From NCBI RefSeq assembly GCF_009746125.1, contig NZ_CP041352.1, forward strand, positions 771,847 to 835,846: DNA of 64,000 nt. Direction: 5' to 3'. Positions 1 through 64,000 of this stretch are shown here, piece by piece. Position numbers and translations under genes: made by a program. The DNA comes from Casimicrobium huifangae (GTDB lineage Bacteria > Pseudomonadota > Gammaproteobacteria > Burkholderiales > Casimicrobiaceae). The notes below the pieces were generated by a model. It saw nothing but the letters and a program-made list of their open reading frames with translations. It searched no databases and had not been told where the DNA came from. Within the stretch, counting starts at the first letter, position 1. The number at the start of each line of letters is the position of its first letter.

Positions 1-490
1 GCCCGAGCGCGGCCATGTGCACGCGCAGTTGATGGCTGCGTCCGGTCACGGGTGTCAGCGATACACGGGTACGGGCGGTTTGCTCGTCCCGCGAAATCAC
101 CTGATAGTGTGTGGTGGACGGTTTGCCCAGCTCATGGCTGACCATTTGTCGCGGCCGATTGGGCCAATCACAGATCAGTGGCAGATCAACCGTGCCACTG
201 TCATCCGCGAGTAACCCATCGACAACGGCCTCGTAGCGCTTGCCCACGCGCCGTTGTTCGAACGCGCGCCCGAGTGCACGCTGCGCCTCGATCCCTCGGC
301 CCAACACCATCAGGCCGGATGTCTCCATGTCGAGCCGGTGCACGATCAGCGCATCGGGGAATTCGCGTTGCACGCGGGCGCTGAGGCAATCCTGCTTGTC
401 CGGCCCGCGACCGGGAACCGACAGCAGACCGCTGGGTTTGTCGACGACGATAAAGCTGTCGTCGATGGCGACCACCGCGAGCACGGACAA
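1..490 (-). CDS. RluA-family RNA pseudouridine synthase (3' part missing)
   Basis: Isomerises specific uridines in rRNA or tRNA to pseudouridine. The reverse-strand translation begins VLAVVAIDDSFIVVDKPSGL and carries the catalytic-loop signature HRLDMETSGLMVLGRG, with the catalytic Asp in RLD. It then shows the family's second motif, VTGRSHQLRVHM, close to the window edge. Both motifs are diagnostic of the RluA/RluC/RluD superfamily. No S4 RNA-binding domain precedes the catalytic domain, which is usual for the RluA and TruC branches. The start is uncertain: TTG at 490 or GTG at 484 are the only credible choices, because the frame upstream enters a palindromic repeat. The gene runs off the window's left edge, so the C-terminus is not seen. 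The target nucleotide cannot be decided. It lies downstream of argF on the same strand. Confidence 0.85.
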   Translation of the reverse strand, partial: MSVLAVVAIDDSFIVVDKPSGLLSVPGRGPDKQDCLSARVQREFPDALIVHRLDMETSGLMVLGRGIEAQRALGRAFEQRRVGKRYEAVVDGLLADDSGTVDLPLICDWPNRPRQMVSHELGKPSTTHYQVISRDEQTARTRVSLTPVTGRSHQLRVHMAALG

Positions 491-500
491 CCTATTGCTT

Positions 501-570
501 TGCAGGAGCGACTCTGCCGCGACCCTTGTTGTGGTGGTCAATGTGTGGTCGCGGCAGAGCCGCTCCTACA
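501..570. repeat. REP-like palindromic repeat
   Basis: Two arms around a loop of about 20 nt: GCAGGAGCGACTCTGCCGCG on the left (502-521) and GGTCGCGGCAGAGCCGCTCC on the right (547-566). They are close reverse complements. It fills the gap between argF and the pseudouridine synthase start. A second copy with the same GGAGCGGCTC core lies at 62889-62943. Short GC-rich palindromes of this kind are typical REP/BIME sequences, which are often mobilised by RAYT transposases. No RAYT gene is present in this window. Confidence 0.7.
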
Positions 571-577
571 TCTACCG

Positions 578-1525
578 TCACGATTTGACTTCGCCAACGA
601 CGAGGTATTCCAGCAACGCTTTCTGCGCGTGCAGACGGTTCTCCGCTTCGTCCCACACCACGCTTTGTGGACCGTCGATGACGCCGGCGGTGACTTCTTC
701 GCCGCGATGGGCAGGCAGGCAGTGCATGAACACAGCGGAGGTATCCGCCAGCGCCATCATCTCTTCGTCAACGCACCAGTCGGCAAACGCCTTCTTGCGC
801 GCCTCGGTTTCGGCCTCGAAGCCCATGCTGGTCCATACGTCGGTGGTAACGAGGTGCGAACCGCGCGCCGCTTCAAGCGGGTCGGCGAATACCTTCACGC
901 TGTCACCCGCCGCCTTGAGCATCGCGTCAGGGATGGCGTAGCCCGGCGGCGTTGAAGCGTGTACCGTGAAGCCCAGAATCTTCGCGGCCTGCAGCCACGA
1001 ATTGAGCATGTTGTTGGCGTCTCCCACCCAGGTGACGATCTTGCCTTTGATGTCGCCGCGTTGCTCGACGTAGGTGAACAGGTCGGCCAGCACCTGACAG
1101 GGATGGTGATCGTCGGTGAGCCCATTGATGACCGGTACCCGCGAGTATTCGGCGAATTTTTCGACGACGCTCTGCTTGAAGGTGCGGATCATCACCACGT
1201 CGACCATGCGGCTGACCACGCGGGCGAGGTCCTCCACCGGCTCGCCGCGCGAGATCTGCGAGGTTTCGCTGGTCAGAAAGATGGCCGAACCACCGAGCTG
1301 GTTCATGCCAGCCTCGAACGAGACACGGGTGCGGGTGGAGTTCTTCTCGAACACCATCGCCAGCGTGCGGTCACGCAGCGGGTGATACAGCTCGTAGCGC
1401 TTGAAGCGATCCTTGATGATGCGGGTGCGTTCGAACAGGTAGGCGTATTCCTCGGCAGAGAAATCGCTCATTTGCAGGAAATGCCGCACTTTGGCGACCG
1501 GCGCGGTGAACTTGGCCGTGGACAT
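578..1525 (-). CDS. argF: Ornithine carbamoyltransferase
   Basis: Cytosolic enzyme that transfers the carbamoyl group of carbamoyl phosphate to ornithine, giving citrulline in arginine biosynthesis. The 315-residue length is normal for the catabolic/anabolic OTC family. The carbamoyl-phosphate loop STRTRVSFEAGMNQLGG is present, followed by HPCQVLADL and the ornithine-binding HCLPAHRGEEV near the C-terminus. The start is the ATG at 1525. Its substrate carbamoyl phosphate is made by the carAB genes further along this window, so two consecutive pathway steps are close by. It faces away from the DUF3579 gene across a gap of about 140 bp that must hold both promoters. Confidence 0.97.
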   Translation of the reverse strand: MSTAKFTAPVAKVRHFLQMSDFSAEEYAYLFERTRIIKDRFKRYELYHPLRDRTLAMVFEKNSTRTRVSFEAGMNQLGGSAIFLTSETSQISRGEPVEDLARVVSRMVDVVMIRTFKQSVVEKFAEYSRVPVINGLTDDHHPCQVLADLFTYVEQRGDIKGKIVTWVGDANNMLNSWLQAAKILGFTVHASTPPGYAIPDAMLKAAGDSVKVFADPLEAARGSHLVTTDVWTSMGFEAETEARKKAFADWCVDEEMMALADTSAVFMHCLPAHRGEEVTAGVIDGPQSVVWDEAENRLHAQKALLEYLVVGEVKS

Positions 1526-1663
1526 GATCAGGGCAGGGCTTCAAAAACAGCAGTTTACCCGCGTTGCTAGAATTGAAAGCTTGTGCGGGCCGCTCATCCT
1601 GTGGCCCGTTCCGTCAGCAAAGCGCCTCTGCCCGCAGGTTGCAGGGGACACCATAGGCCGGCC

Positions 1664-2065
1664 ATGACCACCAGCGCGACCCCTGCGCTTCCGTCCCCTT
1701 CGCCCGACAGTGATCTCGTCATCAAGGGGATCACGCAGTCGGGGCAGCAGTTCCGCCCGAGCGACTGGTCGGATCGGCTCTGTGGCGTGATGTCGGCTTT
1801 CGGCCCGGACGAGCAGCTGCGCTACAGCCCGCTGGTGACCCCGGCATTGCGCGACGGTCTGCGCTGCGTGATTGTGCGCCGCCAGCTTGCGGAGCTGGAG
1901 CCGCGACTGTTCAAGTTCTTCCTGAGTTTTGCGCTCGACAATGACTTGCAGATCACCTTCGACGCTGATGCCGTGGCGACGCTGCTGCCTGACACTGTGC
2001 GCCGCATGTCGCAGGACTCGCCACCGCTGCGACCTGCCGTTGCGACGAAGTCAGAGGATTACTGA
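1664..2065 (+). CDS. DUF3579 family protein
   Basis: A 133-residue protein of unknown function. The segment DLVIKGITQSGQQFRPSDWS, followed by the RRQLAELEPRLFKFFLSFA helix region, is characteristic of the DUF3579 family, which in betaproteobacteria is commonly found next to argF. There is no signal peptide, membrane segment or catalytic motif, so it is probably a small cytosolic protein. The ATG at 1664 is preferred because conserved sequence starts soon after it. An in-frame codon at 1583 would add a 27-residue Arg/Ala-rich leader that looks non-coding. Its function is not known; an arginine-metabolism link is only inferred from position. Confidence 0.8.
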   Translation: MTTSATPALPSPSPDSDLVIKGITQSGQQFRPSDWSDRLCGVMSAFGPDEQLRYSPLVTPALRDGLRCVIVRRQLAELEPRLFKFFLSFALDNDLQITFDADAVATLLPDTVRRMSQDSPPLRPAVATKSEDY

Positions 2066-2094
2066 CATCGCCTCTGCGCTCGCCGCAGGCAACA

Positions 2095-2118
2095 AAAAAG
2101 GCCCCGCAGGGCCTTTTT
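2095..2118. terminator. Bidirectional rho-independent terminator
   Basis: Perfect 10-bp arms AAAAAGGCCC and GGGCCTTTTT enclose the 4-nt loop CGCA. The A-run on one side and the T-run on the other let it serve both the DUF3579 gene and the convergent rpsT. Confidence 0.88.
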
Positions 2119-2141
2119 GCTTTTCACCGAACGACCGCTGA

Positions 2142-2420
2142 CTAGGCGGCTTTCTTTTCGCCCATGCCTTTGACGGCACGAACGAGGTTGCTCTTCACGC
2201 GGGAAGCCAGGTTCTTGTGAACGATCTTCTTGTCAGCAATACGGTCGATCACCGATTGCGATTCCTGCATCTGTTTCAGTGCAGCGCCCTGATCGCCAGC
2301 GGCGACGGCTTTTTGCACTTTCTTGACGGCGGTACGCAGTTGCGTACGGAGGGCGGCGTTGTGGGCGCGTTGCTTGTCGTTTTGACGGGCGCGCTTCTTG
2401 GCTTGGGCGGAATTGGCCAT
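2142..2420 (-). CDS. rpsT: 30S ribosomal protein S20
   Basis: Primary 16S-rRNA-binding protein of the small ribosomal subunit. It is 92 residues, slightly longer than the usual 86-88, and very rich in Lys, Arg and Ala. The N-terminus [20 protein letters not shown] and the [16 protein letters not shown] segment are hallmarks of S20. The start ATG at 2420 follows a short gap, with murJ reading away on the other strand; this rpsT/murJ divergent arrangement is common in proteobacteria. Expression should be growth-rate linked and possibly autoregulated, as in E. coli, but no operator can be read here. Confidence 0.97.
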
Positions 2421-2500
2421 AACAGATATTTCAGTATCGAATTCGGTGAACCCGCTATTCTACGGGGAATCTTTCCGCACTGCAACTACGCCCGGTCCCT

Positions 2501-4132
2501 GTGAACCTGTTCAAAGCCATCGTCAGCGTCTCAGCACTTACCACGCTGTCGCGCGTCGCCGGGCTGGCGCGCGAGGTGGTCACGGCCAAAGTGTTCGGCG
2601 CCGGAGCAGTGAACGACGCCTTCGAGATTGCTTTCCAGCTGCCCAACATGATGCGTCGGCTGTTTGCCGAAGGCGCATTTGCACAGGCCTTTGTACCGCT
2701 GATCGCAGAATACAAGGGGCAACGCGGCGAAGCGGCCACTCACCAACTGATCAATCGGGTAGCGACGTTGCAACTGGTCGCATTGCTGGCGGTGACGTTG
2801 CTCGGCATTCTGGCGGCGCCGTGGCTGATCCCGCTGTTTGCATCGGGCTTCGACAAGACCGCCGGCAAGACGCAGCTTGCCACCGAGCTGCTGCGCATCA
2901 TGTTCCCCTATCTGCTGTTCATTTCGCTGACCGCACTGGCCGGGGGCGTGATGAATATCTGGAAGAAATTCGGCATTCCTGCCTTCACCCCGGTATTGCT
3001 CAATGCGGCCATGATCGGAGCTTCACTGTGGGCCGCACCGCACTTCGCGCAGCCGATCCACGCGCTGGCGTGGGGGGTGGTGGTCGGTGGCGTGCTGCAA
3101 TTGGCCTTACAGCTTTGGCCGCTCTACAAGCTGGGCATGTTTCCGCGGCTGGACTTCCATTTCCGCGACGAAGGCGTGCGGCGGATGCTGAAGACGATGG
3201 CGCCGGCCATTCTTGGCGTCTCGGTCGCCCAGGTCAGCCTGCTGATCAACACCAATTACTCGTCGTTTTTCGGCGATGGCGCCGTGAGCTGGCTGAAAAA
3301 GGCGGACCGCTTGATGGAGCTACCCACCGCGCTGCTCGGGGTTGCCATCGGTACGGTGATCCTTCCCGCGCTGGGCGCCTTGCGGAATGAAAAGAACAGC
3401 AAGGGCTACGGCGAGCTGCTCGACTACGGCATGCGTTTCGCGCTGCTCGCTACGCTGCCGGCAATGGCGGTGATGGTGGTGCTGGCGGTGCCGATGATTG
3501 CCACCATCTTTGAGCGCGGCGCATTTACAGCACACGATGCGCTGCAGACCGGCCCGGCGGTGGCCGCTTACGCCGTCGGTATCGTGGCATTGGTGTGGAT
3601 CAAGATCCTGGCTCCGGCGTTCTACGCGCAGCAAGACACGGCGACGCCAGTGAAGATCGCGGTACGCGTGCTGGTGATCACCCAGTTGTTCAATCTGTTC
3701 TTTGTCTGGGTAGTGTTTGATCGCTATGCACCAACGCTGAAACATGCGGCGCTGGCGCTGTCCACCAGCCTTGGCGCAGTGCTCAACGCGTGGTGGCTGT
3801 ATCGCGGGCTGCGCGCGCGCGGGCTTTACGTGCCGCAGGCGCGCTGGCGGCCTTTTGCCTGGCAGCTCGTGGCGGCAACCGCGTTCACCACAGTGGCGAT
3901 CCTGATTGCGCGACCGGACGACGGCTGGTGGGTGGCGAAGGCCTCGGGCACGCTCGATACCCGTTGGGCGGCGGGCATCCCGTTGCTCGGCGCCATCGCT
4001 GACGCCGTTTCTTCACACTGGACCGAGTTTCGCCGCATTGGCACACTGGCCTCGCTGTTTGCGCTGGGCGGTGCCGCCTATCTTGGCGTGCTTTACGGCT
4101 TTGGCTTCCGTCTCCGTGACGTGAAGCGCTAG
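2501..4132 (+). CDS. murJ: Lipid II flippase MurJ
   Basis: Inner-membrane MOP-superfamily transporter that flips undecaprenyl-linked lipid II to the periplasmic face for peptidoglycan synthesis. It is 543 residues, compared with about 510 in E. coli. The N-terminus MNLFKAIVSVSALTTLSRVAG and the following REVVTAKVFGAGAVNDAFEI are the conserved MurJ start. The rest is a chain of roughly 14 hydrophobic segments with the usual LFAEGAFAQAFVPL and PALG stretches. The start is GTG at 2501; no closer ATG preserves the conserved N-terminus. It faces away from rpsT. Confidence 0.96.
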   Translation: MNLFKAIVSVSALTTLSRVAGLAREVVTAKVFGAGAVNDAFEIAFQLPNMMRRLFAEGAFAQAFVPLIAEYKGQRGEAATHQLINRVATLQLVALLAVTLLGILAAPWLIPLFASGFDKTAGKTQLATELLRIMFPYLLFISLTALAGGVMNIWKKFGIPAFTPVLLNAAMIGASLWAAPHFAQPIHALAWGVVVGGVLQLALQLWPLYKLGMFPRLDFHFRDEGVRRMLKTMAPAILGVSVAQVSLLINTNYSSFFGDGAVSWLKKADRLMELPTALLGVAIGTVILPALGALRNEKNSKGYGELLDYGMRFALLATLPAMAVMVVLAVPMIATIFERGAFTAHDALQTGPAVAAYAVGIVALVWIKILAPAFYAQQDTATPVKIAVRVLVITQLFNLFFVWVVFDRYAPTLKHAALALSTSLGAVLNAWWLYRGLRARGLYVPQARWRPFAWQLVAATAFTTVAILIARPDDGWWVAKASGTLDTRWAAGIPLLGAIADAVSSHWTEFRRIGTLASLFALGGAAYLGVLYGFGFRLRDVKR

Positions 4133-4144
4133 AACGTCGGGCGT

Positions 4145-4348
4145 TCAGCGACCGCCCGACGCAGTGACCACCACGTTCCTGGCCAGCGTCTTGAAGCGCT
4201 CGCCGTTGGCCTGCACCACGGTGATGGTGAGATGGCCGGTCTTGCTGACGTTCAGGTCGCGCACGGTGCCGGATTTACCCTTGTGGGTGCCGCCAATCAC
4301 CTGACAGGCGTCGCCGTCTTTCGGTGCCGTTGCAGTGCTGGTTGCCAC
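4145..4348 (-). CDS. Small KOW-motif protein
   Basis: A 67-residue protein dominated by one KOW motif, GGTHKGKSGTVRDLNVSKTG. This short SH3-like beta-barrel nucleic-acid-binding unit is known from ribosomal L24/L26 and NusG. It starts with ATG at 4348, only about 18 bp downstream of the fur stop and on the same strand, so it is probably translated from the fur transcript. Binding to RNA or to the ribosome is a reasonable inference from the motif, but the partner is unknown. It is much too short to be L24 itself. Confidence 0.7.
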   Translation of the reverse strand: MATSTATAPKDGDACQVIGGTHKGKSGTVRDLNVSKTGHLTITVVQANGERFKTLARNVVVTASGGR

Positions 4349-4366
4349 GACCGGCGCTCCCGCGTG

Positions 4367-4810
4367 TTACGACAGCTTGCGCGCCGGGCGCTTGGGTGCG
4401 TCGGTTACAGGCGCCAGCGCGCGGATGTGCAGCACGTGATCGACCAACTCGAAGCCGTGATCCTTGACGATCTTGGCGATGCGCTTTTCAATCTCGGCGT
4501 CGTGGAATTCGACGACCTTGCCGGTGTTCACACAGACGATATGGTCGTGCTTGTCGCCTTCGTTCAATTCGAAGATTGATTTGCCACCCTCGAAATGATG
4601 GCGCTTCAGCAGCCCCGCCTGCTCAAACTGGGTCAGCACGCGGTAAATGGTGGCAAGGCCGACGTCCAGGCCTTCGTCCATCAGCAGCCGGTACACGTCC
4701 TCGGCCGTCATGTGGCGGACCTTGGAGTTCTGGAACAGGTCCAGCACCTTCATGCGCGGCAGCGTGGCCTTGAGTCCGGCATCCTTGAGGTCTTGTGCGC
4801 GAGCGGGCAT
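4367..4810 (-). CDS. fur: Ferric uptake regulator Fur
   Basis: Iron-responsive dimeric repressor. It has an N-terminal winged helix (LKDAGLKATLPRMKVL, then DVGLATIYRVLTQFEQAGLL) followed by a metal-binding dimerisation domain with HHFEGGKSIFEL and HDHIVCVNTG. The ATG at 4810 (MPARAQDLKDAG) gives a 147-residue protein of normal length. The ATG at 4831 adds seven atypical residues. The usual structural-zinc pair CxxC is not present: the motif reads C-V-N-T-G with a single Cys, as in Pseudomonas-type Fur. It is transcribed away from bamE, the standard betaproteobacterial neighbour. No clear Fur box was recognised in the 120-bp divergent gap. Confidence 0.95.
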   Translation of the reverse strand: MPARAQDLKDAGLKATLPRMKVLDLFQNSKVRHMTAEDVYRLLMDEGLDVGLATIYRVLTQFEQAGLLKRHHFEGGKSIFELNEGDKHDHIVCVNTGKVVEFHDAEIEKRIAKIVKDHGFELVDHVLHIRALAPVTDAPKRPARKLS

Positions 4811-4932
4811 AGCGGTGATCCTGGGTTGCAAAGCCTGACCGGCGGCGCCCGCCCTGCGGGCTGGCGGGCAGATGGCGCGGCACGGCCGGCGGCTATCATA
4901 GCGGCTTGCTTTCAGGCCACTCCGTTCTTTCT

Positions 4933-5355
4933 ATGCGCGCCATATCTTCCCTGTTTGCCCTGCTCGCCGCCCTGGCGCTCTCCGGTTGCGGCCTCGTCTA
5001 CAAGATGGAAATCAATCAGGGCAACTACGTCACCCAGGACATGGTGGCCAAGCTGAAAGAGGGGCAGACGCGGCAGCAGGTCAAGCTGCTGCTCGGCACG
5101 CCGACCACCGAAAGCGTGTTCCACAAGGACCGCTGGGACTACGCCTACTCGCTGGAGCGGCGCGGCAAGACGGTCACCTCGCACAAGCTGACCGTGGTGT
5201 TCGCCGACGAAAAGCTGAAGAGCTGGACGGTCGCCGATCTGCCGACGTCGCCGGTGGTGGACCGTGACCCGGCGTACGCCATTCTCGAAAAAGACAAAAA
5301 GCCGGACGACAGCCCGGGCTGGTGGTCGCGCATCGCCGACTGGTGGCGCAAGTAG
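4933..5355 (+). CDS. bamE: Outer-membrane assembly lipoprotein BamE
   Basis: Small lipoprotein of the BAM complex, which folds beta-barrel proteins into the outer membrane (SmpA/OmlA family). The ATG at 4933 gives a type II signal peptide ending in the lipobox LSGC, so the mature protein starts at Cys19. The BamE core follows: INQGNYVTQDMVAKLKEG, QVKLLLGTP and DRWDYAYSLE. An unusual Trp-rich tail (GWWSRIADWWRK) ends the 140-residue protein. dapB begins 11 bp downstream, so the two are likely co-transcribed. lptD and surA, also outer-membrane biogenesis genes, lie elsewhere in the window. Confidence 0.94.
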   Translation: MRAISSLFALLAALALSGCGLVYKMEINQGNYVTQDMVAKLKEGQTRQQVKLLLGTPTTESVFHKDRWDYAYSLERRGKTVTSHKLTVVFADEKLKSWTVADLPTSPVVDRDPAYAILEKDKKPDDSPGWWSRIADWWRK

Positions 5356-5366
5356 CGGGTACGGTC

Positions 5367-6170
5367 ATGGCCAATCTCGCCATCGCCGGCGCGTCGGGCC
5401 GGATGGGCCGCATGCTGTTTGAGGCGGCGGCCGCGGATCGTGATTGCACGCTGGTGGGCGCGCTTGACGCGCCGGGCAGCCCGGCGCTGGGTGTCTCGGC
5501 GCGGGTGTTCGGTGGCAATGCTGACGTGCTGGTGACGGCCGATGTCGCAACGCTGGCGAACGGACGGGCGCGCGCGACGCTGATCGACTTTACCCGCCCC
5601 GAGGCCACGCTGACCTACGTCGACGCCTGTGTGACGCATGGCGTCGCCATGGTGATCGGTACCACCGGGCTAGACGACGGCGCCAAGGCAAAAATCGCCG
5701 ACGCGGCCCGGAAAATTCCGATTGTGTTCTCGCCAAATTACTCGCTCGGTGTCAACACCGTGTTCAAACTGCTGGAGCTGGCGGCAAAGTCGCTGGACAG
5801 CGGCTACGACGTCGAAATCCTCGAGATGCATCACCGCATGAAGGTCGATGCACCGTCGGGCACGGCCCTCAAGCTTGGCGAAGTGATTGCCGAGGCGCAG
5901 GGCACGCGGCTCTCCGACCGCGCCGTGTATGCCCGGGAAGGGCACACCGGCGAGCGCAAAAACGGCACTATCGGCTTCGCCACCCTGCGCGGCGGCGACG
6001 TCGTCGGCGACCATACGGTCATCTTCGCCGGCAGCGGCGAGCGCATCGAGATCACCCACAAATCCGCCAGCCGCATGAGCTACGCGCTCGGCGCCATTCG
6101 CGCGGCAAAGTTTTTGCATGGCAAAGCCGAAGGGTTGTTTGACATGCATGACGTGCTCGGGCTGAAGTAA
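5367..6170 (+). CDS. dapB: 4-hydroxy-tetrahydrodipicolinate reductase
   Basis: NAD(P)H-dependent reductase of the lysine/diaminopimelate pathway; it makes tetrahydrodipicolinate. It is 267 residues, the standard length. The Rossmann motif GASGRMGR is at the N-terminus, GTTG marks the nucleotide site, and the substrate and catalytic segment HHRMKVDAPSGTALKLGE (catalytic His and Lys) is in the middle. The ATG at 5367 puts the Rossmann motif at the expected place. A longer in-frame extension back to 5322 would overlap bamE and is not credible. Confidence 0.96.
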   Translation: MANLAIAGASGRMGRMLFEAAAADRDCTLVGALDAPGSPALGVSARVFGGNADVLVTADVATLANGRARATLIDFTRPEATLTYVDACVTHGVAMVIGTTGLDDGAKAKIADAARKIPIVFSPNYSLGVNTVFKLLELAAKSLDSGYDVEILEMHHRMKVDAPSGTALKLGEVIAEAQGTRLSDRAVYAREGHTGERKNGTIGFATLRGGDVVGDHTVIFAGSGERIEITHKSASRMSYALGAIRAAKFLHGKAEGLFDMHDVLGLK

Positions 6171-6181
6171 GCCCTCCAGCG

Positions 6182-6206
6182 GCGTTGTCAACAACATTGA
6201 CAACGC
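6182..6206. repeat. Perfect 10-bp inverted repeat after dapB
   Basis: GCGTTGTCAA and TTGACAACGC are separated by CAACA, 11 bp after the dapB stop. It is palindromic and could be an operator or a factor-assisted terminator. No T-run follows, so a simple intrinsic terminator is unlikely. Confidence 0.5.
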
Positions 6207-6259
6207 GAAACAACGTGAGGCGATAGCGGCAGCTTTCGGTGCAAACGACGTTTGCATGC

Positions 6260-6350
6260 GGGCTGGACGGTGATTTCCCGGAAAGTCGATTTTTCCGATA
6301 ATCGTGATCAAGCCCAGACGCAATGGGCGTGGCACGGGAAAGTTGCTATC
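6260..6350 (+). repeat. 91-nt four-box intergenic element, copy A
   Basis: Boxes: GGGCT at 6260, AGTCGAT at 6284, AGCCC at 6311 and AAAGTTGCT at 6339, giving spacings of 24, 27 and 28 nt. GGGCT and AGCCC are complementary. GGAAA before box 2 can pair with TTTCC after it. It sits just upstream of the CWC-motif gene and downstream of dapB. Confidence 0.6.
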
Positions 6351-6373
6351 CCTCTGCTGGAGGATTTGGCTGG

Positions 6374-6640
6374 ATGGATGAGGTGCGGGCGAACCCGCAA
6401 CGGTCGGAAGGGGAGCCGGCAAGCACGCCGCTCCAGACGGGTGGCGCGGACAATGCCGTGGCCTGCCGTTGCCCCCGTTGTGGCGATACCTTCAGCTGTG
6501 GTGCCCGCGCCGATGGCTGCTGGTGCCAAGCGCTGCCGCCGGTTGATCCTGCCCGGCTGGGCGACGATCCGGCGACGGCATCCTGTCTTTGCCCCTACTG
6601 CCTGCGGCAAGCCGTAGAACTGCTGCAGCGGACACCCTGA
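6374..6640 (+). CDS. Cysteine-rich CWC-motif protein
   Basis: An 88-residue protein with Cys spaced as CRCPRCGDTFSCGARADGCW, then WC and a later CLCPYCLRQAVELL. This is the layout of the Cys-rich CWC family, which probably binds zinc or another metal. Its function is unknown. The ATG at 6374 is preferred over an upstream in-frame codon because the latter would run into the intergenic repeat. It ends 6 bp before the histidine phosphatase gene, so the two probably form an operon. Confidence 0.7.
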   Translation: MDEVRANPQRSEGEPASTPLQTGGADNAVACRCPRCGDTFSCGARADGCWCQALPPVDPARLGDDPATASCLCPYCLRQAVELLQRTP

Positions 6641-6646
6641 CTGCTC

Positions 6647-7297
6647 ATGGCGATCTATCTTGTCCGCCACACGGCGCCCGACATCAAGCCCGGCATCATG
6701 TACGGCGCCAGCAACGTGCCCGTGCACGCTGCCGAATTCAACCGCCAGATGCCGGTGATCGACGCGCTGCTGCCGCAAGACGCGCTGGTGTTCACCAGCC
6801 CGTTGTCGCGCTGCCGACGGCTGGCGGACTTCCTGTCGATGAAAGGGAGCGGCCGCACGGTCATCATCGACCCGCGCTTCATAGAGCGCGATCTCGGCAG
6901 CTGGACCGGCAAGCAGTGGGAAGACATTCCGCGCAAGGAGGCGAAGGCGTTTGACGCCAACTACCTCGATCACTGGCCGCCGCCAATGATGACCGACGAC
7001 GGGCCGGTGCTGCGCGGGCTCAATGTGCATCCGCGCCTTGGTGCCGGCGAATCGGTGCGGGCGATGCAGATGCGCGTCATTCAGGGCTTTGAGGCAGCGA
7101 TCGACATCGCCGAGGGACGCAATCTGGCCATCGTCACCCACGCCGGGCCGATCGCCGTGATGATCGCCTACTGGCACCGCGAGGCGCTGCGCCGCGGCAT
7201 CACGCCGTCGCCGGGCTGCGGCGAAGTGGTACTGCTCGGCGAGGCTGACGGCTACCAGCGCGCCAGCATCGTCAGTGCTGAGGCGATTGCCGCCTGA
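6647..7297 (+). CDS. Histidine phosphatase family protein (alpha-ribazole phosphatase-like)
   Basis: Phosphoglycerate-mutase-like hydrolase of 216 residues. The N-terminal motif IYLVRHTAPDIKPG contains the phospho-accepting His of RHT. The second half has ERDLGSWTGKQWEDIP with the acid region, and the C-terminal TIVTHAGP-type motif (here AIVTHAGPIAVMIAYW) carries the second catalytic His. The DIKPGIMYG segment resembles alpha-ribazole-5-phosphate phosphatases (CobC), but no cobalamin gene is nearby, so the substrate is open. The start ATG at 6647 follows the CWC gene by 6 bp. It is distinct in sequence from the second histidine phosphatase at 8882. Confidence 0.85.
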   Translation: MAIYLVRHTAPDIKPGIMYGASNVPVHAAEFNRQMPVIDALLPQDALVFTSPLSRCRRLADFLSMKGSGRTVIIDPRFIERDLGSWTGKQWEDIPRKEAKAFDANYLDHWPPPMMTDDGPVLRGLNVHPRLGAGESVRAMQMRVIQGFEAAIDIAEGRNLAIVTHAGPIAVMIAYWHREALRRGITPSPGCGEVVLLGEADGYQRASIVSAEAIAA

Positions 7298-7374
7298 CCG
7301 GACGCAATGGTGACCGGACCCAGTCTCCAGCGCCGACGTGTCACTGGCTTTTCACTGGAAGCGGCGGTTTGACT

Positions 7375-7465
7375 GGGCTCGAAGGGTAAATCGGCGACAT
7401 ATCGACTTTCGCACTTTTTGGCCGATCTGCCCTTTGTCGACGCGCTTTAGCGTCGAAAGCTTATG
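7375..7465 (+). repeat. 91-nt four-box intergenic element, copy B
   Basis: GGGCT at 7375, the TATCGAC variant of box 2 at 7400, TGCCC at 7428 and AAAGCTTAT at 7456 (spacings 25, 28, 28). ATCGGC before box 2 pairs with GCCGAT before box 3. It lies upstream of the carA promoter. The rest of the 7298-7712 gap holds the carA promoter and leader. Confidence 0.6.
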
Positions 7466-7488
7466 CCGCAGCACAAGTGTTGATCGGG

Positions 7489-7494
7489 TACAAT
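7489..7494 (+). promoter_or_regulatory. Probable -10 box of the carAB promoter
   Basis: TACAAT matches the sigma-70 -10 consensus at five of six bases and would start transcription near 7501. No good -35 hexamer sits 16-18 bp upstream, so the promoter may need an activator. Confidence 0.45.
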
Positions 7495-7503
7495 CTCACG
7501 GCT

Positions 7504-7567
7504 TCAGACACGGGATTTCCTGACCACGCCCACTGCGGTGCGTGAGCATCGGCGAAGTCCCGTTTTT
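7504..7567 (+). promoter_or_regulatory. carA leader hairpin with U-run (attenuator-like)
   Basis: ACGGGATTTC at 7510-7519 pairs with GAAGTCCCGT at 7554-7563 (one G-U), directly followed by a run of five T. An inner hairpin, CACGC with GCGTG, makes it branched. Placed about 10-65 nt after the likely start site and about 145 nt before the carA ATG, it has the form of a transcription attenuator. No leader peptide with a pyrimidine-codon pattern was recognised. Confidence 0.5.
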
Positions 7568-7712
7568 CACGTCTGGCGCGACCTTTTTGCAGTTTTCGCG
7601 ACCATGGTGACCGGTGTTCGGCAAATCCCGCCAGAACGCCGCAGTCGCCCTACTAAACGAACCGATTGCCGCCACTCACGTTGCCGCGGCCGTCTCAGCA
7701 CACGAACCGAGC

Positions 7713-8876
7713 ATGAACACCACGTCCGTCCCGAGCCCCGCCTCGCTGATTTCTCCAGGCACGCCCGCCATCCTCGCACTGGCCGATGGCACGGTGTTCC
7801 GGGGCCGATCAATCGGTGCCACCGGGCAGGCCACTGCCGAAGTGGTGTTCAACACCTCGCTCACCGGCTACCAGGAAATCCTCACCGATCCGTCCTACGC
7901 CGGGCAGTTTGTCACCCTGACCTATCCGCACATCGGCAACGTCGGTGTCAACCGCGAAGACGTCGAATCGCGCAAGGTGTTTGCCTCGGGCCTCATCATC
8001 CGGGACCTGCCGACGGTGGTGTCGAATTTCCGCGCCGAGCAGCCCCTTGACGCTTACCTGCGCGACGCCGGCGTCGTCGGCATTGCCGATCTCGACACCC
8101 GCAAGCTGACGCGCATCCTGCGTGACAAGGGCGCGCAGAACGGTTGCATCATGGCCGGCACGGTTGACGAAGCCAAAGCCATCGCCGCCGCCCAAGCCGC
8201 GCCCAGCATGGCGGGGCAAGATCTCGCCAAAGTGGTGAGCTGCACTGCGCCCTACGACTGGACGCAGAGCACTTGGGCGCTGGGCAGTGGTTACGCCACG
8301 CGCAGCGAGCAGAAGTTTCATGTCGTGGCCTACGACTACGGCGTCAAGTTCAACATCCTGCGCATGCTGGCCGAACGCGGCTGCAAGCTGACCGTCGTGC
8401 CGGCGCAGACGCCTGCAAAGGACGTTCTCGCCATGAAGCCGGATGGCGTGTTCCTCTCCAACGGCCCGGGCGATCCGGAGCCCTGTGATTACGCCATCGC
8501 CGCAATTCAGGAAATCGTCGCCGGCGGCACGCCGACTTTCGGTATCTGCCTTGGCCATCAGCTGCTCACGCTCGCCAGTGGCGGCAAGACGATGAAGATG
8601 AAGACCGGTCATCACGGCGCCAATCATCCGGTGAAAGACCTCGACGATGGTCGCGTGCTGATCACCAGCCAGAACCACGGTTTTGCGGGCGACCCGGCCT
8701 CGCTGCCCGCCAATGTGCGGGTGACTCACGTCAGCCTGTTTGACGGCACGCTGCAGGGCATCGCCCGCACCGACAAGCCGGCCTTCAGCTTTCAGGGCCA
8801 TCCCGAAGCGAGCCCCGGTCCGCACGATGTGGCCTACCTCTTTGACCGCTTCATCGATTTGATGAAGGCGGCGTAA
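7713..8876 (+). CDS. carA: Carbamoyl-phosphate synthase small subunit
   Basis: Glutamine amidotransferase subunit that hydrolyses glutamine and channels ammonia to CarB, making carbamoyl phosphate for pyrimidines and arginine. The ATG at 7713 (MNTTSVPSP) gives 387 residues, close to the family's 380; an in-frame ATG at 7614 adds 33 unconserved residues. The N-terminal CPSase small-chain domain has [20 protein letters not shown]. The C-terminal class I amidotransferase domain has the nucleophile motif [10 protein letters not shown] and the catalytic His-Glu in [13 protein letters not shown]. carB follows after an intervening phosphatase gene. The leader hairpin suggests regulation before translation. 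Confidence 0.97.
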
Positions 8877-8881
8877 CTCGC

Positions 8882-9586
8882 ATGGCAGTCAACAAGACCA
8901 GGCGCCTGCTGCTGGTTCGCCATGGAGAGACCGACTGGAACGCCGAAGGTCGTATTCAGGGCATGCTTGACGTGCCGCTGAACGCGCTTGGCCTCGCCCA
9001 GGCGCGTGTGGTCGGCGACGAGCTGGCGCGCACGATCGAGGTCGCCAGCGTGATCTGCAGCGATCTCGTGCGCACGCGCGAGACGGCGAAGCCCTTGATC
9101 GAGGCGACCGGCTTCGATATTGGCTTCGATGCCCGCATCCGCGAGCGGCACTTTGGCGTACTGCAGGGTCGTACCTATGCTGAGTGGCGTGCTGTTGACG
9201 CCGAAGGTATGGCCCGTTATCACGCCGGTGATCCGGACTACGGCCCCGAGGGCGGCGAGACGGCACGAGGCTTCCTCGATCGCTGCGTCAGCGCCATCAC
9301 CGACATGGTGACTGCCTGCGACGAGAAGACGCTTGTCCTGGTCACCCACGGCGGCGTGGTGAGCTCGATGTACCGCCACTCGCAGGGACTTGGGTTCCAC
9401 AGCGAGCGAACGTGGAGCGTGCCCAACGCGTCGATCAGCGAATGGCGCGTCGAATATCGCGATGACGCGCCGGTGTTCTATTGCGAACGCATTGGTGACG
9501 TGGCGTACTTCGTACACCATGACGAACGACGAATGACGAATGACGCGAGTCACGAGGTGCGTGATGTGGTGGGACAAGGACGGTGA
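8882..9586 (+). CDS. Histidine phosphatase family protein (GpmB-like)
   Basis: Phosphoglycerate-mutase-like phosphatase of 234 residues inserted between carA and carB. It has the catalytic LLLVRHGETDWNAEGRIQG with the RHG His, SDLVRTRETAKP, and the second His in LVTHGGVVSSMYRH. The substrate is unknown; GpmB-like proteins are mostly broad phosphatases. The start at 8882 is 3 bp after the carA stop, so translation is probably coupled. The last 25 or so residues (from about HHDERRMTNDASHEV) are encoded by a heptamer array, so the natural C-terminus has probably been replaced by repeat DNA. Confidence 0.86.
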   Translation: MAVNKTRRLLLVRHGETDWNAEGRIQGMLDVPLNALGLAQARVVGDELARTIEVASVICSDLVRTRETAKPLIEATGFDIGFDARIRERHFGVLQGRTYAEWRAVDAEGMARYHAGDPDYGPEGGETARGFLDRCVSAITDMVTACDEKTLVLVTHGGVVSSMYRHSQGLGFHSERTWSVPNASISEWRVEYRDDAPVFYCERIGDVAYFVHHDERRMTNDASHEVRDVVGQGR

Positions 9587-9663
9587 TGTATGGAGATGTA
9601 GGGAAATGACGAATGAAGATTGTCGGCAGCAAGCATTCCGTCATTCGTCATTCGTCATTCGTC
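9528..9663. repeat. Inverted heptamer (GAATGAC/GTCATTC) array between phosphatase gene and carB
   Basis: The left arm at 9528-9545 is GACGAATGACGAATGACG. The right arm at 9639-9663 is its reverse complement, extended to about 3.5 copies of CATTCGT. About 93 nt separates them, and a further partial copy lies at 9606-9616. The left arm is inside the end of the phosphatase gene. Simple heptamer tracts can change copy number, which here would alter that protein's tail or the carB leader. Confidence 0.75.
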
Positions 9664-9685
9664 CTGCACGCGCAGCGAGCACAAC

Positions 9686-12600
9686 ATGCCAAAAAGAACA
9701 GACATTCAAAGCATCCTCATCATCGGCGCCGGCCCGATCATCATCGGCCAGGCCTGTGAGTTCGACTACTCCGGTGCCCAGGCCTGCAAGGCGCTGCGCG
9801 AGGAGGGCTACAAGGTCATCCTGGTCAACAGCAACCCGGCCACCATCATGACCGACCCGGAGATGGCCGATGTGACCTACATCGAGCCGATCACGGCCGC
9901 CGTCGTCGAGCGCATCATTGCGAAAGAAAAGCCAGATGCACTGCTGCCCACGATGGGTGGCCAGACTGCGCTCAACACCGCGATGGAGTTGTCGAAGAAT
10001 GGTGCCCTGAAGCGCCACAACGTCGAGCTGATCGGCGCCAACGAGCATGCCATCGAGAAGGCGGAGGATCGCCTCAAGTTCAAGGAGGCGATGACCAAGA
10101 TCGGTCTCGGCTCCGCGCGCTCCGCCATCGCGCACACGCTTGACGAAGCGCTGGCCGCGCAGAAGGCGGTCGGCTTCCCGGCCGTGATCCGTCCGAGCTT
10201 CACGCTGGGCGGCACCGGCGGCGGCATTGCCTACAACCACGAAGAATTCGTCACCATCTGCAAGAACGGGCTGGAACTTTCACCTACCAACGAATTGCTG
10301 ATTGAAGAATCGCTGCTCGGCTGGAAAGAGTTCGAGATGGAGGTGGTGCGCGACAAGAAGGACAACTGCATCATCATCTGCTCGATCGAAAACCTCGATC
10401 CGATGGGCGTGCACACGGGCGACTCGATCACCGTCGCGCCCGCGCAGACGCTGACCGACAAGGAATACCAGATCATGCGCAACGCCAGCATTGCGGTGCT
10501 GCGCGAGATTGGTGTTGATACCGGTGGCTCCAACGTGCAGTTCTCGATCAACCCGCAAGACGGGCGCATGATCGTGATCGAGATGAATCCGCGGGTGTCG
10601 CGTTCATCCGCGCTCGCCTCGAAAGCGACCGGCTTCCCAATTGCCAAAGTCGCGGCCAAGCTCGCCGTCGGCTACACGCTCGACGAGCTGAAAAACGAGA
10701 TTACCGGCGGCGCCACGCCAGCGTCGTTCGAACCAAGCATTGACTACGTCGTCACCAAAGTGCCGCGCTTCGCCTTCGAGAAATTTAAGGAAGCCGATCC
10801 GCACCTGACCACGCAGATGAAGAGCGTCGGCGAAGTGATGGCCATCGGCCGCACCTTCCAGGAGTCGCTGCAAAAGGCGCTGCGCGGTCTCGAAGTGGGC
10901 GTGGACGGTTTCAATCTGAAATCGGTCGATGCCGACAAGATCAGCGAGCAATTGTCGAATCCGACGCCGGATCGGCTCTGGTACGTCGCCGATGCGTTTG
11001 GCGTCGGCATGAGTGTCGAAGAAGTATTCGAGGACACCGCAATTGATCCCTGGTTCCTCACCCAGATCAAGGAAATCGTAGACCTTGAACTTGCGATTGA
11101 AAAGCGCACGCTGACATCGTTGTCGAAAGATGAATTGCGCCACCTGAAGCGCAAGGGCTTCTCGGATCGCCGTCTTGCCTATCTGCTGAAGGCCTCGCAG
11201 GACGAGGTGCGCAGCGCGCGGCATGCGCTCGGCGTGCGCCCCGTGTACAAGCGCGTGGACACCTGTGCCGCCGAATTCGCGACCAAGACGGCCTACATGT
11301 ACTCAACCTATGAGGACGAGTGCGAAGCGCAGCCGACTGACAGGAAGAAAATCATGGTGCTCGGCGGCGGGCCGAACCGCATCGGTCAGGGTATCGAGTT
11401 CGACTACTGCTGCGTGCATGCCGCGATGGCGATGCGTGAAGACGGTTACGAGACCATCATGGTCAACTGCAACCCGGAGACTGTCTCGACCGATTACGAC
11501 ACCTCGGATCGCCTCTACTTCGAGCCGGTGACGCTGGAAGACGTGCTCGAAATCGTACACGTTGAAAAACCGGTCGGCGTGATCGTGCAGTATGGCGGCC
11601 AGACGCCGCTCAAGCTGGCGCGCGATCTCGAACGCTGCGGCGTACCGATCATCGGCACCACGCCCGACGCCATTGACGTCGCTGAAGACCGCGAGCGTTT
11701 CCAGAAGCTATTGCAGGACATCGGCCTCAAGCAGCCGCCGAATCGCACTGCGCGTGACGAAGCCAGTGCCTTGCGCCTCGCCGACGAAATTGGTTACCCG
11801 CTCGTCGTGCGCCCGAGTTACGTGCTCGGTGGCCGCGCGATGGAAATCGTGCACGCGCCGGAAGATCTCGAACGCTACATGCGCGAAGCGGTGAAGGTGT
11901 CCAACGATTCACCGGTGCTGCTCGACCGGTATCTCAACGACGCGATTGAAGTGGACGTCGACGCGCTCGCGGACGGCACCGACGTAGTACTCGGCGGCAT
12001 CATGGAGCATATCGAGCAGGCCGGGGTGCATTCGGGCGACTCGGCCTGTTCGCTGCCGCCTTACTCGCTGTCGAATGCGTTGCAGGACGAGCTGCGCCGC
12101 CAGACGGTGGCGATGGCGAAAGCGCTTAACGTCGTCGGCCTGATGAACGTGCAGTTCGCGGTGAAAGTGGAAGACGGCAAGGACGTCGTCTACGTGCTTG
12201 AAGTCAACCCGCGTGCGTCGCGAACCGTGCCCTTCGTGTCGAAGGCCACCGGTCGCCCGCTGGCCAAGATCGCAGCGCGCTGCATGGCCGGGCAAACGCT
12301 CAAGGCTCAGGGCATCGTCGGTGAAGCGCTGCCACCGTATTTTTCGGTGAAGGAAGCGGTGTTCCCGTTCAACAAATTCCCCGGCGTCGACACCATCCTC
12401 GGCCCCGAGATGAAGTCAACCGGAGAAGTGATGGGCGTCGGCTACAGCTTCGCCGAGGCGTTCGAAAAGTCACAGCTCGCCGCTGGCACGCGTTTGCCCA
12501 CCTCAGGCAAGGTGTTCCTGTCGGTCAAGAATGGTGACAAGCCAAAAGTGGCTGAGGTCGCGCGCATCCTGCACGAGGTGGGCTTCACGCTGGTGGCGAC

Positions 12601-12910
12601 AAAAGGCACGGCAAGCGCGATCACCGCTGCCGGCGTGCCGGTTGAAATCATCAAGAAGGTGCAGGAAGGCCGCCCGAATATCGTCGATACGATCAAGGAC
12701 GGCCAGATCGCCCTGGTGATCAACACGGTCGAAGAAAAGCGCGGCGCCGTGGCCGACAGCTCCTACATCCGTCGCGCCGCGTTGCAGGCACGACTGCCGA
12801 TCTACACGACCATCGCTGGCGCGAAGGCCGCTGCGATGGGCATCCAGGATGGCCCGGAGCTGACCCCGTATCCGTTACAGACACTTCTGAAAGAAGTTGT
12901 AGTACAGTAA
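9686..12910 (+). CDS. carB: Carbamoyl-phosphate synthase large subunit
   Basis: Makes carbamoyl phosphate from bicarbonate, ammonia and two ATP. The ATG at 9686 ([20 protein letters not shown]) gives 1074 residues, the standard length; an ATG at 9620 adds repeat-derived sequence. The two homologous ATP-grasp halves are clear: [20 protein letters not shown] in the first and [20 protein letters not shown] in the second, each followed by its ATP-binding [11 protein letters not shown] or [11 protein letters not shown] loop. The last 130 or so residues form the allosteric MGS-like domain ([16 protein letters not shown]). It pairs with carA upstream. Confidence 0.98.
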
Positions 12911-12930
12911 GCTCGTTAACGTTTCATTTG

Positions 12931-12964
12931 GCCCGCCGGGAGCGACCGGCGGGCTTTGTTTTTG
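12931..12964 (+). terminator. Rho-independent terminator after carB
   Basis: GCCCGCCGG and CCGGCGGGC arms around GAGCGA, then TTTGTTTTT. It lies 20 bp after the carB stop and just before greA. Confidence 0.9.
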
Positions 12965-12975
12965 GTAGAAGAAAA

Positions 12976-13452
12976 ATGTCACAAATCCCCCTGACCAAAC
13001 GCGGCGCCGAACTCCTCAAGGCCGAACTGCATCGTCTGAAGACGGTAGACCGCATTGAAACATCGCACGCGATTGCGGAAGCGCGCGCCCAGGGTGACAT
13101 CAGCGAAAACGCCGAATACGAAGCCGCAAAGGAAAAGCAGTCCTTCATCGAAGGCCGCATCCTCGACATCGAGGGCAAGCTTGGCAATGCCCAGATCATC
13201 GACCCGACCACGCTGAATGCGGAAGGTCGCGTGGTGTTCGGCGCGACGGTGGAATACGAAGACCTTGAGAGCGAGAAGAAGTCGACCTATCAAATCGTCG
13301 GCGAAGACGAGGCCGACTTCAAGACGGGCAAGATTTCGGTTGGTTCACCGCTGGCGCGCGCCCTCATCGGCAAGGTCGCCGGTGATGTGGTCGAAGTGCA
13401 GGCGCCAGGTGGCGCCCGCGAAGTAGAGATCGTCTCCGTCCGTTACATGTAG
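12976..13452 (+). CDS. greA: Transcription elongation factor GreA
   Basis: Binds RNA polymerase's secondary channel and stimulates cleavage of backtracked RNA. It is 158 residues, the normal length. The N-terminal coiled coil contains the acidic tip [20 protein letters not shown], with the conserved Asp/Glu pair. The C-terminal FKBP-like domain has the [14 protein letters not shown] motif. The ATG at 12976 gives [18 protein letters not shown], the canonical GreA start; upstream in-frame sequence lies in the carB terminator. greA next to carB is a widespread arrangement. Confidence 0.97.
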
Positions 13453-13612
13453 TTAGTCGTGGTGCGCTCGCCCGATGCCGATTTGTTGTGTGAGCTGGCG
13501 TTCAGCACTTGCAAGGTCCGTATTGGCTACCTTCGAGGCGGGTAGTGACTTATCAACGAATGCGTGCTGCAGGGGGCGACCGCGCGGCTGCGGCGTAGCG
13601 CGGATGTCCTGC

Positions 13613-13641
13613 TTGACATTGTCATTGGCTGTGCGTAGAGT
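13613..13641 (+). promoter_or_regulatory. Strong sigma-70 promoter for the 13674 gene
   Basis: TTGACA at 13613-13618 and TAGAGT at 13636-13641 are exactly 17 bp apart. The -35 is perfect. Transcription would start near 13648, about 26 nt before the ATG at 13674. The rest of the 13453-13612 gap shows nothing identifiable. Confidence 0.72.
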
Positions 13642-13673
13642 TTTGCAGGTATCAGTAAGCAAAGAATCGACAT

Positions 13674-14708
13674 ATGCGGCGATGTGGTGGGCAATTCGCA
13701 AGATCTAGCGGACTTATTGGTCTATTGCTAGTGACGTTGGGGGGGGGCGCCGAGGCGTCACCGTTCGTTGAGATTTGCGCGCCGCGCGACAAGCGCCCGC
13801 CAGTTTATTTTCTTGCGTCCAGCGATGGATCGACGAGGAGAATGGACGTAGCGATCACCAAAGAAGGTGGTTACCGCGCGACCTATCCAGAAGTTCCAAG
13901 GGACTTAATTGTCGATATGTGCTCCAAAGGCATCGGTATATCGACGATGCCGATGCCAGGGGAGCCAATGAAGGGTGGCGCTGATTCGGCCAAGATCCCC
14001 ACCTACGCTGCTATCCCATCGAGTTTTTCGATTTCGGCATATACGTTTTGGGGCGTGTCGTACACGACTGGTTCTTTCTGGGTTCCCGGTGATATGCCGA
14101 GCACCGACAACGCGCATCTGTCCACCTTCGATGTTTCGGCGACCAATTTCGAAAACGCGACCGGAGGAGCACATTTTGTTCACATGCTATTGGCGTCGAG
14201 CAACTCGAACATTGATGCCGATTACAACGGCAAGGGCATGATATTTGGTCCTTACGGCTTCTGGTGTTCTCCGCCGCCTGCCAGTGCTGGCGGATTCGGG
14301 GCGATATCGGAGACGTTTATGTATCCCCCAGTTGGTCATACCGTGTCACCGGGCGGCCCCACGCCCGATCCAGCGTGGTATGCCAATCCCAACCGCAGCA
14401 AGATATGGGCCGGGGCGGATATGAGTCGCGATGCTTTCGGTGCCGGCGATGCCCCTTTTCACACATGTACTGCAACGTCGGCCTCCACCCAGATGTCGTT
14501 TCTTGTTGGCGCGAACCGCTGGCAGCAATCGGTGTATTACAGCAGGCCGACCGGGGTACCGACTTGGTCGACCACTCCCGTTGTCGACAGCACCGCGCCT
14601 TATTTCCTGACCGGGAAGGCGGGTACGGCTTACTTTGTCGCTGGGTCTGGCGTCATAGGCGACTGGCGGCTGGACTTTGAAAACGTTTCTGCTTGGACGC
14701 AGCCATGA
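13674..14708 (+). CDS. Secreted protein of unknown function
   Basis: No family recognised. The 344-residue translation begins with a positively charged and hydrophobic signal peptide (SSGLIGLLLVTLGGGAEASP, predicted cleavage after AEA). The mature protein is rich in Gly, Ser, Thr, Pro and aromatic residues, for example AYTFWGVSYTTGSFWVPGD and MIFGPYGFWCSPPPASAGGF. That composition suggests an extracellular beta-rich fold. It has few charged residues and at least four Cys. The gene and its partner are visibly more AT-rich than their neighbours and are headed by a near-consensus promoter, which suggests recent acquisition. Its stop overlaps the next start as ATGA, so the two proteins are probably made together. 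Confidence 0.7.
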   Translation: MRRCGGQFARSSGLIGLLLVTLGGGAEASPFVEICAPRDKRPPVYFLASSDGSTRRMDVAITKEGGYRATYPEVPRDLIVDMCSKGIGISTMPMPGEPMKGGADSAKIPTYAAIPSSFSISAYTFWGVSYTTGSFWVPGDMPSTDNAHLSTFDVSATNFENATGGAHFVHMLLASSNSNIDADYNGKGMIFGPYGFWCSPPPASAGGFGAISETFMYPPVGHTVSPGGPTPDPAWYANPNRSKIWAGADMSRDAFGAGDAPFHTCTATSASTQMSFLVGANRWQQSVYYSRPTGVPTWSTTPVVDSTAPYFLTGKAGTAYFVAGSGVIGDWRLDFENVSAWTQP

Positions 14709-15688
14709 ACGTCTGGAATCGCTTGTCGCGTGTTCTCGTGACGCTCTTTGCCGCGCCTATGGTTACGCCCGCAGCGCCGCAAATCCCGCTACCTCAACCG
14801 CTCGCTTCGTTGCGCGTTGAACCCGCTTCCGTTACTGCGTTCCAGCCGTTTGAAGTGGTCGCGCAGTTTGCGTCGAGCTACTGTCTGTCGCCGGGAGCGC
14901 CGGGGTTAGCCAACGCCAAGTTGCGTAACGGGATTCTCACTCTGGTGATCTCGCACTTGCGCTCGGGGCCGTGCGTGACCGAGAAGCGTGTTGCCGTTGA
15001 TGGCCTGCCGCCCGGTAGTTTCCGCCTGCGGCTTTCGGTCACGGACACCTATAGCAGTAGCGGCCTAGCGTTTTATTCGACAACGTACGAAAAAGAGGCT
15101 GGCGAGATTCAGTTGACCATCAATGATCTCCCCGGCTGGCGTACCGGCTCGCTCGGCATGGCGAGTATCGACAAGGCGGCCACACCTGGTTGGCCAGCTT
15201 ATGGTCAGGGGCCTATTCAGTTGAATGGTGATTGGTATGTGCCACAACTGCCGGTGGGTGCGCCCCTCCGCGTTGCGCGACCCTTGGGTGTTGGCCAGGC
15301 AAGCGCAACGATGGGGGTTTTCGTATCCGACTCTGCCGATGCGGCAAACCTGCCGACGCCATTTGTGGCGCTGTACGGTGTTGACTATCCAAGTGGCATG
15401 CTGGGACGTTACTACACTACGGCCAAATCGACCTGCAGCGCATTGGCCAACGCTTGGGGATATGACCCGCGATCGATGTGCGTTTCCGCGACCGCCGTGG
15501 TGCGCTCGACCGACGGTCTGACCTGTCCGCTGGGGACGGAGCCAGTCTTCGTGCTGTTCCAACCGACCGATGTCGCGCATCGCTATACGATGGATGCGGA
15601 GTTGTACCAGCTGCTGCAACGGGTGTCCGGTTATCGCGGAGAAGGACTGGGCTGGTGCGCGGTGCGGCCCACCAACGGCGGAGGTTAG
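14705..15688 (+). CDS. Secreted protein with C-terminal DUF5648-like region
   Basis: A 327-residue protein translationally coupled to the previous gene through an ATGA overlap. The ATG at 14705 gives a signal peptide (LVTLFAAPMVTPAAPQ). The N-terminal half looks like a beta-sandwich, with LRVEPASVTAFQPFEVVAQF. The C-terminal third has a repeat pattern of GRYYTTAKSTCSALANAWGY, then CPLGTEPVFVLFQPTDVAHR and YRGEGLGWCAVR. That resembles DUF5648-type repeats of secreted proteins and is also seen at the end of the hydrolase at 26064-27848. The role is unknown. It shares the lower GC of its partner. Confidence 0.7.
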   Translation: MNVWNRLSRVLVTLFAAPMVTPAAPQIPLPQPLASLRVEPASVTAFQPFEVVAQFASSYCLSPGAPGLANAKLRNGILTLVISHLRSGPCVTEKRVAVDGLPPGSFRLRLSVTDTYSSSGLAFYSTTYEKEAGEIQLTINDLPGWRTGSLGMASIDKAATPGWPAYGQGPIQLNGDWYVPQLPVGAPLRVARPLGVGQASATMGVFVSDSADAANLPTPFVALYGVDYPSGMLGRYYTTAKSTCSALANAWGYDPRSMCVSATAVVRSTDGLTCPLGTEPVFVLFQPTDVAHRYTMDAELYQLLQRVSGYRGEGLGWCAVRPTNGGG

Positions 15689-15736
15689 CCGTTAGCTGTT
15701 TGGGGCGGTCAACCAAGTCGTTTGCCCGCAGATTGA

Positions 15737-16093
15737 TCATACCCCCAGCAACTCCACCTCAAACACCAGCGTCGCGTTCGGCGGAATCACGCCGCCAGCG
15801 CCGCGGGCGCCATAGCCGAGGTCCGGCGGGATGACCAGCATGCGGGTGCCGCCCACTTTCATGCCCTGCACGCCTTCGTCCCAGCCGCGGATGACGTGGC
15901 CGGCACCAAGCGGGAAGTCGAATGGGTCATTGCGATCTTTGCTCGAATCAAACTTGGCGCCCCGATTGCCGGGGGCGCCTTCGCTGAACAGCCAGCCGGT
16001 GTAGTGCACCGTGACGTGAGCGCCGCGAGTGGCTTCGGCTCCGGAGCCAGGGTTGGTGTCGTCGTATTGCAGGCCGGAGGCAGTGGTTTGCAT
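15737..16093 (-). CDS. FKBP-type peptidyl-prolyl cis-trans isomerase
   Basis: Cytosolic single-domain prolyl isomerase of 118 residues. Diagnostic FKBP motifs are [16 protein letters not shown], the active-site aromatic segments [21 protein letters not shown], and [20 protein letters not shown]. The ATG at 16093 ([18 protein letters not shown]) matches the usual start of short FKBPs. Frame-open sequence upstream to 16231 crosses a tandem repeat and is not used. There is no signal peptide, so it acts in the cytosol. It is transcribed away from hppA; the 324-bp gap between them holds the tandem repeat, the hppA promoter and the hppA leader. Confidence 0.93.
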
Positions 16094-16162
16094 GCTCGTT
16101 GTCAATGAAAGTTGATTCAAATCAGGAGCGTAACAGCCCGACGTGACTTCCGCGCGGTCGCG

Positions 16163-16222
16163 ATGTCGCCAGCGGGCGGTGTCATGTCGCCAGCGGGCGG
16201 AACACGTGTCGCCAGCGGGCGA
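16163..16222. repeat. Three 17-bp direct repeats spaced 21-22 bp
   Basis: ATGTCGCCAGCGGGCGG occurs at 16163-16179 and 16184-16200, with a near copy GTGTCGCCAGCGGGCGA at 16206-16222. Start-to-start distances of 21 and 22 bp equal two helical turns, which puts all three on one face of the DNA. The third ends 20 bp before the hppA -10 box, over its -35 position. It looks like a regulator-binding array. Confidence 0.65.
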
Positions 16223-16241
16223 CGGCTTCATCTGCCATGCC

Positions 16242-16247
16242 TATAAT
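16242..16247 (+). promoter_or_regulatory. -10 box of the hppA promoter
   Basis: Perfect TATAAT with no recognisable -35 (GCGACG at the 17-bp position). A perfect -10 with a missing -35 next to the three direct repeats suggests an activated promoter. Confidence 0.5.
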
Positions 16248-16417
16248 CGCCTGCAATGTCCGCCTCGCCCTTCGCGGGGTGGCATCGGCGCGGGATTTCG
16301 CGGGCCAAGTGCTGGAGGACGCGGGCGATCTGCCGCAAGGCAGACACCGGCGAAGAACCTGGTACGGAAGCCGTGCCGCGGGGACACCACCACTTATTAA
16401 AAGAGGAGTTTGACCAC
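16248..16417 (+). other. GC-rich leader of hppA, function unknown
   Basis: About 165 nt lie between the likely start site and the ATG. It contains several complementary segments, for example CGCCTCGCCCTTCGCGGGG and ATCTGCCGCAAGGCAGA, so it can fold. I could not match it to a known riboswitch. The ribosome binding site AGAGGAG is near its 3' end. Confidence 0.3.
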
Positions 16418-18958
16418 ATGTCAGCCACCAACTGGCTCATCATTTCGCTTGTATGCGGACTGGCGGCCGTTCTTTATGGCGTTGTATCCATCAAATGGAT
16501 CAACGGCCTGTCTGCGGGCAATGCACGCATGCAGGAAATCGCCGGTGCCATTCAGGCCGGCGCCAAGGCGTATCTGGCGCGGCAATACCGCACCATCACC
16601 ATCATCGGCATCATTCTCGCCATCGTCATCGGCGTCTTCCTCGACCGCACGACAGCCTTCGGTTTCGTGCTGGGCGCGGTGCTCTCCGGCGCGGCGGGCT
16701 TCATCGGCATGAACGTGTCGGTGCGCTCCAATGTGCGCACCGCCGAGGCCGCCCGTTCCGGCATCAATGCCGCGCTGGCGGTTGCCTTCCGTGGTGGCGC
16801 CATCACCGGCATGCTGGTGGTTGGTCTGGGCCTGCTCGGTGTCGCCGGCTTCTACTGGTTCCTGATCGGCACCGCGCCGCACAGCGCCAACCCGATGAAG
16901 GAAGGCCTGCATTCCCTGATGTCGCCGCTGATCGGCTTTGCGTTCGGTTCGTCGCTGATCTCGATCTTCGCGCGTCTTGGCGGCGGCATCTTCACCAAGG
17001 GGGCAGACGTTGGTGCTGACCTGGTGGGCAAGGTCGAAGCCGGGATTCCGGAAGACGATCCCCGCAACCCCGCTGTGATCGCCGATAACGTCGGCGACAA
17101 CGTCGGTGACTGCGCCGGTATGGCCGCCGACCTGTTCGAGACCTATGCCGTCACCATCATCGCCACCATGCTGCTTGGCGCGCTGCTGATGAAGGCCAAC
17201 GCTGCTGCTGCGGCCGTGTATCCGCTGGCACTCGGCGGCGTCTCCATCATCGCCTCGATCATCGGTTGCTACTTCGTCAAGTACAGCGGTGCCGGCAAGA
17301 TCATGAACGCGCTCTACAAGGGCTTGATCGTCGCGGCTGTGTTGTCGCTGATCGCATTCTTCTTCGTTACGCAAACCGTGTTCGCCGGTGTTGAAGGCGT
17401 CAATACGATGAAGCTGTTCGGCGCCTGCGTCGTCGGCATCGTGCTCACGGGCGCGCTGGTGATGATCACCGAGTACTACACCGCCACCGAATACGCACCC
17501 GTGCGTCACGTCGCCCAGGCGTCCACGACTGGTCACGCCACCAACATCATCGCCGGTATCGGTATCTCGATGAAGTCCACCGGCTATCCGGTGGTTGCGG
17601 TCTGTATCGCCATCCTCGCCGCCTACTGGCTGGCGGGTCTCTACGGCATCGCGGTCGCTGCAACGGCCATGCTCTCGATGGCAGGTATCGTTGTTGCGCT
17701 CGACGCCTACGGCCCGATCACCGACAACGCCGGCGGTATCGCCGAAATGTCGGAACTGCCGCCAGAAGTGCGCAACGTCACCGATCCGCTCGACGCTGTT
17801 GGCAACACCACCAAGGCGGTGACCAAGGGCTACGCGATCGGCTCCGCCGGTCTCGCCGCGCTGGTGCTGTTCGCGGACTACACGCACGGCCTTGAAAGCA
17901 AGGGCATGGCGGTGTCGTTCGACCTGTCGAACCATATGGTGATCGTGGGCCTCTTCATCGGCGGCCTGATCCCCTACCTGTTCGGCGCGATGGCGATGGA
18001 AGCGGTTGGCCGTGCCGCCGGCTCGGTGGTGGAAGAAGTGCGCCGCCAGTTCCGCGAGATCAAGGGCATCATGGAAGGCAAGGCCAAGCCGGAGTACGGC
18101 AAGGCAGTTGACATGCTGACCACCGCTGCGATCAAGGAAATGATCATCCCGTCGCTGCTGCCGGTTGCCGTGCCAATCCTCGTTGGTCTGCTGCTCGGGC
18201 CGGAAGCGCTCGGCGGTCTGCTGATGGGCACCATCATCACCGGTCTGTTCGTCGCGATCTCAATGTGTACCGGTGGCGGTGCCTGGGACAACGCCAAGAA
18301 GTACATCGAAGACGGCAATCATGGCGGCAAAGGTTCCGACGCGCACAAGGCGGCGGTGACCGGCGACACCGTGGGTGACCCGTACAAGGACACCGCCGGC
18401 CCGGCCGTGAACCCGCTGATCAAGATCATCAACATCGTCGCATTGCTGATCGTGCCGGTGGTGGCCTCAATCCACGGTGGCACAGGTGCCAAGGCATCGG
18501 GCGCGCATGGCGCGGCCCCGGCTGCGGTGAGCGCACCGGCTGCCGCAGCGCCCGCCGCAGCTCCGGCTCCCGCTGCCGCAGCAGCGCCAGCAGCTGACGC
18601 CGGCAAGGTCGACGTCAACGCCAAGGTGGACGGCGACAAGAGCACCGGCACCATGAAGGTGTACTTCGCCAGCGCGTCGTCAGCACTGCCGGCTGGCGCC
18701 GACAAGGGCGTGGCCGACATGGTTGCCGCGTTCAAGGCCAAGGGCAACGGCAAGCTGGTGCTCAGTGGCTTCGTCGACCCGAGCGGTGACGCCGCCAAGA
18801 ACGCCGAGCTGGCCAAGCTGCGCGCTTTCGCCGTGCGCGATGCGCTCAAGGCAGCAGGTGTCGCTGAAGACAAGATCGAGCTGAAGAAACCGGAAGACCT
18901 GACCGCCGGCGCCACCTCGGCTTCTGAAGGTCGTCGCGTTGAGGTTACGCTGCAATAA
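16418..18958 (+). CDS. hppA: Membrane proton-translocating pyrophosphatase with OmpA-like C-terminal domain
   Basis: Inner-membrane H+-PPase that couples PPi hydrolysis to ion pumping. The core (residues 1 to about 686, many hydrophobic segments) has the PPi/Mg loop [20 protein letters not shown] and [20 protein letters not shown]. In [16 protein letters not shown] a Lys sits at the position that marks K+-independent enzymes. Unusually, the core is followed by an Ala/Pro linker (about 687-735) and an OmpA-like domain of about 100 residues, with [20 protein letters not shown] and the terminal [10 protein letters not shown]. This makes 846 residues against about 700 usually. The ATG at 16418 follows a good AGAGGAG ribosome site; the in-frame codon at 16256 lies in the leader. 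The gene stands alone before a terminator. Confidence 0.95.
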
Positions 18959-18979
18959 CAGCGCAGGTCGTCACGCAGA

Positions 18980-19003
18980 AAGCCGCCTTCGGGCGGCTTT
19001 TTT
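18980..19003 (+). terminator. Rho-independent terminator after hppA
   Basis: AAGCCGCC and GGCGGCTT arms around the TTCG tetraloop, with a continuing T-run. Confidence 0.9.
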
Positions 19004-19073
19004 GTTGTTGTCACTGTTCACCGAATGCACTGTGTTATCACATCAGCTTTGGTGTGAAATTCCCATCCGAGCA

Positions 19074-19164
19074 GGGCTTAAGGCCAAGAATGGCCAGAAG
19101 TCGACAAATCAGCCTTTTTGCCACAGAGCCCTGATCGGACGGGGATCTTCACGAAAAGCTGATA
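19074..19164 (+). repeat. 91-nt four-box intergenic element, copy C
   Basis: GGGCT at 19074, AGTCGAC at 19099, AGCCC at 19127 and AAAGCTGAT at 19155 (spacings 25, 28, 28). AAGGC before box 2 can pair with GCCTT after it, and TGGC with GCCA. It lies between the convergent hppA and senA genes. Confidence 0.65.
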
Positions 19165-19188
19165 CTTCCGGACACTGATGCAAACTGC

Positions 19189-20388
19189 TCAGATCGCACA
19201 CGTCCGGAATCCGGCAAACACGTCGCTGCGACCGGCGGTAAAGTAGTTGCGATAGCGCGGGTGGTGCATGAGCGGCAGCGTGGCGTGTGATCCACCGCGC
19301 AGCACGCGATGCTGTCCATCGAACCACGGCGCCGAGTATTCGCGATAGCGGTCTGGCGTGAAGCCGGGGTAGGGGGCGAACGTGGTCGCAGTCCACTCCC
19401 ACGCACCGTTGCCCCATTCGATCAGGCCGTTTGACGCTGCGTATTCCCATTCGTGCTCGGTGGGCAGGCGACGGCCAGACCACATGCAATAGGCGTCCGC
19501 CTCGATGGCGCTCACGTGAACCACCGGTGCGGACAGATCAAGTGGCTGCCAGCGGTCAAAGCAGCGTTGTTGCCAGCCTTCGCAGCCATGCTCTTCATCG
19601 CGGCGCCAGCACGACGGATGCGCGGCACCAGTACGCGCGGCGAACGCCCCGGATTCGACAAAGGCGAGAAACTGTGCATTGCTTACCGGCGCGCGGTCGA
19701 TGCTGAATGCCGCGACTGCAACGTCGTGAACGCCACGCTCGTTGTCAAAACTGAATCCCGGGCCGTCGTAACCCGCGCGCAATGGCCCGGCGCCGACAGC
19801 GACTTCATCGCCCGCTGGCGATGCACGCGGTGCACGCACCCACGCAGGCCGCGGCCACGCCAGTGCCTGCGCGCACCACGCGATAGCCTCCAGATGCATC
19901 GCCTCGTGGAACAGTGACAAGCGGAACGGATACAGCCCGGCATCATCGTCGGCGACCTGCGCCAGTGCCTCGAGCACAGCGCTCTGCGTCGCGTCCATGT
20001 AAGTGAGGGCACGCTCGTGCGTGAGCTGCGGCAACTGCCAGCGTGCTTCGTGGGCGATCACGTTTGAGTTGAACAGCGCATCGGCCTCGTTCCAGCAGGA
20101 TGGCCGTGCGGCCACGGTGCGGCCGTCCGCCGTGTTGAACGCACCGCGCACGCACCACCATTCGGCAAACCATGCGGCGTGCGCGCATTCCCAAAGCGGC
20201 GGATTGATGCCGCGCTGGTACGGCGGCGCCAGCGCCGGCGCGTCCATCGTCTGCACATAGTCGCGGGTCAGCGCGCGCATTGCTTGCAGCGTGTGTCGCA
20301 GCGCTGCCGCGTCCAGCATCCGCGCTGCCCAACCGGCTGCGAGAACCTCCGTATGCGATAGTTGCGCGGTGAAGCCCCGTGTCGTCAT
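19189..20388 (-). CDS. senA: Selenoneine synthase SenA (EgtB-like non-haem iron enzyme)
   Basis: Predicted to join hercynine to a selenosugar with O2, the step that forms the C-Se bond of selenoneine. It is 399 residues from the ATG at 20388. The N-terminal DinB-like helical domain supplies the putative iron ligands His70 (ECAHAAWF) and His161/His165 in the HX3HXE motif FHEAMHLEA. The C-terminal half is an FGE-sulfatase/SUMF1 domain (GRRLPTEHEWEYAAS, RVLRGGSHATLPLMHHPRYR, GFRTCAI). That architecture is shared with ergothioneine EgtB, so the SenA call rests on the adjacent senB and selD. Its start overlaps the divergent senB start by 20 bp. egtD, for hercynine, is not in the window. Confidence 0.86.
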   Translation of the reverse strand: MTTRGFTAQLSHTEVLAAGWAARMLDAAALRHTLQAMRALTRDYVQTMDAPALAPPYQRGINPPLWECAHAAWFAEWWCVRGAFNTADGRTVAARPSCWNEADALFNSNVIAHEARWQLPQLTHERALTYMDATQSAVLEALAQVADDDAGLYPFRLSLFHEAMHLEAIAWCAQALAWPRPAWVRAPRASPAGDEVAVGAGPLRAGYDGPGFSFDNERGVHDVAVAAFSIDRAPVSNAQFLAFVESGAFAARTGAAHPSCWRRDEEHGCEGWQQRCFDRWQPLDLSAPVVHVSAIEADAYCMWSGRRLPTEHEWEYAASNGLIEWGNGAWEWTATTFAPYPGFTPDRYREYSAPWFDGQHRVLRGGSHATLPLMHHPRYRNYFTAGRSDVFAGFRTCAI

Positions 20389-21331
20389 CGTGTCTCCAGC
20401 CAATGCCCGCGCCAACAACGGCAACTGGCATACGGCGGCGCGTTGGGCGCGGTTTCTGTCCCACGATTATGCGGTGAAAATCGTCGAACGCTGGGCCGGT
20501 GCCGATCCGTTGCCCGATGCGATGGTGGCGCTGCATGCGCGGCGTTCTGCGGAATCGATCCAGCAATTCCGTCGGTTGCGACCCGCAGGCCGCCTGCTGC
20601 TGGCGTTGACCGGAACCGATGTTTATCGCGACATCCATGACGACGACGCTGCCAGGCTGTCGCTGGCGCTGGCCGATCGCCTCGTCGTGTTGCAGCCGCG
20701 GGCACTTGACGAACTGGATGCGAAATCGCGCATCAAAGCGAGCGTGGTTTACCAGTCGGCGTCGACGCTGAAGCCAGCCGTCCGTTCGTCGCGGCATTTC
20801 GACATCGTCCAGGTCGGCCATCTCCGTCACGAGAAGGATCCATTTACTCCGATTACGGCGCTGCGCCACCTGCCCGCCGATAGCCGAATTCGCCTCACCC
20901 AGATTGGCAACGCACTCGACGCCCATCATGCCGACGCCGTGGCTGTCGTCACGCGCGACGAGCCCCGCTTGCGCTGGCTGGGCGCGTTGAGCCACGCTGC
21001 GACGCGGCAGCGCATCAAGCGCGCCCATCTGCTGGTGATCGCCAGCCGCATGGAAGGGGGCGCCAATGTAATTGTTGAAGCTATCACCGCTGGCGTGCCG
21101 GTGCTCGCCAGCGACATCAGCGGCAACATCGGCATGCTGGGCGAGCACTATCCGGGGCTGTTTCCGTTCGGCGATGCGGCGGCCTGCGCCACGATGATGC
21201 GACGCGCCGAGACCGACGCCCGCTTTTATGACCGTCTGCTGCGCGCGTGCGGGCAATGCGCCAGGCACTTTGTGCCAGAGCGCGAGGCAAGCGGCATTCG
21301 CAGTGCCGTCGCCCGTGTCATTGCATTGTGA
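20369..21331 (+). CDS. senB: Selenosugar synthase SenB (glycosyltransferase)
   Basis: Family glycosyltransferase of about 320 residues that, in the known pathway, makes a 1-seleno-sugar from selenophosphate and a UDP-sugar. Recognisable family segments are VVIVSPANARANNGNWHTAA at the N-terminus, LTGTDVYRD, the GT-B-like VGHLRHEKDP, RWLGALSHAATRQRIKRAH, and the donor-site SRMEGGANVIVEAITAGVPV followed by ASDISGNIGMLG. The only start fitting the conserved N-terminus is GTG at 20369. No ATG is available nearby, and the ribosome site would lie inside the 5' end of divergent senA. selD/senC follows after 69 bp. Confidence 0.87.
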   Translation: MKPRVVIVSPANARANNGNWHTAARWARFLSHDYAVKIVERWAGADPLPDAMVALHARRSAESIQQFRRLRPAGRLLLALTGTDVYRDIHDDDAARLSLALADRLVVLQPRALDELDAKSRIKASVVYQSASTLKPAVRSSRHFDIVQVGHLRHEKDPFTPITALRHLPADSRIRLTQIGNALDAHHADAVAVVTRDEPRLRWLGALSHAATRQRIKRAHLLVIASRMEGGANVIVEAITAGVPVLASDISGNIGMLGEHYPGLFPFGDAAACATMMRRAETDARFYDRLLRACGQCARHFVPEREASGIRSAVARVIAL

Positions 21332-21363
21332 AGCAATGCTGTAAGCGCCTGCCTGCCGTTTGC

Positions 21364-21376
21364 GACAAAATTTGTC
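21364..21376. promoter_or_regulatory. Palindrome upstream of selD
   Basis: GACAAA-A-TTTGTC, a perfect 6-bp palindrome about one base, 25 bp before the selD ATG. Part of it, ACAAAAT, could also be a -10 element, so it may be either an operator or an internal promoter. Confidence 0.35.
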
Positions 21377-21400
21377 CCGCCCCATTTTCTGGAGATCCGT

Positions 21401-22462
21401 ATGAATGCCCCCGTGACCAACAACGCCGTTGAGCCGCGTCTCACCTCGCTCTCCCACGGCGGCGGCTGCGGCTGCAAGATCGCGCCGGGCGTGCTTTCGG
21501 AGATTCTTAAGAACAGTTCCGGGCTGTTGCCGAAAGAATTGCTTGTGGGAATCGAAACCGCTGATGACGCCGCCGTCTACAAACTCAACGACGAGCAGGC
21601 ACTGATCGCGACGACCGATTTCTTCATGCCCATCGTCGATGACCCGTTCGAGTTTGGCCGCATTGCGGCGACCAACGCCATCAGCGATGTCTACGCGATG
21701 GGTGGCACGCCGATCATGGCGCTGGCGCTGGTCGGCATGCCGATCAATGTGCTCTCGGTCGAAACCATCGGCAAGATCATCAAGGGCGGCCAGAGTGTCG
21801 CCACCGCAGCGGGCATTCCGATTGCGGGTGGGCACACGATTGACTCGGTGGAAGCGATCTACGGCCTCGTGGTGATGGGGCTCGTGCATCCGAGCAAAGT
21901 GAAAAAGAATGCCGACGCCAAAGTGGGCGACGTGCTGATCCTCGGCAAGCCGATTGGTGTGGGCGTGCTCTCCGCCGCGCTCAAGAAAGAGAAGCTCTCG
22001 CCCGAGGGCTACGCCGCGATGATCGCCAACACCACCAAGCTCAACAAGCCCGGCGCCGCGCTCGCCAACATGCCGGGCGTGCATGCGCTGACCGACATCA
22101 CCGGCTTCGGCCTCGCCGGCCACACGCTCGAACTTGCGCGCGGCGCCAGGATGACCGCCGTCATCGAGTGGAGCAAAGTGCCCTTCATCAAGGACGTGAA
22201 AGCACTCGCCGCCGAGGGCTACATCACCGGCGCGTCCGGCCGCAACTGGGCAGGTTATGGCAAAGACGTTACGCTGCCGGCGGATTTCGCGAGTATCGAT
22301 CAGGCGCTGCTGACCGATCCGCAGACGTCAGGGGGCTTGCTCGTCTCCTGCGATCCCACTATCGCCAACGACGTGATCGCGCTGTTCAATCGCGAAGGGT
22401 TTGAAAGCGCGGCTATCGTGGGGCGGATGGAGGCGGGCGCGGGGCGGTTGGTTGTGGTTTAG
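21401..22462 (+). CDS. selD: Selenide, water dikinase (SelD / SenC)
   Basis: Makes selenophosphate from selenide and ATP; it supplies SenB in the selenoneine route and any other selenium pathway. It is 353 residues, the normal length. The N-terminal loop SHGGGCGCKIAP carries Cys23 and Lys26, equivalent to the catalytic Cys17/Lys20 of E. coli SelD. The Sec position is therefore Cys and no recoding is needed. The PurM-like body has TTDFFMPIVDDPFEFGRIAA and the C-terminal LTDPQTSGGLLV. No selA, selB, tRNA-Sec or selU was seen in the window, which favours a role in the sen pathway. Confidence 0.95.
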   Translation: MNAPVTNNAVEPRLTSLSHGGGCGCKIAPGVLSEILKNSSGLLPKELLVGIETADDAAVYKLNDEQALIATTDFFMPIVDDPFEFGRIAATNAISDVYAMGGTPIMALALVGMPINVLSVETIGKIIKGGQSVATAAGIPIAGGHTIDSVEAIYGLVVMGLVHPSKVKKNADAKVGDVLILGKPIGVGVLSAALKKEKLSPEGYAAMIANTTKLNKPGAALANMPGVHALTDITGFGLAGHTLELARGARMTAVIEWSKVPFIKDVKALAAEGYITGASGRNWAGYGKDVTLPADFASIDQALLTDPQTSGGLLVSCDPTIANDVIALFNREGFESAAIVGRMEAGAGRLVVV

Positions 22463-22466
22463 AAGG

Positions 22467-22584
22467 CCACCCCTCCGTCGTGTCGCGACACCTCCCCGGA
22501 GGCCATCACTGAGGGCGCGGCGACTCATGCAAGTCTCTCCTGCAACGCAGCGGAGATGTCGGCGTAGCCGACAGAGGGGTTGGG
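22467..22584. repeat. Large imperfect inverted repeat
   Basis: The left arm near 22467-22497 (CCACCCCTCCGTCG then TCGCGACACCTCCCC) is the approximate reverse complement of the right arm near 22550-22584 (CGGAGATGTCGGCGTAGCCG then ACAGAGGGGTTGG). About 50 nt lies between. It occupies the selD to oxidoreductase gap and looks like a dispersed intergenic repeat. Confidence 0.6.
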
Positions 22585-22606
22585 TGCATTGCGAACTGGT
22601 CAATAA

Positions 22607-22622
22607 TTGACGCGAACGTCAA
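22607..22622. promoter_or_regulatory. Operator-like palindrome upstream of the AcuI-like gene
   Basis: TTGACG-CGAA-CGTCAA, perfect 6-bp arms, 31 bp before the ATG at 22654. The size and position fit a regulator site such as those of MerR- or TetR-type repressors; the regulator is not identified. Confidence 0.35.
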
Positions 22623-22653
22623 CGTGGCGCGCGTCGACATCAAGGAGCATCGC

Positions 22654-23640
22654 ATGAGCACTTTCAAAGCCTACCTAACCTCGCAAGAGGGCAAATCCGT
22701 CAAGACCGAACTGGTCGACATGACGACAGACCAGCTCGACGAAGGCGAGGTGCTGATTGACGTCAAGCACTCAACGGTGAACTACAAGGATGCGCTCTCC
22801 GCGACGGGTGCCGGTCGCATCATCCGGCGCTTTCCCTGCGTTGGCGGCATTGATCTGGCGGGGACGGTGGCGAGCTCCAGCGATCCGGCGTTCAAGCCGG
22901 GTGACACCGTGATCGCGACTTCGTATGACGTCGGGGTGGCGCATCACGGCGGTTACGCGCAGAAGGCGCGCATTCCGGCGGCCTGGCTGGTGAAAGCGCC
23001 TGCCGGGATGACGACGTTCGACGCGATGAGCTACGGCACCGCCGGCTTCACCGCTGCGCTCGCCGTGCATCGCATGCAGCATGACGGCTTGTCGCCCGAC
23101 AAAGGCCCGGTGCTGGTGAATGGCGCGACCGGGGGCGTGGGCATGGTGGCGATCGAGATTCTGGCCAAACTGGGCTACGACGTGGTGGCGGTGACAGGCA
23201 AGGAGAAGGACGCCGATTTGCTGAAGTCGATTGGCGCGAAGGAGGTGCTGGTGCGCGGGCAGTTCGAGATGACCGAGAAGCCGTTGGGGCCGGAGACTTA
23301 CGCGGGCGCCGTGGACAACCTCGGTGGCGAACAGCTCTCGTGGCTGACCCGCGTGATGAAAGTCGGCGGCACCATCGCCAGCGTGGGCCTGGCGCAAGGC
23401 TGGGAAGTGAAGACCACGGTGATGCCGTTCATCCTGCGCGGTGTGCTGCTGCTCGGCATCGACAGCGTGAATTGCCCGATGTCGCTGCGTCGTGAGCTGT
23501 GGGGCAAGCTGGCGAACGAGTGGAAATGCGACAAGCTCGCATCGCATTGCCGCACGGTGTCGTTCGCAGAATTGCCGACAGTGTTTGACGCCTATGTGAA
23601 GGGCGCGGTGACGGGGCGCACGGTGGTGCAGGTTTCCTGA
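22654..23640 (+). CDS. acuI: YhdH/AcuI-family NADPH-dependent oxidoreductase
   Basis: Medium-chain dehydrogenase/reductase without zinc ligands. Relatives reduce acrylyl-CoA to propionyl-CoA, or quinones. It is 328 residues. The N-terminal catalytic domain has HSTVNYKDALSATGAGRIIR and PCVGGIDLAGTV, typical of the YhdH/YhfP branch. The Rossmann domain has LVNGATGGVGMVAIEILAKL. The ATG at 22654 is preceded by AAGGAG at 22641. The substrate is inferred from the family only; no DMSP or propionate gene is nearby. It follows the sen cluster but is separated from it by repeat DNA. Confidence 0.85.
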   Translation: MSTFKAYLTSQEGKSVKTELVDMTTDQLDEGEVLIDVKHSTVNYKDALSATGAGRIIRRFPCVGGIDLAGTVASSSDPAFKPGDTVIATSYDVGVAHHGGYAQKARIPAAWLVKAPAGMTTFDAMSYGTAGFTAALAVHRMQHDGLSPDKGPVLVNGATGGVGMVAIEILAKLGYDVVAVTGKEKDADLLKSIGAKEVLVRGQFEMTEKPLGPETYAGAVDNLGGEQLSWLTRVMKVGGTIASVGLAQGWEVKTTVMPFILRGVLLLGIDSVNCPMSLRRELWGKLANEWKCDKLASHCRTVSFAELPTVFDAYVKGAVTGRTVVQVS

Positions 23641-23677
23641 TCGATGCGCTGGCTGGCCGGCTGCTGTTGATGCTGTG

Positions 23678-24241
23678 ATGCGCTGGCGCAGCGTTTCAGT
23701 CTCGATTTCCGCCGTCGCTGGAATGACCTTGGCCTGGTTGTCGGCCAACGCTGCGGCGGCTGCAGAGCCCACGGAGACGCTCAGGAACCACTACAACGAT
23801 CCCTTCGTTCGGGTTACCAACGCAATCGCGGCCTGTCCGCTGCCGCGCGGGCCGTTCATGACCGAGCGCGAGGCGCAGGCCGAGGCACATCCGCGCATTG
23901 AGCGCGGCACCACCTGCTTCATGGCGGGCAAGTGCAAGGAGCCAAATGCGTACCGCTACGACGCGCGGATTGCTGAGCGGGCACAGGCTGCCGTGGTCGA
24001 CGCGGTGCGCGAGACGCCTGCGCTGGCGAAATCAAGCGTGTGGCTCACCGTGCAACGGCGCTTCGTCTTTGCGCAAGGTTGTGTCGGCGACCGGCGCCAG
24101 ATTGCGCAATGGGAAGCATTGCTGCGGGCGGTCCCGGACGTGGAGTATGTGAGCGCGGACTTCGCGGTGGGCTCTACGGCGAAACAGTTTCAGCGGGTGC
24201 CTTACCCGGTGATGCCGACGGGCAATGCGAAGTTGCCGTGA
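23678..24241 (+). CDS. Secreted hypothetical protein, possibly BON-domain
   Basis: A 187-residue exported protein. The signal peptide (VAGMTLAWLSANAAAAAEP) is followed by HYNDPFVRVTNAIAACPLPR, and two Cys-containing segments frame GTTCFMAGKCKEPNAYRYD. The C-terminal part, SVWLTVQRRFVFAQGCVGDR, then VPDVEYVSADF, has the strand-turn pattern of a BON domain (periplasmic, membrane- or heme-associated in other proteins). The family is not certain. The start is ATG 23678 or the adjacent GTG 23675. It is in the same direction as the oxidoreductase but 37 bp away. Confidence 0.62.
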   Translation: MRWRSVSVSISAVAGMTLAWLSANAAAAAEPTETLRNHYNDPFVRVTNAIAACPLPRGPFMTEREAQAEAHPRIERGTTCFMAGKCKEPNAYRYDARIAERAQAAVVDAVRETPALAKSSVWLTVQRRFVFAQGCVGDRRQIAQWEALLRAVPDVEYVSADFAVGSTAKQFQRVPYPVMPTGNAKLP

Positions 24242-24324
24242 ATGGTGTCGCCTGAGCAGCGGCGGCTTGGTTCCCGAGGACGGAATCTTTGGTTCAACTT
24301 TAGACGTCGAGCCCCATCGCATAA

Positions 24325-24416
24325 GGGCTAACTGCCATAAACCGCCGATAGTCGATATTTCAGAAAATTGTGGTCTGAGCCCATATCCAATGGCCTTTTT
24401 CACAAAGAGCTGATAG
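24325..24416 (+). repeat. 91-nt four-box intergenic element, copy D
   Basis: GGGCT at 24325, AGTCGAT at 24350, AGCCC at 24378 and AGAGCTGAT at 24406 (spacings 25, 28, 28). It ends 2 bp from the stop of the convergent lipoprotein gene. An extra AGCCC lies at 24310. The inner stem is weaker than in the other copies. Confidence 0.6.
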
Positions 24417-24417
24417 C

Positions 24418-25584
24418 TCAGCCGGGTTGCCGCGCTGTTGCCACGGCGCGTGCCAGCGTCTCGAACTTGCTGTCGCCCAGCACATGGCGGGCGAGGCCGA
24501 ACGCGCGCGACACGGCCACCGCGCTGACGCGGCGCGGGGCACCGGTGCGGTCACGCTCCTGGGCGGCGCCGGTGCGGGTGTTGCCAGTGATGGTGATCAC
24601 GCCGCGCGGCGACACACGCGACTCCAGCCAGCCCAGCGCAAGCCGCAGCGCCGGCTCCACCGCGCGCTGCATCTCGGCTGTCGCCGCGTGATCGTAGTAG
24701 CGCAGCAGATACACCAGCGCCTCGGCCTGGAAGCTGGCGTCATAACCGCCGCGCTCCTGAAAATAGCCAGTCGTGTGCTGCCGCTTGAGGCCTTTCTGAA
24801 TGGTGTCCTCACCGACCAGCGCCAACGTGCTGTCTCCCAGGTAACGACCGCTGGCGGCGAGGGCGTAGCCGGTCAGAAAGTGACGTGAGCTGTAGGCGTC
24901 CTGCTGCGCCAGTACGGCGGCCGGATGGCTGTTGTCAGCCAACCAGTGCGCAGCGCGTTCCAGCTTGGGGCGCAGGGCGTTGATTCGCGCCGTGTAGCTG
25001 CGCGCATAGCCCGTAGTCTCCAGCAGCCACAGCGAATGTGCGGTGGCAGCGACGAAATAACTGCCGCCGAGGAAATTGTCGCGACACGGAAAGCTGCCGT
25101 CACCGCTCTGCTGGGCATAGCCCCACTCCAGCGCGCGCAGACCAGCATCGATCAGATCCATGCGGTTGCGGTTAACGCCAGCGCCAATCACCGTGTCGGC
25201 GAAGCGCTGCTCCTCAATGAACCATTCGCCGCCTTTACGCGCGGCGAGCTCGAACCCGCGATTGACGCCCATCGCGCCGGACTTCTCGACCTGCTGCAAG
25301 AGTGCATCGGCATTGCGGTAGAACGAGTCGGCGAGAAAGGCGCTGCGCTCGAAGGCGGCATCCAGGCCCGCGCCGGCAGCGCGCCACTCACGCGTGGGCG
25401 CTCCGGCGTCGCCAGTGCGCGGCGGCGATGGCGTAACCACTGGCGCCGGGTAGTCAACGCCGCGCTGTGGGGAAGAGGTCGTGCTGCAGCCGGCAAAAAG
25501 AGCAACGCCAGCCATTGCTGCAATGGCCGATGGAACACGGATCAGGTCGACGGGACGAAAGGACCAGTACACGGTGCTGATCAA
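24418..25584 (-). CDS. Putative lipoprotein with alpha/alpha-toroid-like domain
   Basis: A 388-residue exported protein with no firm family. The N-terminus has a hydrophobic stretch ending in the lipobox LFAGC, so a lipidated Cys33 is predicted. A Pro-rich linker follows, then repeated helical segments with alternating aromatic motifs (IDAGLRALEWGYAQQSGDGS, SYFVAATAHSLWLLETTGYA, ASFQAEALVYLLRYYDHAA). This looks like a six-hairpin (alpha/alpha) barrel as in glycoside hydrolases or terpene cyclase folds. No catalytic acid pair can be assigned confidently. A DUF4124 gene lies 6 bp upstream on the same strand. Confidence 0.65.
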   Translation of the reverse strand: MISTVYWSFRPVDLIRVPSAIAAMAGVALFAGCSTTSSPQRGVDYPAPVVTPSPPRTGDAGAPTREWRAAGAGLDAAFERSAFLADSFYRNADALLQQVEKSGAMGVNRGFELAARKGGEWFIEEQRFADTVIGAGVNRNRMDLIDAGLRALEWGYAQQSGDGSFPCRDNFLGGSYFVAATAHSLWLLETTGYARSYTARINALRPKLERAAHWLADNSHPAAVLAQQDAYSSRHFLTGYALAASGRYLGDSTLALVGEDTIQKGLKRQHTTGYFQERGGYDASFQAEALVYLLRYYDHAATAEMQRAVEPALRLALGWLESRVSPRGVITITGNTRTGAAQERDRTGAPRRVSAVAVSRAFGLARHVLGDSKFETLARAVATARQPG

Positions 25585-25590
25585 TGTCCG

Positions 25591-26043
25591 TTATGCAGCG
25601 GGCTTGATAGCCGCTGCGGTACCGGCGGACTTGCGTTTGCCGGATGTTCCGCCGTTCCCCTTCGCAGACTTCAGCTTGCTGCCCTTTGCATTGGCCGCTG
25701 CTTTGCCTGCCTTGCCGCCGGCGTCCTTTGCGGGCGTGGCTTTTGCCGCCGCTTTTCTCGCATCGGCTCGCTCCTTGGCTTCGCGCGCTTCCCTTTCGCT
25801 TAGCCGCTTGTTCAGTTCAGTGTTGTCCTTGCGCATCTGTTGGTTGGCGTCCTGTGAGGCGGATTTCTGCGCCGCGCTGTCGTGTGTGGGCGTGACCGCC
25901 TTGCCAGCTGCGCCAGCAGGGCAGGGCTTGTCGCTGTAGACCGTCTGGCCGTTCTGGTCGCAGCGGAAGGCGGTTTGAGCCGTTGCAGGCGTCAGGGCAA
26001 ACATCGCGGTAGCGACGACGAGCAGTGGAAGGATACGAATCAT
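25591..26043 (-). CDS. DUF4124-domain secreted protein
   Basis: A 150-residue periplasmic protein. A signal peptide (LLVVATAMFALTPATAQ) precedes the DUF4124 motif FRCDQNGQTVYSDKPCPAGA, with its paired Cys. The rest is a highly charged Lys/Ala/Glu-rich tail likely to be disordered or coiled coil (NTELNKRLSEREAREAKERA). The function of DUF4124 is unknown. It sits 6 bp before the lipoprotein gene and 20 bp after the hydrolase stop, so the three genes may be one unit. A second DUF4124 protein, fused to a glutaredoxin-like part, is at 54519. Confidence 0.8.
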   Translation of the reverse strand: MIRILPLLVVATAMFALTPATAQTAFRCDQNGQTVYSDKPCPAGAAGKAVTPTHDSAAQKSASQDANQQMRKDNTELNKRLSEREAREAKERADARKAAAKATPAKDAGGKAGKAAANAKGSKLKSAKGNGGTSGKRKSAGTAAAIKPAA

Positions 26044-26063
26044 CTTGAGTTCACATCACGGGA

Positions 26064-27848
26064 TCATTCATCATATTTTGCCGCGCAGAACACGGGGCCT
26101 TCATTCGCCCAGTCCTGCGTCAGCAGCATGCGCGAGAGCAGGCCTTCGGTCACGTAGCGGTGATTGATCGTTGCTTTGTTGAACAGACGAGTCACCTTGA
26201 CGGTATCCGAAGGACACACCGGCGGCGGTGGCGGCACGATCATCAACTGCGGCAGAAACTCCTGCGCGCGCATGGCGACGCCCTCGTCGCGTGCCCAGCT
26301 TTGGCTCCGCAGCATTGCACAGTCGCGGTCACTGGTGCTGTAGAAGTGGGAGTTCAGCGTGGCTCCGTCGTTGGCCCAGATCCGGCACATGGCAGCGCCA
26401 ATCGCAGTGTCGGTGCGGTGCGTGGCGAAGCGTTGTCCGGTGCGCTGCCAGAGGGTCGGCACGCTGTCCAGCAGCGCCACCTCATCGGGACGGCCAGTCA
26501 TGAAGTATTTGCGGCTGCCGGGCGAATAGAACTCCACCACTTCCAGCTCGTCGCGCGAGCCCCAGGCCAGCGTCTTGCGGATTTTCACGCGGTCGTCGGA
26601 GCCGCCCGGGATGTTGTCGATGCTGTTGAAGGCGGTGCGATCAGTCTGCTTGCGCGACAGGTGCGCCTTGAAGAACGCGAATGTCCAGCCAAAGACTTCC
26701 GGCGCGTCCTCCACCCGGAAGCCGTGCTCCATGCCTTCGATGGTGACGAAATACTTGCTGCCACCCAGTGCCTCAATCATCTGCGAGGTACGGCTGATCG
26801 GGGCCACCACGTCCGCAGTGCCGCCGATACCGAGATAGGGGACGCGGACGCCCTGCACCCCCTGATTACTGTCGCCAAAGGCCGGGAAAAAACTGTAGCC
26901 CGAGAACGGAACATAGCCCACCACCGCCTTGTAGCGGTTGTCGCGCACGATGGTGCGTTCGGCGCCCCCCCAACTGGTGGTCATGACTGCGCCCTGCACC
27001 AGCATCATCGCCATGCCGCCGAGCGAGGCGCCGAAGCCGACAATCTGGTCGCGGTCGATGGTGCTGGCGTACTCCGGCTTGCCAAGGAAGTAGTCGAGCC
27101 CCTGCTTCAGGCCGAGCGGGCGGATCGCCTGCATCTCGGCAATTTCCGGGTATCTCGAAAAGACATAGAAGTAGTCGTTGATCGTGTTCAGCTTGATGCG
27201 CGAATACCGCGCGTCAGCATGAAACGGTGCGAACACCACATAGCCTTCGGCGGCCATGCGTGCAATGACCTGCACGTAGTCGTCGCCCAGTGGCGAGCCG
27301 GCGAGACCGTGGCTCAGCATCATCAGTGGCCACTTGCCGTCGCTGCTGTCGGGGTTGGCCGCGATGATGGGGCCTTCGGCACCGCGCTGCATCTTCGGCA
27401 CCCTGATGCCGGAGGGCAGGGCGTAGTCGGCTCGGGTGTTGGTTGCCGTGGTAGGGTAGCAGGCGATCGCGACGTAGGGCAATTGTTTGCCGCCCTGTTT
27501 CTCGAAGACGTCGATCTGCGCCACGGTCGGCACGGCGACGCTGTAGCTGAGCGCGTTGGCGGGGCTGACCAGCAGGTCTGTTACGTAGTGAGATCCATCG
27601 GAGAGCGGATTGCCTTCCCAGTAGTCCGGGCCAGATTCGCCGGCACGCAGGCGGGTGAAATCCTGCTCCACGTTGCTGCAACCGACCGCGAAGCGTCCGG
27701 TAGCGGCCGGCGCGATACCGGCGCTGGCGATGGCGGCCGAGGCCGACAGCAGCGAAGCCAGGCCGACCGCGAGCCAGGCAGCGCAGCGTGCGCGCGCCCT
27801 TTCGGACCGGGGACAACAGCGTAGTGTGATCGTGTTCAACATGGGCAT
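26064..27848 (-). CDS. Secreted alpha/beta hydrolase (dienelactone-hydrolase-like) with DUF5648-like tail
   Basis: A 594-residue exported protein. After a signal peptide (LAVGLASLLSASAAIASA), residues about 60-400 form an alpha/beta hydrolase of the PAF-acetylhydrolase/dienelactone-hydrolase type. It has MLSHGLAGSPLGDDYVQVIA as the oxyanion region, nucleophile Ser in GFGASLGGMAMM, and a catalytic His in IEGMEHGFRVE. The last 150 or so residues carry repeated short segments such as VEFYSPGSRKYFMTG, NSHFYSTSDRDC and CPSDTVKVTRLFNKATINHR, resembling DUF5648 repeats and similar to the protein at 14705. The tail probably mediates surface or polymer contact; the substrate is unknown. Confidence 0.8.
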   Translation of the reverse strand: MPMLNTITLRCCPRSERARARCAAWLAVGLASLLSASAAIASAGIAPAATGRFAVGCSNVEQDFTRLRAGESGPDYWEGNPLSDGSHYVTDLLVSPANALSYSVAVPTVAQIDVFEKQGGKQLPYVAIACYPTTATNTRADYALPSGIRVPKMQRGAEGPIIAANPDSSDGKWPLMMLSHGLAGSPLGDDYVQVIARMAAEGYVVFAPFHADARYSRIKLNTINDYFYVFSRYPEIAEMQAIRPLGLKQGLDYFLGKPEYASTIDRDQIVGFGASLGGMAMMLVQGAVMTTSWGGAERTIVRDNRYKAVVGYVPFSGYSFFPAFGDSNQGVQGVRVPYLGIGGTADVVAPISRTSQMIEALGGSKYFVTIEGMEHGFRVEDAPEVFGWTFAFFKAHLSRKQTDRTAFNSIDNIPGGSDDRVKIRKTLAWGSRDELEVVEFYSPGSRKYFMTGRPDEVALLDSVPTLWQRTGQRFATHRTDTAIGAAMCRIWANDGATLNSHFYSTSDRDCAMLRSQSWARDEGVAMRAQEFLPQLMIVPPPPPVCPSDTVKVTRLFNKATINHRYVTEGLLSRMLLTQDWANEGPVFCAAKYDE

Positions 27849-28033
27849 CGACCTTCCTGGTCAGGAATGCACGAAACAGGGGGAAAGCCGTCGAGGGCGC
27901 GATTTTCCCCCACCAGTACCAATGTCAGACAACGCATGATGACAAAAATTCGCCGACGTATCGAGAGTAGACGAAATGAGGAGCACAGCGGTGACATTTT
28001 CGCAACCGGCGGCATGCCACTGTCGGGAAGACC

Positions 28034-28061
28034 AAAAAAAACGGGGCGCGAGGCCCCGTTT
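28034..28061 (-). terminator. Rho-independent terminator after the S8 protease gene
   Basis: On the minus strand CGGGGC and GCCCCG arms pair around CTCGC and are followed by eight T. It lies about 40 bp after the protease stop at 28101. The 27849-28033 stretch shows no gene. Confidence 0.85.
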
Positions 28062-28100
28062 GTGGTGCTGTGCCGACGCTAACGGCACATTGTCGTAGCG

Positions 28101-31100
28101 CTAGCCCTGGCGGCTTCGCGCCGCGTGCATCCCTGCAACGCCCAGCAGGACCAGACTGAGCAGCGCAAGCATCAGCGCCGACAGCGTCGGTATGACTGGC
28201 GTCACCACGCTGAATGTCGTCGGGTTGGCGGCGCCGACGACCGATGGATCATCCGACAGACCGGACGACTCGTTGCTGCCGTTGACATCACGGTCATATG
28301 CGAAGCTCGCCTGATTGCTGATGTTCTGGCCCGCGCCAGCCTGGTTGACGACCGTGTTGATGGTTACTACCACCGAGCCGCCAGCCGGGACGGAGCCGTT
28401 CCAGGTCACCGTGTTGCCGGTAACCGTGGCAGTGCCTGCGGTTGCCGTTGCGCTGGCGACAGTCAGCCCGACAGGAACCACATCAGTCAGCTCATTACCG
28501 GCATTGTCGGGGGACGCCGCGTTGCCCGTGTTGCTCAGCGTGATCGTATACACCGCGGTGGCACCGATGGCCGCCGGAAGCACCGGCACACTCACCGTCT
28601 TGGTGACGGCGATGACCACGTAGCGCACAACGAATGATGTCGGATTGGCGGTGCCAGCCACCGACGGATCGTCGGTGAGTGCAGTGGACTCGTTGCTGCC
28701 GTTGCCGTCGGCGTCGAACGCGACGCTACCCTGGTTGCTGATGGTCGTGCCCTCAGTGCCGGCGTTGACGGTCGCGGTAATCGTGATGGTCACGCTGCCA
28801 TTGCCGGGGACGCTGCCGTTCCAGGTGACGGTGTTGCTGCCGACGGTAGCCACCGCTGTACCGCTGCTGGCGCTGGCGCTGACCAGCGTCAGGCCGGCGG
28901 GCAGCACATCGGTGAACTCGTTGCCCGGATTGTCCAGTTGCGCGCTGGCCGCACTGTTGCTGAGCGTCACCGTGTAGGTTGCCGTGGAGCCCACGCCAAA
29001 GGTGCCGGAGACGGTCTTGGTTGCCGTGATGGCAGCCGGTGACAGCGCGCGGAAAACCGTCGGGTTGGCACTGCCGGCCACGCCCGGATCGTCGGTCAAC
29101 ACGGTGGATTCGTTGCTGCCATTGCCATCGGCGTCAAACGCCACGCTGCCCTGGTTGCTGACGTTTGTTCCGGCCGCCGCTGGCAGCACCGTGGCAACGA
29201 TGGTGATGGTCACCGTGCCATTGCCCGCAATGCTGCCATTCCAGCTGACCGTGTTGGTGCCCACCGTCGCCACGGCTGTTCCGCTGGTGGCGCTGGCGCT
29301 CACCAGCGTCAGACCGGCCGGTAGAACGTCGGTGAACTCATTGCCAGCGTTGTCGAACTGCGCGGTGGCTGCACTGTTGGTCAGCGTCACGGTGTAGGTG
29401 ACATTGCTGCCGACAACGAAACTGCCGCTGACGGTTTTGGTCGCGCTGACGGTCGCCGGCGAGATCACGTTGACTGAGGCCGCCTGCTGGGTCGATGGCG
29501 CGTTTTCAGCGGACGCGTTCGCCGTCAGCGTCAAGGCGCCGACCATGCTGGGCGCAGTGACGGTTACCGTGGCGGTGACCGTTGCGCCGCTGGCAACGCT
29601 GGCAATCGTCCACACACCGGTGCCGTTGTTGAAGCTGCCGCTGGACGCGGTCGATGCCGTGATCACAGCTGCTGGCGAGCGTGCTGCCGCAACTGAAACA
29701 TTGAACAGCGTATCCACGCCGGTGTTGCGCAAGGTCAGCGTGAACGTCGCGGAGCCACCAACAAGGATCGGGCTCGCCGTGCTGAGCACGTTGGTCAGCG
29801 CGATGGCGGTTTGCGCAGCCACATTGATGGTGCGCGTGGCCGTGTTGTTGCCCGCGACCGGGTCCGTCTCGGCGCCCGAGATGGCGCTGCTGATGGTCAT
29901 GGCACCGACGCCACTGACTGTGGCCACGATGTTGATGCTGGCGCTGGCACCGTTGGCGAGGCTGCCAATGGTCCATATGCCGGTGCTGGTATTCAGTGCG
30001 CCGGCTGATGTGTCGGAGACATAGGTGAGGCCGGCAGGCAGCGACACGGTCGCGGTGACGCCGGTGGCGGCGGCCGGGCCGTTGTTGGTCGCGGTTAGCG
30101 TGATGGTGACGCTCTGTCCCGGTGCCGGCGCGGCCGGTGCCAGCGTCTGCGCGATCGCCAGGTCCGCCGTCGTTGCGCCCTGCAGCGTCACCACTTGTGC
30201 CCGCTTGCCAGTGGTGTTGTGGTGATGCAGCAGCAGCGCGCCGAGCGAGCCGTTGGTCGTCATGTTGGCGGTGTTCCAGGTCACTGGCAGTGTCGCGCCG
30301 TTGAGATCGAACAGCAGCGTGCTGCCGCCGAAGTTCAAACCTTGCGCTGCGGAGTTCCAGAACAGCGGACCGGTGACTTCGTCGACATTGGTGCCTGCGG
30401 TGCGGCCGCACAACGGGTTGCTGCCGAAACAGGATTGCACCTTGTAGCGGAAGTTGGTGTCGCCGGCGGTCAAACCCAGTTGGGCGGGGGTCGCCGCCAG
30501 AATGATGACGTTGTTGCCGAACGGCACCGTGTTCGCTGCCGCCGCACTGAAGCGATTCACGTACAGGCCGGCGCCTCCCACACTGATACCGCTGGTCGCG
30601 GTGTTGAACACGACGTTGATGAAATTGTCCTGCGCGGTGGCGCCGGAGGTGCCCAGCAACGAGGACAACGAGCCTGCATTGGTGTTGAACAGGATGCGTT
30701 CATAGGTGCCATCCTCGTTATTGTCAACGTGGATGTTGAACGCGACATCCGTCGGGCTACTCCAGTCGCCCCAGGTGGAGACAGCAAACAGGTAAAGGCC
30801 ACTCGCCGCATCGTAGGAGACGCCAACATGCCGGATGTTGGCGTAGGACGGGATGTTTGCCTTCGCTGGCGCGCTTGCCTGCAGTTCAAACGGCGACACC
30901 AGCGAGACATCGTTGACCGGGAAGCTGCCTGTGCACGTGGGGCCGGCACCGAGCGTACCGGTGCAGACGTCTGCGCCCGACAGCGGGATGGTTGTGCTGC
31001 CGGTGGGGGCGCCGCCAGTGGCGATAACAGACGCTGCCGCCATGTCGGAGGCCGGACGAAGTGCGGCGTAGAGCGGCACGCGGAGAATCGTATTGCTGGC

Positions 31101-33545
31101 TTGAACGAGATTCAGGTAGCCATTCTTGTTGGTCAGGTAGTGACGCGGAATGGCGCCGAGTGCCGATGCAAGCGTTGTGTTTTGTGCGGTTTGCGTTGCA
31201 TCCGCGCTGGCATCGCGCACATGGTTCATCACCGCCGCGTTGCCATCGACTCGCACATCGATGAATGCGGTACCGCCGGCGGGGACGGTGACGCTGTTGC
31301 CGCCCGGTAGTGAGAACGCGATGCCGGGAGCGTCGTTGGCGATATCAATGGCCAGCGAGAACGTTTGCGCTGTGCTGCCGTAGTTCACTACGCGTACGCG
31401 CTTGGTCTGCGTCTGCGTGCCCACCACTTCGCCGAAGAAGGCGAGATTGACGGCGCCGGCTTCGTCCGCGTTGAACGCAGCGACGGTGCTTTGCAGTGCT
31501 TTCACTGGGTCGATACGACCGGCCCCGGATTTGTCGACGCCGACGCGATTGGTGTTGCCCGGCAACTGGAAGACGTCATGCAGCGAAGTGCCCATGGCCA
31601 TTGCCTTCAGCTCTTCGACGCTGCGATCGGGGAAGCGCTCCTTGAGCAGCGCCATCATGCCCGCTGCGTGCGGCGCTGCCATTGAGGTGCCGGACAGCAC
31701 CAGGTTCTGACTGCCGGGCAGATAGCCGCTTGCATTGGGCACCTGGCATCCGGTCGTGGTGCAGGTGACACCGGTTTGCGCTGCCGAGATCGACACGCCT
31801 GGCGCGGCGAGATCAGGCTTGACGCCGCTGAAGCCACCAACGCCTCGTGGGCCGCGCGACGAGAACGAAGCGATGGTGTCGCTTACGCCCAGGAAGGTCG
31901 CGTTTGCAGTCGCGATGTTCGCCTTGATGTTGTTACCGTCGGCAAAAGTCACCATCACCGCCGGGATGGTCCCGCTGCCAGCGAAGGTCCCCCCCATATT
32001 GCCAAACACCCCGGCCGCCGAGTTGGCGATGATCACGCCGATGGCGCCAGCGTCGCGGGCGTTGGCATACTTGACACCGAAGCCACAGGTGCCGCGGTCA
32101 ATCAGCGCAATATTGCCAGCGACGGCTGCGGCGTTGGTCAGCGGGCTGCAGCCATCCGTCGTCAACGGTCCGGCACCATCGGACGCGTCGAGGCCGACCA
32201 CAATGTTGCCAGTCTGCCCGCTGCCGGCAGCGCTCGGCTCGCCAATGCTGGTGCTGCTGGTCATGGCGCTCTGCCCCACGTTGTAAACCCCGGCGATACC
32301 GCCCGGCGCGTTCAGGCGCAGGCCGGAAGCTGGTGCCGCACCGTCTGAGGTCGCTGCGGTCGCGATGACCCGCTGGCCGGAGCCGGGGGAGCCGCTGATC
32401 GTGTAAGTGTCGCCCGCGTTGCCAGCCGAGGCAACGACGATCACGCCCATGCGTGCTGCATTGTCCGCGGCAATGGCCGAGGTGGAGGCCAGCGAACCAA
32501 AGTTGGACCCGAGCGACATGTTGATTACGTCGAGCCGGTCTGACAGATCGCTGTCGTTGTTCGGGTCCACCGCCCATTCGATCGCGGCGACCGTCAGCGT
32601 GGTGCTTCCGGCGCAGCCAAACACACGCAGTGCATAGACATTGGCGCGCGGTGCGACGCCGGGGCCGAGTTTCATGCTGGCGAACGGCGTGCTGCCGTTG
32701 TACGGCCCGGCGTAAGGAGAACCATCGGCGTTGACGCCGCCACCGGCTGCGGTGGACGCTACGTGCGTGCCGTGGCCGTTACAGTCCATCGGGTCGTTGT
32801 CCGGCACCGGCGCATTGGCCCCGGTGTAGCCGTCGCCAGCAAAGTCCTTGCCGCCGACAACGCGAGCGTTCGGGAAGTACGCGTCGGGTGCGACCGTCCG
32901 GTCGTTGGCCTGATAATCGGCCAGCAAGCCGGTGCCGCCGAACGTGGCGTGCTGATAATCGATGCCGGTGTCGATGATGCCGATGCGCACGTTCTGGCCG
33001 GTAACGCCCAGCGGTTGCGGCCCGCTCCACGCTGCTGGCGCACCAATGAACGGCACGCTGGTGGAAATCGACGGCGATTCCTGCTCGATGATGTGGACGT
33101 TCTTCACCCCGGGCAACAGACGAAGCTGCTCAATGGTGGCGGCGTTGTCCACCACATAGGCCAGGCCGTTGACCGCCTTGGTCGCCCGATAGAGCGGCGT
33201 TGGCGCGAGCCCCTTGCCGACCAGCGCAGCGAGGAATGTCTGCTGCTCATCGAGGTTACGGGCAACCTGCGCGCGTGCGGCGCCCACCGCCGCTTCGGTT
33301 GCCACCTGACGGCCGGCTGCGCGAGTGACGTCGTAGGTAGAACCGTACACGCGCGCAGCGGCCTCGCCGGTCAATTCAACCAGCACTGCCGTGCTCGTTG
33401 CCGGTGCCGGTGGCACAACAAGACCGCTGATTTCCTGTGCGATTGCACCTGCGGCGAACATACAACCGGCTACCAGCGCGGTGGTGGACGCCAACCAGCG
33501 TCCGGGCGAACGCGCCGAGCGCGTGTCCGATCCAATTCCTGACAT
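28101..33545 (-). CDS. Giant subtilisin-like (S8) protease with PA domain, DUF11 repeats and IPTL-CTERM
   Basis: Secreted serine protease of 1814 residues. After a signal peptide (TTALVAGCMFAAGAIAQ) comes a pro-domain, then the S8 catalytic domain with Asp192 (GIIDTGID), His258 (NGHGTHVAS) and Ser621 (GTSMAAPHAAG). A protease-associated domain (about 447-552, NIALIDRGTCGFGVKYANAR) is inserted. Several immunoglobulin-like DUF11 repeats follow, the last three near-identical. The C-terminus (IPTLSALMLALL, hydrophobic span, MHAARSRQG) is an IPTL-CTERM sorting signal. The ATG at 33545 has a GGGGG site just upstream; 33599 would add an implausible leader. It stands alone, ahead of a terminator. Likely surface-anchored or released. 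Confidence 0.93.
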   Translation of the reverse strand: MSGIGSDTRSARSPGRWLASTTALVAGCMFAAGAIAQEISGLVVPPAPATSTAVLVELTGEAAARVYGSTYDVTRAAGRQVATEAAVGAARAQVARNLDEQQTFLAALVGKGLAPTPLYRATKAVNGLAYVVDNAATIEQLRLLPGVKNVHIIEQESPSISTSVPFIGAPAAWSGPQPLGVTGQNVRIGIIDTGIDYQHATFGGTGLLADYQANDRTVAPDAYFPNARVVGGKDFAGDGYTGANAPVPDNDPMDCNGHGTHVASTAAGGGVNADGSPYAGPYNGSTPFASMKLGPGVAPRANVYALRVFGCAGSTTLTVAAIEWAVDPNNDSDLSDRLDVINMSLGSNFGSLASTSAIAADNAARMGVIVVASAGNAGDTYTISGSPGSGQRVIATAATSDGAAPASGLRLNAPGGIAGVYNVGQSAMTSSTSIGEPSAAGSGQTGNIVVGLDASDGAGPLTTDGCSPLTNAAAVAGNIALIDRGTCGFGVKYANARDAGAIGVIIANSAAGVFGNMGGTFAGSGTIPAVMVTFADGNNIKANIATANATFLGVSDTIASFSSRGPRGVGGFSGVKPDLAAPGVSISAAQTGVTCTTTGCQVPNASGYLPGSQNLVLSGTSMAAPHAAGMMALLKERFPDRSVEELKAMAMGTSLHDVFQLPGNTNRVGVDKSGAGRIDPVKALQSTVAAFNADEAGAVNLAFFGEVVGTQTQTKRVRVVNYGSTAQTFSLAIDIANDAPGIAFSLPGGNSVTVPAGGTAFIDVRVDGNAAVMNHVRDASADATQTAQNTTLASALGAIPRHYLTNKNGYLNLVQASNTILRVPLYAALRPASDMAAASVIATGGAPTGSTTIPLSGADVCTGTLGAGPTCTGSFPVNDVSLVSPFELQASAPAKANIPSYANIRHVGVSYDAASGLYLFAVSTWGDWSSPTDVAFNIHVDNNEDGTYERILFNTNAGSLSSLLGTSGATAQDNFINVVFNTATSGISVGGAGLYVNRFSAAAANTVPFGNNVIILAATPAQLGLTAGDTNFRYKVQSCFGSNPLCGRTAGTNVDEVTGPLFWNSAAQGLNFGGSTLLFDLNGATLPVTWNTANMTTNGSLGALLLHHHNTTGKRAQVVTLQGATTADLAIAQTLAPAAPAPGQSVTITLTATNNGPAAATGVTATVSLPAGLTYVSDTSAGALNTSTGIWTIGSLANGASASINIVATVSGVGAMTISSAISGAETDPVAGNNTATRTINVAAQTAIALTNVLSTASPILVGGSATFTLTLRNTGVDTLFNVSVAAARSPAAVITASTASSGSFNNGTGVWTIASVASGATVTATVTVTAPSMVGALTLTANASAENAPSTQQAASVNVISPATVSATKTVSGSFVVGSNVTYTVTLTNSAATAQFDNAGNEFTDVLPAGLTLVSASATSGTAVATVGTNTVSWNGSIAGNGTVTITIVATVLPAAAGTNVSNQGSVAFDADGNGSNESTVLTDDPGVAGSANPTVFRALSPAAITATKTVSGTFGVGSTATYTVTLSNSAASAQLDNPGNEFTDVLPAGLTLVSASASSGTAVATVGSNTVTWNGSVPGNGSVTITITATVNAGTEGTTISNQGSVAFDADGNGSNESTALTDDPSVAGTANPTSFVVRYVVIAVTKTVSVPVLPAAIGATAVYTITLSNTGNAASPDNAGNELTDVVPVGLTVASATATAGTATVTGNTVTWNGSVPAGGSVVVTINTVVNQAGAGQNISNQASFAYDRDVNGSNESSGLSDDPSVVGAANPTTFSVVTPVIPTLSALMLALLSLVLLGVAGMHAARSRQG
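28197..29460 (-). repeat. Three tandem DUF11 repeats (about 140 residues each)
   Basis: Units near 29037-29460, 28620-29036 and 28197-28619. The first two are nearly the same at both protein and DNA level: both contain NEFTDVLPAGLTLVSASA and NQGSVAFDADGNGSNES. The third is diverged (NELTDVVPVGLTVASA). Homology of this degree suggests duplication and scope for length variation by recombination. Confidence 0.85.
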
Positions 33546-33696
33546 AAATGCCCCCAAAAGACAACTTGTGTGGTCTGCAGCCCGCCGCGCGAGACGCAAC
33601 GTGCGGGCAACAACGATACCGGGGCAGTTTACTAAGCGGCGCGGCGCCCAGCCAGCGGGTGCACCCTTGGCTGAAACAGCGAAAGCGCGGGCGCTG

Positions 33697-35898
33697 CTAC
33701 GCGGCTTGCCGCCGCAGCGCCTCCCGGTGGCGCAACGCCTGCGACAGCAGCATCGGGCTGGCCAGCGCTATGCCAAGCAGCAACATTTTGACCCCTGGGG
33801 CGATCATCACCAGCGCCGCGACAACAGTAAGCGCCCGCTCCCACCCCTTCATTTCGACCAGCAGGAAGCGCGACAGCGCCGCCGCGAGCAGCAGGATGCT
33901 GATGATGCAGGCGGTGAACACCACGGCAAATGCCTCCCAGGTAAATCCCTTGGTTACGATCAGCAGTGCCGGCGAGAAGACGAAGATAAGGGGCACCAGT
34001 GCCTTGCCGAGCCCGAGCCGGAAGGCGGTGTTGCCGGTTTTGAACGGATCCGAGTTGGCCATGCCCGCAGCGGCGTAGGCCGCGAGCGCGACAGGTGGTG
34101 TGATGTCGGCCAGTACGCCGTAGTAGAAAACAAAAAAGTGGGCGACGATCGGCTCCACGCCCATCTGCACCAGCGCCGGCGCTGCCACGGTGACCATGAT
34201 GATGTAGTTGGCGGTGGTCGGAATGCCGCAGCCCATGAGGATGCAGACAAAGCCGGTCATGAACAGCGCACTGAGCAGCATCAGCGTCTGCTTGCTGGCG
34301 AGCCAGGCGGGCAGGAACGAAGTGAAAAATTCCGCCATCGACGCCGCTGCCGCATTCACGATGTAGCTCACCTTGAAGCCAACGCCGGTGAGCGTCACCA
34401 CGCCGATGACCAGTCCGACGGTGCCTGCCGCTGCGCCCACTGCCAGCGCGTACTTGGCGCCAGTGGAGAAGGCGTCGATCAGCTCTGCGCGGGTGAAGCG
34501 CGCGGGCAGATTCACCGTCTTGAGCAATGCAACAAAGACCACGGCCGCCACCGCGAACAGCACGACGCCGTAGTTCTCAAGCTGGCCGGAAATGATGATG
34601 GCCAGCACGGCATGCAGCACCAGCATGACGGCAAGGCCTTTGGCATTGTTGCCCTGCTCGGACGTGGTGAGCCCGACGATGATGCAGCTGGTGATGCCTG
34701 CGAAGGCCGACACGTACGGTGTGAAGCCACTCATCAGCGTACCGACCAGCAGCACGAGCGGAATCAACGTTGGCCAGCGCTTGCGGAAGCTCTCCTTGAC
34801 GCTCGGCAGTTCGTCAGCCGACAGGCCGCGCAACCCGGTGCGTTTGGCTTCGAAATGCACCTGCCAGAACACGCCAAAGAAGTGCATGAAGGCGGGCGCG
34901 ATGGCGGCGATGACGATGGTGGAATACGGTAGCGCGAGGAACTCGATCATCAGGAAAGCGGCCGCACCCATGATGGGGGGTGTGATCTGGCCACCGGTGG
35001 ACGCCGCGGCTTCAACACCGCCGGCGAAATGGCGCGGATAGCCCACCTTGATCATTGCTGGAATGGTCAGCGAGCCCACCGTCACCGCGTTGGCGACCGA
35101 TGACCCGGACAGCATGCCGAACATTGCCGAACCGAACACGCTCACCTTGGCGGGGCCACCGGCATATTTTCCTGCGATGGAGGAGGCGACGTCGAGAAAC
35201 AACTGGCCGAGACCGATGCGCGTCGCCAGAACACCGAACAGTACGAAGTGAAAGACGTAGGTCGCCACCACACCGACGGCGATGCCGTAGACGCCCTGGC
35301 TGGTGAGGTACTGATGGTTGACCACCTGTGACCAGGTTGCCCCCGCGTGTTTGAGCAAACCCGGAAACACCGGGCCAAACATCGCATAGAGCATGAAGAC
35401 GATGGCGATGATCGGCAACGGCCAGCCCATCGCGCGGCGCGTGGCCTCGAGCAGCAATACGATCAGCGTGGTGCCCATGACCACGTCGAGCGTGTCCGGG
35501 TTGCCAACGCGAAACGCCAGATCGTCAAACACGTAGGGGATGTAGAGCGCCGCGGCGACGGCCGCGATGGCGCAAAGCCAGTCGTAGAGCGGCAGACCGA
35601 GCGGGTGGTGCCAGCTTGACTGCTGTTGCGCTGCGGTTTTTTTGTTGAAGGCGAAGACCAGAAAAATCAGGCCGAGCACGAAGGCCAGATGCACGCCGCG
35701 ATGCGTCGCTTCACGCAGCAGGCCGAAGCCTGCGGTGTAGTAGTGAAAGCAGGAGAGCGCAATCAGCAGCGTGGTGACCGTGGTCGCCGCGATATTTGCC
35801 ATCGGGCGAAAACGCATCTCGTTGTCGTACTTTGCTTCGAGTTCGGCGACTGCCTTTTCGTCAATACGGTCAGCGCGGTCATTGCTTGAAGTGCTCAT
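33697..35898 (-). CDS. TRAP transporter fused permease (DctQM)
   Basis: Inner-membrane permease of a TAXI-type TRAP system, 733 residues with the small DctQ-like and large DctM-like parts fused. It starts at ATG 35898 with a charged cytosolic end (MSTSSNDRADRIDEKAVAEL). The DctM part has conserved segments GSSVANAVTVGSLTIPAMIK, GYPRHFAGGVEAAASTGGQI (the TRAP motif around GGQITPPIMGAAAF) and MGCGIPTTANYIIMVTVAAP. It imports its substrate with an ion gradient, using the periplasmic receptor encoded just upstream. The substrate is unknown; TAXI systems often carry dicarboxylates or amino acids. Confidence 0.94.
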   Translation of the reverse strand: MSTSSNDRADRIDEKAVAELEAKYDNEMRFRPMANIAATTVTTLLIALSCFHYYTAGFGLLREATHRGVHLAFVLGLIFLVFAFNKKTAAQQQSSWHHPLGLPLYDWLCAIAAVAAALYIPYVFDDLAFRVGNPDTLDVVMGTTLIVLLLEATRRAMGWPLPIIAIVFMLYAMFGPVFPGLLKHAGATWSQVVNHQYLTSQGVYGIAVGVVATYVFHFVLFGVLATRIGLGQLFLDVASSIAGKYAGGPAKVSVFGSAMFGMLSGSSVANAVTVGSLTIPAMIKVGYPRHFAGGVEAAASTGGQITPPIMGAAAFLMIEFLALPYSTIVIAAIAPAFMHFFGVFWQVHFEAKRTGLRGLSADELPSVKESFRKRWPTLIPLVLLVGTLMSGFTPYVSAFAGITSCIIVGLTTSEQGNNAKGLAVMLVLHAVLAIIISGQLENYGVVLFAVAAVVFVALLKTVNLPARFTRAELIDAFSTGAKYALAVGAAAGTVGLVIGVVTLTGVGFKVSYIVNAAAASMAEFFTSFLPAWLASKQTLMLLSALFMTGFVCILMGCGIPTTANYIIMVTVAAPALVQMGVEPIVAHFFVFYYGVLADITPPVALAAYAAAGMANSDPFKTGNTAFRLGLGKALVPLIFVFSPALLIVTKGFTWEAFAVVFTACIISILLLAAALSRFLLVEMKGWERALTVVAALVMIAPGVKMLLLGIALASPMLLSQALRHREALRRQAA

Positions 35899-35956
35899 GG
35901 ATCCCCCGGATGCTGTGGCTTGATGCTGCGCCAGCAGGTACTGGTTGCAGCAAACA

Positions 35957-35983
35957 AAAAAGGCCGGTGATCGCCGGCCTTTT
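35957..35983. terminator. Hairpin between TAXI receptor and permease genes
   Basis: AGGCCGG and CCGGCCT arms around TGATCG, with A-run and T-run flanks on both sides. It lies between the receptor stop at 36004 and the permease start at 35898, so it can partly terminate transcription and make receptor exceed permease. Confidence 0.75.
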
Positions 35984-36003
35984 CTGCTGGCTTCCTGTCT
36001 GGT

Positions 36004-36975
36004 TTACTTGACCAGACCGACTTCCTTGTAGAACTTCTCGGCACCCGGATGCAGCGGAATGCCGGCGCCAGCGACGGCGTTGGCGCGTACGATGGCCTTG
36101 CCTTTGGCATGGCCGGCATCCAGCGCCTTGCGCGCGTTGTCGCTCCACAGCGCTTTGGTGATGTTGTAGACGAGCGTCGCATCCTGCTTGGCGCTGGTCA
36201 CCCATTGCGCACCAACCGCCAGCGTCTTCACGGCGCCTACGCCCTTGTAGGTGTCGGCCGGAATGTTGTCGACGGCGTAGAAGCCGAACTGTTTGACCAG
36301 CTTGTCGGCTTCCGGGCCGCTGATCGACAGCACGTCAATGCCACCGGTGGCGGCCAGCTCGGCGATGGCGCCGGCCGGGTAGCCACCGACGAAGAAGAAG
36401 GCGTCGAGCGAATTGTCCTTGAGCTTTTCGCCGGCGGCGTTCGGCTTCAGGAATTCAGGCTTGATGTCCTTTTCAGTCACCCCGTACGCGGCGAGGATCG
36501 CACGCGCGTTCACCAGCGTACCGGAGCCCGGCTCGTCGAGCGAAACGCGCTTGCCCTTGAGGTCGGCGACGCTCTTGATGTTGGCCGCCTTGCGCACCAC
36601 GAGGTGGAAGCTCTCGGGATAAAGGTTCGCGATCAGTCGCAGATCGGCCACCTTCGGCTTGCCCTCGAAGGTGCCGGTGCCGGTGTAAGCCCAATAGGCC
36701 ACGTCGGCCTGCGAGAAGCCGGATTCGGCGCCGCCGCCCTGAATGGCGTTGACATTGGCGACCGAGCCGTTGGAAGCGACCGCCGTCGCCACCAGATTCG
36801 GCACTGCCGGTTGCGAGATGGCGTTGGCGATCAGGCCGCCGATCGGGTAGTAGGTGCCCGCCGTGCCGCCGGTGTTGATGCGGAAGAAAGTTTGTGCCGA
36901 CGCAATGCTGCCTGCGGTGACAGCAAACAGTCCGGTCGCGGCACAGAGTGCGCCAATGAGTGAACGCTTGATCAT
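36004..36975 (-). CDS. TAXI-family TRAP solute receptor
   Basis: Periplasmic binding protein of 323 residues. The ATG at 36975 gives a signal peptide (LIGALCAATGLFAVTAGSIA) cleaved near ASAQ. The mature domain opens with the TAXI signature FRINTGGTAGTYYPIGGLIA. It then has the two-lobe pattern GYPAGAIAELAATGGIDVLS and KTLAVGAQWVTSAKQDATLV. It delivers ligand to the fused permease encoded next. A ribosome site AAGGA sits before the ATG. The family binds glutamate, ectoine-type or uncharacterised ligands, so none is assigned. Confidence 0.94.
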   Translation of the reverse strand: MIKRSLIGALCAATGLFAVTAGSIASAQTFFRINTGGTAGTYYPIGGLIANAISQPAVPNLVATAVASNGSVANVNAIQGGGAESGFSQADVAYWAYTGTGTFEGKPKVADLRLIANLYPESFHLVVRKAANIKSVADLKGKRVSLDEPGSGTLVNARAILAAYGVTEKDIKPEFLKPNAAGEKLKDNSLDAFFFVGGYPAGAIAELAATGGIDVLSISGPEADKLVKQFGFYAVDNIPADTYKGVGAVKTLAVGAQWVTSAKQDATLVYNITKALWSDNARKALDAGHAKGKAIVRANAVAGAGIPLHPGAEKFYKEVGLVK

Positions 36976-37115
36976 CAGGAATCCTTCGAAAATTACTGGA
37001 AAGGAATTGCGCCGGTGGTGCGACGCCTGACAACCATTGTATGGGCGCGTGCGCAGAAGCCGCATGCAGGTTTTGCATGGCGGTCTGCCAGGCGCAGATA
37101 CGTGCTTCCGTCGCC

Positions 37116-38270
37116 TCACGGATCGCTGGCGAAGCTGACCGCGAGCGCGCCACGGCCGACCAGCAGCGCGTTACCCATGCTCATGCTGGCCAGATGCAGC
37201 GTCACCTGGTGGCGCAGGCAGGCGTCTTCCAGCGCAATGAAGGCGGGCAATTGACGCACGCTGGTTTCGTCACCAGCGAAGCTGACACAGACGAAGGGCG
37301 CAGCGAGCCCGGTGCGTACTTGCTGTGTCACGCTTTCGAAGGCGCGGGCGACGGCGGCGTCGAAGCCGCGCAGTTGGGTGACGACCGACAGCTCGGCGCC
37401 TTGCGCGCGCACCAGCGGCGTACGGTCGAGCACCTTGCCGACGCCATAGCTCAACCACGCCAACGGTGCCTCGCCGTCGAGACGGCTGCGACGCTGAAAG
37501 AATGAAACGTCAGCCGGAACCACCAGCGTGCGCACCTGTTGCCGCAGGCCGTCGATCTGCTGCACTACACGCGGCACGCTGATGCCGTCATCAAGCAACC
37601 GTGCGCACTCGCAGACCAGCACCCCTTGACCGTTCAGCGCGGTGGTCGAGTCGATCACCCACATCTTGAACGGCCGCGCAATGCCTTGCTGGCGGCGCGC
37701 GCGCCCGTGTTGCAGCATCAGGTTTTGCGCAGCGGTGAGCGAGTTCATGTAGGCGTTGCCGCGGCGCGAGGCCTGGGCGATTTCGAGCACGAAGTCGGTG
37801 CTGGCGAGCAGGCGTTCGTGTACGCAGTCACCGGTGCCGGCAACGCTCAGCGGCAGCACTTGCGCATCGGGCTCGGCGCGGTTGAGCTCGTGGTCGAAGA
37901 ATTCGCGGCGCCGCTCGACATCGGCCGCGCCATTGCGGCCATCGGTCTGGCTGCCGCGCGGGTTGCGCACCCGAAACGGCAGCACCAATACGCGCCGGGC
38001 GGCCAGCCAATCCTCGGGCAGATCGCAGGCGGCGTCGGTCACCAGCAAAGCGCGCGCGGCATCATGGCCACCCGTGCCGGGCACTGCCACGCTGTCGCTG
38101 ACGTGATGAGTCGCGGGCGTGGTCGCAGCGACTTCCTGGCGCGGCTTCCGGACAGCGACCAGTCCCCCCGAGAGACTGTAGGCATAGGCGTCAGCGACGT
38201 AGCGGGCGACTTCACCCGGCGCACCCTGGGCGTTGGTGCGGAAACGGGCGCTGGCGGGTGTCGTGCTCAT
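37116..38270 (-). CDS. DegV family protein, paralogue 1
   Basis: Fatty-acid-binding DegV/EDD fold. In other bacteria, DegV-type proteins supply fatty acids to a kinase; here the function is not known. The 384-residue translation from the ATG at 38270 has a long variable N-terminus. It then has the two-domain pattern ALLVTDAACDLPEDWLAARR, the core segment MWVIDSTTALNGQGVLVCEC, and a C-terminal VSFAGDETSVRQL. It is clearly related to the second DegV at 40046, which lies on the other side of amt and on the same strand. The 38271-38810 interval holds element E and the amt promoter. Confidence 0.82.
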   Translation of the reverse strand: MSTTPASARFRTNAQGAPGEVARYVADAYAYSLSGGLVAVRKPRQEVAATTPATHHVSDSVAVPGTGGHDAARALLVTDAACDLPEDWLAARRVLVLPFRVRNPRGSQTDGRNGAADVERRREFFDHELNRAEPDAQVLPLSVAGTGDCVHERLLASTDFVLEIAQASRRGNAYMNSLTAAQNLMLQHGRARRQQGIARPFKMWVIDSTTALNGQGVLVCECARLLDDGISVPRVVQQIDGLRQQVRTLVVPADVSFFQRRSRLDGEAPLAWLSYGVGKVLDRTPLVRAQGAELSVVTQLRGFDAAVARAFESVTQQVRTGLAAPFVCVSFAGDETSVRQLPAFIALEDACLRHQVTLHLASMSMGNALLVGRGALAVSFASDP

Positions 38271-38474
38271 GAGTCGAAAAAATCTCCGGTTGCAGTCTTC
38301 CTGCGCGCGATGGGAGATGGCGCGAGTCGGCGCGATGCGCCGGTGAAGTCTCGTTACGCCGATCAGCCGGTTGCTTGAAAAAACGCATTCGTGGCCCGCT
38401 TTGCGCCAGTTTGTGCATGGCCAATCGGCGTACTTCGACGTGAGCATCTTTTCAATGAAAGCTATATTCGATAA

Positions 38475-38548
38475 GGGCTTGAAGCGTGGAAAGCTCATAA
38501 GTCGACTTTGAGCAAAATGGGGCCACAGGCCCTTTCACAAAGCTCATT
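38475..38548 (+). repeat. Four-box intergenic element, copy E (shortened)
   Basis: GGGCT at 38475, AGTCGAC at 38500, GGCCC at 38528 and box 4 as AAAGCTCAT from 38539. The first two spacings (25, 28) match the family; the last is 11, consistent with a 17-nt deletion. GCTCA/TGAGC and GTGG/CCAC flank box 2. It lies upstream of the amt promoter. Confidence 0.6.
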
Positions 38549-38758
38549 GGCATAAAAAGATGCCTATCCGCAGCAACCCCATGCCCCGTGCTGGCAGTTC
38601 AGCGGCAGCGTGCTGCGGAGTCTGTCGCATCAGGATCGTCCGCACAAAAATAGTGCTCAAGCGCTTCTGATGCACCGTGAAAGCGCTCCCCGGAAAATGT
38701 CGTTCTGGTGCGCGAAGAAAAAGTGTCAATAAAACAAAGACTTGCATGCACCATTATC

Positions 38759-38774
38759 GGGCACGCTAATTGCT
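38759..38774 (+). promoter_or_regulatory. Sigma-54 promoter of amt
   Basis: GGGCACGCTAATTGCT has the invariant GG and GC exactly 10 bp apart and otherwise fits TGGCACG-N4-TTGCW except at the first base. It starts transcription near 38785, 25 bp before the GTG at 38811. TGCACCATTATCGGGCA, overlapping it at 38747-38763, resembles an NtrC site. This fits nitrogen control of an ammonium transporter. Confidence 0.7.
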
Positions 38775-38810
38775 AATCCGTACAAGACTTTTTCTTGATG
38801 CGGGGGAACG

Positions 38811-40013
38811 GTGGAAGCACTGAAGACTGCCAACGACACGCTCTTCATCCTGCTTGGCGCGATCATGGTGCTGGCGATGCATGCCGGCTTCGCATTTCTG
38901 GAGCTCGGCACCGTGCGTGCCAAGAACCAGGTCAATGCGCTGGTGAAGATCCTGGCTGATTTCGCGGTGTCAACCGTGGCTTACTTCATCGTCGGCTACT
39001 GGATCGCCTACGGCGCGAACTTCTTCGGTCCGGCCGAAGCACTGGCGGCCAAGAGCGGCTACGAGCTGGTGAAGTTTTTCTTCCTGCTGACCTTCGCGGC
39101 GGCGATCCCGGCGATTGTGTCCGGTGGTATCGCCGAGCGGGCGAAGTTTGGCCCGCAGCTGGTTGCCACGCTGTTCCTCGTCGCGCTGGTCTATCCGCTG
39201 TTCGAACGCATCGCGTGGAACGGCGGCTTTGGCGTCCAGGCCTGGCTCAAGGCCTCGTTTGGCGAGGAGTTCCATGACTTCGCCGGCTCGGTCGTGGTGC
39301 ACGCAGTCGGTGGCTGGATCGGTCTGATTGCGGTGCTGTTGCTCGGGCCGCGCACAGGGCGCTACGGCAAGCAGGGCCAGATCGCCGCGCATCCACCGTC
39401 ATCGATTCCGTTTCTGGCGCTGGGCGCCTGGGTGCTGGCGGTCGGCTGGTTCGGCTTCAATGTGATGAGTGCGCAGACCATCGACAAAATCAGCGGTCTG
39501 GTTGCGGTGAACTCGCTGATGGCGATGGTCGGTGGCACGCTGGTGGCGCTGCTGGTCGGCCGCAACGACCCCGGTTTTGCCTACAACGGGCCGCTGGCCG
39601 GGCTGGTCGCCGTGTGTGCCGGCTCGGACGTGATGCATCCGCTGGGCGCGCTCGCCGTGGGTGGCATCGCTGGCGCCATCTTCGTCTACATGTTCACGCT
39701 GACGCAGAACAAGTGGAAGATCGACGACGTGCTCGGCGTCTGGCCGCTGCACGGACTTTGCGGCGCCTGGGGCGGCGTCGCGGCGGGCATCTTCGGCAGC
39801 AAGGCGCTGGGCGGCATTGGTGGCGTCGCATTCGCGTCGCAACTGGTCGGCACACTGATCGGCATCCTGATTGCGGTGTTTGGTGCCGCCATCGTTTATG
39901 GTGCGATCAAGAATTTCGCCGGGCTTCGCCTGGACGCCGAGGAGGAATACAACGGCGCCGACCTGACCATCCACAAGATCTCGGCGACGCCCGGGCTTGA
40001 TCCGCGCGCCTAG
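38811..40013 (+). CDS. amt: Ammonium transporter
   Basis: Inner-membrane Amt/MEP channel of 400 residues with about 11 hydrophobic helices, for ammonium or ammonia uptake. Family segments: MHAGFAFLELGTVRAKNQVN, AAIPAIVSGGIAERAKFGPQ, HAVGGWIGLIAVLLLGPRTG (a His-containing channel region), and GFNVMSAQTIDKIS. The start is GTG at 38811, preceded by GGGGGAA. A sigma-54 promoter lies 37-52 bp upstream, which implies activation under nitrogen limitation. No glnK gene follows. The flanking DegV genes run opposite to it, so it is monocistronic. Confidence 0.95.
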   Translation: MEALKTANDTLFILLGAIMVLAMHAGFAFLELGTVRAKNQVNALVKILADFAVSTVAYFIVGYWIAYGANFFGPAEALAAKSGYELVKFFFLLTFAAAIPAIVSGGIAERAKFGPQLVATLFLVALVYPLFERIAWNGGFGVQAWLKASFGEEFHDFAGSVVVHAVGGWIGLIAVLLLGPRTGRYGKQGQIAAHPPSSIPFLALGAWVLAVGWFGFNVMSAQTIDKISGLVAVNSLMAMVGGTLVALLVGRNDPGFAYNGPLAGLVAVCAGSDVMHPLGALAVGGIAGAIFVYMFTLTQNKWKIDDVLGVWPLHGLCGAWGGVAAGIFGSKALGGIGGVAFASQLVGTLIGILIAVFGAAIVYGAIKNFAGLRLDAEEEYNGADLTIHKISATPGLDPRA

Positions 40014-40043
40014 CAGCCGGCTAGCGCGAATCTGCGCGGGGAG

Positions 40044-40070
40044 CGCTACGCAATCACTGATTGCGTAGCG
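40044..40070. terminator. Perfect 13-bp inverted repeat between amt and DegV-2
   Basis: CGCTACGCAATCA and TGATTGCGTAGCG flank a single C. It overlaps the last codons of the DegV gene, so it is partly coding. It lacks a T-run but could act as a convergent, factor-assisted terminator. Confidence 0.4.
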
Positions 40071-41116
40071 AACGCGATGGAGAAGGCGTCGGCACCAACA
40101 TTGAGCCCGCCGGTCATGCTCATCGTCGACAGGATCATCTGCACGCCATGCCACTGGCAGGCGACTCGCAGGTCGCTGAAGGCCGGAAGTGCGCGAACGT
40201 CGTCGAGATCGCCGGCATAGCTGAGGCAGACCACCGGTACGGTGAGTCCGCGCTTGACCTGGTCAATGCACAGCCGGATGGTGCGGTCCAGCGCCTCTTC
40301 GTGACCGCGAACCTTCAGCAGCGGCCCGGTGTGCCCGGCGTGGGCATGGATCACCGGCCGGATATCGAGCCGTTGCGCAACGTTGTAGCCCAGCCAGGAC
40401 AGCGATTTGTCGCCCTTTTCGCGCGCGCGGGTGTAGAGATAGAACAGGTCCTTCGGCACTACCAGCGTATGCACCTGCCGGCGCAGGCGCTCCATCGCGG
40501 CTGCGACGTGTGGTGCCGGCACGCCTGCGTCGAGTTGCCGGATTGCCTCGGCCACCATGACGCCTTGCCCGGTAAAGCCGGTCTCGGTATCAACCACCCA
40601 GGTGCGAAAGGGATCACGATTGCCCAGCTCGCGGCGCACACGGTTATGTGATGTTGTCAGCGCCTGCATCGCCGCCAGCGAGTTGAGATAAATCTTGCTG
40701 CGGCTGGCGGTGATGGTGAGTTGCAGCACATAGTCGATGTGCGGCTCCAGATGCGACTGCAGATAGGCGCGGGTTTCGATCGGGCTGAGTGGCACAGTTG
40801 CTGCGCGCACACCGCGGGCGGCCAGATCCTTGTGGAAAAACTCGCTGGTGTCGAACTCATCGTGCGAATCGATCAGCGTCCAGTCGTCCACCTGCACGGT
40901 GATTGGCAGCACGCAAACATTGTGCTGGCGCAGCCATTCAGTGGGCAGGTCGCAGGCAGCATCCACCACCAGCAGGGTGCGCTTGCGGTCGGTCGCCGGG
41001 TGCTCCACGATCGAGGCCTCGACGGCTTCGGCGAGGGTCGCGAAGCGGCGGTCATTGGCGGCCGTATTGACGTTGAGTGGTGATTCGTACGCGTTGGCGA
41101 GGGACTGTTGTGACAT
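40046..41116 (-). CDS. DegV family protein, paralogue 2
   Basis: A 356-residue DegV/EDD-fold protein, paralogous to the gene at 37116. Shared motifs: TLLVVDAACDLPTEWLRQHN, TWVVDTETGFTGQGVMVAEA and VVCLSYAGDLDDVRALPAFS. The second gene has a shorter N-terminal region. Both probably bind a lipid or fatty acid. The ATG at 41116 is unambiguous. Its position beside amt on the far side of the first paralogue suggests an old duplication around amt or a functional link to nitrogen status. The latter is only inferred. Confidence 0.85.
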   Translation of the reverse strand: MSQQSLANAYESPLNVNTAANDRRFATLAEAVEASIVEHPATDRKRTLLVVDAACDLPTEWLRQHNVCVLPITVQVDDWTLIDSHDEFDTSEFFHKDLAARGVRAATVPLSPIETRAYLQSHLEPHIDYVLQLTITASRSKIYLNSLAAMQALTTSHNRVRRELGNRDPFRTWVVDTETGFTGQGVMVAEAIRQLDAGVPAPHVAAAMERLRRQVHTLVVPKDLFYLYTRAREKGDKSLSWLGYNVAQRLDIRPVIHAHAGHTGPLLKVRGHEEALDRTIRLCIDQVKRGLTVPVVCLSYAGDLDDVRALPAFSDLRVACQWHGVQMILSTMSMTGGLNVGADAFSIAFATQSVIA

Positions 41117-41587
41117 GACGGCCGTATTCCGGTGCTGCAGATGCGATAGGTGTACTTTGCAAGCAGCAACAGCACACTGCGCCGGATGTTACGGGCCGTT
41201 TTTGGTTGTATGTTCAAACAACCGGCCACGAACTTGCTTTTCAGAATGTTTGCATCAGAGCAATCCCCGGGAATATGCGGACGGCATGGTGGCAGGCCGT
41301 GCAGCGGCTCATTCGCGATCGTTCCGTTCGTTGGTGCGTGTATCGGTTGGCGGCCAGTACGGGCTTGGCAGCGCCAACTGGTTTTCGGGCATTTCGGCGG
41401 TTCACGGGGGCGCGGCCACCGTCAGATTAAGCAGTCTGGCTAGTGGCGCGACTGGCATAGGTTCGCGGCTCTATATACGCCGATGCTGCGGCGCAGTAAA
41501 ATAACAGGTTAACTTCTTTGCCCTGCTGCCGCCCGCCACATTCACTTTCCGTGGCCACTTGCGAGCCGGGCTCTTCAGGCAGCTCTC
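41117..41587. other. 471-bp gap between DegV-2 and typA
   Basis: I see no credible gene. Short open frames here have no family or ribosome site. A TAAAAT at 41497-41502 could be the typA -10 box, but the -35 is poor. The remainder shows nothing identifiable. Confidence 0.5.
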
Positions 41588-43432
41588 ATGACTACCAGCG
41601 CGAACTCCGGTCTTCGCAATATCGCCATCATTGCCCACGTTGACCACGGCAAGACGACCCTCGTCGACTGCCTGCTCAAGCAGTCGGGCACCTTCGCCGC
41701 GCACGAGCAGGTCGGCGAGCGGGTGATGGACAGCAACGACATCGAAAAAGAGCGCGGCATCACCATCCTCGCCAAGAACTGTGCGGTCACTTACAAGGGC
41801 ACCCGGATCAACATCGTCGATACCCCCGGCCACGCCGACTTTGGTGGCGAGGTCGAGCGCGTGCTGTCGATGGTTGACGGCGCACTCTTGCTGGTTGACG
41901 CGGTCGAAGGCCCGATGCCGCAGACGCGCTTCGTGACCAAGAAGGCGCTGGCGCTGGGTCACAAGATCATCGTGGTGGTCAACAAGGTCGACCGTCCGGG
42001 CGCACGTCCGGACTGGGTCGTCAATCAGACTTTCGAGCTGTTCGACAAGCTCGGCGCGACCGAAGAACAGCTCGACTTTCCGGTCGTTTTTGCCAGCGGC
42101 CTCAATGGCTGGGCGACCCTGACCGAGGGCGAAACCGGCACCAACATGGAGCCGTTGTTTGACACCGTGCTCGGCAAGATCCCGGCGCCGCATCTGGATG
42201 ACAAGGCGCCGCTGCAATTGCAGATCTCTGCCCTCGACTACAACAGCTACGTCGGCCGCATCGGCATTGGCCGCATCCATCGCGGCACCATCAAGCCCGG
42301 CGCGCAGTATGCGCTGCGCTACGGCGACGAAGAGCGCGGTATCGCCAAGGTCAATCAGGTGCTGACCTTCAAGGGCCTGGAACGCGCCGAGGCGGAAATC
42401 GCCAGCGCCGGCGACATCGTGGCGATTACGGGCATCGCCGACCTCGGGATTGGCTACACGATCTGTGACCGCGAGAACGCAGAAGGCCTGCCGCCGATCG
42501 CCGTTGACGAGCCGACGCTGACCATGAGCTTCTGCGTCAACACTTCGCCGCAGGCGGGCCGCGAAGGCAAATTCGTCACTTCGCGGCAGATCCGCGACCG
42601 GCTGCAGAAAGAGCTGCTGGCCAACGTGGCGCTGAAAGTGGAAGACACCGAGGACGCCGACATCTTCCGTGTCTCCGGCCGTGGCGAATTGCATCTGACG
42701 ATCCTGGTCGAAAACATGCGCCGCGAGGGTTACGAGCTCGCGGTCGGCAAGCCCGAAGTGCTGTTCAAGATGATCGACGGCGTGCAGTGCGAACCGATGG
42801 AGGCGCTGACCGTGGACGTGGAAGAAGGCCATCAGGGCGGCGTGATGCAGGCGCTCGGCGAGCGTCGTGGCGAGCTGACCAACATGGAAAACGATGGTCG
42901 TGGTCGTGCCCGGGTCGAATATCGCATTCCGGCGCGAGGCCTGATCGGTTTCCAGAACGAGTTCATGAATCTCACGCGCGGCACCGGGCTGATCTCGCAC
43001 ATCTTCGACGGCTACGCCCCGCATCGTGGCGACATTCCCGGTCGTCGCAATGGCGTGCTGATCTCGCAGGACGACGGCAATGCCGTGGGCTATGCGCTGT
43101 TCTCGCTGCAGGAACGCGGTCGTCTGTTCGTGGCGCCCGGCGACATCGTCTACGAGGGCATGCTGGTCGGAATTCACAGCCGTGACAACGATCTCGTCGT
43201 GAATCCGATCAAGGAAAAGAAGCTCACCAACGTGCGCTCGGCCGGCAAGGACGAGAACATCCTGCTGACGCCGCCGGTCAAGCTGACGCTCGAATACGCG
43301 GTGGAGTTCATCGAGGATGACGAGCTGGTAGAGGTGACCCCGAAATCGATCCGGCTGCGCAAGCGCTTCCTCGTTGAGCACGAGCGCAAGGCGGCTGCGC
43401 GGCGCGCCGAGGCGGCTGCAGTCGCCGTCTAG
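41588..43432 (+). CDS. typA: Translational GTPase TypA/BipA
   Basis: Ribosome-associated GTPase that aids 50S assembly and stress adaptation. It is 614 residues, the normal length. Domain I has the P-loop [16 protein letters not shown], switch [13 protein letters not shown], switch [22 protein letters not shown], and [12 protein letters not shown]. Domains II/III, then the BipA-specific C-terminal domain ([20 protein letters not shown]), follow. The ATG at 41588 gives [20 protein letters not shown], a proper start. The antisense strand has a long open frame, but it is only codon-bias shadow. Confidence 0.97.
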
Positions 43433-43445
43433 TCCGGAACGATCG

Positions 43446-43480
43446 CGGCCCGGCGCGAGCAGTCGTGCCGCGCGGGCCGT
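43446..43480 (+). terminator. Possible terminator after typA
   Basis: CGGCCCG with CGGGCCG, plus inner CGCG with CGCG, then GTTTG. The T-run is weak. It overlaps the leader of the next gene. Confidence 0.5.
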
Positions 43481-43483
43481 TTG

Positions 43484-44776
43484 ATGATTGAATGCGGGCA
43501 TGATCTGCCCGCCCCGCGTACGGCGCGCTCACCCCCGGTGAGCGACGCCTCCCAAAAACCCTGCATCCTGATCATCGGCGAAGCCGTCGCACCGACCGGC
43601 TTCGCGCGGGTGATCCGCAGCGTGTTCTCGCGGCTGACGGACCACTACGAGCTGCACCAGCTCGCCACCCGCTACGACGGCGGGCCGCATGACTGGCCGT
43701 GGACTCTGCACATCGCCTCGAAGGGCACCAGTGTTTATGGCTACGATCAGGTGGTGCCGCTGGTGGAGACCTTGCGGCCAGCGCTCGTCTTTCTGCTTTA
43801 CGATATTTCGTTCCAGCCCGTCTATTGGGCGCAACTGCGCCGCGCGAGCTGGCGACCGCCGGTGGTGATGTACACGCCGGTGGAGGCGGGGCCGATCGCG
43901 CCAGAGATCATTGAGCCGCTGGAGGGCGTCGCCCGCTACGTCATGTACAACGAATTCGGGCGCGGTGTCATCGCCGATTCGCTGGCAGCCATTCGCACGC
44001 GACGACCGGACTTCGGCTTTTCGCCGCTGGACGTGATTGCGCACGGCGTGGATCAGGATCACTTTTTTCCGCTATCAGCATCGGCGGCCGGCTCCGCCAA
44101 CGAAGTGGCCCGCCGCCTCGCCGCGCGGCAGCAACTGGGTATTGATACGCCGGAGACGCGCGGTGCCTTCATCGTGCTCAACGCCAATCGCAACATGCCG
44201 CGCAAGCGGATTGATCTCACGCTGCAGGGCTTCGCGCAGTTCGCGCGCGACAAGCCGGCCAACGTCAAACTCTATCTGCACATGGCGACCGAGGACAGTG
44301 GCTGGAATGTTCTGCTGCTGGCAAAGCGTTACGGCATCTTCGACCGCCTGATCATGACCCGCGCCGACAACCAGCGGCCGGCATTCGACGATGCGACGAT
44401 GAATCTGCTCTACAACGCCTGTGACGTCGGGCTGACTACCAGCACTGGCGAGGGCTGGGGCATGGTCGCCTTTGAGCATGGCGCCACCCGTGCGGCGCAG
44501 GTGATGCCGCGGCACACCTCGCTCGCCGAGTTGTGGGATGGTGCGGCCGAATTCGTTGAGCCGGTCAGCAGCATGACCTGGCCGGGCAATCTGACCGAAG
44601 GGCAGGTGGTGTCAGCAGAGGGCGTGGCAGCGGCGCTGCAGCGGTTGTACGAGGATTCGGCGCACCGCGACAGTCTTGCCCACCGCGCATACGCAAACGC
44701 ACACCGGCCGGAGTTCGCATGGGATGCGGTCGCCGCGCAGTGGCGGCGTTTGCTCGACGATACGATCTCGCGCTGA
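43484..44776 (+). CDS. Glycosyltransferase family 4-like protein
   Basis: A 430-residue GT-B-fold glycosyltransferase of unknown acceptor. The N-terminal Rossmann part starts at CILIIGEAVAPTGFARVIRS. The donor half has AFIVLNANRNMPRKRIDLTL, then KLYLHMATEDSGWNVLLLAK, and a nucleotide-sugar motif TSTGEGWGMVAFEHGATRAA. The start is not firm: ATG 43484 or GTG 43538; the conserved domain starts about residue 25. It is not part of a polysaccharide cluster and is near nothing of the same pathway. Confidence 0.8.
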   Translation: MIECGHDLPAPRTARSPPVSDASQKPCILIIGEAVAPTGFARVIRSVFSRLTDHYELHQLATRYDGGPHDWPWTLHIASKGTSVYGYDQVVPLVETLRPALVFLLYDISFQPVYWAQLRRASWRPPVVMYTPVEAGPIAPEIIEPLEGVARYVMYNEFGRGVIADSLAAIRTRRPDFGFSPLDVIAHGVDQDHFFPLSASAAGSANEVARRLAARQQLGIDTPETRGAFIVLNANRNMPRKRIDLTLQGFAQFARDKPANVKLYLHMATEDSGWNVLLLAKRYGIFDRLIMTRADNQRPAFDDATMNLLYNACDVGLTTSTGEGWGMVAFEHGATRAAQVMPRHTSLAELWDGAAEFVEPVSSMTWPGNLTEGQVVSAEGVAAALQRLYEDSAHRDSLAHRAYANAHRPEFAWDAVAAQWRRLLDDTISR

Positions 44777-44846
44777 TCTCACCACGACTGCGCCGACGTG
44801 GCGTAACCGCCACTGTCGAGCGACGCCGGACATTTATTCAGGCGAA

Positions 44847-45086
44847 CTACTCGACGTAGAGCCCGAGCGTCACTGCCTTGCCGGTTCCAGTCGAGGGGAT
44901 GACGATGGTGAATGGCGTCGCGTTGGGGCCAGTGCTGTTGACTGAAAAACCGACCTGTACGTTGGTCTGGTTGTCGTAGTACGGCAGGCTGGCGGTATCC
45001 CCGGCATTGATTGATCCGCAATCGGCCGAAACCGCGTTACTGATCGAATAAAACAGTTGTTGTGGCGTGTTGTTGGCGAGCAGCAT
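44847..45086 (-). CDS. Small protein of unknown family, paralogue 1
   Basis: A 79-residue protein without a signal peptide. It shares the core DCGSI, PYYDNQTNVQVGF with the next gene: MLLANNTPQQLFYSISNAVS, then SADCGSINAGDTASLP, then YYDNQTNVQVGFSVNS. The pattern of alternating polar and hydrophobic residues suggests an all-beta fold. Only one Cys is present. The ATG at 45086 is preceded by AAGGAAC. It lies 41 bp after its paralogue on the same strand, so they are probably one operon. The function is unknown. Confidence 0.75.
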   Translation of the reverse strand: MLLANNTPQQLFYSISNAVSADCGSINAGDTASLPYYDNQTNVQVGFSVNSTGPNATPFTIVIPSTGTGKAVTLGLYVE

Positions 45087-45127
45087 GATGTTCCTTGAAT
45101 GGAGTGCGTCGTTCCGGGCGTCTGCGC

Positions 45128-45358
45128 TCAGGGGGCTACCAGGGCCATCTCGACCTGATTGCCGGTTTGCGATTGCGGGATGGTCACCTCGAAGTAGGCA
45201 TTGCCTGTCGACGGCAGAAATTCGACCGTGACATTGGTCTGGTTGTCATAGCCGGGCAGGTCAACGAGACCATCCACAGCGATCGAACCACAGTCACCCA
45301 TACCGGCTGCCGAAATCCAGTACTGCACCGGCACGCCGGTTTCATTCACTAACAGCAT
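45128..45358 (-). CDS. Small protein of unknown family, paralogue 2
   Basis: A 76-residue paralogue of the gene at 44847 (MLLVNETGVPVQYWISAAGM, GDCGSIAVDGLVDLP, GYDNQTNVTVEFLPS). The start ATG at 45358 has an excellent GGAGGGA ribosome site. The identical stretch YDNQTNV and the DCGSI motif are separated by similar distances in both, so this is tandem duplication. A frame-shifted remnant of similar sequence may lie at 55922-56040. No function is assigned. Confidence 0.75.
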   Translation of the reverse strand: MLLVNETGVPVQYWISAAGMGDCGSIAVDGLVDLPGYDNQTNVTVEFLPSTGNAYFEVTIPQSQTGNQVEMALVAP

Positions 45359-45513
45359 TGCTTCCCTCCGGGGTTGGTTATTGGCGCCGATCAACTAACC
45401 GCTGCAGAGCACACGTACTAACCGGTTCTGATCGCGCCGCGAGTATCGGAGCCACCCATGCCATTGTCAAGGCGCCAATTGTGACCACCACGGGTACCAG
45501 CCTGCAAAGCCGT

Positions 45514-46401
45514 TCAGAGATCGTCGCTGAGGCGGCGCCCACCACGATAGCTGCCATCGTGGCCGACGCGGAAGTCGTTGCGGCCGGACGCATCGGTGCC
45601 GCGCAATAACCAGATTGGGCGCGTCGCGTAGTCCACGCGCACCGCGCCTTGTGCGCTCTGCATCACGTTGTCGGCCGCGCCACGCTCGAACACCGAACTG
45701 GCTGGCATATAGCGCACCACGAATCCGGCGCGGCGATGGTCGCTCCGATTGGCCTCCGAGCCGTGGATCAGATACACGTCATGCAACGAAAACTCGCCGG
45801 CGCGCAGGCTGTCGTCACGGGCCAGCGATTCATCAATCGCCTCGGGCACGACCTCCTCGGGCAGCACCAGCCCCGGGTCGGCGTTGTGGCGATGCGCGAG
45901 CACCCGGCCATCGCGGTGCGAGCCGGGCAGGTAGCGCATGTTGCCGTTCTCGGGCGTGGCGTCGTCAATGGCGATCCATGCGCTTACCGTAGCCAGCGGG
46001 CGCATCGGCCAATATTTGCCATCCTGATGCCACGGGATTTTGCGCCCGGTGCGGGCGGGTTTGCAGAATACCTGCGAGCCCCAGAGCACGATGTCCGGGC
46101 CGAGCAACGCTTCCACGCAATCGAGAATTTCCGGCCGGGTCGCGTAGCCGAACCATTCGGCGGCGATGGCTATCGCGGCGTGGTCGTTACCAAGGCCAAG
46201 CGCCGGGATGTGCGGGCATATGAGTGATTCCGGCGCCACATCGTCGCGAAACGCGAGAAGCTTTTCGAGCGATTGCTGCATCGCTGTCCGCACGTCCGCA
46301 GCGAGGCGGACGGGAGCGACAATCAAGCCCTGCTGGCGATAGTTTTCGTGCGCTATCGCATCCAGCGCGGGGGTGGTAGAACGAATCTGAGACTCAATCA
46401 C
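45514..46401 (-). CDS. Phytanoyl-CoA dioxygenase (PhyH) family protein
   Basis: Fe(II)/2-oxoglutarate-dependent oxygenase of 295 residues. The double-stranded beta-helix core has the iron ligands His-Asp in IPWHQDGKYWPM and the distal His in LIHGSEANRSDHRRAGFVVR, the last Arg being the 2-oxoglutarate contact. The middle segment AWIAIDDATPENGNMRYLPG is the usual PhyH signature. The substrate is unknown; family members hydroxylate fatty-acyl, amino-acid or natural-product substrates. The C-terminal 30 residues are Arg/Gly-rich. Its upstream region contains repeat element F. Confidence 0.88.
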   Translation of the reverse strand: MIESQIRSTTPALDAIAHENYRQQGLIVAPVRLAADVRTAMQQSLEKLLAFRDDVAPESLICPHIPALGLGNDHAAIAIAAEWFGYATRPEILDCVEALLGPDIVLWGSQVFCKPARTGRKIPWHQDGKYWPMRPLATVSAWIAIDDATPENGNMRYLPGSHRDGRVLAHRHNADPGLVLPEEVVPEAIDESLARDDSLRAGEFSLHDVYLIHGSEANRSDHRRAGFVVRYMPASSVFERGAADNVMQSAQGAVRVDYATRPIWLLRGTDASGRNDFRVGHDGSYRGGRRLSDDL

Positions 46402-46483
46402 CCCTGCATCATAGGCGTCGCAGCGAGTTCAGAAGCGCTGCGTCTCGTTCCTTCAGCTTTGCACCAGGAACCCCATTCAGCCG

Positions 46484-46574
46484 GGGCCGAGCCGCCGAAA
46501 AGCGGTAGGGTCGACTTTTTTGGAAAAGACGCTGCACGCCCTTTGTTTTCGGCGTCTCTACCCAAAAGCTGTTG
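46484..46574 (+). repeat. 91-nt four-box intergenic element, copy F
   Basis: GGGCC at 46484 (box 1 variant), GGTCGAC at 46509, CGCCC at 46537 and AAAGCTGTT at 46565 (25, 28, 28). GCCGAAAA near its start pairs with TTTTCGGC near 46546. Between surA and the PhyH gene, both on the minus strand. Confidence 0.6.
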
Positions 46575-46623
46575 CGTCAACTGAGCGCAGCGCTGTGCCC
46601 GGTGGCGCAGCGGCCACCAAGGG

Positions 46624-47934
46624 CTAGCTCTCGTTCAGCTTGATCTCGACGGTTGCACGGTCGCGCTGTTCGCGCAGCCAGGTCTGGAAGGCTTCGTCTG
46701 CCTTGCGGTCGCGCAGGGCGACACGTGCGCTTTGCCGCGTGCGTTCGCGGGTGACGTCCTGACTGCGACGTTCGGTGACCTCGAGCAGGTGGTAACCAAA
46801 CTGCGTGCGGACCGGGCCAACGACGGTATTCAGCGCCGCCTTTGCCATCGCGGCTTCGAATTCGGGTACGGTTTCGCCCGGCGATACCCAACCGAGTTCA
46901 CCGCCCTTTTGTGCGCTTCCATCCTCGCTGCCCAGTTTGGCCACGTCTTCAAATTTGGCGCCACCGGCGATACGGTCACGCAGGCGCTCGATCTTCGCCT
47001 TTGCCTCGGCTTCGCTGACCAGATCGTTCACCCGCACCAGAATGTGACGAGCCTTGCTCTGCTCGACGACCGCCTTCTGCTCGCCCTGACGCTTGTCGAT
47101 CAGACGAACGATGTGAAAGCCATTGGCGCTGCGCAGTACGTCACTGATCTGGCCAGCCTGCAGCTTGCTGGCGGCGTCGGAGTAGAGGGCCGGCAGACGG
47201 TCGGCCTGCCGCCAGCCGAGCGAACCACCCTGCGCGGCATCGTTGGAGTCAGAGAACACGGCCGCGATCTGGCCAAACGGCGTGCCGGTCTTCAACTGGC
47301 GTAGTGCCTCTTCGGCGCGCTTGCGGCGGGTTTCCACCTGATCCGGCGTGGCCTGCTCGGGCACCAGCACCAGGATATGGGCGAGCTGATACTCGGCCTG
47401 ATTGGCGCCCTGCGCCTTGGCCAGCGCCAGATAGTTGTCAATTTCGCTGTCGGTCACCACCACACGAGACTCGATTTCGCGGTCGCGCACGCGGTTGATG
47501 ATGATCTCGTTCTTCAATTCGTCGCGAAACTTCTCGATGGTGACGCCGTCATTGCGCAGCGCGGCGGCGAACTGCTGCATCGACATCTTGTTTTCCGCTG
47601 CAATCCGCTGCAGCGACGCATTCACCACCTCATCATCGGCGCGGATGCCGTATTCCTTGGCGTACTGCAGCTGCACCTTCTCGTTGATGAAGCGCTCCAG
47701 TACCTGGGCGTCGAGTTCCGCCTCCGGCGGCGTGGCGACGCCCTGCCGTTTGAGCTGGGCGACAACGGCACGCTTCTGCTCGTTCAGCTCATAGCGGGTA
47801 ATCACCTCATCGTTTACTACGGCGACAACACGATCAACGAGCTGGACGCGTCCGCTCTGCGCGTGCAGCGGAAGACTGATCGTGGCCAGGGCAGTGAGGA
47901 TGGCAGCAATCGGGGCAAGGGCGGGCGTTTTCAT
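46624..47934 (-). CDS. surA: Periplasmic chaperone/isomerase SurA
   Basis: Periplasmic chaperone that delivers outer-membrane proteins to BAM. It is 436 residues, the usual length. The signal peptide (AAILTALATISLPLHAQ) is followed by the SurA N-terminal domain (LVDRVVAVVNDEVITRYELN). Two parvulin domains follow: QLAHILVLVPEQATPDQ with GGSLGWRQADRLP, and ARHILVRVNDLVSEAEAKAK with KGGELGWVSPGETVP. A C-terminal helix completes the chaperone core. It starts 49 bp after the lptD stop, forming the standard lptD-surA unit. The downstream pdxA/rsmA partners of enteric bacteria are absent here. Confidence 0.96.
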   Translation of the reverse strand: MKTPALAPIAAILTALATISLPLHAQSGRVQLVDRVVAVVNDEVITRYELNEQKRAVVAQLKRQGVATPPEAELDAQVLERFINEKVQLQYAKEYGIRADDEVVNASLQRIAAENKMSMQQFAAALRNDGVTIEKFRDELKNEIIINRVRDREIESRVVVTDSEIDNYLALAKAQGANQAEYQLAHILVLVPEQATPDQVETRRKRAEEALRQLKTGTPFGQIAAVFSDSNDAAQGGSLGWRQADRLPALYSDAASKLQAGQISDVLRSANGFHIVRLIDKRQGEQKAVVEQSKARHILVRVNDLVSEAEAKAKIERLRDRIAGGAKFEDVAKLGSEDGSAQKGGELGWVSPGETVPEFEAAMAKAALNTVVGPVRTQFGYHLLEVTERRSQDVTRERTRQSARVALRDRKADEAFQTWLREQRDRATVEIKLNES

Positions 47935-47982
47935 AGGGTACGGAGCATTGACTTGGGTAGCAGGCAGGGGCCTGGCGGCGAA

Positions 47983-50451
47983 TTATGGAATGTACGGTGC
48001 GTAGGGCGTTCCCGGATTCCACGGAGCGAACATCGGGCTGCTGGGGGCTTCCGGCTCGTCGATGCGACGGCGCGTCGGATTTTCATAGAGCAGAGAATAG
48101 CCCGGAATGTTCCGCTTCAGCACGTCGAGCGGATTCGATCCCACCCGGCCGAGGCCGTTGAGCTCGAGCTGCAGGAAGAAGGTATTGGTCGCTGTCGTGG
48201 TGGTGGTGGCGATGCGCTGCGCGACGGCTCGCACCACGTAACAGCAGCCGTCGAATTCCAGGCCGAGCACGCTTTCGGTCAGGCGGCGGTCTGCGATTGA
48301 GTAGTTGACGCGGCCAACGGCGTAGATATTGCGGTAGACCGGCCACTGCCCGGCGATATCGACCTGCTTGACCTGCACCGGTCCGGTGTTGGTGACCAGC
48401 TCGCGGATTGCCCGATAGTTGATGTTGAGGGTCCGCGATCGCTCGGGGGTGTAGCGCAAGCCAAGGGAGTAGCGCTCGGTTTGGCCCTGATTGGCGTTGT
48501 ATTGCGCGTTGCCTTCGACGTACAGCGCGTCGGTGATGCGACCGTTGGCCGAGAACAGCAGGTCGGAGCTGTTGCTGTCGCGCTTGCTTTCACCAGGCAG
48601 GGTGACCAGCTGGTCGGCGAAGTAGACCCGCCCGCCCACCGTGAGGCGCAACCGTTCCTTTTGCGAGTCGGCGTCGAACAGGCGTGAGGTGAGCCCTACC
48701 GACAACTGGCGTGTGTCGCCGATGCGATCCTGGCCGACGTAGCGGTTTTCGCTGAACAACTGCAGCTGATTGAAATCCGCCAGTGCAGTGTCGAATACCG
48801 GCGTTTCGCTCTGATTGCGATACGGGATATAGGTGAACATCGCGCGCGGTTCGAGCGTTTGCACGAAACTGCTGCCAAAGATCGAGGCATTGCGCTCGAA
48901 GCGCAGGCCAGCGTCGATGCTGCTGACGGGAAGCACTCGCGTGGAGTCGCGGTAGTCGTCGAAGGTGCCGGTCAGGCGGTAGCGGGTGGCATGCAGGCCG
49001 ACCTTGGGCGTGACGAAGAAACCCGGTGTGTCATACCGCCAGGCGACCGTGCCATAGCCATAAGCGCGGTAACCGGACGGCAGCGCCGCGTTGGGATACT
49101 GGAAGCGGGTGACGTCGCTGCTCAGTTTCAGCTCAAGCGGAAGATCGGCGAGTGGCTTGTACACCGGCGATTCGGCCGATAGCTGTGGCACCCGATCGTA
49201 TGGCGGCAGCACCAGCGCGCCCGGGTCCTGCAGCGTCTGGAAGCGTTGCGCCTTGGCGGTCAGCAGCCAGTCGTTGTTGCGCCAGACCAGCGTGGCATCG
49301 CGCGGTAAGGTCGTGATCGACGTAATCGACACAAAGTCGGCGAGATCAACAAAGTAGCGTGAATCTGACACGTGGTTGTAGTTCACGGTCAGAGTCAGAT
49401 TGGGCGTAAAGAACTGCGTGTGACGGATATTGGTGGCGTCACGCGAGGCGTCAGCGAGACGGTCGCGCGGCAGTATTTCACCGTTCCAGTCACCGATGGC
49501 GCGGCCCAACGGGGTGTCGAACAGGTAGCGGGCCTGACCATTGAACAGCACGCCGCGCTTGCTCATCAGGCGAGGCGTGAGCGTCGCGTCGTAATTTGGC
49601 GCCAGATTGAAGTAGTACGGCAACTGGATATCGAGACCGCGATTGCCGCTGGTGCCGTAAGTCGCTGCCAGAAACCCACTCTTGCGCTCGTTCCGCAAGG
49701 GGAAGCTGAACTGCGGCAGCCAGGCCACGGGCAGATTGCCCAGATAGATGCGCGCATCCCTGGCAACGCCGACCGAGGTGTTTTCGTCGAGATCCAGCTG
49801 GGCCACCTCCAGCCGCCACGCCGGTGCGTCGCCGACGCAGGTGGAGTAAGTGCCACGCTGGATACGGTATTGCTCCGGCCCGGTGAACTGCAGCTCCTCT
49901 GCCTTGCCGCGACCCTTGTAGAGGCCCAGCACAAAGGTCGGCTGCTTCATGAAGCCGGTTTCGGTATCGCGGCGGTATTCAAGTTCGGGCCCGGTTACCA
50001 GATCCTGCCAGGAGCGGATCACGACATTGCCGCGGGCGCGGATGGTGTCGATGTCGAACTCGTAACGCAACCAGTCGGACAGCACCTGCTTTGACGGTGA
50101 GCGCATGTCGACGGCACCGGTCGCCTCGACGAAACGGTTGTCTTCCCCCTGCGACTCGCGGGCGAAGATGGTGGTGGTTTCCTTGCCGTCAGGTGGTGGC
50201 GGCCGCAGCTGCAACGGGAAGCTGCCGTTCGACGTGATCGCCGAAGGGCAATAAATCGGCGCGAATTGGGGCGCACCAAGCTGCCCGGCCAACGCTGCGG
50301 CAATGGGCGTCGCCGTCGCCGCGCCAGCGGCCACTGCTGCGCCGCCGAGAGCCCCGGCCTGGCACGCGACTGCTGCCTGCGCGCCCGCCGACGCGCAGAG
50401 TGCAACCGCGAACACGAGTGCAGGGACGGGCGAATGGCGCTTGGCAGTCAC
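47983..50451 (-). CDS. lptD: LPS-assembly outer-membrane protein LptD
   Basis: Outer-membrane beta-barrel that inserts lipopolysaccharide at the cell surface. It is 822 residues from GTG 50451, which gives a signal peptide (SPVPALVFAVALCASAGAQA). The 50583 codon would add a very basic leader. The periplasmic OstA-type jellyroll (RFVEATGAVDMRSPSKQVLS, FVLGLYKGRGKAEELQFTGP) is followed by the barrel (LGNLPVAWLPQFSFPLRNER, then PYYFNLAPNYDATLTPRLMS). The C-terminal Tyr/Pro-rich tail FAPWNPGTPYAPYIP is short. surA follows. lptD is divergent from amgK-murU, as in Pseudomonas. Confidence 0.94.
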   Translation of the reverse strand: MTAKRHSPVPALVFAVALCASAGAQAAVACQAGALGGAAVAAGAATATPIAAALAGQLGAPQFAPIYCPSAITSNGSFPLQLRPPPPDGKETTTIFARESQGEDNRFVEATGAVDMRSPSKQVLSDWLRYEFDIDTIRARGNVVIRSWQDLVTGPELEYRRDTETGFMKQPTFVLGLYKGRGKAEELQFTGPEQYRIQRGTYSTCVGDAPAWRLEVAQLDLDENTSVGVARDARIYLGNLPVAWLPQFSFPLRNERKSGFLAATYGTSGNRGLDIQLPYYFNLAPNYDATLTPRLMSKRGVLFNGQARYLFDTPLGRAIGDWNGEILPRDRLADASRDATNIRHTQFFTPNLTLTVNYNHVSDSRYFVDLADFVSITSITTLPRDATLVWRNNDWLLTAKAQRFQTLQDPGALVLPPYDRVPQLSAESPVYKPLADLPLELKLSSDVTRFQYPNAALPSGYRAYGYGTVAWRYDTPGFFVTPKVGLHATRYRLTGTFDDYRDSTRVLPVSSIDAGLRFERNASIFGSSFVQTLEPRAMFTYIPYRNQSETPVFDTALADFNQLQLFSENRYVGQDRIGDTRQLSVGLTSRLFDADSQKERLRLTVGGRVYFADQLVTLPGESKRDSNSSDLLFSANGRITDALYVEGNAQYNANQGQTERYSLGLRYTPERSRTLNINYRAIRELVTNTGPVQVKQVDIAGQWPVYRNIYAVGRVNYSIADRRLTESVLGLEFDGCCYVVRAVAQRIATTTTTATNTFFLQLELNGLGRVGSNPLDVLKRNIPGYSLLYENPTRRRIDEPEAPSSPMFAPWNPGTPYAPYIP

Positions 50452-50594
50452 GAAACAGTCGTTGGCGAGGCCAGGGATAAGCCCGGTCGCTGGTTGATAG
50501 ACTTGCAAGTTTAGCCGACAAATCAAGCGCTTACGGGCGCATCGCCATGCCACAGGCCGTCGCCGGCGGCGAGTGGTCGCCATCTGCAGTTTCC

Positions 50595-51644
50595 ATGCAA
50601 CGAATCAACATTCCCCCCGCACAGGCTGACCAGCGTCTGGCTGACGCTACAGACTGGCTTGCGACGCTCGACGCCAGGTGGTCATCAATCGAACCGGCAT
50701 CGGCCGACGCCAGTTTCCGCCGTTACTTCCGGGTGCGTTCAGCCAACGACGACTCGACGGCGATTGTGATGGACGCACCGCCGCCGAAGGAAGACGTGCG
50801 GCCGTTCCTGAACATCAGCCGGTTGCTTGCCAGTGGCGGTGTCAACGTCCCCGCCGTATACGCAGCCGATGAAGCACGCGGTCTGTTGCTGCTGGGGGAT
50901 CTCGGCAATACGACGTATCTGCGCGCTTTGACCGATGCGGCAGACGGTGAACGACAGCGGCTGTTCACTGACGCCATCACCACGCTGGTGCAGTTGCAGC
51001 AAATCGATCCGGCACAGGCGGAAGTACCACTCGCACGTTACGACGCTGCGCTGCTGCGGCGGGAGATTGACCTGTTCCCCGAGTGGTATCTCGGCCGTCA
51101 TTGCCAGATTGAGCTGACTGACGATGAGAAGAATGCCCTGGAACGCATCTACGCCGTGCTGATTGCCGGCGCCCTGGCGCAACCGACGGTGCTCGTACAT
51201 CGCGACTACATGCCGCGCAACCTGATGGTGACTGGTGAGCGCAATCCCGGCGTGCTTGACTATCAGGACGCGGTGATCGGCCCGGTCAGTTACGACGTCG
51301 CATCGCTGATGCGCGATGCTTTCCTGAGCTGGGAGGAACCGCAGATCATCGACTGGGTGGCGCGTTACTGGGATCGTGCCCGCAAGGCCGGCTTGCCGGT
51401 GCGCGAGGATTTTTCCGAGTTCTATCGCGAGTTCGAGTGGATGGGCTTGCAACGGCACCTCAAGGTGCTGGGCATCTTCGCCCGCATCAACTATCGCGAT
51501 GGCAAGCCGCACTATCTTGCCGACACACCACGGTTCGTGAACTACGTGCGTCACGCGGCGACGCGGTATCAGGCCTTCGCGCCACTGGGTTCGCTGCTGG
51601 ACCGGATTGAAGGTACGGCAACCAAAGTGGGCTACACGTTTTGA
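50595..51644 (+). CDS. amgK: Anomeric MurNAc/GlcNAc kinase AmgK
   Basis: Aminoglycoside-phosphotransferase-fold kinase that phosphorylates C1 of MurNAc or GlcNAc in peptidoglycan recycling, bypassing de novo UDP-MurNAc synthesis. It is 349 residues from ATG 50595. Family landmarks: SADASFRRYFRVR, VMDAPPPKEDVRPFL, LLLGDLGNTTYLRAL, and the catalytic loop VHRDYMPRNLMV followed by LDYQDAVIGPVSYDVASLMR. The next gene is murU, overlapping it by 4 bp. A farther in-frame ATG at 50547 is possible but less conserved. Confidence 0.93.
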   Translation: MQRINIPPAQADQRLADATDWLATLDARWSSIEPASADASFRRYFRVRSANDDSTAIVMDAPPPKEDVRPFLNISRLLASGGVNVPAVYAADEARGLLLLGDLGNTTYLRALTDAADGERQRLFTDAITTLVQLQQIDPAQAEVPLARYDAALLRREIDLFPEWYLGRHCQIELTDDEKNALERIYAVLIAGALAQPTVLVHRDYMPRNLMVTGERNPGVLDYQDAVIGPVSYDVASLMRDAFLSWEEPQIIDWVARYWDRARKAGLPVREDFSEFYREFEWMGLQRHLKVLGIFARINYRDGKPHYLADTPRFVNYVRHAATRYQAFAPLGSLLDRIEGTATKVGYTF

Positions 51645-52363
51645 GCGCATCGCCCAGTGGCGTGCCAGACGCGATGATCCTCGCCGCCGGGCGTGGTGAG
51701 CGCATGCGGCCGCTGACTGACCGCCTGCCGAAGCCGCTGATCCGGGTGCGCGGGGAGCCACTGATTGAGCACCACGTCCGCAAACTGGTGGCGATTGGTG
51801 TCCGTCGTATCGTCATCAACGTGAGTTATCTCGCCGATGTGTTGCAAACTGCGCTGGGTGACGGCAGTCGCTTCGGCTGCGAGTTGATCTACTCGGTGGA
51901 AGCCGAGCCTCTTGAATCCGGCGGAGGTGTCGCCACTGCGAGCGCTTACTTTCGCTCGACTTCGGTCCTGATAATCAGCGCCGACATCTATTCCGATTTT
52001 GACTACGCGCGCTTGCTGGCACCGGCGGCAGCCATTGAAAAAGGTCGGCAGCGCGCCCATTTCGTCATGGTGCCGCCGACACCGGGCGAGCCTGGCGGTG
52101 AATTTGCGCTGGACGAACGTTCAAATGATGGTGTCGGTCGCATCCATACGGGCGAGCCGCGGCTGACGCTGGCGAACATCGGCGTGCTGGCGACAGCACC
52201 TTGTCAGGCGTGGCCGCGCGGCGTACGTTTCAAGCTGCTGCCGCACTACCAACAGTGGGCTGCCGCAGACGAAGTGACCGGCGAATTGTTTACCGGCCCG
52301 TGGCGGAATGTGACCTCCGTGGCCGATGTAGAAGCACTGAACAGTGGCGGAATCCGGCAGTAA
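51641..52363 (+). CDS. murU: MurNAc-1-phosphate uridylyltransferase MurU
   Basis: Makes UDP-MurNAc from MurNAc-1-phosphate and UTP, directly after AmgK. It is 240 residues if TTG 51641 is used, which overlaps the amgK stop (TTGA). ATG 51674 leaves a protein starting MILAAGRGERMRPLT, the usual family N-terminus. The nucleotidyltransferase signature AMILAAGRGERMRPLTDRLP is followed by VNVSYLADVL and VEAEPLESGGGVA. The start is thus either 51641 or 51674; coupling favours the first. Confidence 0.92.
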   Translation: MSASPSGVPDAMILAAGRGERMRPLTDRLPKPLIRVRGEPLIEHHVRKLVAIGVRRIVINVSYLADVLQTALGDGSRFGCELIYSVEAEPLESGGGVATASAYFRSTSVLIISADIYSDFDYARLLAPAAAIEKGRQRAHFVMVPPTPGEPGGEFALDERSNDGVGRIHTGEPRLTLANIGVLATAPCQAWPRGVRFKLLPHYQQWAAADEVTGELFTGPWRNVTSVADVEALNSGGIRQ

Positions 52364-52392
52364 TAGCAACCAATTTCAAGCAGTAAATCATC

Positions 52393-54420
52393 ATGAATCC
52401 TCTTCTCGACTTTGCCTCGTTGCCCCGCTTTTCGGAGGTGTTGCCGGAGCATGTCAATCCGGCCATTGAACAACTCATTGCCGACGCGCGAACCGCCGTG
52501 TCGGTCGTTGAAAAGGCGGAGTCAATCACCTGGCAAACTGTCGTGGAACCATTGCAGGACGCCACCGAACGCCTGGGACGGGCATGGGGGGCTGTGGCGC
52601 ATCTGAACGCTGTCATCAGCAGCCCGGCGCTGCGCGATGCGCACAACACCGCACTGCCCAAAGTCACCCAGTTCTTCACCGAGCTCGGGCTCAATCGGGC
52701 GCTGTTCGAGCGCTACAAGGCATTGTCGGAGGACGCAGCATCGCTCAGCGACGAGCAGCGTGCGCTGCTCGCGCACGAACTGAAGGACTTTCGCCTGAGC
52801 GGCATCGAACTCGAGGGGCAGGCACGCGAGCGCTTCGCCGCAATCCAGGAAGAGCTGGCCGAGACGCAGTCGAAGTTTGAGGACAATGTGCTCGACGCGA
52901 CGAATGCATGGACGCATGATGTGCCGGTGGCTGATCTGGCTGGCGTGCCCGCTGATGTAGTCGCGACCGCTCAGGCAAAGGCGAAAGAGGCGGGGCTGGC
53001 CGACGGTGTTGCGCGACTGACCCTGCAGGGACCGTGTTACCTGCCGGTCATGCAATACGCCGAATCGGCTGCGCTTCGCGAGCTGATGTACCGGGCCTAC
53101 GCCACGCGCGCCAGCGATGAGGGAGAGGTGCGCTTCGACAATGGTGCGGCCATCGCCAAAATCATGGCGTTGCGCGCTGAGGAAGCAAAGCTGCTCGGAT
53201 TCCAGAACTACGCCGAGGTATCGCTGGTACCGAAAATGGCGAATTCGCCGCAGCAGGTGCTCGATTTCATTCGCGATATCGCACGGCGCGCGCGTCCTTT
53301 TGCCGAGCGCGATCTGGCGGAGCTGAGAGCCTTTGCCGCCGCCGAGCTGGGCATTGCCAATCTGGCATCTCCCGACGTCGCTTTCGCCTCGGAGAAATTG
53401 CGCCAGCAGCGCTTCGCTTTCAGCGACGAGGAGGTGCGCCAGTATTTCCCTGAGGACCGTGTGCTGGCCGGGCTTTTCCGCGTGGTTGAAAGCATTTATT
53501 CGGTGCGCATCGTTGAGGGCAAAGCCTCGGCGTGGCATCCGGACGTGCGCTTCTTTGAGGTGCTCGACGGCAGTGGCAGTCGCATCGGCGAGTTCTACTT
53601 TGATCTCTATGCCCGAGACAGCAAGCGTGGCGGTGCCTGGGCAGATTCGGCGCGTGATCGCCGCGTGCGCAACGGACAACTGCAGACGCCTGTTGCCTAT
53701 ATGACCTGCAACTTCCCGGCGCCGGTTGGTGACAAGCCGGCATTGTTCACGCATGACGACGTGATCACATTGTTCCACGAGTTCGGACACGGATTGCATC
53801 TGCTGCTGACCGAGGTTGGCACGCTCGGTATTTCCGGATTCGGGCACGTCGAATGGGACGCAGTCGAGCTGCCCAGCCAGTTCATGGAGAACTATTGCTG
53901 GGAGTGGGACGTGCTCTCGCACATGACACAGCACGTCGAAACCTGCGAACCCCTGCCGCGCGCGCTGTTCGACAAGATGCTGGCAGCGAAGAACTTCCAG
54001 GCAGGGCTTGGCACCTTGCGACAAATGGAGTTTGCGCTGTTCGACATGCGGCTGCACGCCGACAACATCGGCGCAGATCGCGCTGCCCTGCTCAAGCTGC
54101 TTGGCGAAGTACGGGCTGAAGTGGCCGTAATGCAGCCCCCGGCCTACAACCGCATGCCGTGGTCGTTCGGGCATATTTTTGGCGGTGGCTACGCCGCCGG
54201 CTACTACAGCTACAAGTGGGCGGAAGTGCTCTCCGCCGATGCTTACAGCCGTTTTGAAGAGGAAGGTGTGTTGTCGCCGGTGGCGGGTAACGCCTTCCGC
54301 AAGGAAGTGCTCGGGCGCGGTGGCAGCCGCGACGCGATGACCAATTTCGTTGCATTTCGCGGGCGCTCGCCCACGGTGGATGCGCTTTTGCGGCACAATG
54401 GCATGGTCAGCCCGCAGTAG
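52393..54420 (+). CDS. prlC: Oligopeptidase A (M3 metallopeptidase)
   Basis: Cytosolic zinc metallopeptidase that degrades peptides, including cleaved signal peptides. It is 675 residues, close to E. coli PrlC. The active-site HEFGHGLHLLL contains the HExxH zinc motif. SGFGHVEWDAVELPSQFMEN includes the downstream Glu ligand, and the region FARPAAYNRMPWSFGH-type sequence (here NRMPWSFGHIFGGGYAAGYY) is typical of the family. The ATG at 52393 is the family start (MNPLLDFASLPRF). It follows murU by 29 bp; the pathway link is not obvious. Confidence 0.95.
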   Translation: MNPLLDFASLPRFSEVLPEHVNPAIEQLIADARTAVSVVEKAESITWQTVVEPLQDATERLGRAWGAVAHLNAVISSPALRDAHNTALPKVTQFFTELGLNRALFERYKALSEDAASLSDEQRALLAHELKDFRLSGIELEGQARERFAAIQEELAETQSKFEDNVLDATNAWTHDVPVADLAGVPADVVATAQAKAKEAGLADGVARLTLQGPCYLPVMQYAESAALRELMYRAYATRASDEGEVRFDNGAAIAKIMALRAEEAKLLGFQNYAEVSLVPKMANSPQQVLDFIRDIARRARPFAERDLAELRAFAAAELGIANLASPDVAFASEKLRQQRFAFSDEEVRQYFPEDRVLAGLFRVVESIYSVRIVEGKASAWHPDVRFFEVLDGSGSRIGEFYFDLYARDSKRGGAWADSARDRRVRNGQLQTPVAYMTCNFPAPVGDKPALFTHDDVITLFHEFGHGLHLLLTEVGTLGISGFGHVEWDAVELPSQFMENYCWEWDVLSHMTQHVETCEPLPRALFDKMLAAKNFQAGLGTLRQMEFALFDMRLHADNIGADRAALLKLLGEVRAEVAVMQPPAYNRMPWSFGHIFGGGYAAGYYSYKWAEVLSADAYSRFEEEGVLSPVAGNAFRKEVLGRGGSRDAMTNFVAFRGRSPTVDALLRHNGMVSPQ

Positions 54421-54518
54421 ACGGGCGCCCGGGCGCGTTGTCGCGTCCCTGGCACGTGCAATCGCGCCATTCAGTCCCATTCAATCCGTCAGACCGGAAG
54501 AACGCTGGAGCTCTGCAA

Positions 54519-55115
54519 ATGAATCGCCTGAATCTGTTTCGTCCGTTTTCCGCCGCGCTGATCGGCACGCTCGCCTTTTACGGGATCGCCTCGGCGCAGT
54601 CGGTGTACCGCTGGGTTGACGCCAATGGCCGTGTGCAGTATTCCGACCAACCGCCGCCTCCCGATGCCAAGAATGTGCAGCAGCGTAGCGTCACCGGCAA
54701 TTCGATCCAGAACAACGAGCTGTCGTTGACTGCGCAGGACGCGCAGAAGAAAAACCCCGTCATACTCTACGTCAGTGAATGCGGCGAGGCCTGCGACGCG
54801 GCCAAGGGTTATCTCAACAAGCGCGGCATTCCGCACACCGTGGTTGATCCGACGCGCTCAATGGAGCTGAACAAGAAGTTCAAGGACGAGACCGGCGGCG
54901 AAGTCGTACCGGTCATCCGCGTGGGCGAAAAGCGGGTTTCCGGCTGGAGCGAGTCGAGCTGGGCATCCGCGCTGGACGCCGCGGGTTACCCGAAGACGCC
55001 GTCCTTCGCCAGACCGAAGCCACTGGAGGATCGTAGCGGGCTCGACAAGCCGGCGCCGAAGGAGCCCGGCAGCCCAGCTGGTGCGAATACACCCAATCCG
55101 AAGGCTGCCAGCTAG
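54519..55115 (+). CDS. DUF4124 protein with glutaredoxin-like domain
   Basis: Exported 198-residue protein. A signal peptide (FSAALIGTLAFYGIASAQ) precedes the DUF4124 motif VYRWVDANGRVQYSDQPPPP. A glutaredoxin-like region follows: NPVILYVSECGEACDAAKGY, then KRGIPHTVVDP and the cis-Pro GGEVVPVIRVGEKRVSGW. The active site reads C-G-E-A-C, with three rather than two residues between the Cys, so a normal CxxC disulfide role is doubtful. The Pro-rich C-terminus looks disordered. ATG 54519 is the signal-peptide start; upstream open sequence is not conserved. It lies between prlC and xth, with gaps on both sides. Confidence 0.8.
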   Translation: MNRLNLFRPFSAALIGTLAFYGIASAQSVYRWVDANGRVQYSDQPPPPDAKNVQQRSVTGNSIQNNELSLTAQDAQKKNPVILYVSECGEACDAAKGYLNKRGIPHTVVDPTRSMELNKKFKDETGGEVVPVIRVGEKRVSGWSESSWASALDAAGYPKTPSFARPKPLEDRSGLDKPAPKEPGSPAGANTPNPKAAS

Positions 55116-55136
55116 CCGCTCCGCCCGTCATCACGA

Positions 55137-55922
55137 TTGAAGATCACCACCTGGAACGTCAATTCGCTGACCGCGCGGCTCGGTCGCGCTGAGGCTTGGC
55201 TGCGCGCCAACCAGAGCGATGTGCTCTGCCTGCAGGAACTGAAGCTCGAAACAAACAAGTTTCCGCATGAGATGTTCGCCGCGCTCGGCTATCGCGCGGC
55301 GGTGTACGGGCAAAAGACCTACAACGGTGTCGCCATCATCGTGAAGAACACACTGCCCGAGTTTGCCGACGTGCAGATGGGCGTGCCGGGTTTCGAGGAC
55401 GAGCAGTGCCGGGCCATCGCGGCCACCGTCGGCGATGTGCGGGTGATCGACCTCTACGTCGTCAACGGCCAGGCTGTCGATTCCGACAAGTTTCAATACA
55501 AGCTGCGCTGGCTGGACGCCGTGAGCGCCTGGCTCGCAGAAGAGCGGGCGAAGCACCCCAAGCTTGTGGTGGTCGGTGACTTCAATATTGCCCCTACCGA
55601 TGCCGACGTGCACGACCCGGCCGCGTGGGCCGGGCAGGTGCTCTGCACCGATCAGGAGCGAGCCGCGTTCAATCACTGGTTGAGCCTCGGGCTGGTTGAT
55701 TGCTTCCGCAAGTTCGAACATCCACCGAAGACGTTTACCTGGTGGGACTACCGCATGCTCGCGTTTCCCAAGAACAACGGCCTGCGCATTGACCACATCC
55801 TCGCTACGCCCGCACTGGCCGATACCTGCACCGCGTGCGTAGTCGACCGCAACGAGCGGAAGGGCAACGCCGAAAACAGGCCGTCGGATCACGCGCCGGT
55901 GACCGCCACGTTTGCGGTTTGA
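55137..55922 (+). CDS. xth: Exodeoxyribonuclease III
   Basis: AP endonuclease and 3'-exonuclease of base-excision repair, endonuclease/exonuclease/phosphatase fold. It is 261 residues. Conserved blocks in order: KITTWNVNSLTARLG with the metal-binding Asn, VLCLQELKLET with the catalytic Glu, VVGDFNIAPTDADVHDP, TWWDYRMLAFPKNNGLRIDH, and the final SDHAPVTATFAV with the catalytic His-Asp. The start is TTG 55137; no in-frame ATG gives the conserved N-terminus. It starts 21 bp after the DUF4124/glutaredoxin gene and may be co-transcribed. Confidence 0.95.
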   Translation: MKITTWNVNSLTARLGRAEAWLRANQSDVLCLQELKLETNKFPHEMFAALGYRAAVYGQKTYNGVAIIVKNTLPEFADVQMGVPGFEDEQCRAIAATVGDVRVIDLYVVNGQAVDSDKFQYKLRWLDAVSAWLAEERAKHPKLVVVGDFNIAPTDADVHDPAAWAGQVLCTDQERAAFNHWLSLGLVDCFRKFEHPPKTFTWWDYRMLAFPKNNGLRIDHILATPALADTCTACVVDRNERKGNAENRPSDHAPVTATFAV

Positions 55923-56040
55923 CCGTCAGTTCGAATTCGGCGCGATTGGCGTCGTAGGGCGGAACGCTGATGGTTCGCGCCGAACGCGATGGCGTATTGC
56001 ACCGAATGTTGAGCGGCTCTCTGCGACCAGGACGGCACCG
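55922..56040 (-). pseudogene. Possible frameshifted remnant of the small DCGSI/YDNQTNV family
   Basis: On the minus strand one frame reads VQYAIAFGA and the neighbouring frame continues TISVPPYDANRAEFELTV. Together they resemble VQYWISAA and LPGYDNQTNVTVEFL of the gene at 45128, but a frameshift separates them and the Cys is gone. The similarity is weak, so this is tentative. Confidence 0.22.
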
Positions 56041-56155
56041 CAGGTTTCGCGCTACCAGGCCATGCCTGACGACTAGCCATTTGCCACATTGGTCACCAGA
56101 GCGGATTGGCGAACAGCGACCTGTGCTGTCGGGGTGATAAAGTCATTCCTGAAGC

Positions 56156-57424
56156 ATGAAGATCATCATCCTCGGTGCCGGCCTGATCGGTGTGGCGACG
56201 GCGTATTACCTTTGGCAAGACGGGCACGATGTCGAGGTCATTGAGCGCGAGCCCGAGCCCGCCAGTGTGACGAGCTACGCCAACGCCTGCCTGATCTCCG
56301 CTTCGCGCGCGCTGCCGTGGCCGAACCCGGGCTCGCGCGGCACGTTATGGCGGTCGCTGACTGATGCCAATGCGCCGATGAAGGTGACCAAGTGGCTTGA
56401 CCCGACGCTCTGGCGCTGGGGACGTGAGTTCATGTCGTACGCCAACGAAGCCGACTTTGCGCGACTCGCGCGAGCGAAGCTTGGATTTGCAAGGTTTTGC
56501 CAGGACGAGCTGGAAGCAACTCTCGCCGCGACCGATGTTGATTGCGGGTATCGCCGTGACGGGTTGCTCTACGTCTGCCGCAACGACGCCACGCTCGCGG
56601 CCGCGCGTGCCCGCGTGGCGCTGGTCGGCGCGCAGGGTTACGACGTCCGTCTGCTCAGTCGTGACGACGCCGTGACGCTGGAGCCAGCGCTTTCCGGTGC
56701 GGGCGTCGTGGGCGCCACGCTGGCCGTGAGCGATGCGCAGGGCGATTCGCGCTGTTTCACGCGGGCGCTGGCACGGTGGCTGGCATCCCGGCGTGAACGC
56801 CCGGTGCGGTTTCGGTTTGGCGAAACGGTTACTGCGAAACCACTGCAGCGCATGCGTGCGTTGGAACTATCGACCGGCGCCGGGCGACTGCAGGCAGACG
56901 CCTATGTTGCTGCGCTGGGTCCGCATACCGCAGCGTTCGGCCGTTCACTCGGGCGCGGGGTGCCCATATATCCGGTCAAGGGGTTCTCGCTGACTGTGCC
57001 GGTGCGCGACCCGGGCAAAGCACCAACGCGCGGCGGGATTTGCGAGGATTCTTTGATCGCCTGGTGCCCGCTCAATTCACCCGATGGGCCGACGATGCGC
57101 ATCACTACAGGCGCCGTGTTCTGCGGTGACGACAATAGTTACCGCGACGCAGATTTCCGCGCCCATCGCGAGCATTTCGAGGCGTTGTTTCCCGGCGCGC
57201 TGGCTTGGGACCATCCATCGATTGAGCGCTGGGCCTGCCAGCGACCGATGACACCTTCGACGCTGCCGATCATTCAGCGCGACCCGACGCACGCAAATCT
57301 CTACTGGAACTGTGGCCAGGGCCACATCGGCTGGACGATGAGTTGCGGCTCAGCACGGGTGCTGGCTGATCTGATTGCCAGCCGTGCGCCATCGTTCGAT
57401 CTGGCCGACATGCAGCGGGTATAG
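56156..57424 (+). CDS. dadA: D-amino acid dehydrogenase (DadA-like)
   Basis: FAD-dependent, membrane-associated oxidase of D-amino acids, passing electrons to the quinone pool. It is 422 residues, near the E. coli DadA length. The FAD-binding motif IIILGAGLIGVATAYYLWQD is at the N-terminus. The family segments TSYANACLISASRALPWPNP and the C-terminal YWNCGQGHIGWTMSCGSARV (FAD-binding GHG-type) are clear. The ATG at 56156 is direct. No alanine racemase (dadX) gene follows; the next gene is a diguanylate cyclase 10 bp away. Confidence 0.9.
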   Translation: MKIIILGAGLIGVATAYYLWQDGHDVEVIEREPEPASVTSYANACLISASRALPWPNPGSRGTLWRSLTDANAPMKVTKWLDPTLWRWGREFMSYANEADFARLARAKLGFARFCQDELEATLAATDVDCGYRRDGLLYVCRNDATLAAARARVALVGAQGYDVRLLSRDDAVTLEPALSGAGVVGATLAVSDAQGDSRCFTRALARWLASRRERPVRFRFGETVTAKPLQRMRALELSTGAGRLQADAYVAALGPHTAAFGRSLGRGVPIYPVKGFSLTVPVRDPGKAPTRGGICEDSLIAWCPLNSPDGPTMRITTGAVFCGDDNSYRDADFRAHREHFEALFPGALAWDHPSIERWACQRPMTPSTLPIIQRDPTHANLYWNCGQGHIGWTMSCGSARVLADLIASRAPSFDLADMQRV

Positions 57425-57434
57425 GTGCGAAGCA

Positions 57435-58628
57435 GTGGATAGCGGCATCAAACTGCTCGGTTACATCGCTTCGGCGCTGTTCCTCTTCATGTCCATCATG
57501 CTGCTGCTGACCATGCGGCAAAGCGGGAACATGCGCGGCGCCCGGCCATGGCTATGGAGCACCGTGATCGCTGCGTTCGGGATCGCGCTCAATACGTCCC
57601 AGGAGTCCTTGTCGCCATTCTTGAGCTTTGTCCTCGGCAATACTTTGATCGTGGTTGGCGCTGCCGTGTCGGCGCTGGGTACTCGTGACTACCGCTTGCA
57701 TCGACCGCTGCCGTGGCAACCATTGGCTGGCCTGGCGATGGCGATCAGCTTGATCATCGCGTTTTACGCCTACATCATCCCGAGCAACGCCATCCGCGCG
57801 CTGGTGGTCGCGGTGCCTACGGCGCTGATTTGCCTGTGGCACATTGGCCTGCTGCTGGCCGGCTCTCCCGTGTGGCCGGGTGCCCGTGGCGTGGTGCAAC
57901 GCCGCTTCCGGCTGCCGCATGCCATCATGGCCCTTGGTCTGCTGATGGTGGCGGGCGTGTTTGTGGCACGTGGAGCAGAAACCGCAATCCTGCTTGCGCG
58001 TGGCATTACCGAATTGCCACCCAGTGGTGCGCCGCAGACAGTTTTCCTGGTTTATTCGGCGGGGTTGTGCGGCCGATTGTTGTTGCTGATCGGGATGGTG
58101 GTCGTCATCTTCGACGAACTCAATCACGACCTGCGAGCACTCGCGTCGCGCGACACCCTGACCGGGCTGTTCAACCGTCGTGGCTTTACGGAAGCGGCAG
58201 CCAGCCTGGCGTCGGCGCCGGGCAGCCTGCTGATGCTGGATCTCGACCGCTTCAAGTCGATCAATGACGACTTCGGGCACGAGCAGGGGGATCGTGTGAT
58301 TGAACTGCTGGCCCGCTGTGCGCAGGCGAATTTGCCGCCGAACGCGCTGATCGCCCGCTTGGGCGGCGAAGAATTCTGCGCACTGATGCCCGGTGCCGAC
58401 CTGGATGTCGCCAGAGCCCACGCCGAATCCTTACGCGAGGCATTTCACCGTGAGAGTGCGGCACTCGGGCACTCGCGGCAGCACACCGTCAGCGTCGGCG
58501 TCGCTTCGTCGTCGGCACCACTAAGTGTGCTGGTGCCGCTGATGGCACGGGCGGATCAGGCGCTCTATCAGGCGAAGCGCGACGGCCGCAACCGCGTGGC
58601 GGTTGCGAGCGATATCGCGACGGCGTGA
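57435..58628 (+). CDS. Membrane diguanylate cyclase (GGDEF)
   Basis: Makes cyclic di-GMP. It is 397 residues from GTG 57435. About six or seven hydrophobic segments (IKLLGYIASALFLFMSIMLL onward) form a membrane sensor module, then the GGDEF domain starts near RDTLTGLFNRRGFTEAAASL. The catalytic motif is RLGGEEFCALMPG (GGEEF, active form), and the metal Asp is in MLDLDRFKSINDDFGHEQGD. The RxxD inhibitory site expected five residues before GGEEF reads PPNA, so product inhibition is likely lost. There is no EAL domain. It starts 10 bp after dadA, probably co-transcribed. Confidence 0.9.
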   Translation: MDSGIKLLGYIASALFLFMSIMLLLTMRQSGNMRGARPWLWSTVIAAFGIALNTSQESLSPFLSFVLGNTLIVVGAAVSALGTRDYRLHRPLPWQPLAGLAMAISLIIAFYAYIIPSNAIRALVVAVPTALICLWHIGLLLAGSPVWPGARGVVQRRFRLPHAIMALGLLMVAGVFVARGAETAILLARGITELPPSGAPQTVFLVYSAGLCGRLLLLIGMVVVIFDELNHDLRALASRDTLTGLFNRRGFTEAAASLASAPGSLLMLDLDRFKSINDDFGHEQGDRVIELLARCAQANLPPNALIARLGGEEFCALMPGADLDVARAHAESLREAFHRESAALGHSRQHTVSVGVASSSAPLSVLVPLMARADQALYQAKRDGRNRVAVASDIATA

Positions 58629-58647
58629 GATGGCTGGGGTCAGCCCG

Positions 58648-59619
58648 TCATCCTTTTAATCCGAGCTGCTGCACCAGTGCCCGATAGGTGTCGTTGTCAC
58701 GCTTCATCATGGCGCGGAAGCCTTCGGCATCGACATATCCGAGCCCCATGCTCAGCCGATCCGTCACTTCCTTGATGACAGGCTCTTCCACTGCCTTGCG
58801 GGCGACATCACCCAGCATGCCGATAATCTCCGGCGGCGTGCCCTTCGGGGCGGCGAGGCCCCGCCAGGTGGCGAGCGAGATGTCGATGCCGCGCTCGCGC
58901 AGGGTCGGCACCTGATCGAACCCGCGCAGGCGCTTGTCGGCCGCCACCGCGAGCATGCGCAGCTTGCCTGCCTGCACCTGGGCGGCAACTTCGGCCGGGC
59001 TGACCGCGACCGCGTCGATGTGTCCCCCGAGGAGTGCGACCGCTGCTGGCGCCGCGCCACCGAACGGCACGGCGGTATATTTCACCCCCGCCTTGGCTTC
59101 AATCGCCGAGTGTGCGAGGTGCCAGATCGAGCCGGAACCCGAGTTGCCCATCTTCATCTCGCCGTTTTTCTTGCGGCTGTCAGCGATGAATTCGTCGATC
59201 GTTTTCCACGGCGCCTCAGCGCGCACGGTAATGGCGGCCGGGTCAGTGTTGAGCAGCGCGATCGGTGCGAAGTCTTCATAGCTCAGCTTGGTCAGGCCCA
59301 AATGCGGGACGATGACGATCTCGGCGAAGACCATCGCCAGTTTGTAGCCGTCGGGCTTGGCGTTGATCATCTCGCCGTGACCAATCATGCCGGAGGCGCC
59401 AGGACGATTGACCACCGTGAATGGCTGCGGGAAATGTTTCTTCGCGGCTTCGGCAAATGCACGGGCCAGCACGTCGGTGCCACCGCCGGCACCCGCAGGC
59501 ACCACGATTTCGACCGGTCGGTTGGGGTATGCAGATTGCGCAAATGGCACGCCGAACGCAAGCGCGCTGCCAGAGGCCGCGAGCAACTGGCGGCGACGCC
59601 GATTGATGGGGGGCTGCAT
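58648..59619 (-). CDS. Bug/TctC-family periplasmic solute-binding protein
   Basis: Periplasmic receptor of a tripartite tricarboxylate transporter or an orphan Bug protein, 323 residues. The ATG at 59619 has a strong GAGGAGGAG ribosome site and gives a Tat-like signal (NRRRRQLLAASGSALAFGVP). The mature protein has the Bug pattern YPNRPVEIVVPAGAGGGTDV, NRPGASGMIGHGEM, and the ligand region GLAAPKGTPPEIIGMLGDVA. No TctA or TctB is nearby, so the ligand and partner are unknown. Confidence 0.93.
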   Translation of the reverse strand: MQPPINRRRRQLLAASGSALAFGVPFAQSAYPNRPVEIVVPAGAGGGTDVLARAFAEAAKKHFPQPFTVVNRPGASGMIGHGEMINAKPDGYKLAMVFAEIVIVPHLGLTKLSYEDFAPIALLNTDPAAITVRAEAPWKTIDEFIADSRKKNGEMKMGNSGSGSIWHLAHSAIEAKAGVKYTAVPFGGAAPAAVALLGGHIDAVAVSPAEVAAQVQAGKLRMLAVAADKRLRGFDQVPTLRERGIDISLATWRGLAAPKGTPPEIIGMLGDVARKAVEEPVIKEVTDRLSMGLGYVDAEGFRAMMKRDNDTYRALVQQLGLKG

Positions 59620-59720
59620 GTTCGTCTCCTCCTCGTTGATGGGAATCTTCATCATAACGAGGCGGTGGCCACGGGCAAGGTGGTGGGCTCGATTGCCAGC
59701 GTGAACAAGCTCGCCGCCGG

Positions 59721-60998
59721 CTAGTCTGCCTTCGGCCGCGGATGTGGACGCGGAATGATGATCGGGCGCGGCCAGATCCAGGGCCGGTAGCCGTAGTACG
59801 GGTACGGCCACCAGTAAGGCGGTGGCTCGACGACGTAAGACACTGCCGGGCGTGGCTCAACGACCTCGAAAGCCAGAAACTGCGTGATCTGTGATTTGCG
59901 GAAGTTGTCATCGCTGACGAAGATCAGCGTGCGGTTGCCGTTCGGCAGTCGCGGCCCGAAGGTCATGCCCTCGGTGTTGTCGAGTTTCTTCAGATTCAGT
60001 GAGTCGAAATTGATCACCAGCCGCTTCTGTACCGACGTGTAGTTGCCGTCGCGCAGCACCGGCACGTTGAGCACATCACTGCCGTCGCGGGTGTCGATCA
60101 GGTAGACGCGTAGTGAATTGCCGATGCCCTGCGAATAGCTGCGCTCCAGTACCAGCATGCGGAACTGGTCGAGCATCAGGATTTCCGGGATGCCGTTGTC
60201 GGCCTCGCCGTTAGGTGGCATCGGTCGGTGCGGAATGGCGTCGGGCAGATAGGCGACCTGACGGATCGGATTGCCGGAATTGGTGTGATACAGCGTGATG
60301 CGTGCCGGGCCGCCGGGCTTGTCGACCGTCGGATCGATGCCGTCCTCGAAGCGCGCTGCTTCCATCGACACCCATAGCGCCTTGCCATCCGGTGTCAGCG
60401 TCATGCCTTCAAAGGTGAGGTTGTCGCGGGGGCCGCTGTCGCCCGGCTGCATGCGGAACATCGGCAGTTTCGGCAGCTCGCGGATCAGCGTACCGTCGAG
60501 CTTCATCTCGCGGATCACCGGGTCGAGGCCGAGCTTCTTGTCACCCTCGCTGGTCCAGAACAGGGTGTCAGTGTCAGCGCGATAGCGGATCGCTTCCGGG
60601 TCGGGGATGTCGGTCGCCTTCTCGGCCTTGCCGCCATAGGTGCTGCCGTCGGCTTTCTTCAGCGTGACGACGGAGAGCAAGTCTGGTGTCTTGATCTCTT
60701 TTGCGTCGACGGCGATTTTCGCGGTGTAGAAACGCGCCGGATTGTGATCAGAGCGGTCGTCGCTGAGCAGGTAATACTGGTCGCGCGCTTCGTCGTAGTC
60801 GATGCCGGAGATGCCCCCGAACGTGGTGCCACCGACCAGTGCGCGATGTGGCAGCGTGGCTTCACCGATGAAGCGGAGCGAGAATCCAAGTGCCTTCGCG
60901 GTCTCGTTGCCGGAAGACGTGGTTGGTGAGTTGGCGCAACCCGCCAGCATCAGGGCCGGGACCAGCGCAGCAAGCAGGAATTTGATGGGGCGTCGCAT
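59721..60998 (-). CDS. Esterase-like phytase-domain lipoprotein
   Basis: Exported lipoprotein of 425 residues with the phytase-like (esterase-like activity of phytase) beta-propeller domain. ATG 60998 gives a lipobox ALMLAGC. The domain segments FGGISGIDYDEARDQYYLLS, DPEAIRYRADTDTLFWTSEG, NLTFEGMTLTPDGKALWVSM, and NTEGMTFGPRLPNGNRTLIF match the family. The C-terminus is a proline/aromatic tail (PPPYWWPYPYYGYRPWIWPR) that may contact the cell wall. The substrate is unknown. It lies 101 bp upstream of the Bug gene, same strand; separate control is likely. Confidence 0.86.
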   Translation of the reverse strand: MRRPIKFLLAALVPALMLAGCANSPTTSSGNETAKALGFSLRFIGEATLPHRALVGGTTFGGISGIDYDEARDQYYLLSDDRSDHNPARFYTAKIAVDAKEIKTPDLLSVVTLKKADGSTYGGKAEKATDIPDPEAIRYRADTDTLFWTSEGDKKLGLDPVIREMKLDGTLIRELPKLPMFRMQPGDSGPRDNLTFEGMTLTPDGKALWVSMEAARFEDGIDPTVDKPGGPARITLYHTNSGNPIRQVAYLPDAIPHRPMPPNGEADNGIPEILMLDQFRMLVLERSYSQGIGNSLRVYLIDTRDGSDVLNVPVLRDGNYTSVQKRLVINFDSLNLKKLDNTEGMTFGPRLPNGNRTLIFVSDDNFRKSQITQFLAFEVVEPRPAVSYVVEPPPYWWPYPYYGYRPWIWPRPIIIPRPHPRPKAD

Positions 60999-61148
60999 GA
61001 TTGTCAGCCAGGCGATGAAAAACGCATTCTGACACTTCCCAAACCAGCGGGGGCTGACCGCAGCCCGTTTGCAGAGCAGTACGATTTGTGGGCGCGCTCG
61101 TGTGCGCGTTACGAGGGTATGCACGAGCGAGCTTGAGCGTAGAGTGGG

Positions 61149-62042
61149 TTACTGCGGCGGTCGCACGTCTCGCAGCCGCTCGCGCCACCAGGTCAGCGCG
61201 CGCCCGCGATTGCCGCTTTTCCATGCCAGCACGGTGGGGCCAGGCGGCTTCGGCTCCTGCAGTTGCCTGCTGACCAGCCGCCCCTCGCGCAGGTGTTCGG
61301 TCGCGAACCAGTTGGCCAGATAGCCACCGCCGAGCCCGGCGATCTGCGCATCCACCTTGGCCTGCATTGACGGCACCACGAGCGTGTCCTGCCCGGACAA
61401 GAGGCCGCTGCTGCGCAACGGCAGGCGGCGAGCGCTGTCGCCGAGCACGATGGCGCGATGGGCTTTCAGCAAGTCATCGCTGATCGGCTCCGGAGCGCTG
61501 GCCAGCGGATGCGCTGGTGACACGCAATAGGAAAACGGCACGTTGAACAGCGGCTGCGTACTGATGCCCATGCCTGACGGCGGATCATTGGTGGCGCCGA
61601 TGATGAGATCGGCGCGGCCATCCAGCAGGCTCTCCCACGAGCCAGCGAGAGTTTCCTCGTTGATGCGCAGTTTCGCCGGGCAGCTTTCGCGGAAATACGC
61701 TTCGACGTGCGGTTGCAGCCAGCGCCACGGCAGGATGGCGTCGAGCACGATGGTCAGCTCCAGCTCCCAGCCTTTGGCGGCCTGGGCGATCTGCGACTGC
61801 AGCTGGTCGGCTTGCTGCAACAGCGCCCGGCCCTGCTCCAGCAGCACCTTGCCGGTGGGTGTGAGCTCGGCCCGGTAACCGCTGCGATCAAAGATCAGCG
61901 TGTCGAGGTCGTCCTCCAGCTTGCGCACCGCGTAGGTGATCGACGAGGGCACGCGGCCGAGTTCTTCGGCGGCGCGGCCAAAGCTGCCGTGACGGGCGAT
62001 GGCGTCGAGGATTTCCAGCGCTTCCAGGCTCAGTTTCAACAT
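61149..62042 (-). CDS. LysR-family transcriptional regulator
   Basis: A 297-residue LTTR. The N-terminal winged helix is ALEILDAIARHGSFGRAAEE with SSITYAVRKLEDDLDTLIFD. The C-terminal ligand-binding domain begins at about residue 90 and includes ELTIVLDAILPWRWLQPHVE and RADLIIGATNDPPSGMGIST. It is divergent from the pirin gene, a usual LysR target arrangement. The inverted repeat ACAAG / CTTGT in the gap could be its site. The inducer is unknown. Confidence 0.93.
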   Translation of the reverse strand: MLKLSLEALEILDAIARHGSFGRAAEELGRVPSSITYAVRKLEDDLDTLIFDRSGYRAELTPTGKVLLEQGRALLQQADQLQSQIAQAAKGWELELTIVLDAILPWRWLQPHVEAYFRESCPAKLRINEETLAGSWESLLDGRADLIIGATNDPPSGMGISTQPLFNVPFSYCVSPAHPLASAPEPISDDLLKAHRAIVLGDSARRLPLRSSGLLSGQDTLVVPSMQAKVDAQIAGLGGGYLANWFATEHLREGRLVSRQLQEPKPPGPTVLAWKSGNRGRALTWWRERLRDVRPPQ

Positions 62043-62057
62043 GTTCTGTATTTTCGA

Positions 62058-62084
62058 ACAAGTGCGTCAACCCGGCAAGCTTGT
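62058..62084. promoter_or_regulatory. Inverted repeat in LysR/pirin divergent gap
   Basis: ACAAG at 62058-62062 and CTTGT at 62080-62084, 17 bp between. Position fits a LysR-type binding site controlling both genes. No functional evidence. Confidence 0.3.
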
Positions 62085-62171
62085 CCGGTCCGGCGGGCAC
62101 CACCATACTTCGCTTCATGCCGTAAGTGCCGCCTGCAGCAGGCACCTCGGCCCGTGTGAAAGGAGTCCCCC

Positions 62172-62879
62172 ATGTTGACAATCAGAAAATCCGAAGACCG
62201 TGGCCACGCCGATCATGGCTGGCTGCAAAGCCGCTTCAGCTTTTCGTTCGCCGAGTACCACGACCCGGCGCATATCCACTTCGGGCCGCTGCGCGTCATC
62301 AACGACGACTACATCGCACCAGGGCAGGGCTTCGGCACGCATGGCCACAAGGACATGGAGATCGTCACCTACGTGCTCGAAGGCGCGGTGGCGCACAAGG
62401 ACTCACTCGGCAATGCCGGCAACATTGTGCCCGGCGAAGTGCAGCGCATGAGCGCCGGGCGCGGCATCATGCACAGCGAGTTCAACCCGAACGTCGGGCA
62501 GCGCACGCATCTGCTGCAGATCTGGATCATCCCGGACCGCACGGGTGGCAGCGCGTCCTACGAGCAGAAGGCTTACGACGCCAGCGAAAAGCGCGGCAAG
62601 CTGCGCCTGGTGGCGTCACCCGACGGTGCCGAGGGCTCGGTGACCATCCAGCAGAACGCCCGCATGTATGCCGGTCTGTTCGACGGTGATGAGTCAGCCA
62701 CTCACACACTCGCTGCCGGGCGGCTGGCCTACGTGCACGTGGCGCGCGGTGCGGTCACGGTGAATGGCGTCGCGCTCAACGAAGGCGACGCCGTCAAGAT
62801 CGAAAACGAGGCCAGCGTGCGCATCGACAAAGGCAGCCAGGCCGAAGTGCTGCTGTTTGATCTGCCGCCGCTGCAGTAG
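62172..62879 (+). CDS. Pirin-family cupin protein
   Basis: Bicupin, 235 residues, YhaK/pirin type; some have quercetin 2,3-dioxygenase activity. The first cupin carries HIHFGPLRVINDDYIAPGQG and GTHGHKDMEIVTYVLEGAVA with the conserved His, then RMSAGRGIMHSEFNPN. The second cupin is shorter, from about 150 to the end. ATG at 62172 gives MLTIRKSEDRGHADHGWLQS, a normal start. It is divergent from lysR. The substrate is not determined by sequence. Confidence 0.92.
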   Translation: MLTIRKSEDRGHADHGWLQSRFSFSFAEYHDPAHIHFGPLRVINDDYIAPGQGFGTHGHKDMEIVTYVLEGAVAHKDSLGNAGNIVPGEVQRMSAGRGIMHSEFNPNVGQRTHLLQIWIIPDRTGGSASYEQKAYDASEKRGKLRLVASPDGAEGSVTIQQNARMYAGLFDGDESATHTLAAGRLAYVHVARGAVTVNGVALNEGDAVKIENEASVRIDKGSQAEVLLFDLPPLQ

Positions 62880-62888
62880 GTAACCCAT

Positions 62889-62943
62889 GCAGGAGCGGCT
62901 CCGCCGCGACCAACCCGGTGGCGGGTCGCAGCAGCGCCGCTCC
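62889..62943. repeat. REP-like palindromic repeat, second copy
   Basis: GGAGCGGCTCCGCCGCGACC on the left (62892-62911) and GGGTCGCAGCAGCGCCGCTCC-type sequence on the right (62923-62943), near reverse complements. Related to the copy at 501-570. It sits between the pirin and flavodoxin genes. Confidence 0.7.
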
Positions 62944-62976
62944 AACAACGCATTTTTTTCAACCAGAGGAATCATC

Positions 62977-63540
62977 ATGGCAAACGTCGCAATCGTTTTT
63001 CACTCCGGCTACGGCCACACCAAGGCAGTCGCTGAATCCGTTCAAAAGGGCGCTGCCAGCGTCGCCGGCAGCAACGTCACGCTGGTCAGCGTCACCGACG
63101 CCGAACAGCACTGGGACACGCTGGCCAAGGCCGACGCCATCATCTTCGGCGCACCGACCTACATGGGCTCAGTGTCAGCCGACATGAAGAAATTCATGGA
63201 AGCCAGCTCGAAGGTCTGGTTCACGCAGGGCTGGAAAGACAAGCTCGCCGCCGGCTTCACCGTATCGGGCGCGTACTCGGGCGACAAGCTCTCGACGCTG
63301 CAGCAGTTCATGCTGTTCGCGGGCCAGCACTCGATGCTGTGGGCGTCGCAGGGCATCATGCCGGGTTTCAACACCAGCAAGGGCAGCATTGAAGACCTGA
63401 ACCGCGTCGGTTCCTACAGCGGCCTGATGGTGCAGGCCAACCTCGATCAGGGCCCGGAAGGCATCGCGCCGAGCGACTTCAAGACCGCCGAAGCCTTCGG
63501 CGCGCGCATCGCCACGCTGGCGAAGCGTTTCGCAGCCTGA
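62977..63540 (+). CDS. Flavodoxin/WrbA-type NAD(P)H:FMN-binding protein
   Basis: A 187-residue FMN-binding protein. The flavodoxin phosphate loop is VAIVFHSGYGHTKAVAESVQ, followed by IIFGAPTYMGSVSADMKKFM (the WrbA-like P-T-Y-M-G motif) and the C-terminal helix region FKTAEAFGARIATLAKRFAA. It is likely a quinone reductase related to WrbA, though shorter and not proven. ATG 62977 is preceded by AGAGGA. A hairpin lies at its stop. It may share a unit with the pirin gene upstream, through the REP repeat. Confidence 0.88.
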   Translation: MANVAIVFHSGYGHTKAVAESVQKGAASVAGSNVTLVSVTDAEQHWDTLAKADAIIFGAPTYMGSVSADMKKFMEASSKVWFTQGWKDKLAAGFTVSGAYSGDKLSTLQQFMLFAGQHSMLWASQGIMPGFNTSKGSIEDLNRVGSYSGLMVQANLDQGPEGIAPSDFKTAEAFGARIATLAKRFAA

Positions 63541-63565
63541 TCACAGCGCCAGCGCTGGCGATCAG
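63537..63565. repeat. Palindromic hairpin after the flavodoxin gene
   Basis: CTGATC and GATCAG flank CGCCAGCGCTGGCG, a perfect 14-bp palindrome at 63547-63560, directly over the stop codon. No T-run. Confidence 0.5.
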
Positions 63566-63592
63566 CACCTGGCGCAAATCAAGCCTGCTTGC

Positions 63593-63682
63593 GGGCTAGA
63601 AACGAAAAAACGGCGAAGTCGACTTCACCGTTTTTGTTTGCCTAGCCCCAATCCAATAAGGCTTTCAGCAAAAAGTCGCTGC
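63593..63682 (+). repeat. 91-nt four-box intergenic element, copy G
   Basis: GGGCT at 63593, AGTCGAC at 63617, AGCCC at 63644 and AAAGTCGCT at 63672 (24, 27, 28). The inner stem is long: AAACGAAAAAACGG with CCGTTTTTGTTT. This copy could act as a terminator for the convergent flavodoxin and superoxide dismutase genes. Confidence 0.7.
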
Positions 63683-63721
63683 CGTCAACTATCGACGGCA
63701 GACAGGTCGGGACCGGTCCCG

Positions 63722-64000
63722 CTATTTGTCCGGCGCCAGTGTGATCAGCCCGCAGCTTACGCGCGGGCCGGCGTTGCCGAGCGGCTGCGACACGTAGTCA
63801 TCCGGATCGCGGTGGGTGATCAGCGGCATGCCGACGATGCTGTATTTGCCGGGCGTCAGCGTAATGGTGTCCACCATCTGTTTGGTGGTGCCAGTGCCGT
63901 TGGCGTCGGTTTTCAGATTGAACATCGCGCCGGCGTGGCGGATCATCTGCCCCGGATGATTGTGTGGGTGTGCGTCGGGATTGAAGTGGGCGCCGGTCTT
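63722..64000 (-). CDS. sodC: Cu-Zn superoxide dismutase family protein (5' part missing)
   Basis: Periplasmic superoxide dismutase; only the C-terminal 92 residues lie in the window. They include GAHFNPDAHPHNHPGQMIRH (metal-binding His cluster), HAGAMFNLKTDANGTGTT, a beta-strand TITLTPGKYSIVGMPLITHR (last His metal ligand) and DDYVSQPLGNAGPRVSCGLI with the conserved Cys. The stop is TAG at 63722. The signal peptide and N-terminus are beyond the right edge. Converges with the flavodoxin gene. Confidence 0.9.
   Translation of the reverse strand, partial: KTGAHFNPDAHPHNHPGQMIRHAGAMFNLKTDANGTGTTKQMVDTITLTPGKYSIVGMPLITHRDPDDYVSQPLGNAGPRVSCGLITLAPDK

Follow-up and report, generated by a model that had tools for sequence, protein, structure and literature searches.

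Three intact genes, senA, senB, and selD, lie side by side in the 64,000-nucleotide stretch of the Casimicrobium huifangae genome analyzed here (the window, G000:C1:771847-835846). The genome consists of one contig of 4.47 Mb and is 99.4% complete, and the GC content near the three genes is that of the window. Their products are an EgtB-like enzyme with an HX3HXE motif, a SenB-type glycosyltransferase, and a Cys-type selenophosphate synthetase. A preliminary description had read these contiguous genes as the senA/senB/senC set for selenoneine, and both their extents and their names held up against NCBIfam cut-offs, solved structures, and a SenA tree (Table 1).

The senA frame is opened by a TTG (19189-20424). 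We consider the ATG at 20388 to be likelier, with GGAGA as its likely ribosome-binding site. The most likely start of senB is GTG 20369, and with these two starts the genes overlap by 20 bp.

Table 1. Features of the sen locus (window positions)
Feature	Position	Strand	Evidence
senA, selenoneine synthase, iron-dependent EgtB-like enzyme, 399 aa	19189..20388	-	NF041186, PDB match, tree, diagnostic residues
senB, selenosugar synthase (Se-glycosyltransferase)	20369..21331	+	GTG start 20369; TIGR04348, PDB match, literature-named residues
selD (senC role), selenophosphate synthetase, Cys type	21401..22462	+	NF002098; sole selD over cut-off in genome
TGCGATAGT, proposed extended -10 promoter element of leaderless senB mRNA	20354..20362	+	Predicted; 13/13 same-genus junctions
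senA/senB start regions, 20-bp head-to-head overlap	20369..20388	.	Read from sequence and genus loci
GGAGA, likely senA ribosome-binding site, within senB codons	20393..20397	-	Read from sequence

SenA carries H70 and the motif HEAMHLE (HX3HXE, with H161 and H165), and we take H70, H161, and H165 to be the three iron-ligand histidines of SenA. Its score against the SenA model NF041186 was 437 bits, 17 bits above the cut-off of 420, which places it in the SenA equivalog, and its best PDB matches were the SenA structures 8k5i and 8ryz (E about 2e-73, 251 bits). The same model gave 356 bits to the EgtB of this genome, and 359 and 334 bits, both below the cut-off, to the SenA proteins encoded beside senB in two other loci of the genus (L049 and L068). 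These scores are nearly equal, so the SenA score alone is no divider, and the tree and the gene neighbors decide.

We built the tree from 112 sequences. Besides SenA of C. huifangae, these were 20 family SenA rows, 65 rows drawn from named genomes, 22 rows of EgtB, and 4 references from the PDB. Excluded were the SenA of G051 (L027), a family genome, and 15 of the 80 named loci, 14 of the latter being duplicates of family loci (10 of L089-L099, plus L105, L107, L109, and L125) and one a contig-edge fragment (L093). The C. huifangae protein grouped with the SenA proteins, among them the V. paradoxus structure, and all EgtB rows stood apart (SH-aLRT 99, by a quick method without bootstrap, with OvsA and EgtB 4x8b flagged as long branches of unsure placement). 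The preliminary description had named clustering with EgtB as one result that would speak against its reading, and the tree gave the opposite. We further defined SenA-diagnostic columns as those in which a single residue accounts for 95% or more of 87 SenA rows and for no more than 5% of 24 EgtB rows; the C. huifangae SenA, itself one of the 87 defining rows, keeps 16 of 16.

SenB scored 408 bits with TIGR04348 (cut-off 300), within the equivalog, and its best PDB matches were the SenB structures 8jjn, 8jjq, and 8fbx (E about 5e-75). Of the 19 positions named in the literature (V. paradoxus numbering), 17 are identical, among them N20, T23, E231, R155, K158, and E239, while R22 is replaced by His and H235 by Asn. 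The relevant passages of PMC10891094 report that an N20/T23/E231 triple mutant lost all activity and that H235 mutants were partly active, and those of PMC10702425 place R22 in contact with ribose in a docking model.

SelD scored 521 bits with NF002098 (cut-off 299), is encoded with senB as in a sen locus, and has Cys rather than Sec in its GGCGCK motif. It is the only SelD over the cut-off in the genome, the second match reaching 62 bits. No Sec machinery had been seen in the window, and this now extends to the whole genome at curated cut-offs. A curated-model search of the closed genome gave no match for selA. No selB exceeded its cut-off of 242 bits, the best matches (187 and 186 bits) lying in frames of 400-420 aa whose size suggests EF-Tu. 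Among the 150 of 626 first-look candidates that were scored for tRNA-Sec, 12 matches were obtained, all below the gathering score, and the top two were named tRNA-Ser and tRNA-Leu by ARAGORN. Within this search, no Sec route was found as a user of selD. The genome also encodes the tRNA-selenouridine synthase SelU/MnmH (353 bits, cut-off 220). The earlier suggestion that selD may serve the sen pathway is therefore reasonable but incomplete, as there are at least two possible users; SelU alone could account for selD. Because SelU is present, selD is probably shared between the two rather than dedicated to selenoneine, and a dedicated role need not be assumed.

EgtD, which had been predicted to lie outside the window, was found at G000:C1:2915193-2916077 (TIGR03438, 326 bits, cut-off 291), so that a source of hercynine is encoded; the lack of one was the other result named beforehand as speaking against the reading. 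The gene directly follows a true egtB (571 bits), about 2.1 Mb from the sen locus, and the nearest solved relatives of this EgtB are 8qf6, 6qki, and 6o6l (486 bits). Judging from these genes, the cell can make hercynine and, because EgtD is encoded next to a true EgtB, probably makes ergothioneine too.

To place the locus among its relatives, we scanned genome contigs for SenA and obtained at least 562 confirmed relatives, of which the best 80 were examined for layout. In these 80, senA and senB were divergent in 68, including Variovorax paradoxus, and on the same strand in 2; senB was not seen in the examined flank of 10, one of them cut at a contig end. The divergent arrangement is the usual one. 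A selD-like gene was present in 54 of the same 80, 11 of these genes being only 31-38% identical. The preliminary description had the pathway as recently described in some actinobacteria and Variovorax, which needs adjusting: the sen genes are widespread in Betaproteobacteria, not rare. The sen cluster of V. paradoxus, with SenA, SenB, and SenC, was reportedly described by Kayrouz et al. in 2022. It holds the same three enzymes, and a V. paradoxus record (L135) shows the same divergence of senA from senB-selD. Its SenA is about 45% identical to that of C. huifangae, and the 20-bp overlap of senA and senB is a feature of the C. huifangae genus.

Some of these loci differ in composition. Distant SelD proteins neighbor senB in some Rhodocyclales, Accumulibacter, and other sen loci (L134:586-2868, L115, L141, L143-L145, L147, L152, L153, L159, and L160), and in L134, the sole one scanned, a pyridine-nucleotide oxidoreductase is fused to SelD (TIGR03169 and TIGR00476). 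SenA-type genes with no senB in 4 kb upstream occur in L101, L103, L124, L129, L130, L133, L136, and L155. In L101:2921-5191 (Zeimonas arvi; 465 bits with the SenA model) and L103 (Lautropia sp.), senA is immediately preceded by egtD in the same orientation.

Within the family, 64 genomes gave matches over cut-off to SenA in 13, SenB in 23, SelU in 57, and selA in 17. SenB was found in 14 of the 17 genomes of the genus, with senA beside it in 13 of those 14. The exceptions are G016, with a SenB fragment at a contig end, and G018 and G019, with no SenB over cut-off, G019 having a contig-edge senA. The gene selD follows senB in 8 of the 13 loci, and the stretch retrieved for the other five (L049, L054, L058, L062, and L064) showed no selD; the link of selD to the locus is thus looser than that between senA and senB. 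Of 12 genus loci, compared over stretches of unequal length, 10 have hppA near senA and 8 have acuI on the far side of senB/selD (one of them a partial gene at the locus end). As these flanks are kept, they speak for vertical inheritance of the sen locus in the genus. In the window, positions 16256-18958 (+) encode what looks like an unusual fusion, in which a membrane pyrophosphatase (about residues 59-739) is followed at the C terminus by an OmpA-like domain (about residues 750-898); five same-genus loci have matches, 855-876 aa long.

Ten genomes of sister genera (G023-G027, G029, G042, G055, G047, and G058; loci L071-L080) have selD next to a true egtB; senB is missing from the surroundings, and no protein of these genomes passes the SenB cut-off. 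We considered a selenium role for these egtB genes and rejected it: they cluster with ordinary EgtB, the EgtB of L079 scored 575 bits, and SelU is present in 7 of the 10. It is likelier that the selD-egtB pairs are remnants of a cluster in which sen and egt genes were joined, as they are in G044 (L081:5796-12284), where senA, senB, selD, egtB, and egtD stand in a row. Two of the ten, G047 (97% complete, with selD) and G027, have no SenB or SelU over cut-off and no selA, possibly through assembly gaps. In G026, selD is split over two frames (L074:8715-9756), as a broken gene or an assembly error.

We then looked at the junction of senA and senB. The element TGCGATAGT, six bases before senB and, on the other strand, inside senA codons 9-12, was the same in all 13 same-genus junctions, even though the SenA proteins of the other 12 loci are only 45-68% identical to that of C. 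huifangae. Of these 13 loci, 12 retain the senA ATG, with ATA in L090, and senB starts with GTG in 11 and ATG in 2, with the 20-bp overlap. The hexamer GATAGT occupies positions -12 to -7 relative to the senB start codon and is preceded by TG; TG followed by a -10 hexamer is the consensus of the extended -10 box. If GATAGT serves as a -10 element, transcription would start at the senB start codon itself and give a leaderless mRNA, and TGCGATAGT looks like the promoter of such a transcript. Conservation through the Leu-Ser-His residues of the SenA protein would be another explanation, a weaker one because all 13 loci use the same codons (CTA TCG CAY). One genome of the genus, G013 (L190:4796-8560), has senB directly after hppA, with no senA match and no selD in 10 kb; TGCGATAGT is absent there, as expected if the element lies within senA. 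With its spacing to a start codon, the pattern occurs once in the C. huifangae genome, at senB, so no regulon was seen there. The 17 genus genomes gave 21 matches, 13 of them at senB, and the reversed-pattern control gave 5.

A wider set of upstream regions was compared after dropping near-identical upstreams, alignments starting after residue 25, and starts more than 15 bases off, the start being taken as the in-frame one nearest the alignment. The pair A-11 and T-7 was present in 29 of 68 distinct senB upstreams and missing from 39; the mean per position was 3.3, and the next best position had 10. The rows are related, so these counts are not independent. Outside the genus the pair was present in 16 of 55, against a mean of 2.5 and 8 for the next best. 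The Shine-Dalgarno core was found in 0 of 68 senB upstreams, where shuffles gave an expectation of 6.6, compared with 18 of 55 for selD (5.2 expected) and 14 of 29 for egtB (5.8 expected); the egtD control, with 3 usable rows, was too small to be informative. The selD upstreams showed a slight excess at -11/-7 (7 of 55), equal to that at another position. From this we tentatively propose, at somewhat less than even odds, that the senB-selD arm of sen loci is transcribed without a leader, that its promoter in the genus lies in the first codons of senA, and that, with the 20-bp overlap and the start of senA transcription crossing this promoter, the two arms can restrain each other. A full-text literature search for selenoneine with leaderless transcripts, which covered papers other than the original selenoneine and ovoselenol reports, found none, and as far as that search shows, such a balance of the sen arms through a buried promoter is so far unreported.

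If senA were a second egtB, the locus would make ergothioneine and its selenium genes would be adjacent by chance. SenA and the ergothioneine sulfoxide synthase EgtB (4x8b, 8qf6) do have the fold and the three iron-ligand histidines in common, and the EgtB model TIGR03440 gave the protein 221 bits. This score, however, is below the cut-off of 360 and outside the EgtB equivalog, while the SenA cut-off was passed. The tree and the 16 diagnostic columns set the protein apart from EgtB, the true EgtB is encoded elsewhere, beside egtD, and senB adjoins senA in 13 genus genomes. On model scores and tree we reject an EgtB paralog and give it next to no credence. An enzyme resembling OvsA, the selenoxide synthase of ovoselenol (8ux5, 8u41), or acting on another substrate, would instead yield a selenometabolite other than selenoneine. 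OvsA is related to SenA and belongs to a different selenometabolite route; among solved relatives it ranks next after SenA (179 bits), and it matches 12 of the 16 diagnostic columns over the printed pieces of its chain, and the SenA clade of the genus, with the identities given above, is fast-evolving. Yet the SenA structures score higher (251 bits), and the C. huifangae protein has the SenA residue at the four columns where OvsA departs (R81, A168, P354, and W355). Moreover, when the whole genome was searched with the models of EgtB and SenA, only senA and the true EgtB came up, with no second OvoA/OvsA-like enzyme, and EgtD would supply hercynine. The PDB scores and the diagnostic columns thus disfavor OvsA, and we regard this reading as quite unlikely.

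The sen genes might also be relics, with selD kept only for SelU and senA and senB silent or failing. Such decay would fit the wider spread of SelU than of SenB in the family (57 against 23 of 64 genomes), the senB without senA in G013, and the lack of either gene in complete form in G018 and G019. In C. huifangae, by contrast, senA and senB are intact with conserved active sites, and a promoter-like element is conserved at senB, which makes loss of function very improbable.

Taken together, we read this as a working sen locus for selenoneine, with hercynine from EgtD and SelD probably shared, and put the probability of this reading at about 0.92 from genome sequence. The reactions are assigned by homology to characterized enzymes, in the order given by PMC9814287 and by passages of PMC10702425 and PMC10891094. 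SelD would convert selenide to selenophosphate, which SenB would join with a UDP-sugar to form a selenosugar. The iron enzyme SenA would then couple the selenosugar with hercynine, provided by EgtD, and oxygen, and loss of the sugar and reduction would give selenoneine. SelU would draw on the product of SelD for tRNA selenouridine, and senB, with selD, may be transcribed without a leader from a promoter that lies within the 5' end of senA.

The sen pathway itself is already published; what is added here is its genome context, the probably shared selD, and the idea of a leaderless promoter. By the known routes tested, this closed betaproteobacterial genome appears to direct selenium to selenoneine and tRNA selenouridine and not to selenoproteins, and a strain of this kind would offer a clean background in which to test the function of selenoneine. 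The conserved promoter-like element at senB provides a testable idea of how the sen pathway is expressed and, if true, would be a way of balancing the supply of selenosugar by SenB and SelD against its use by SenA.
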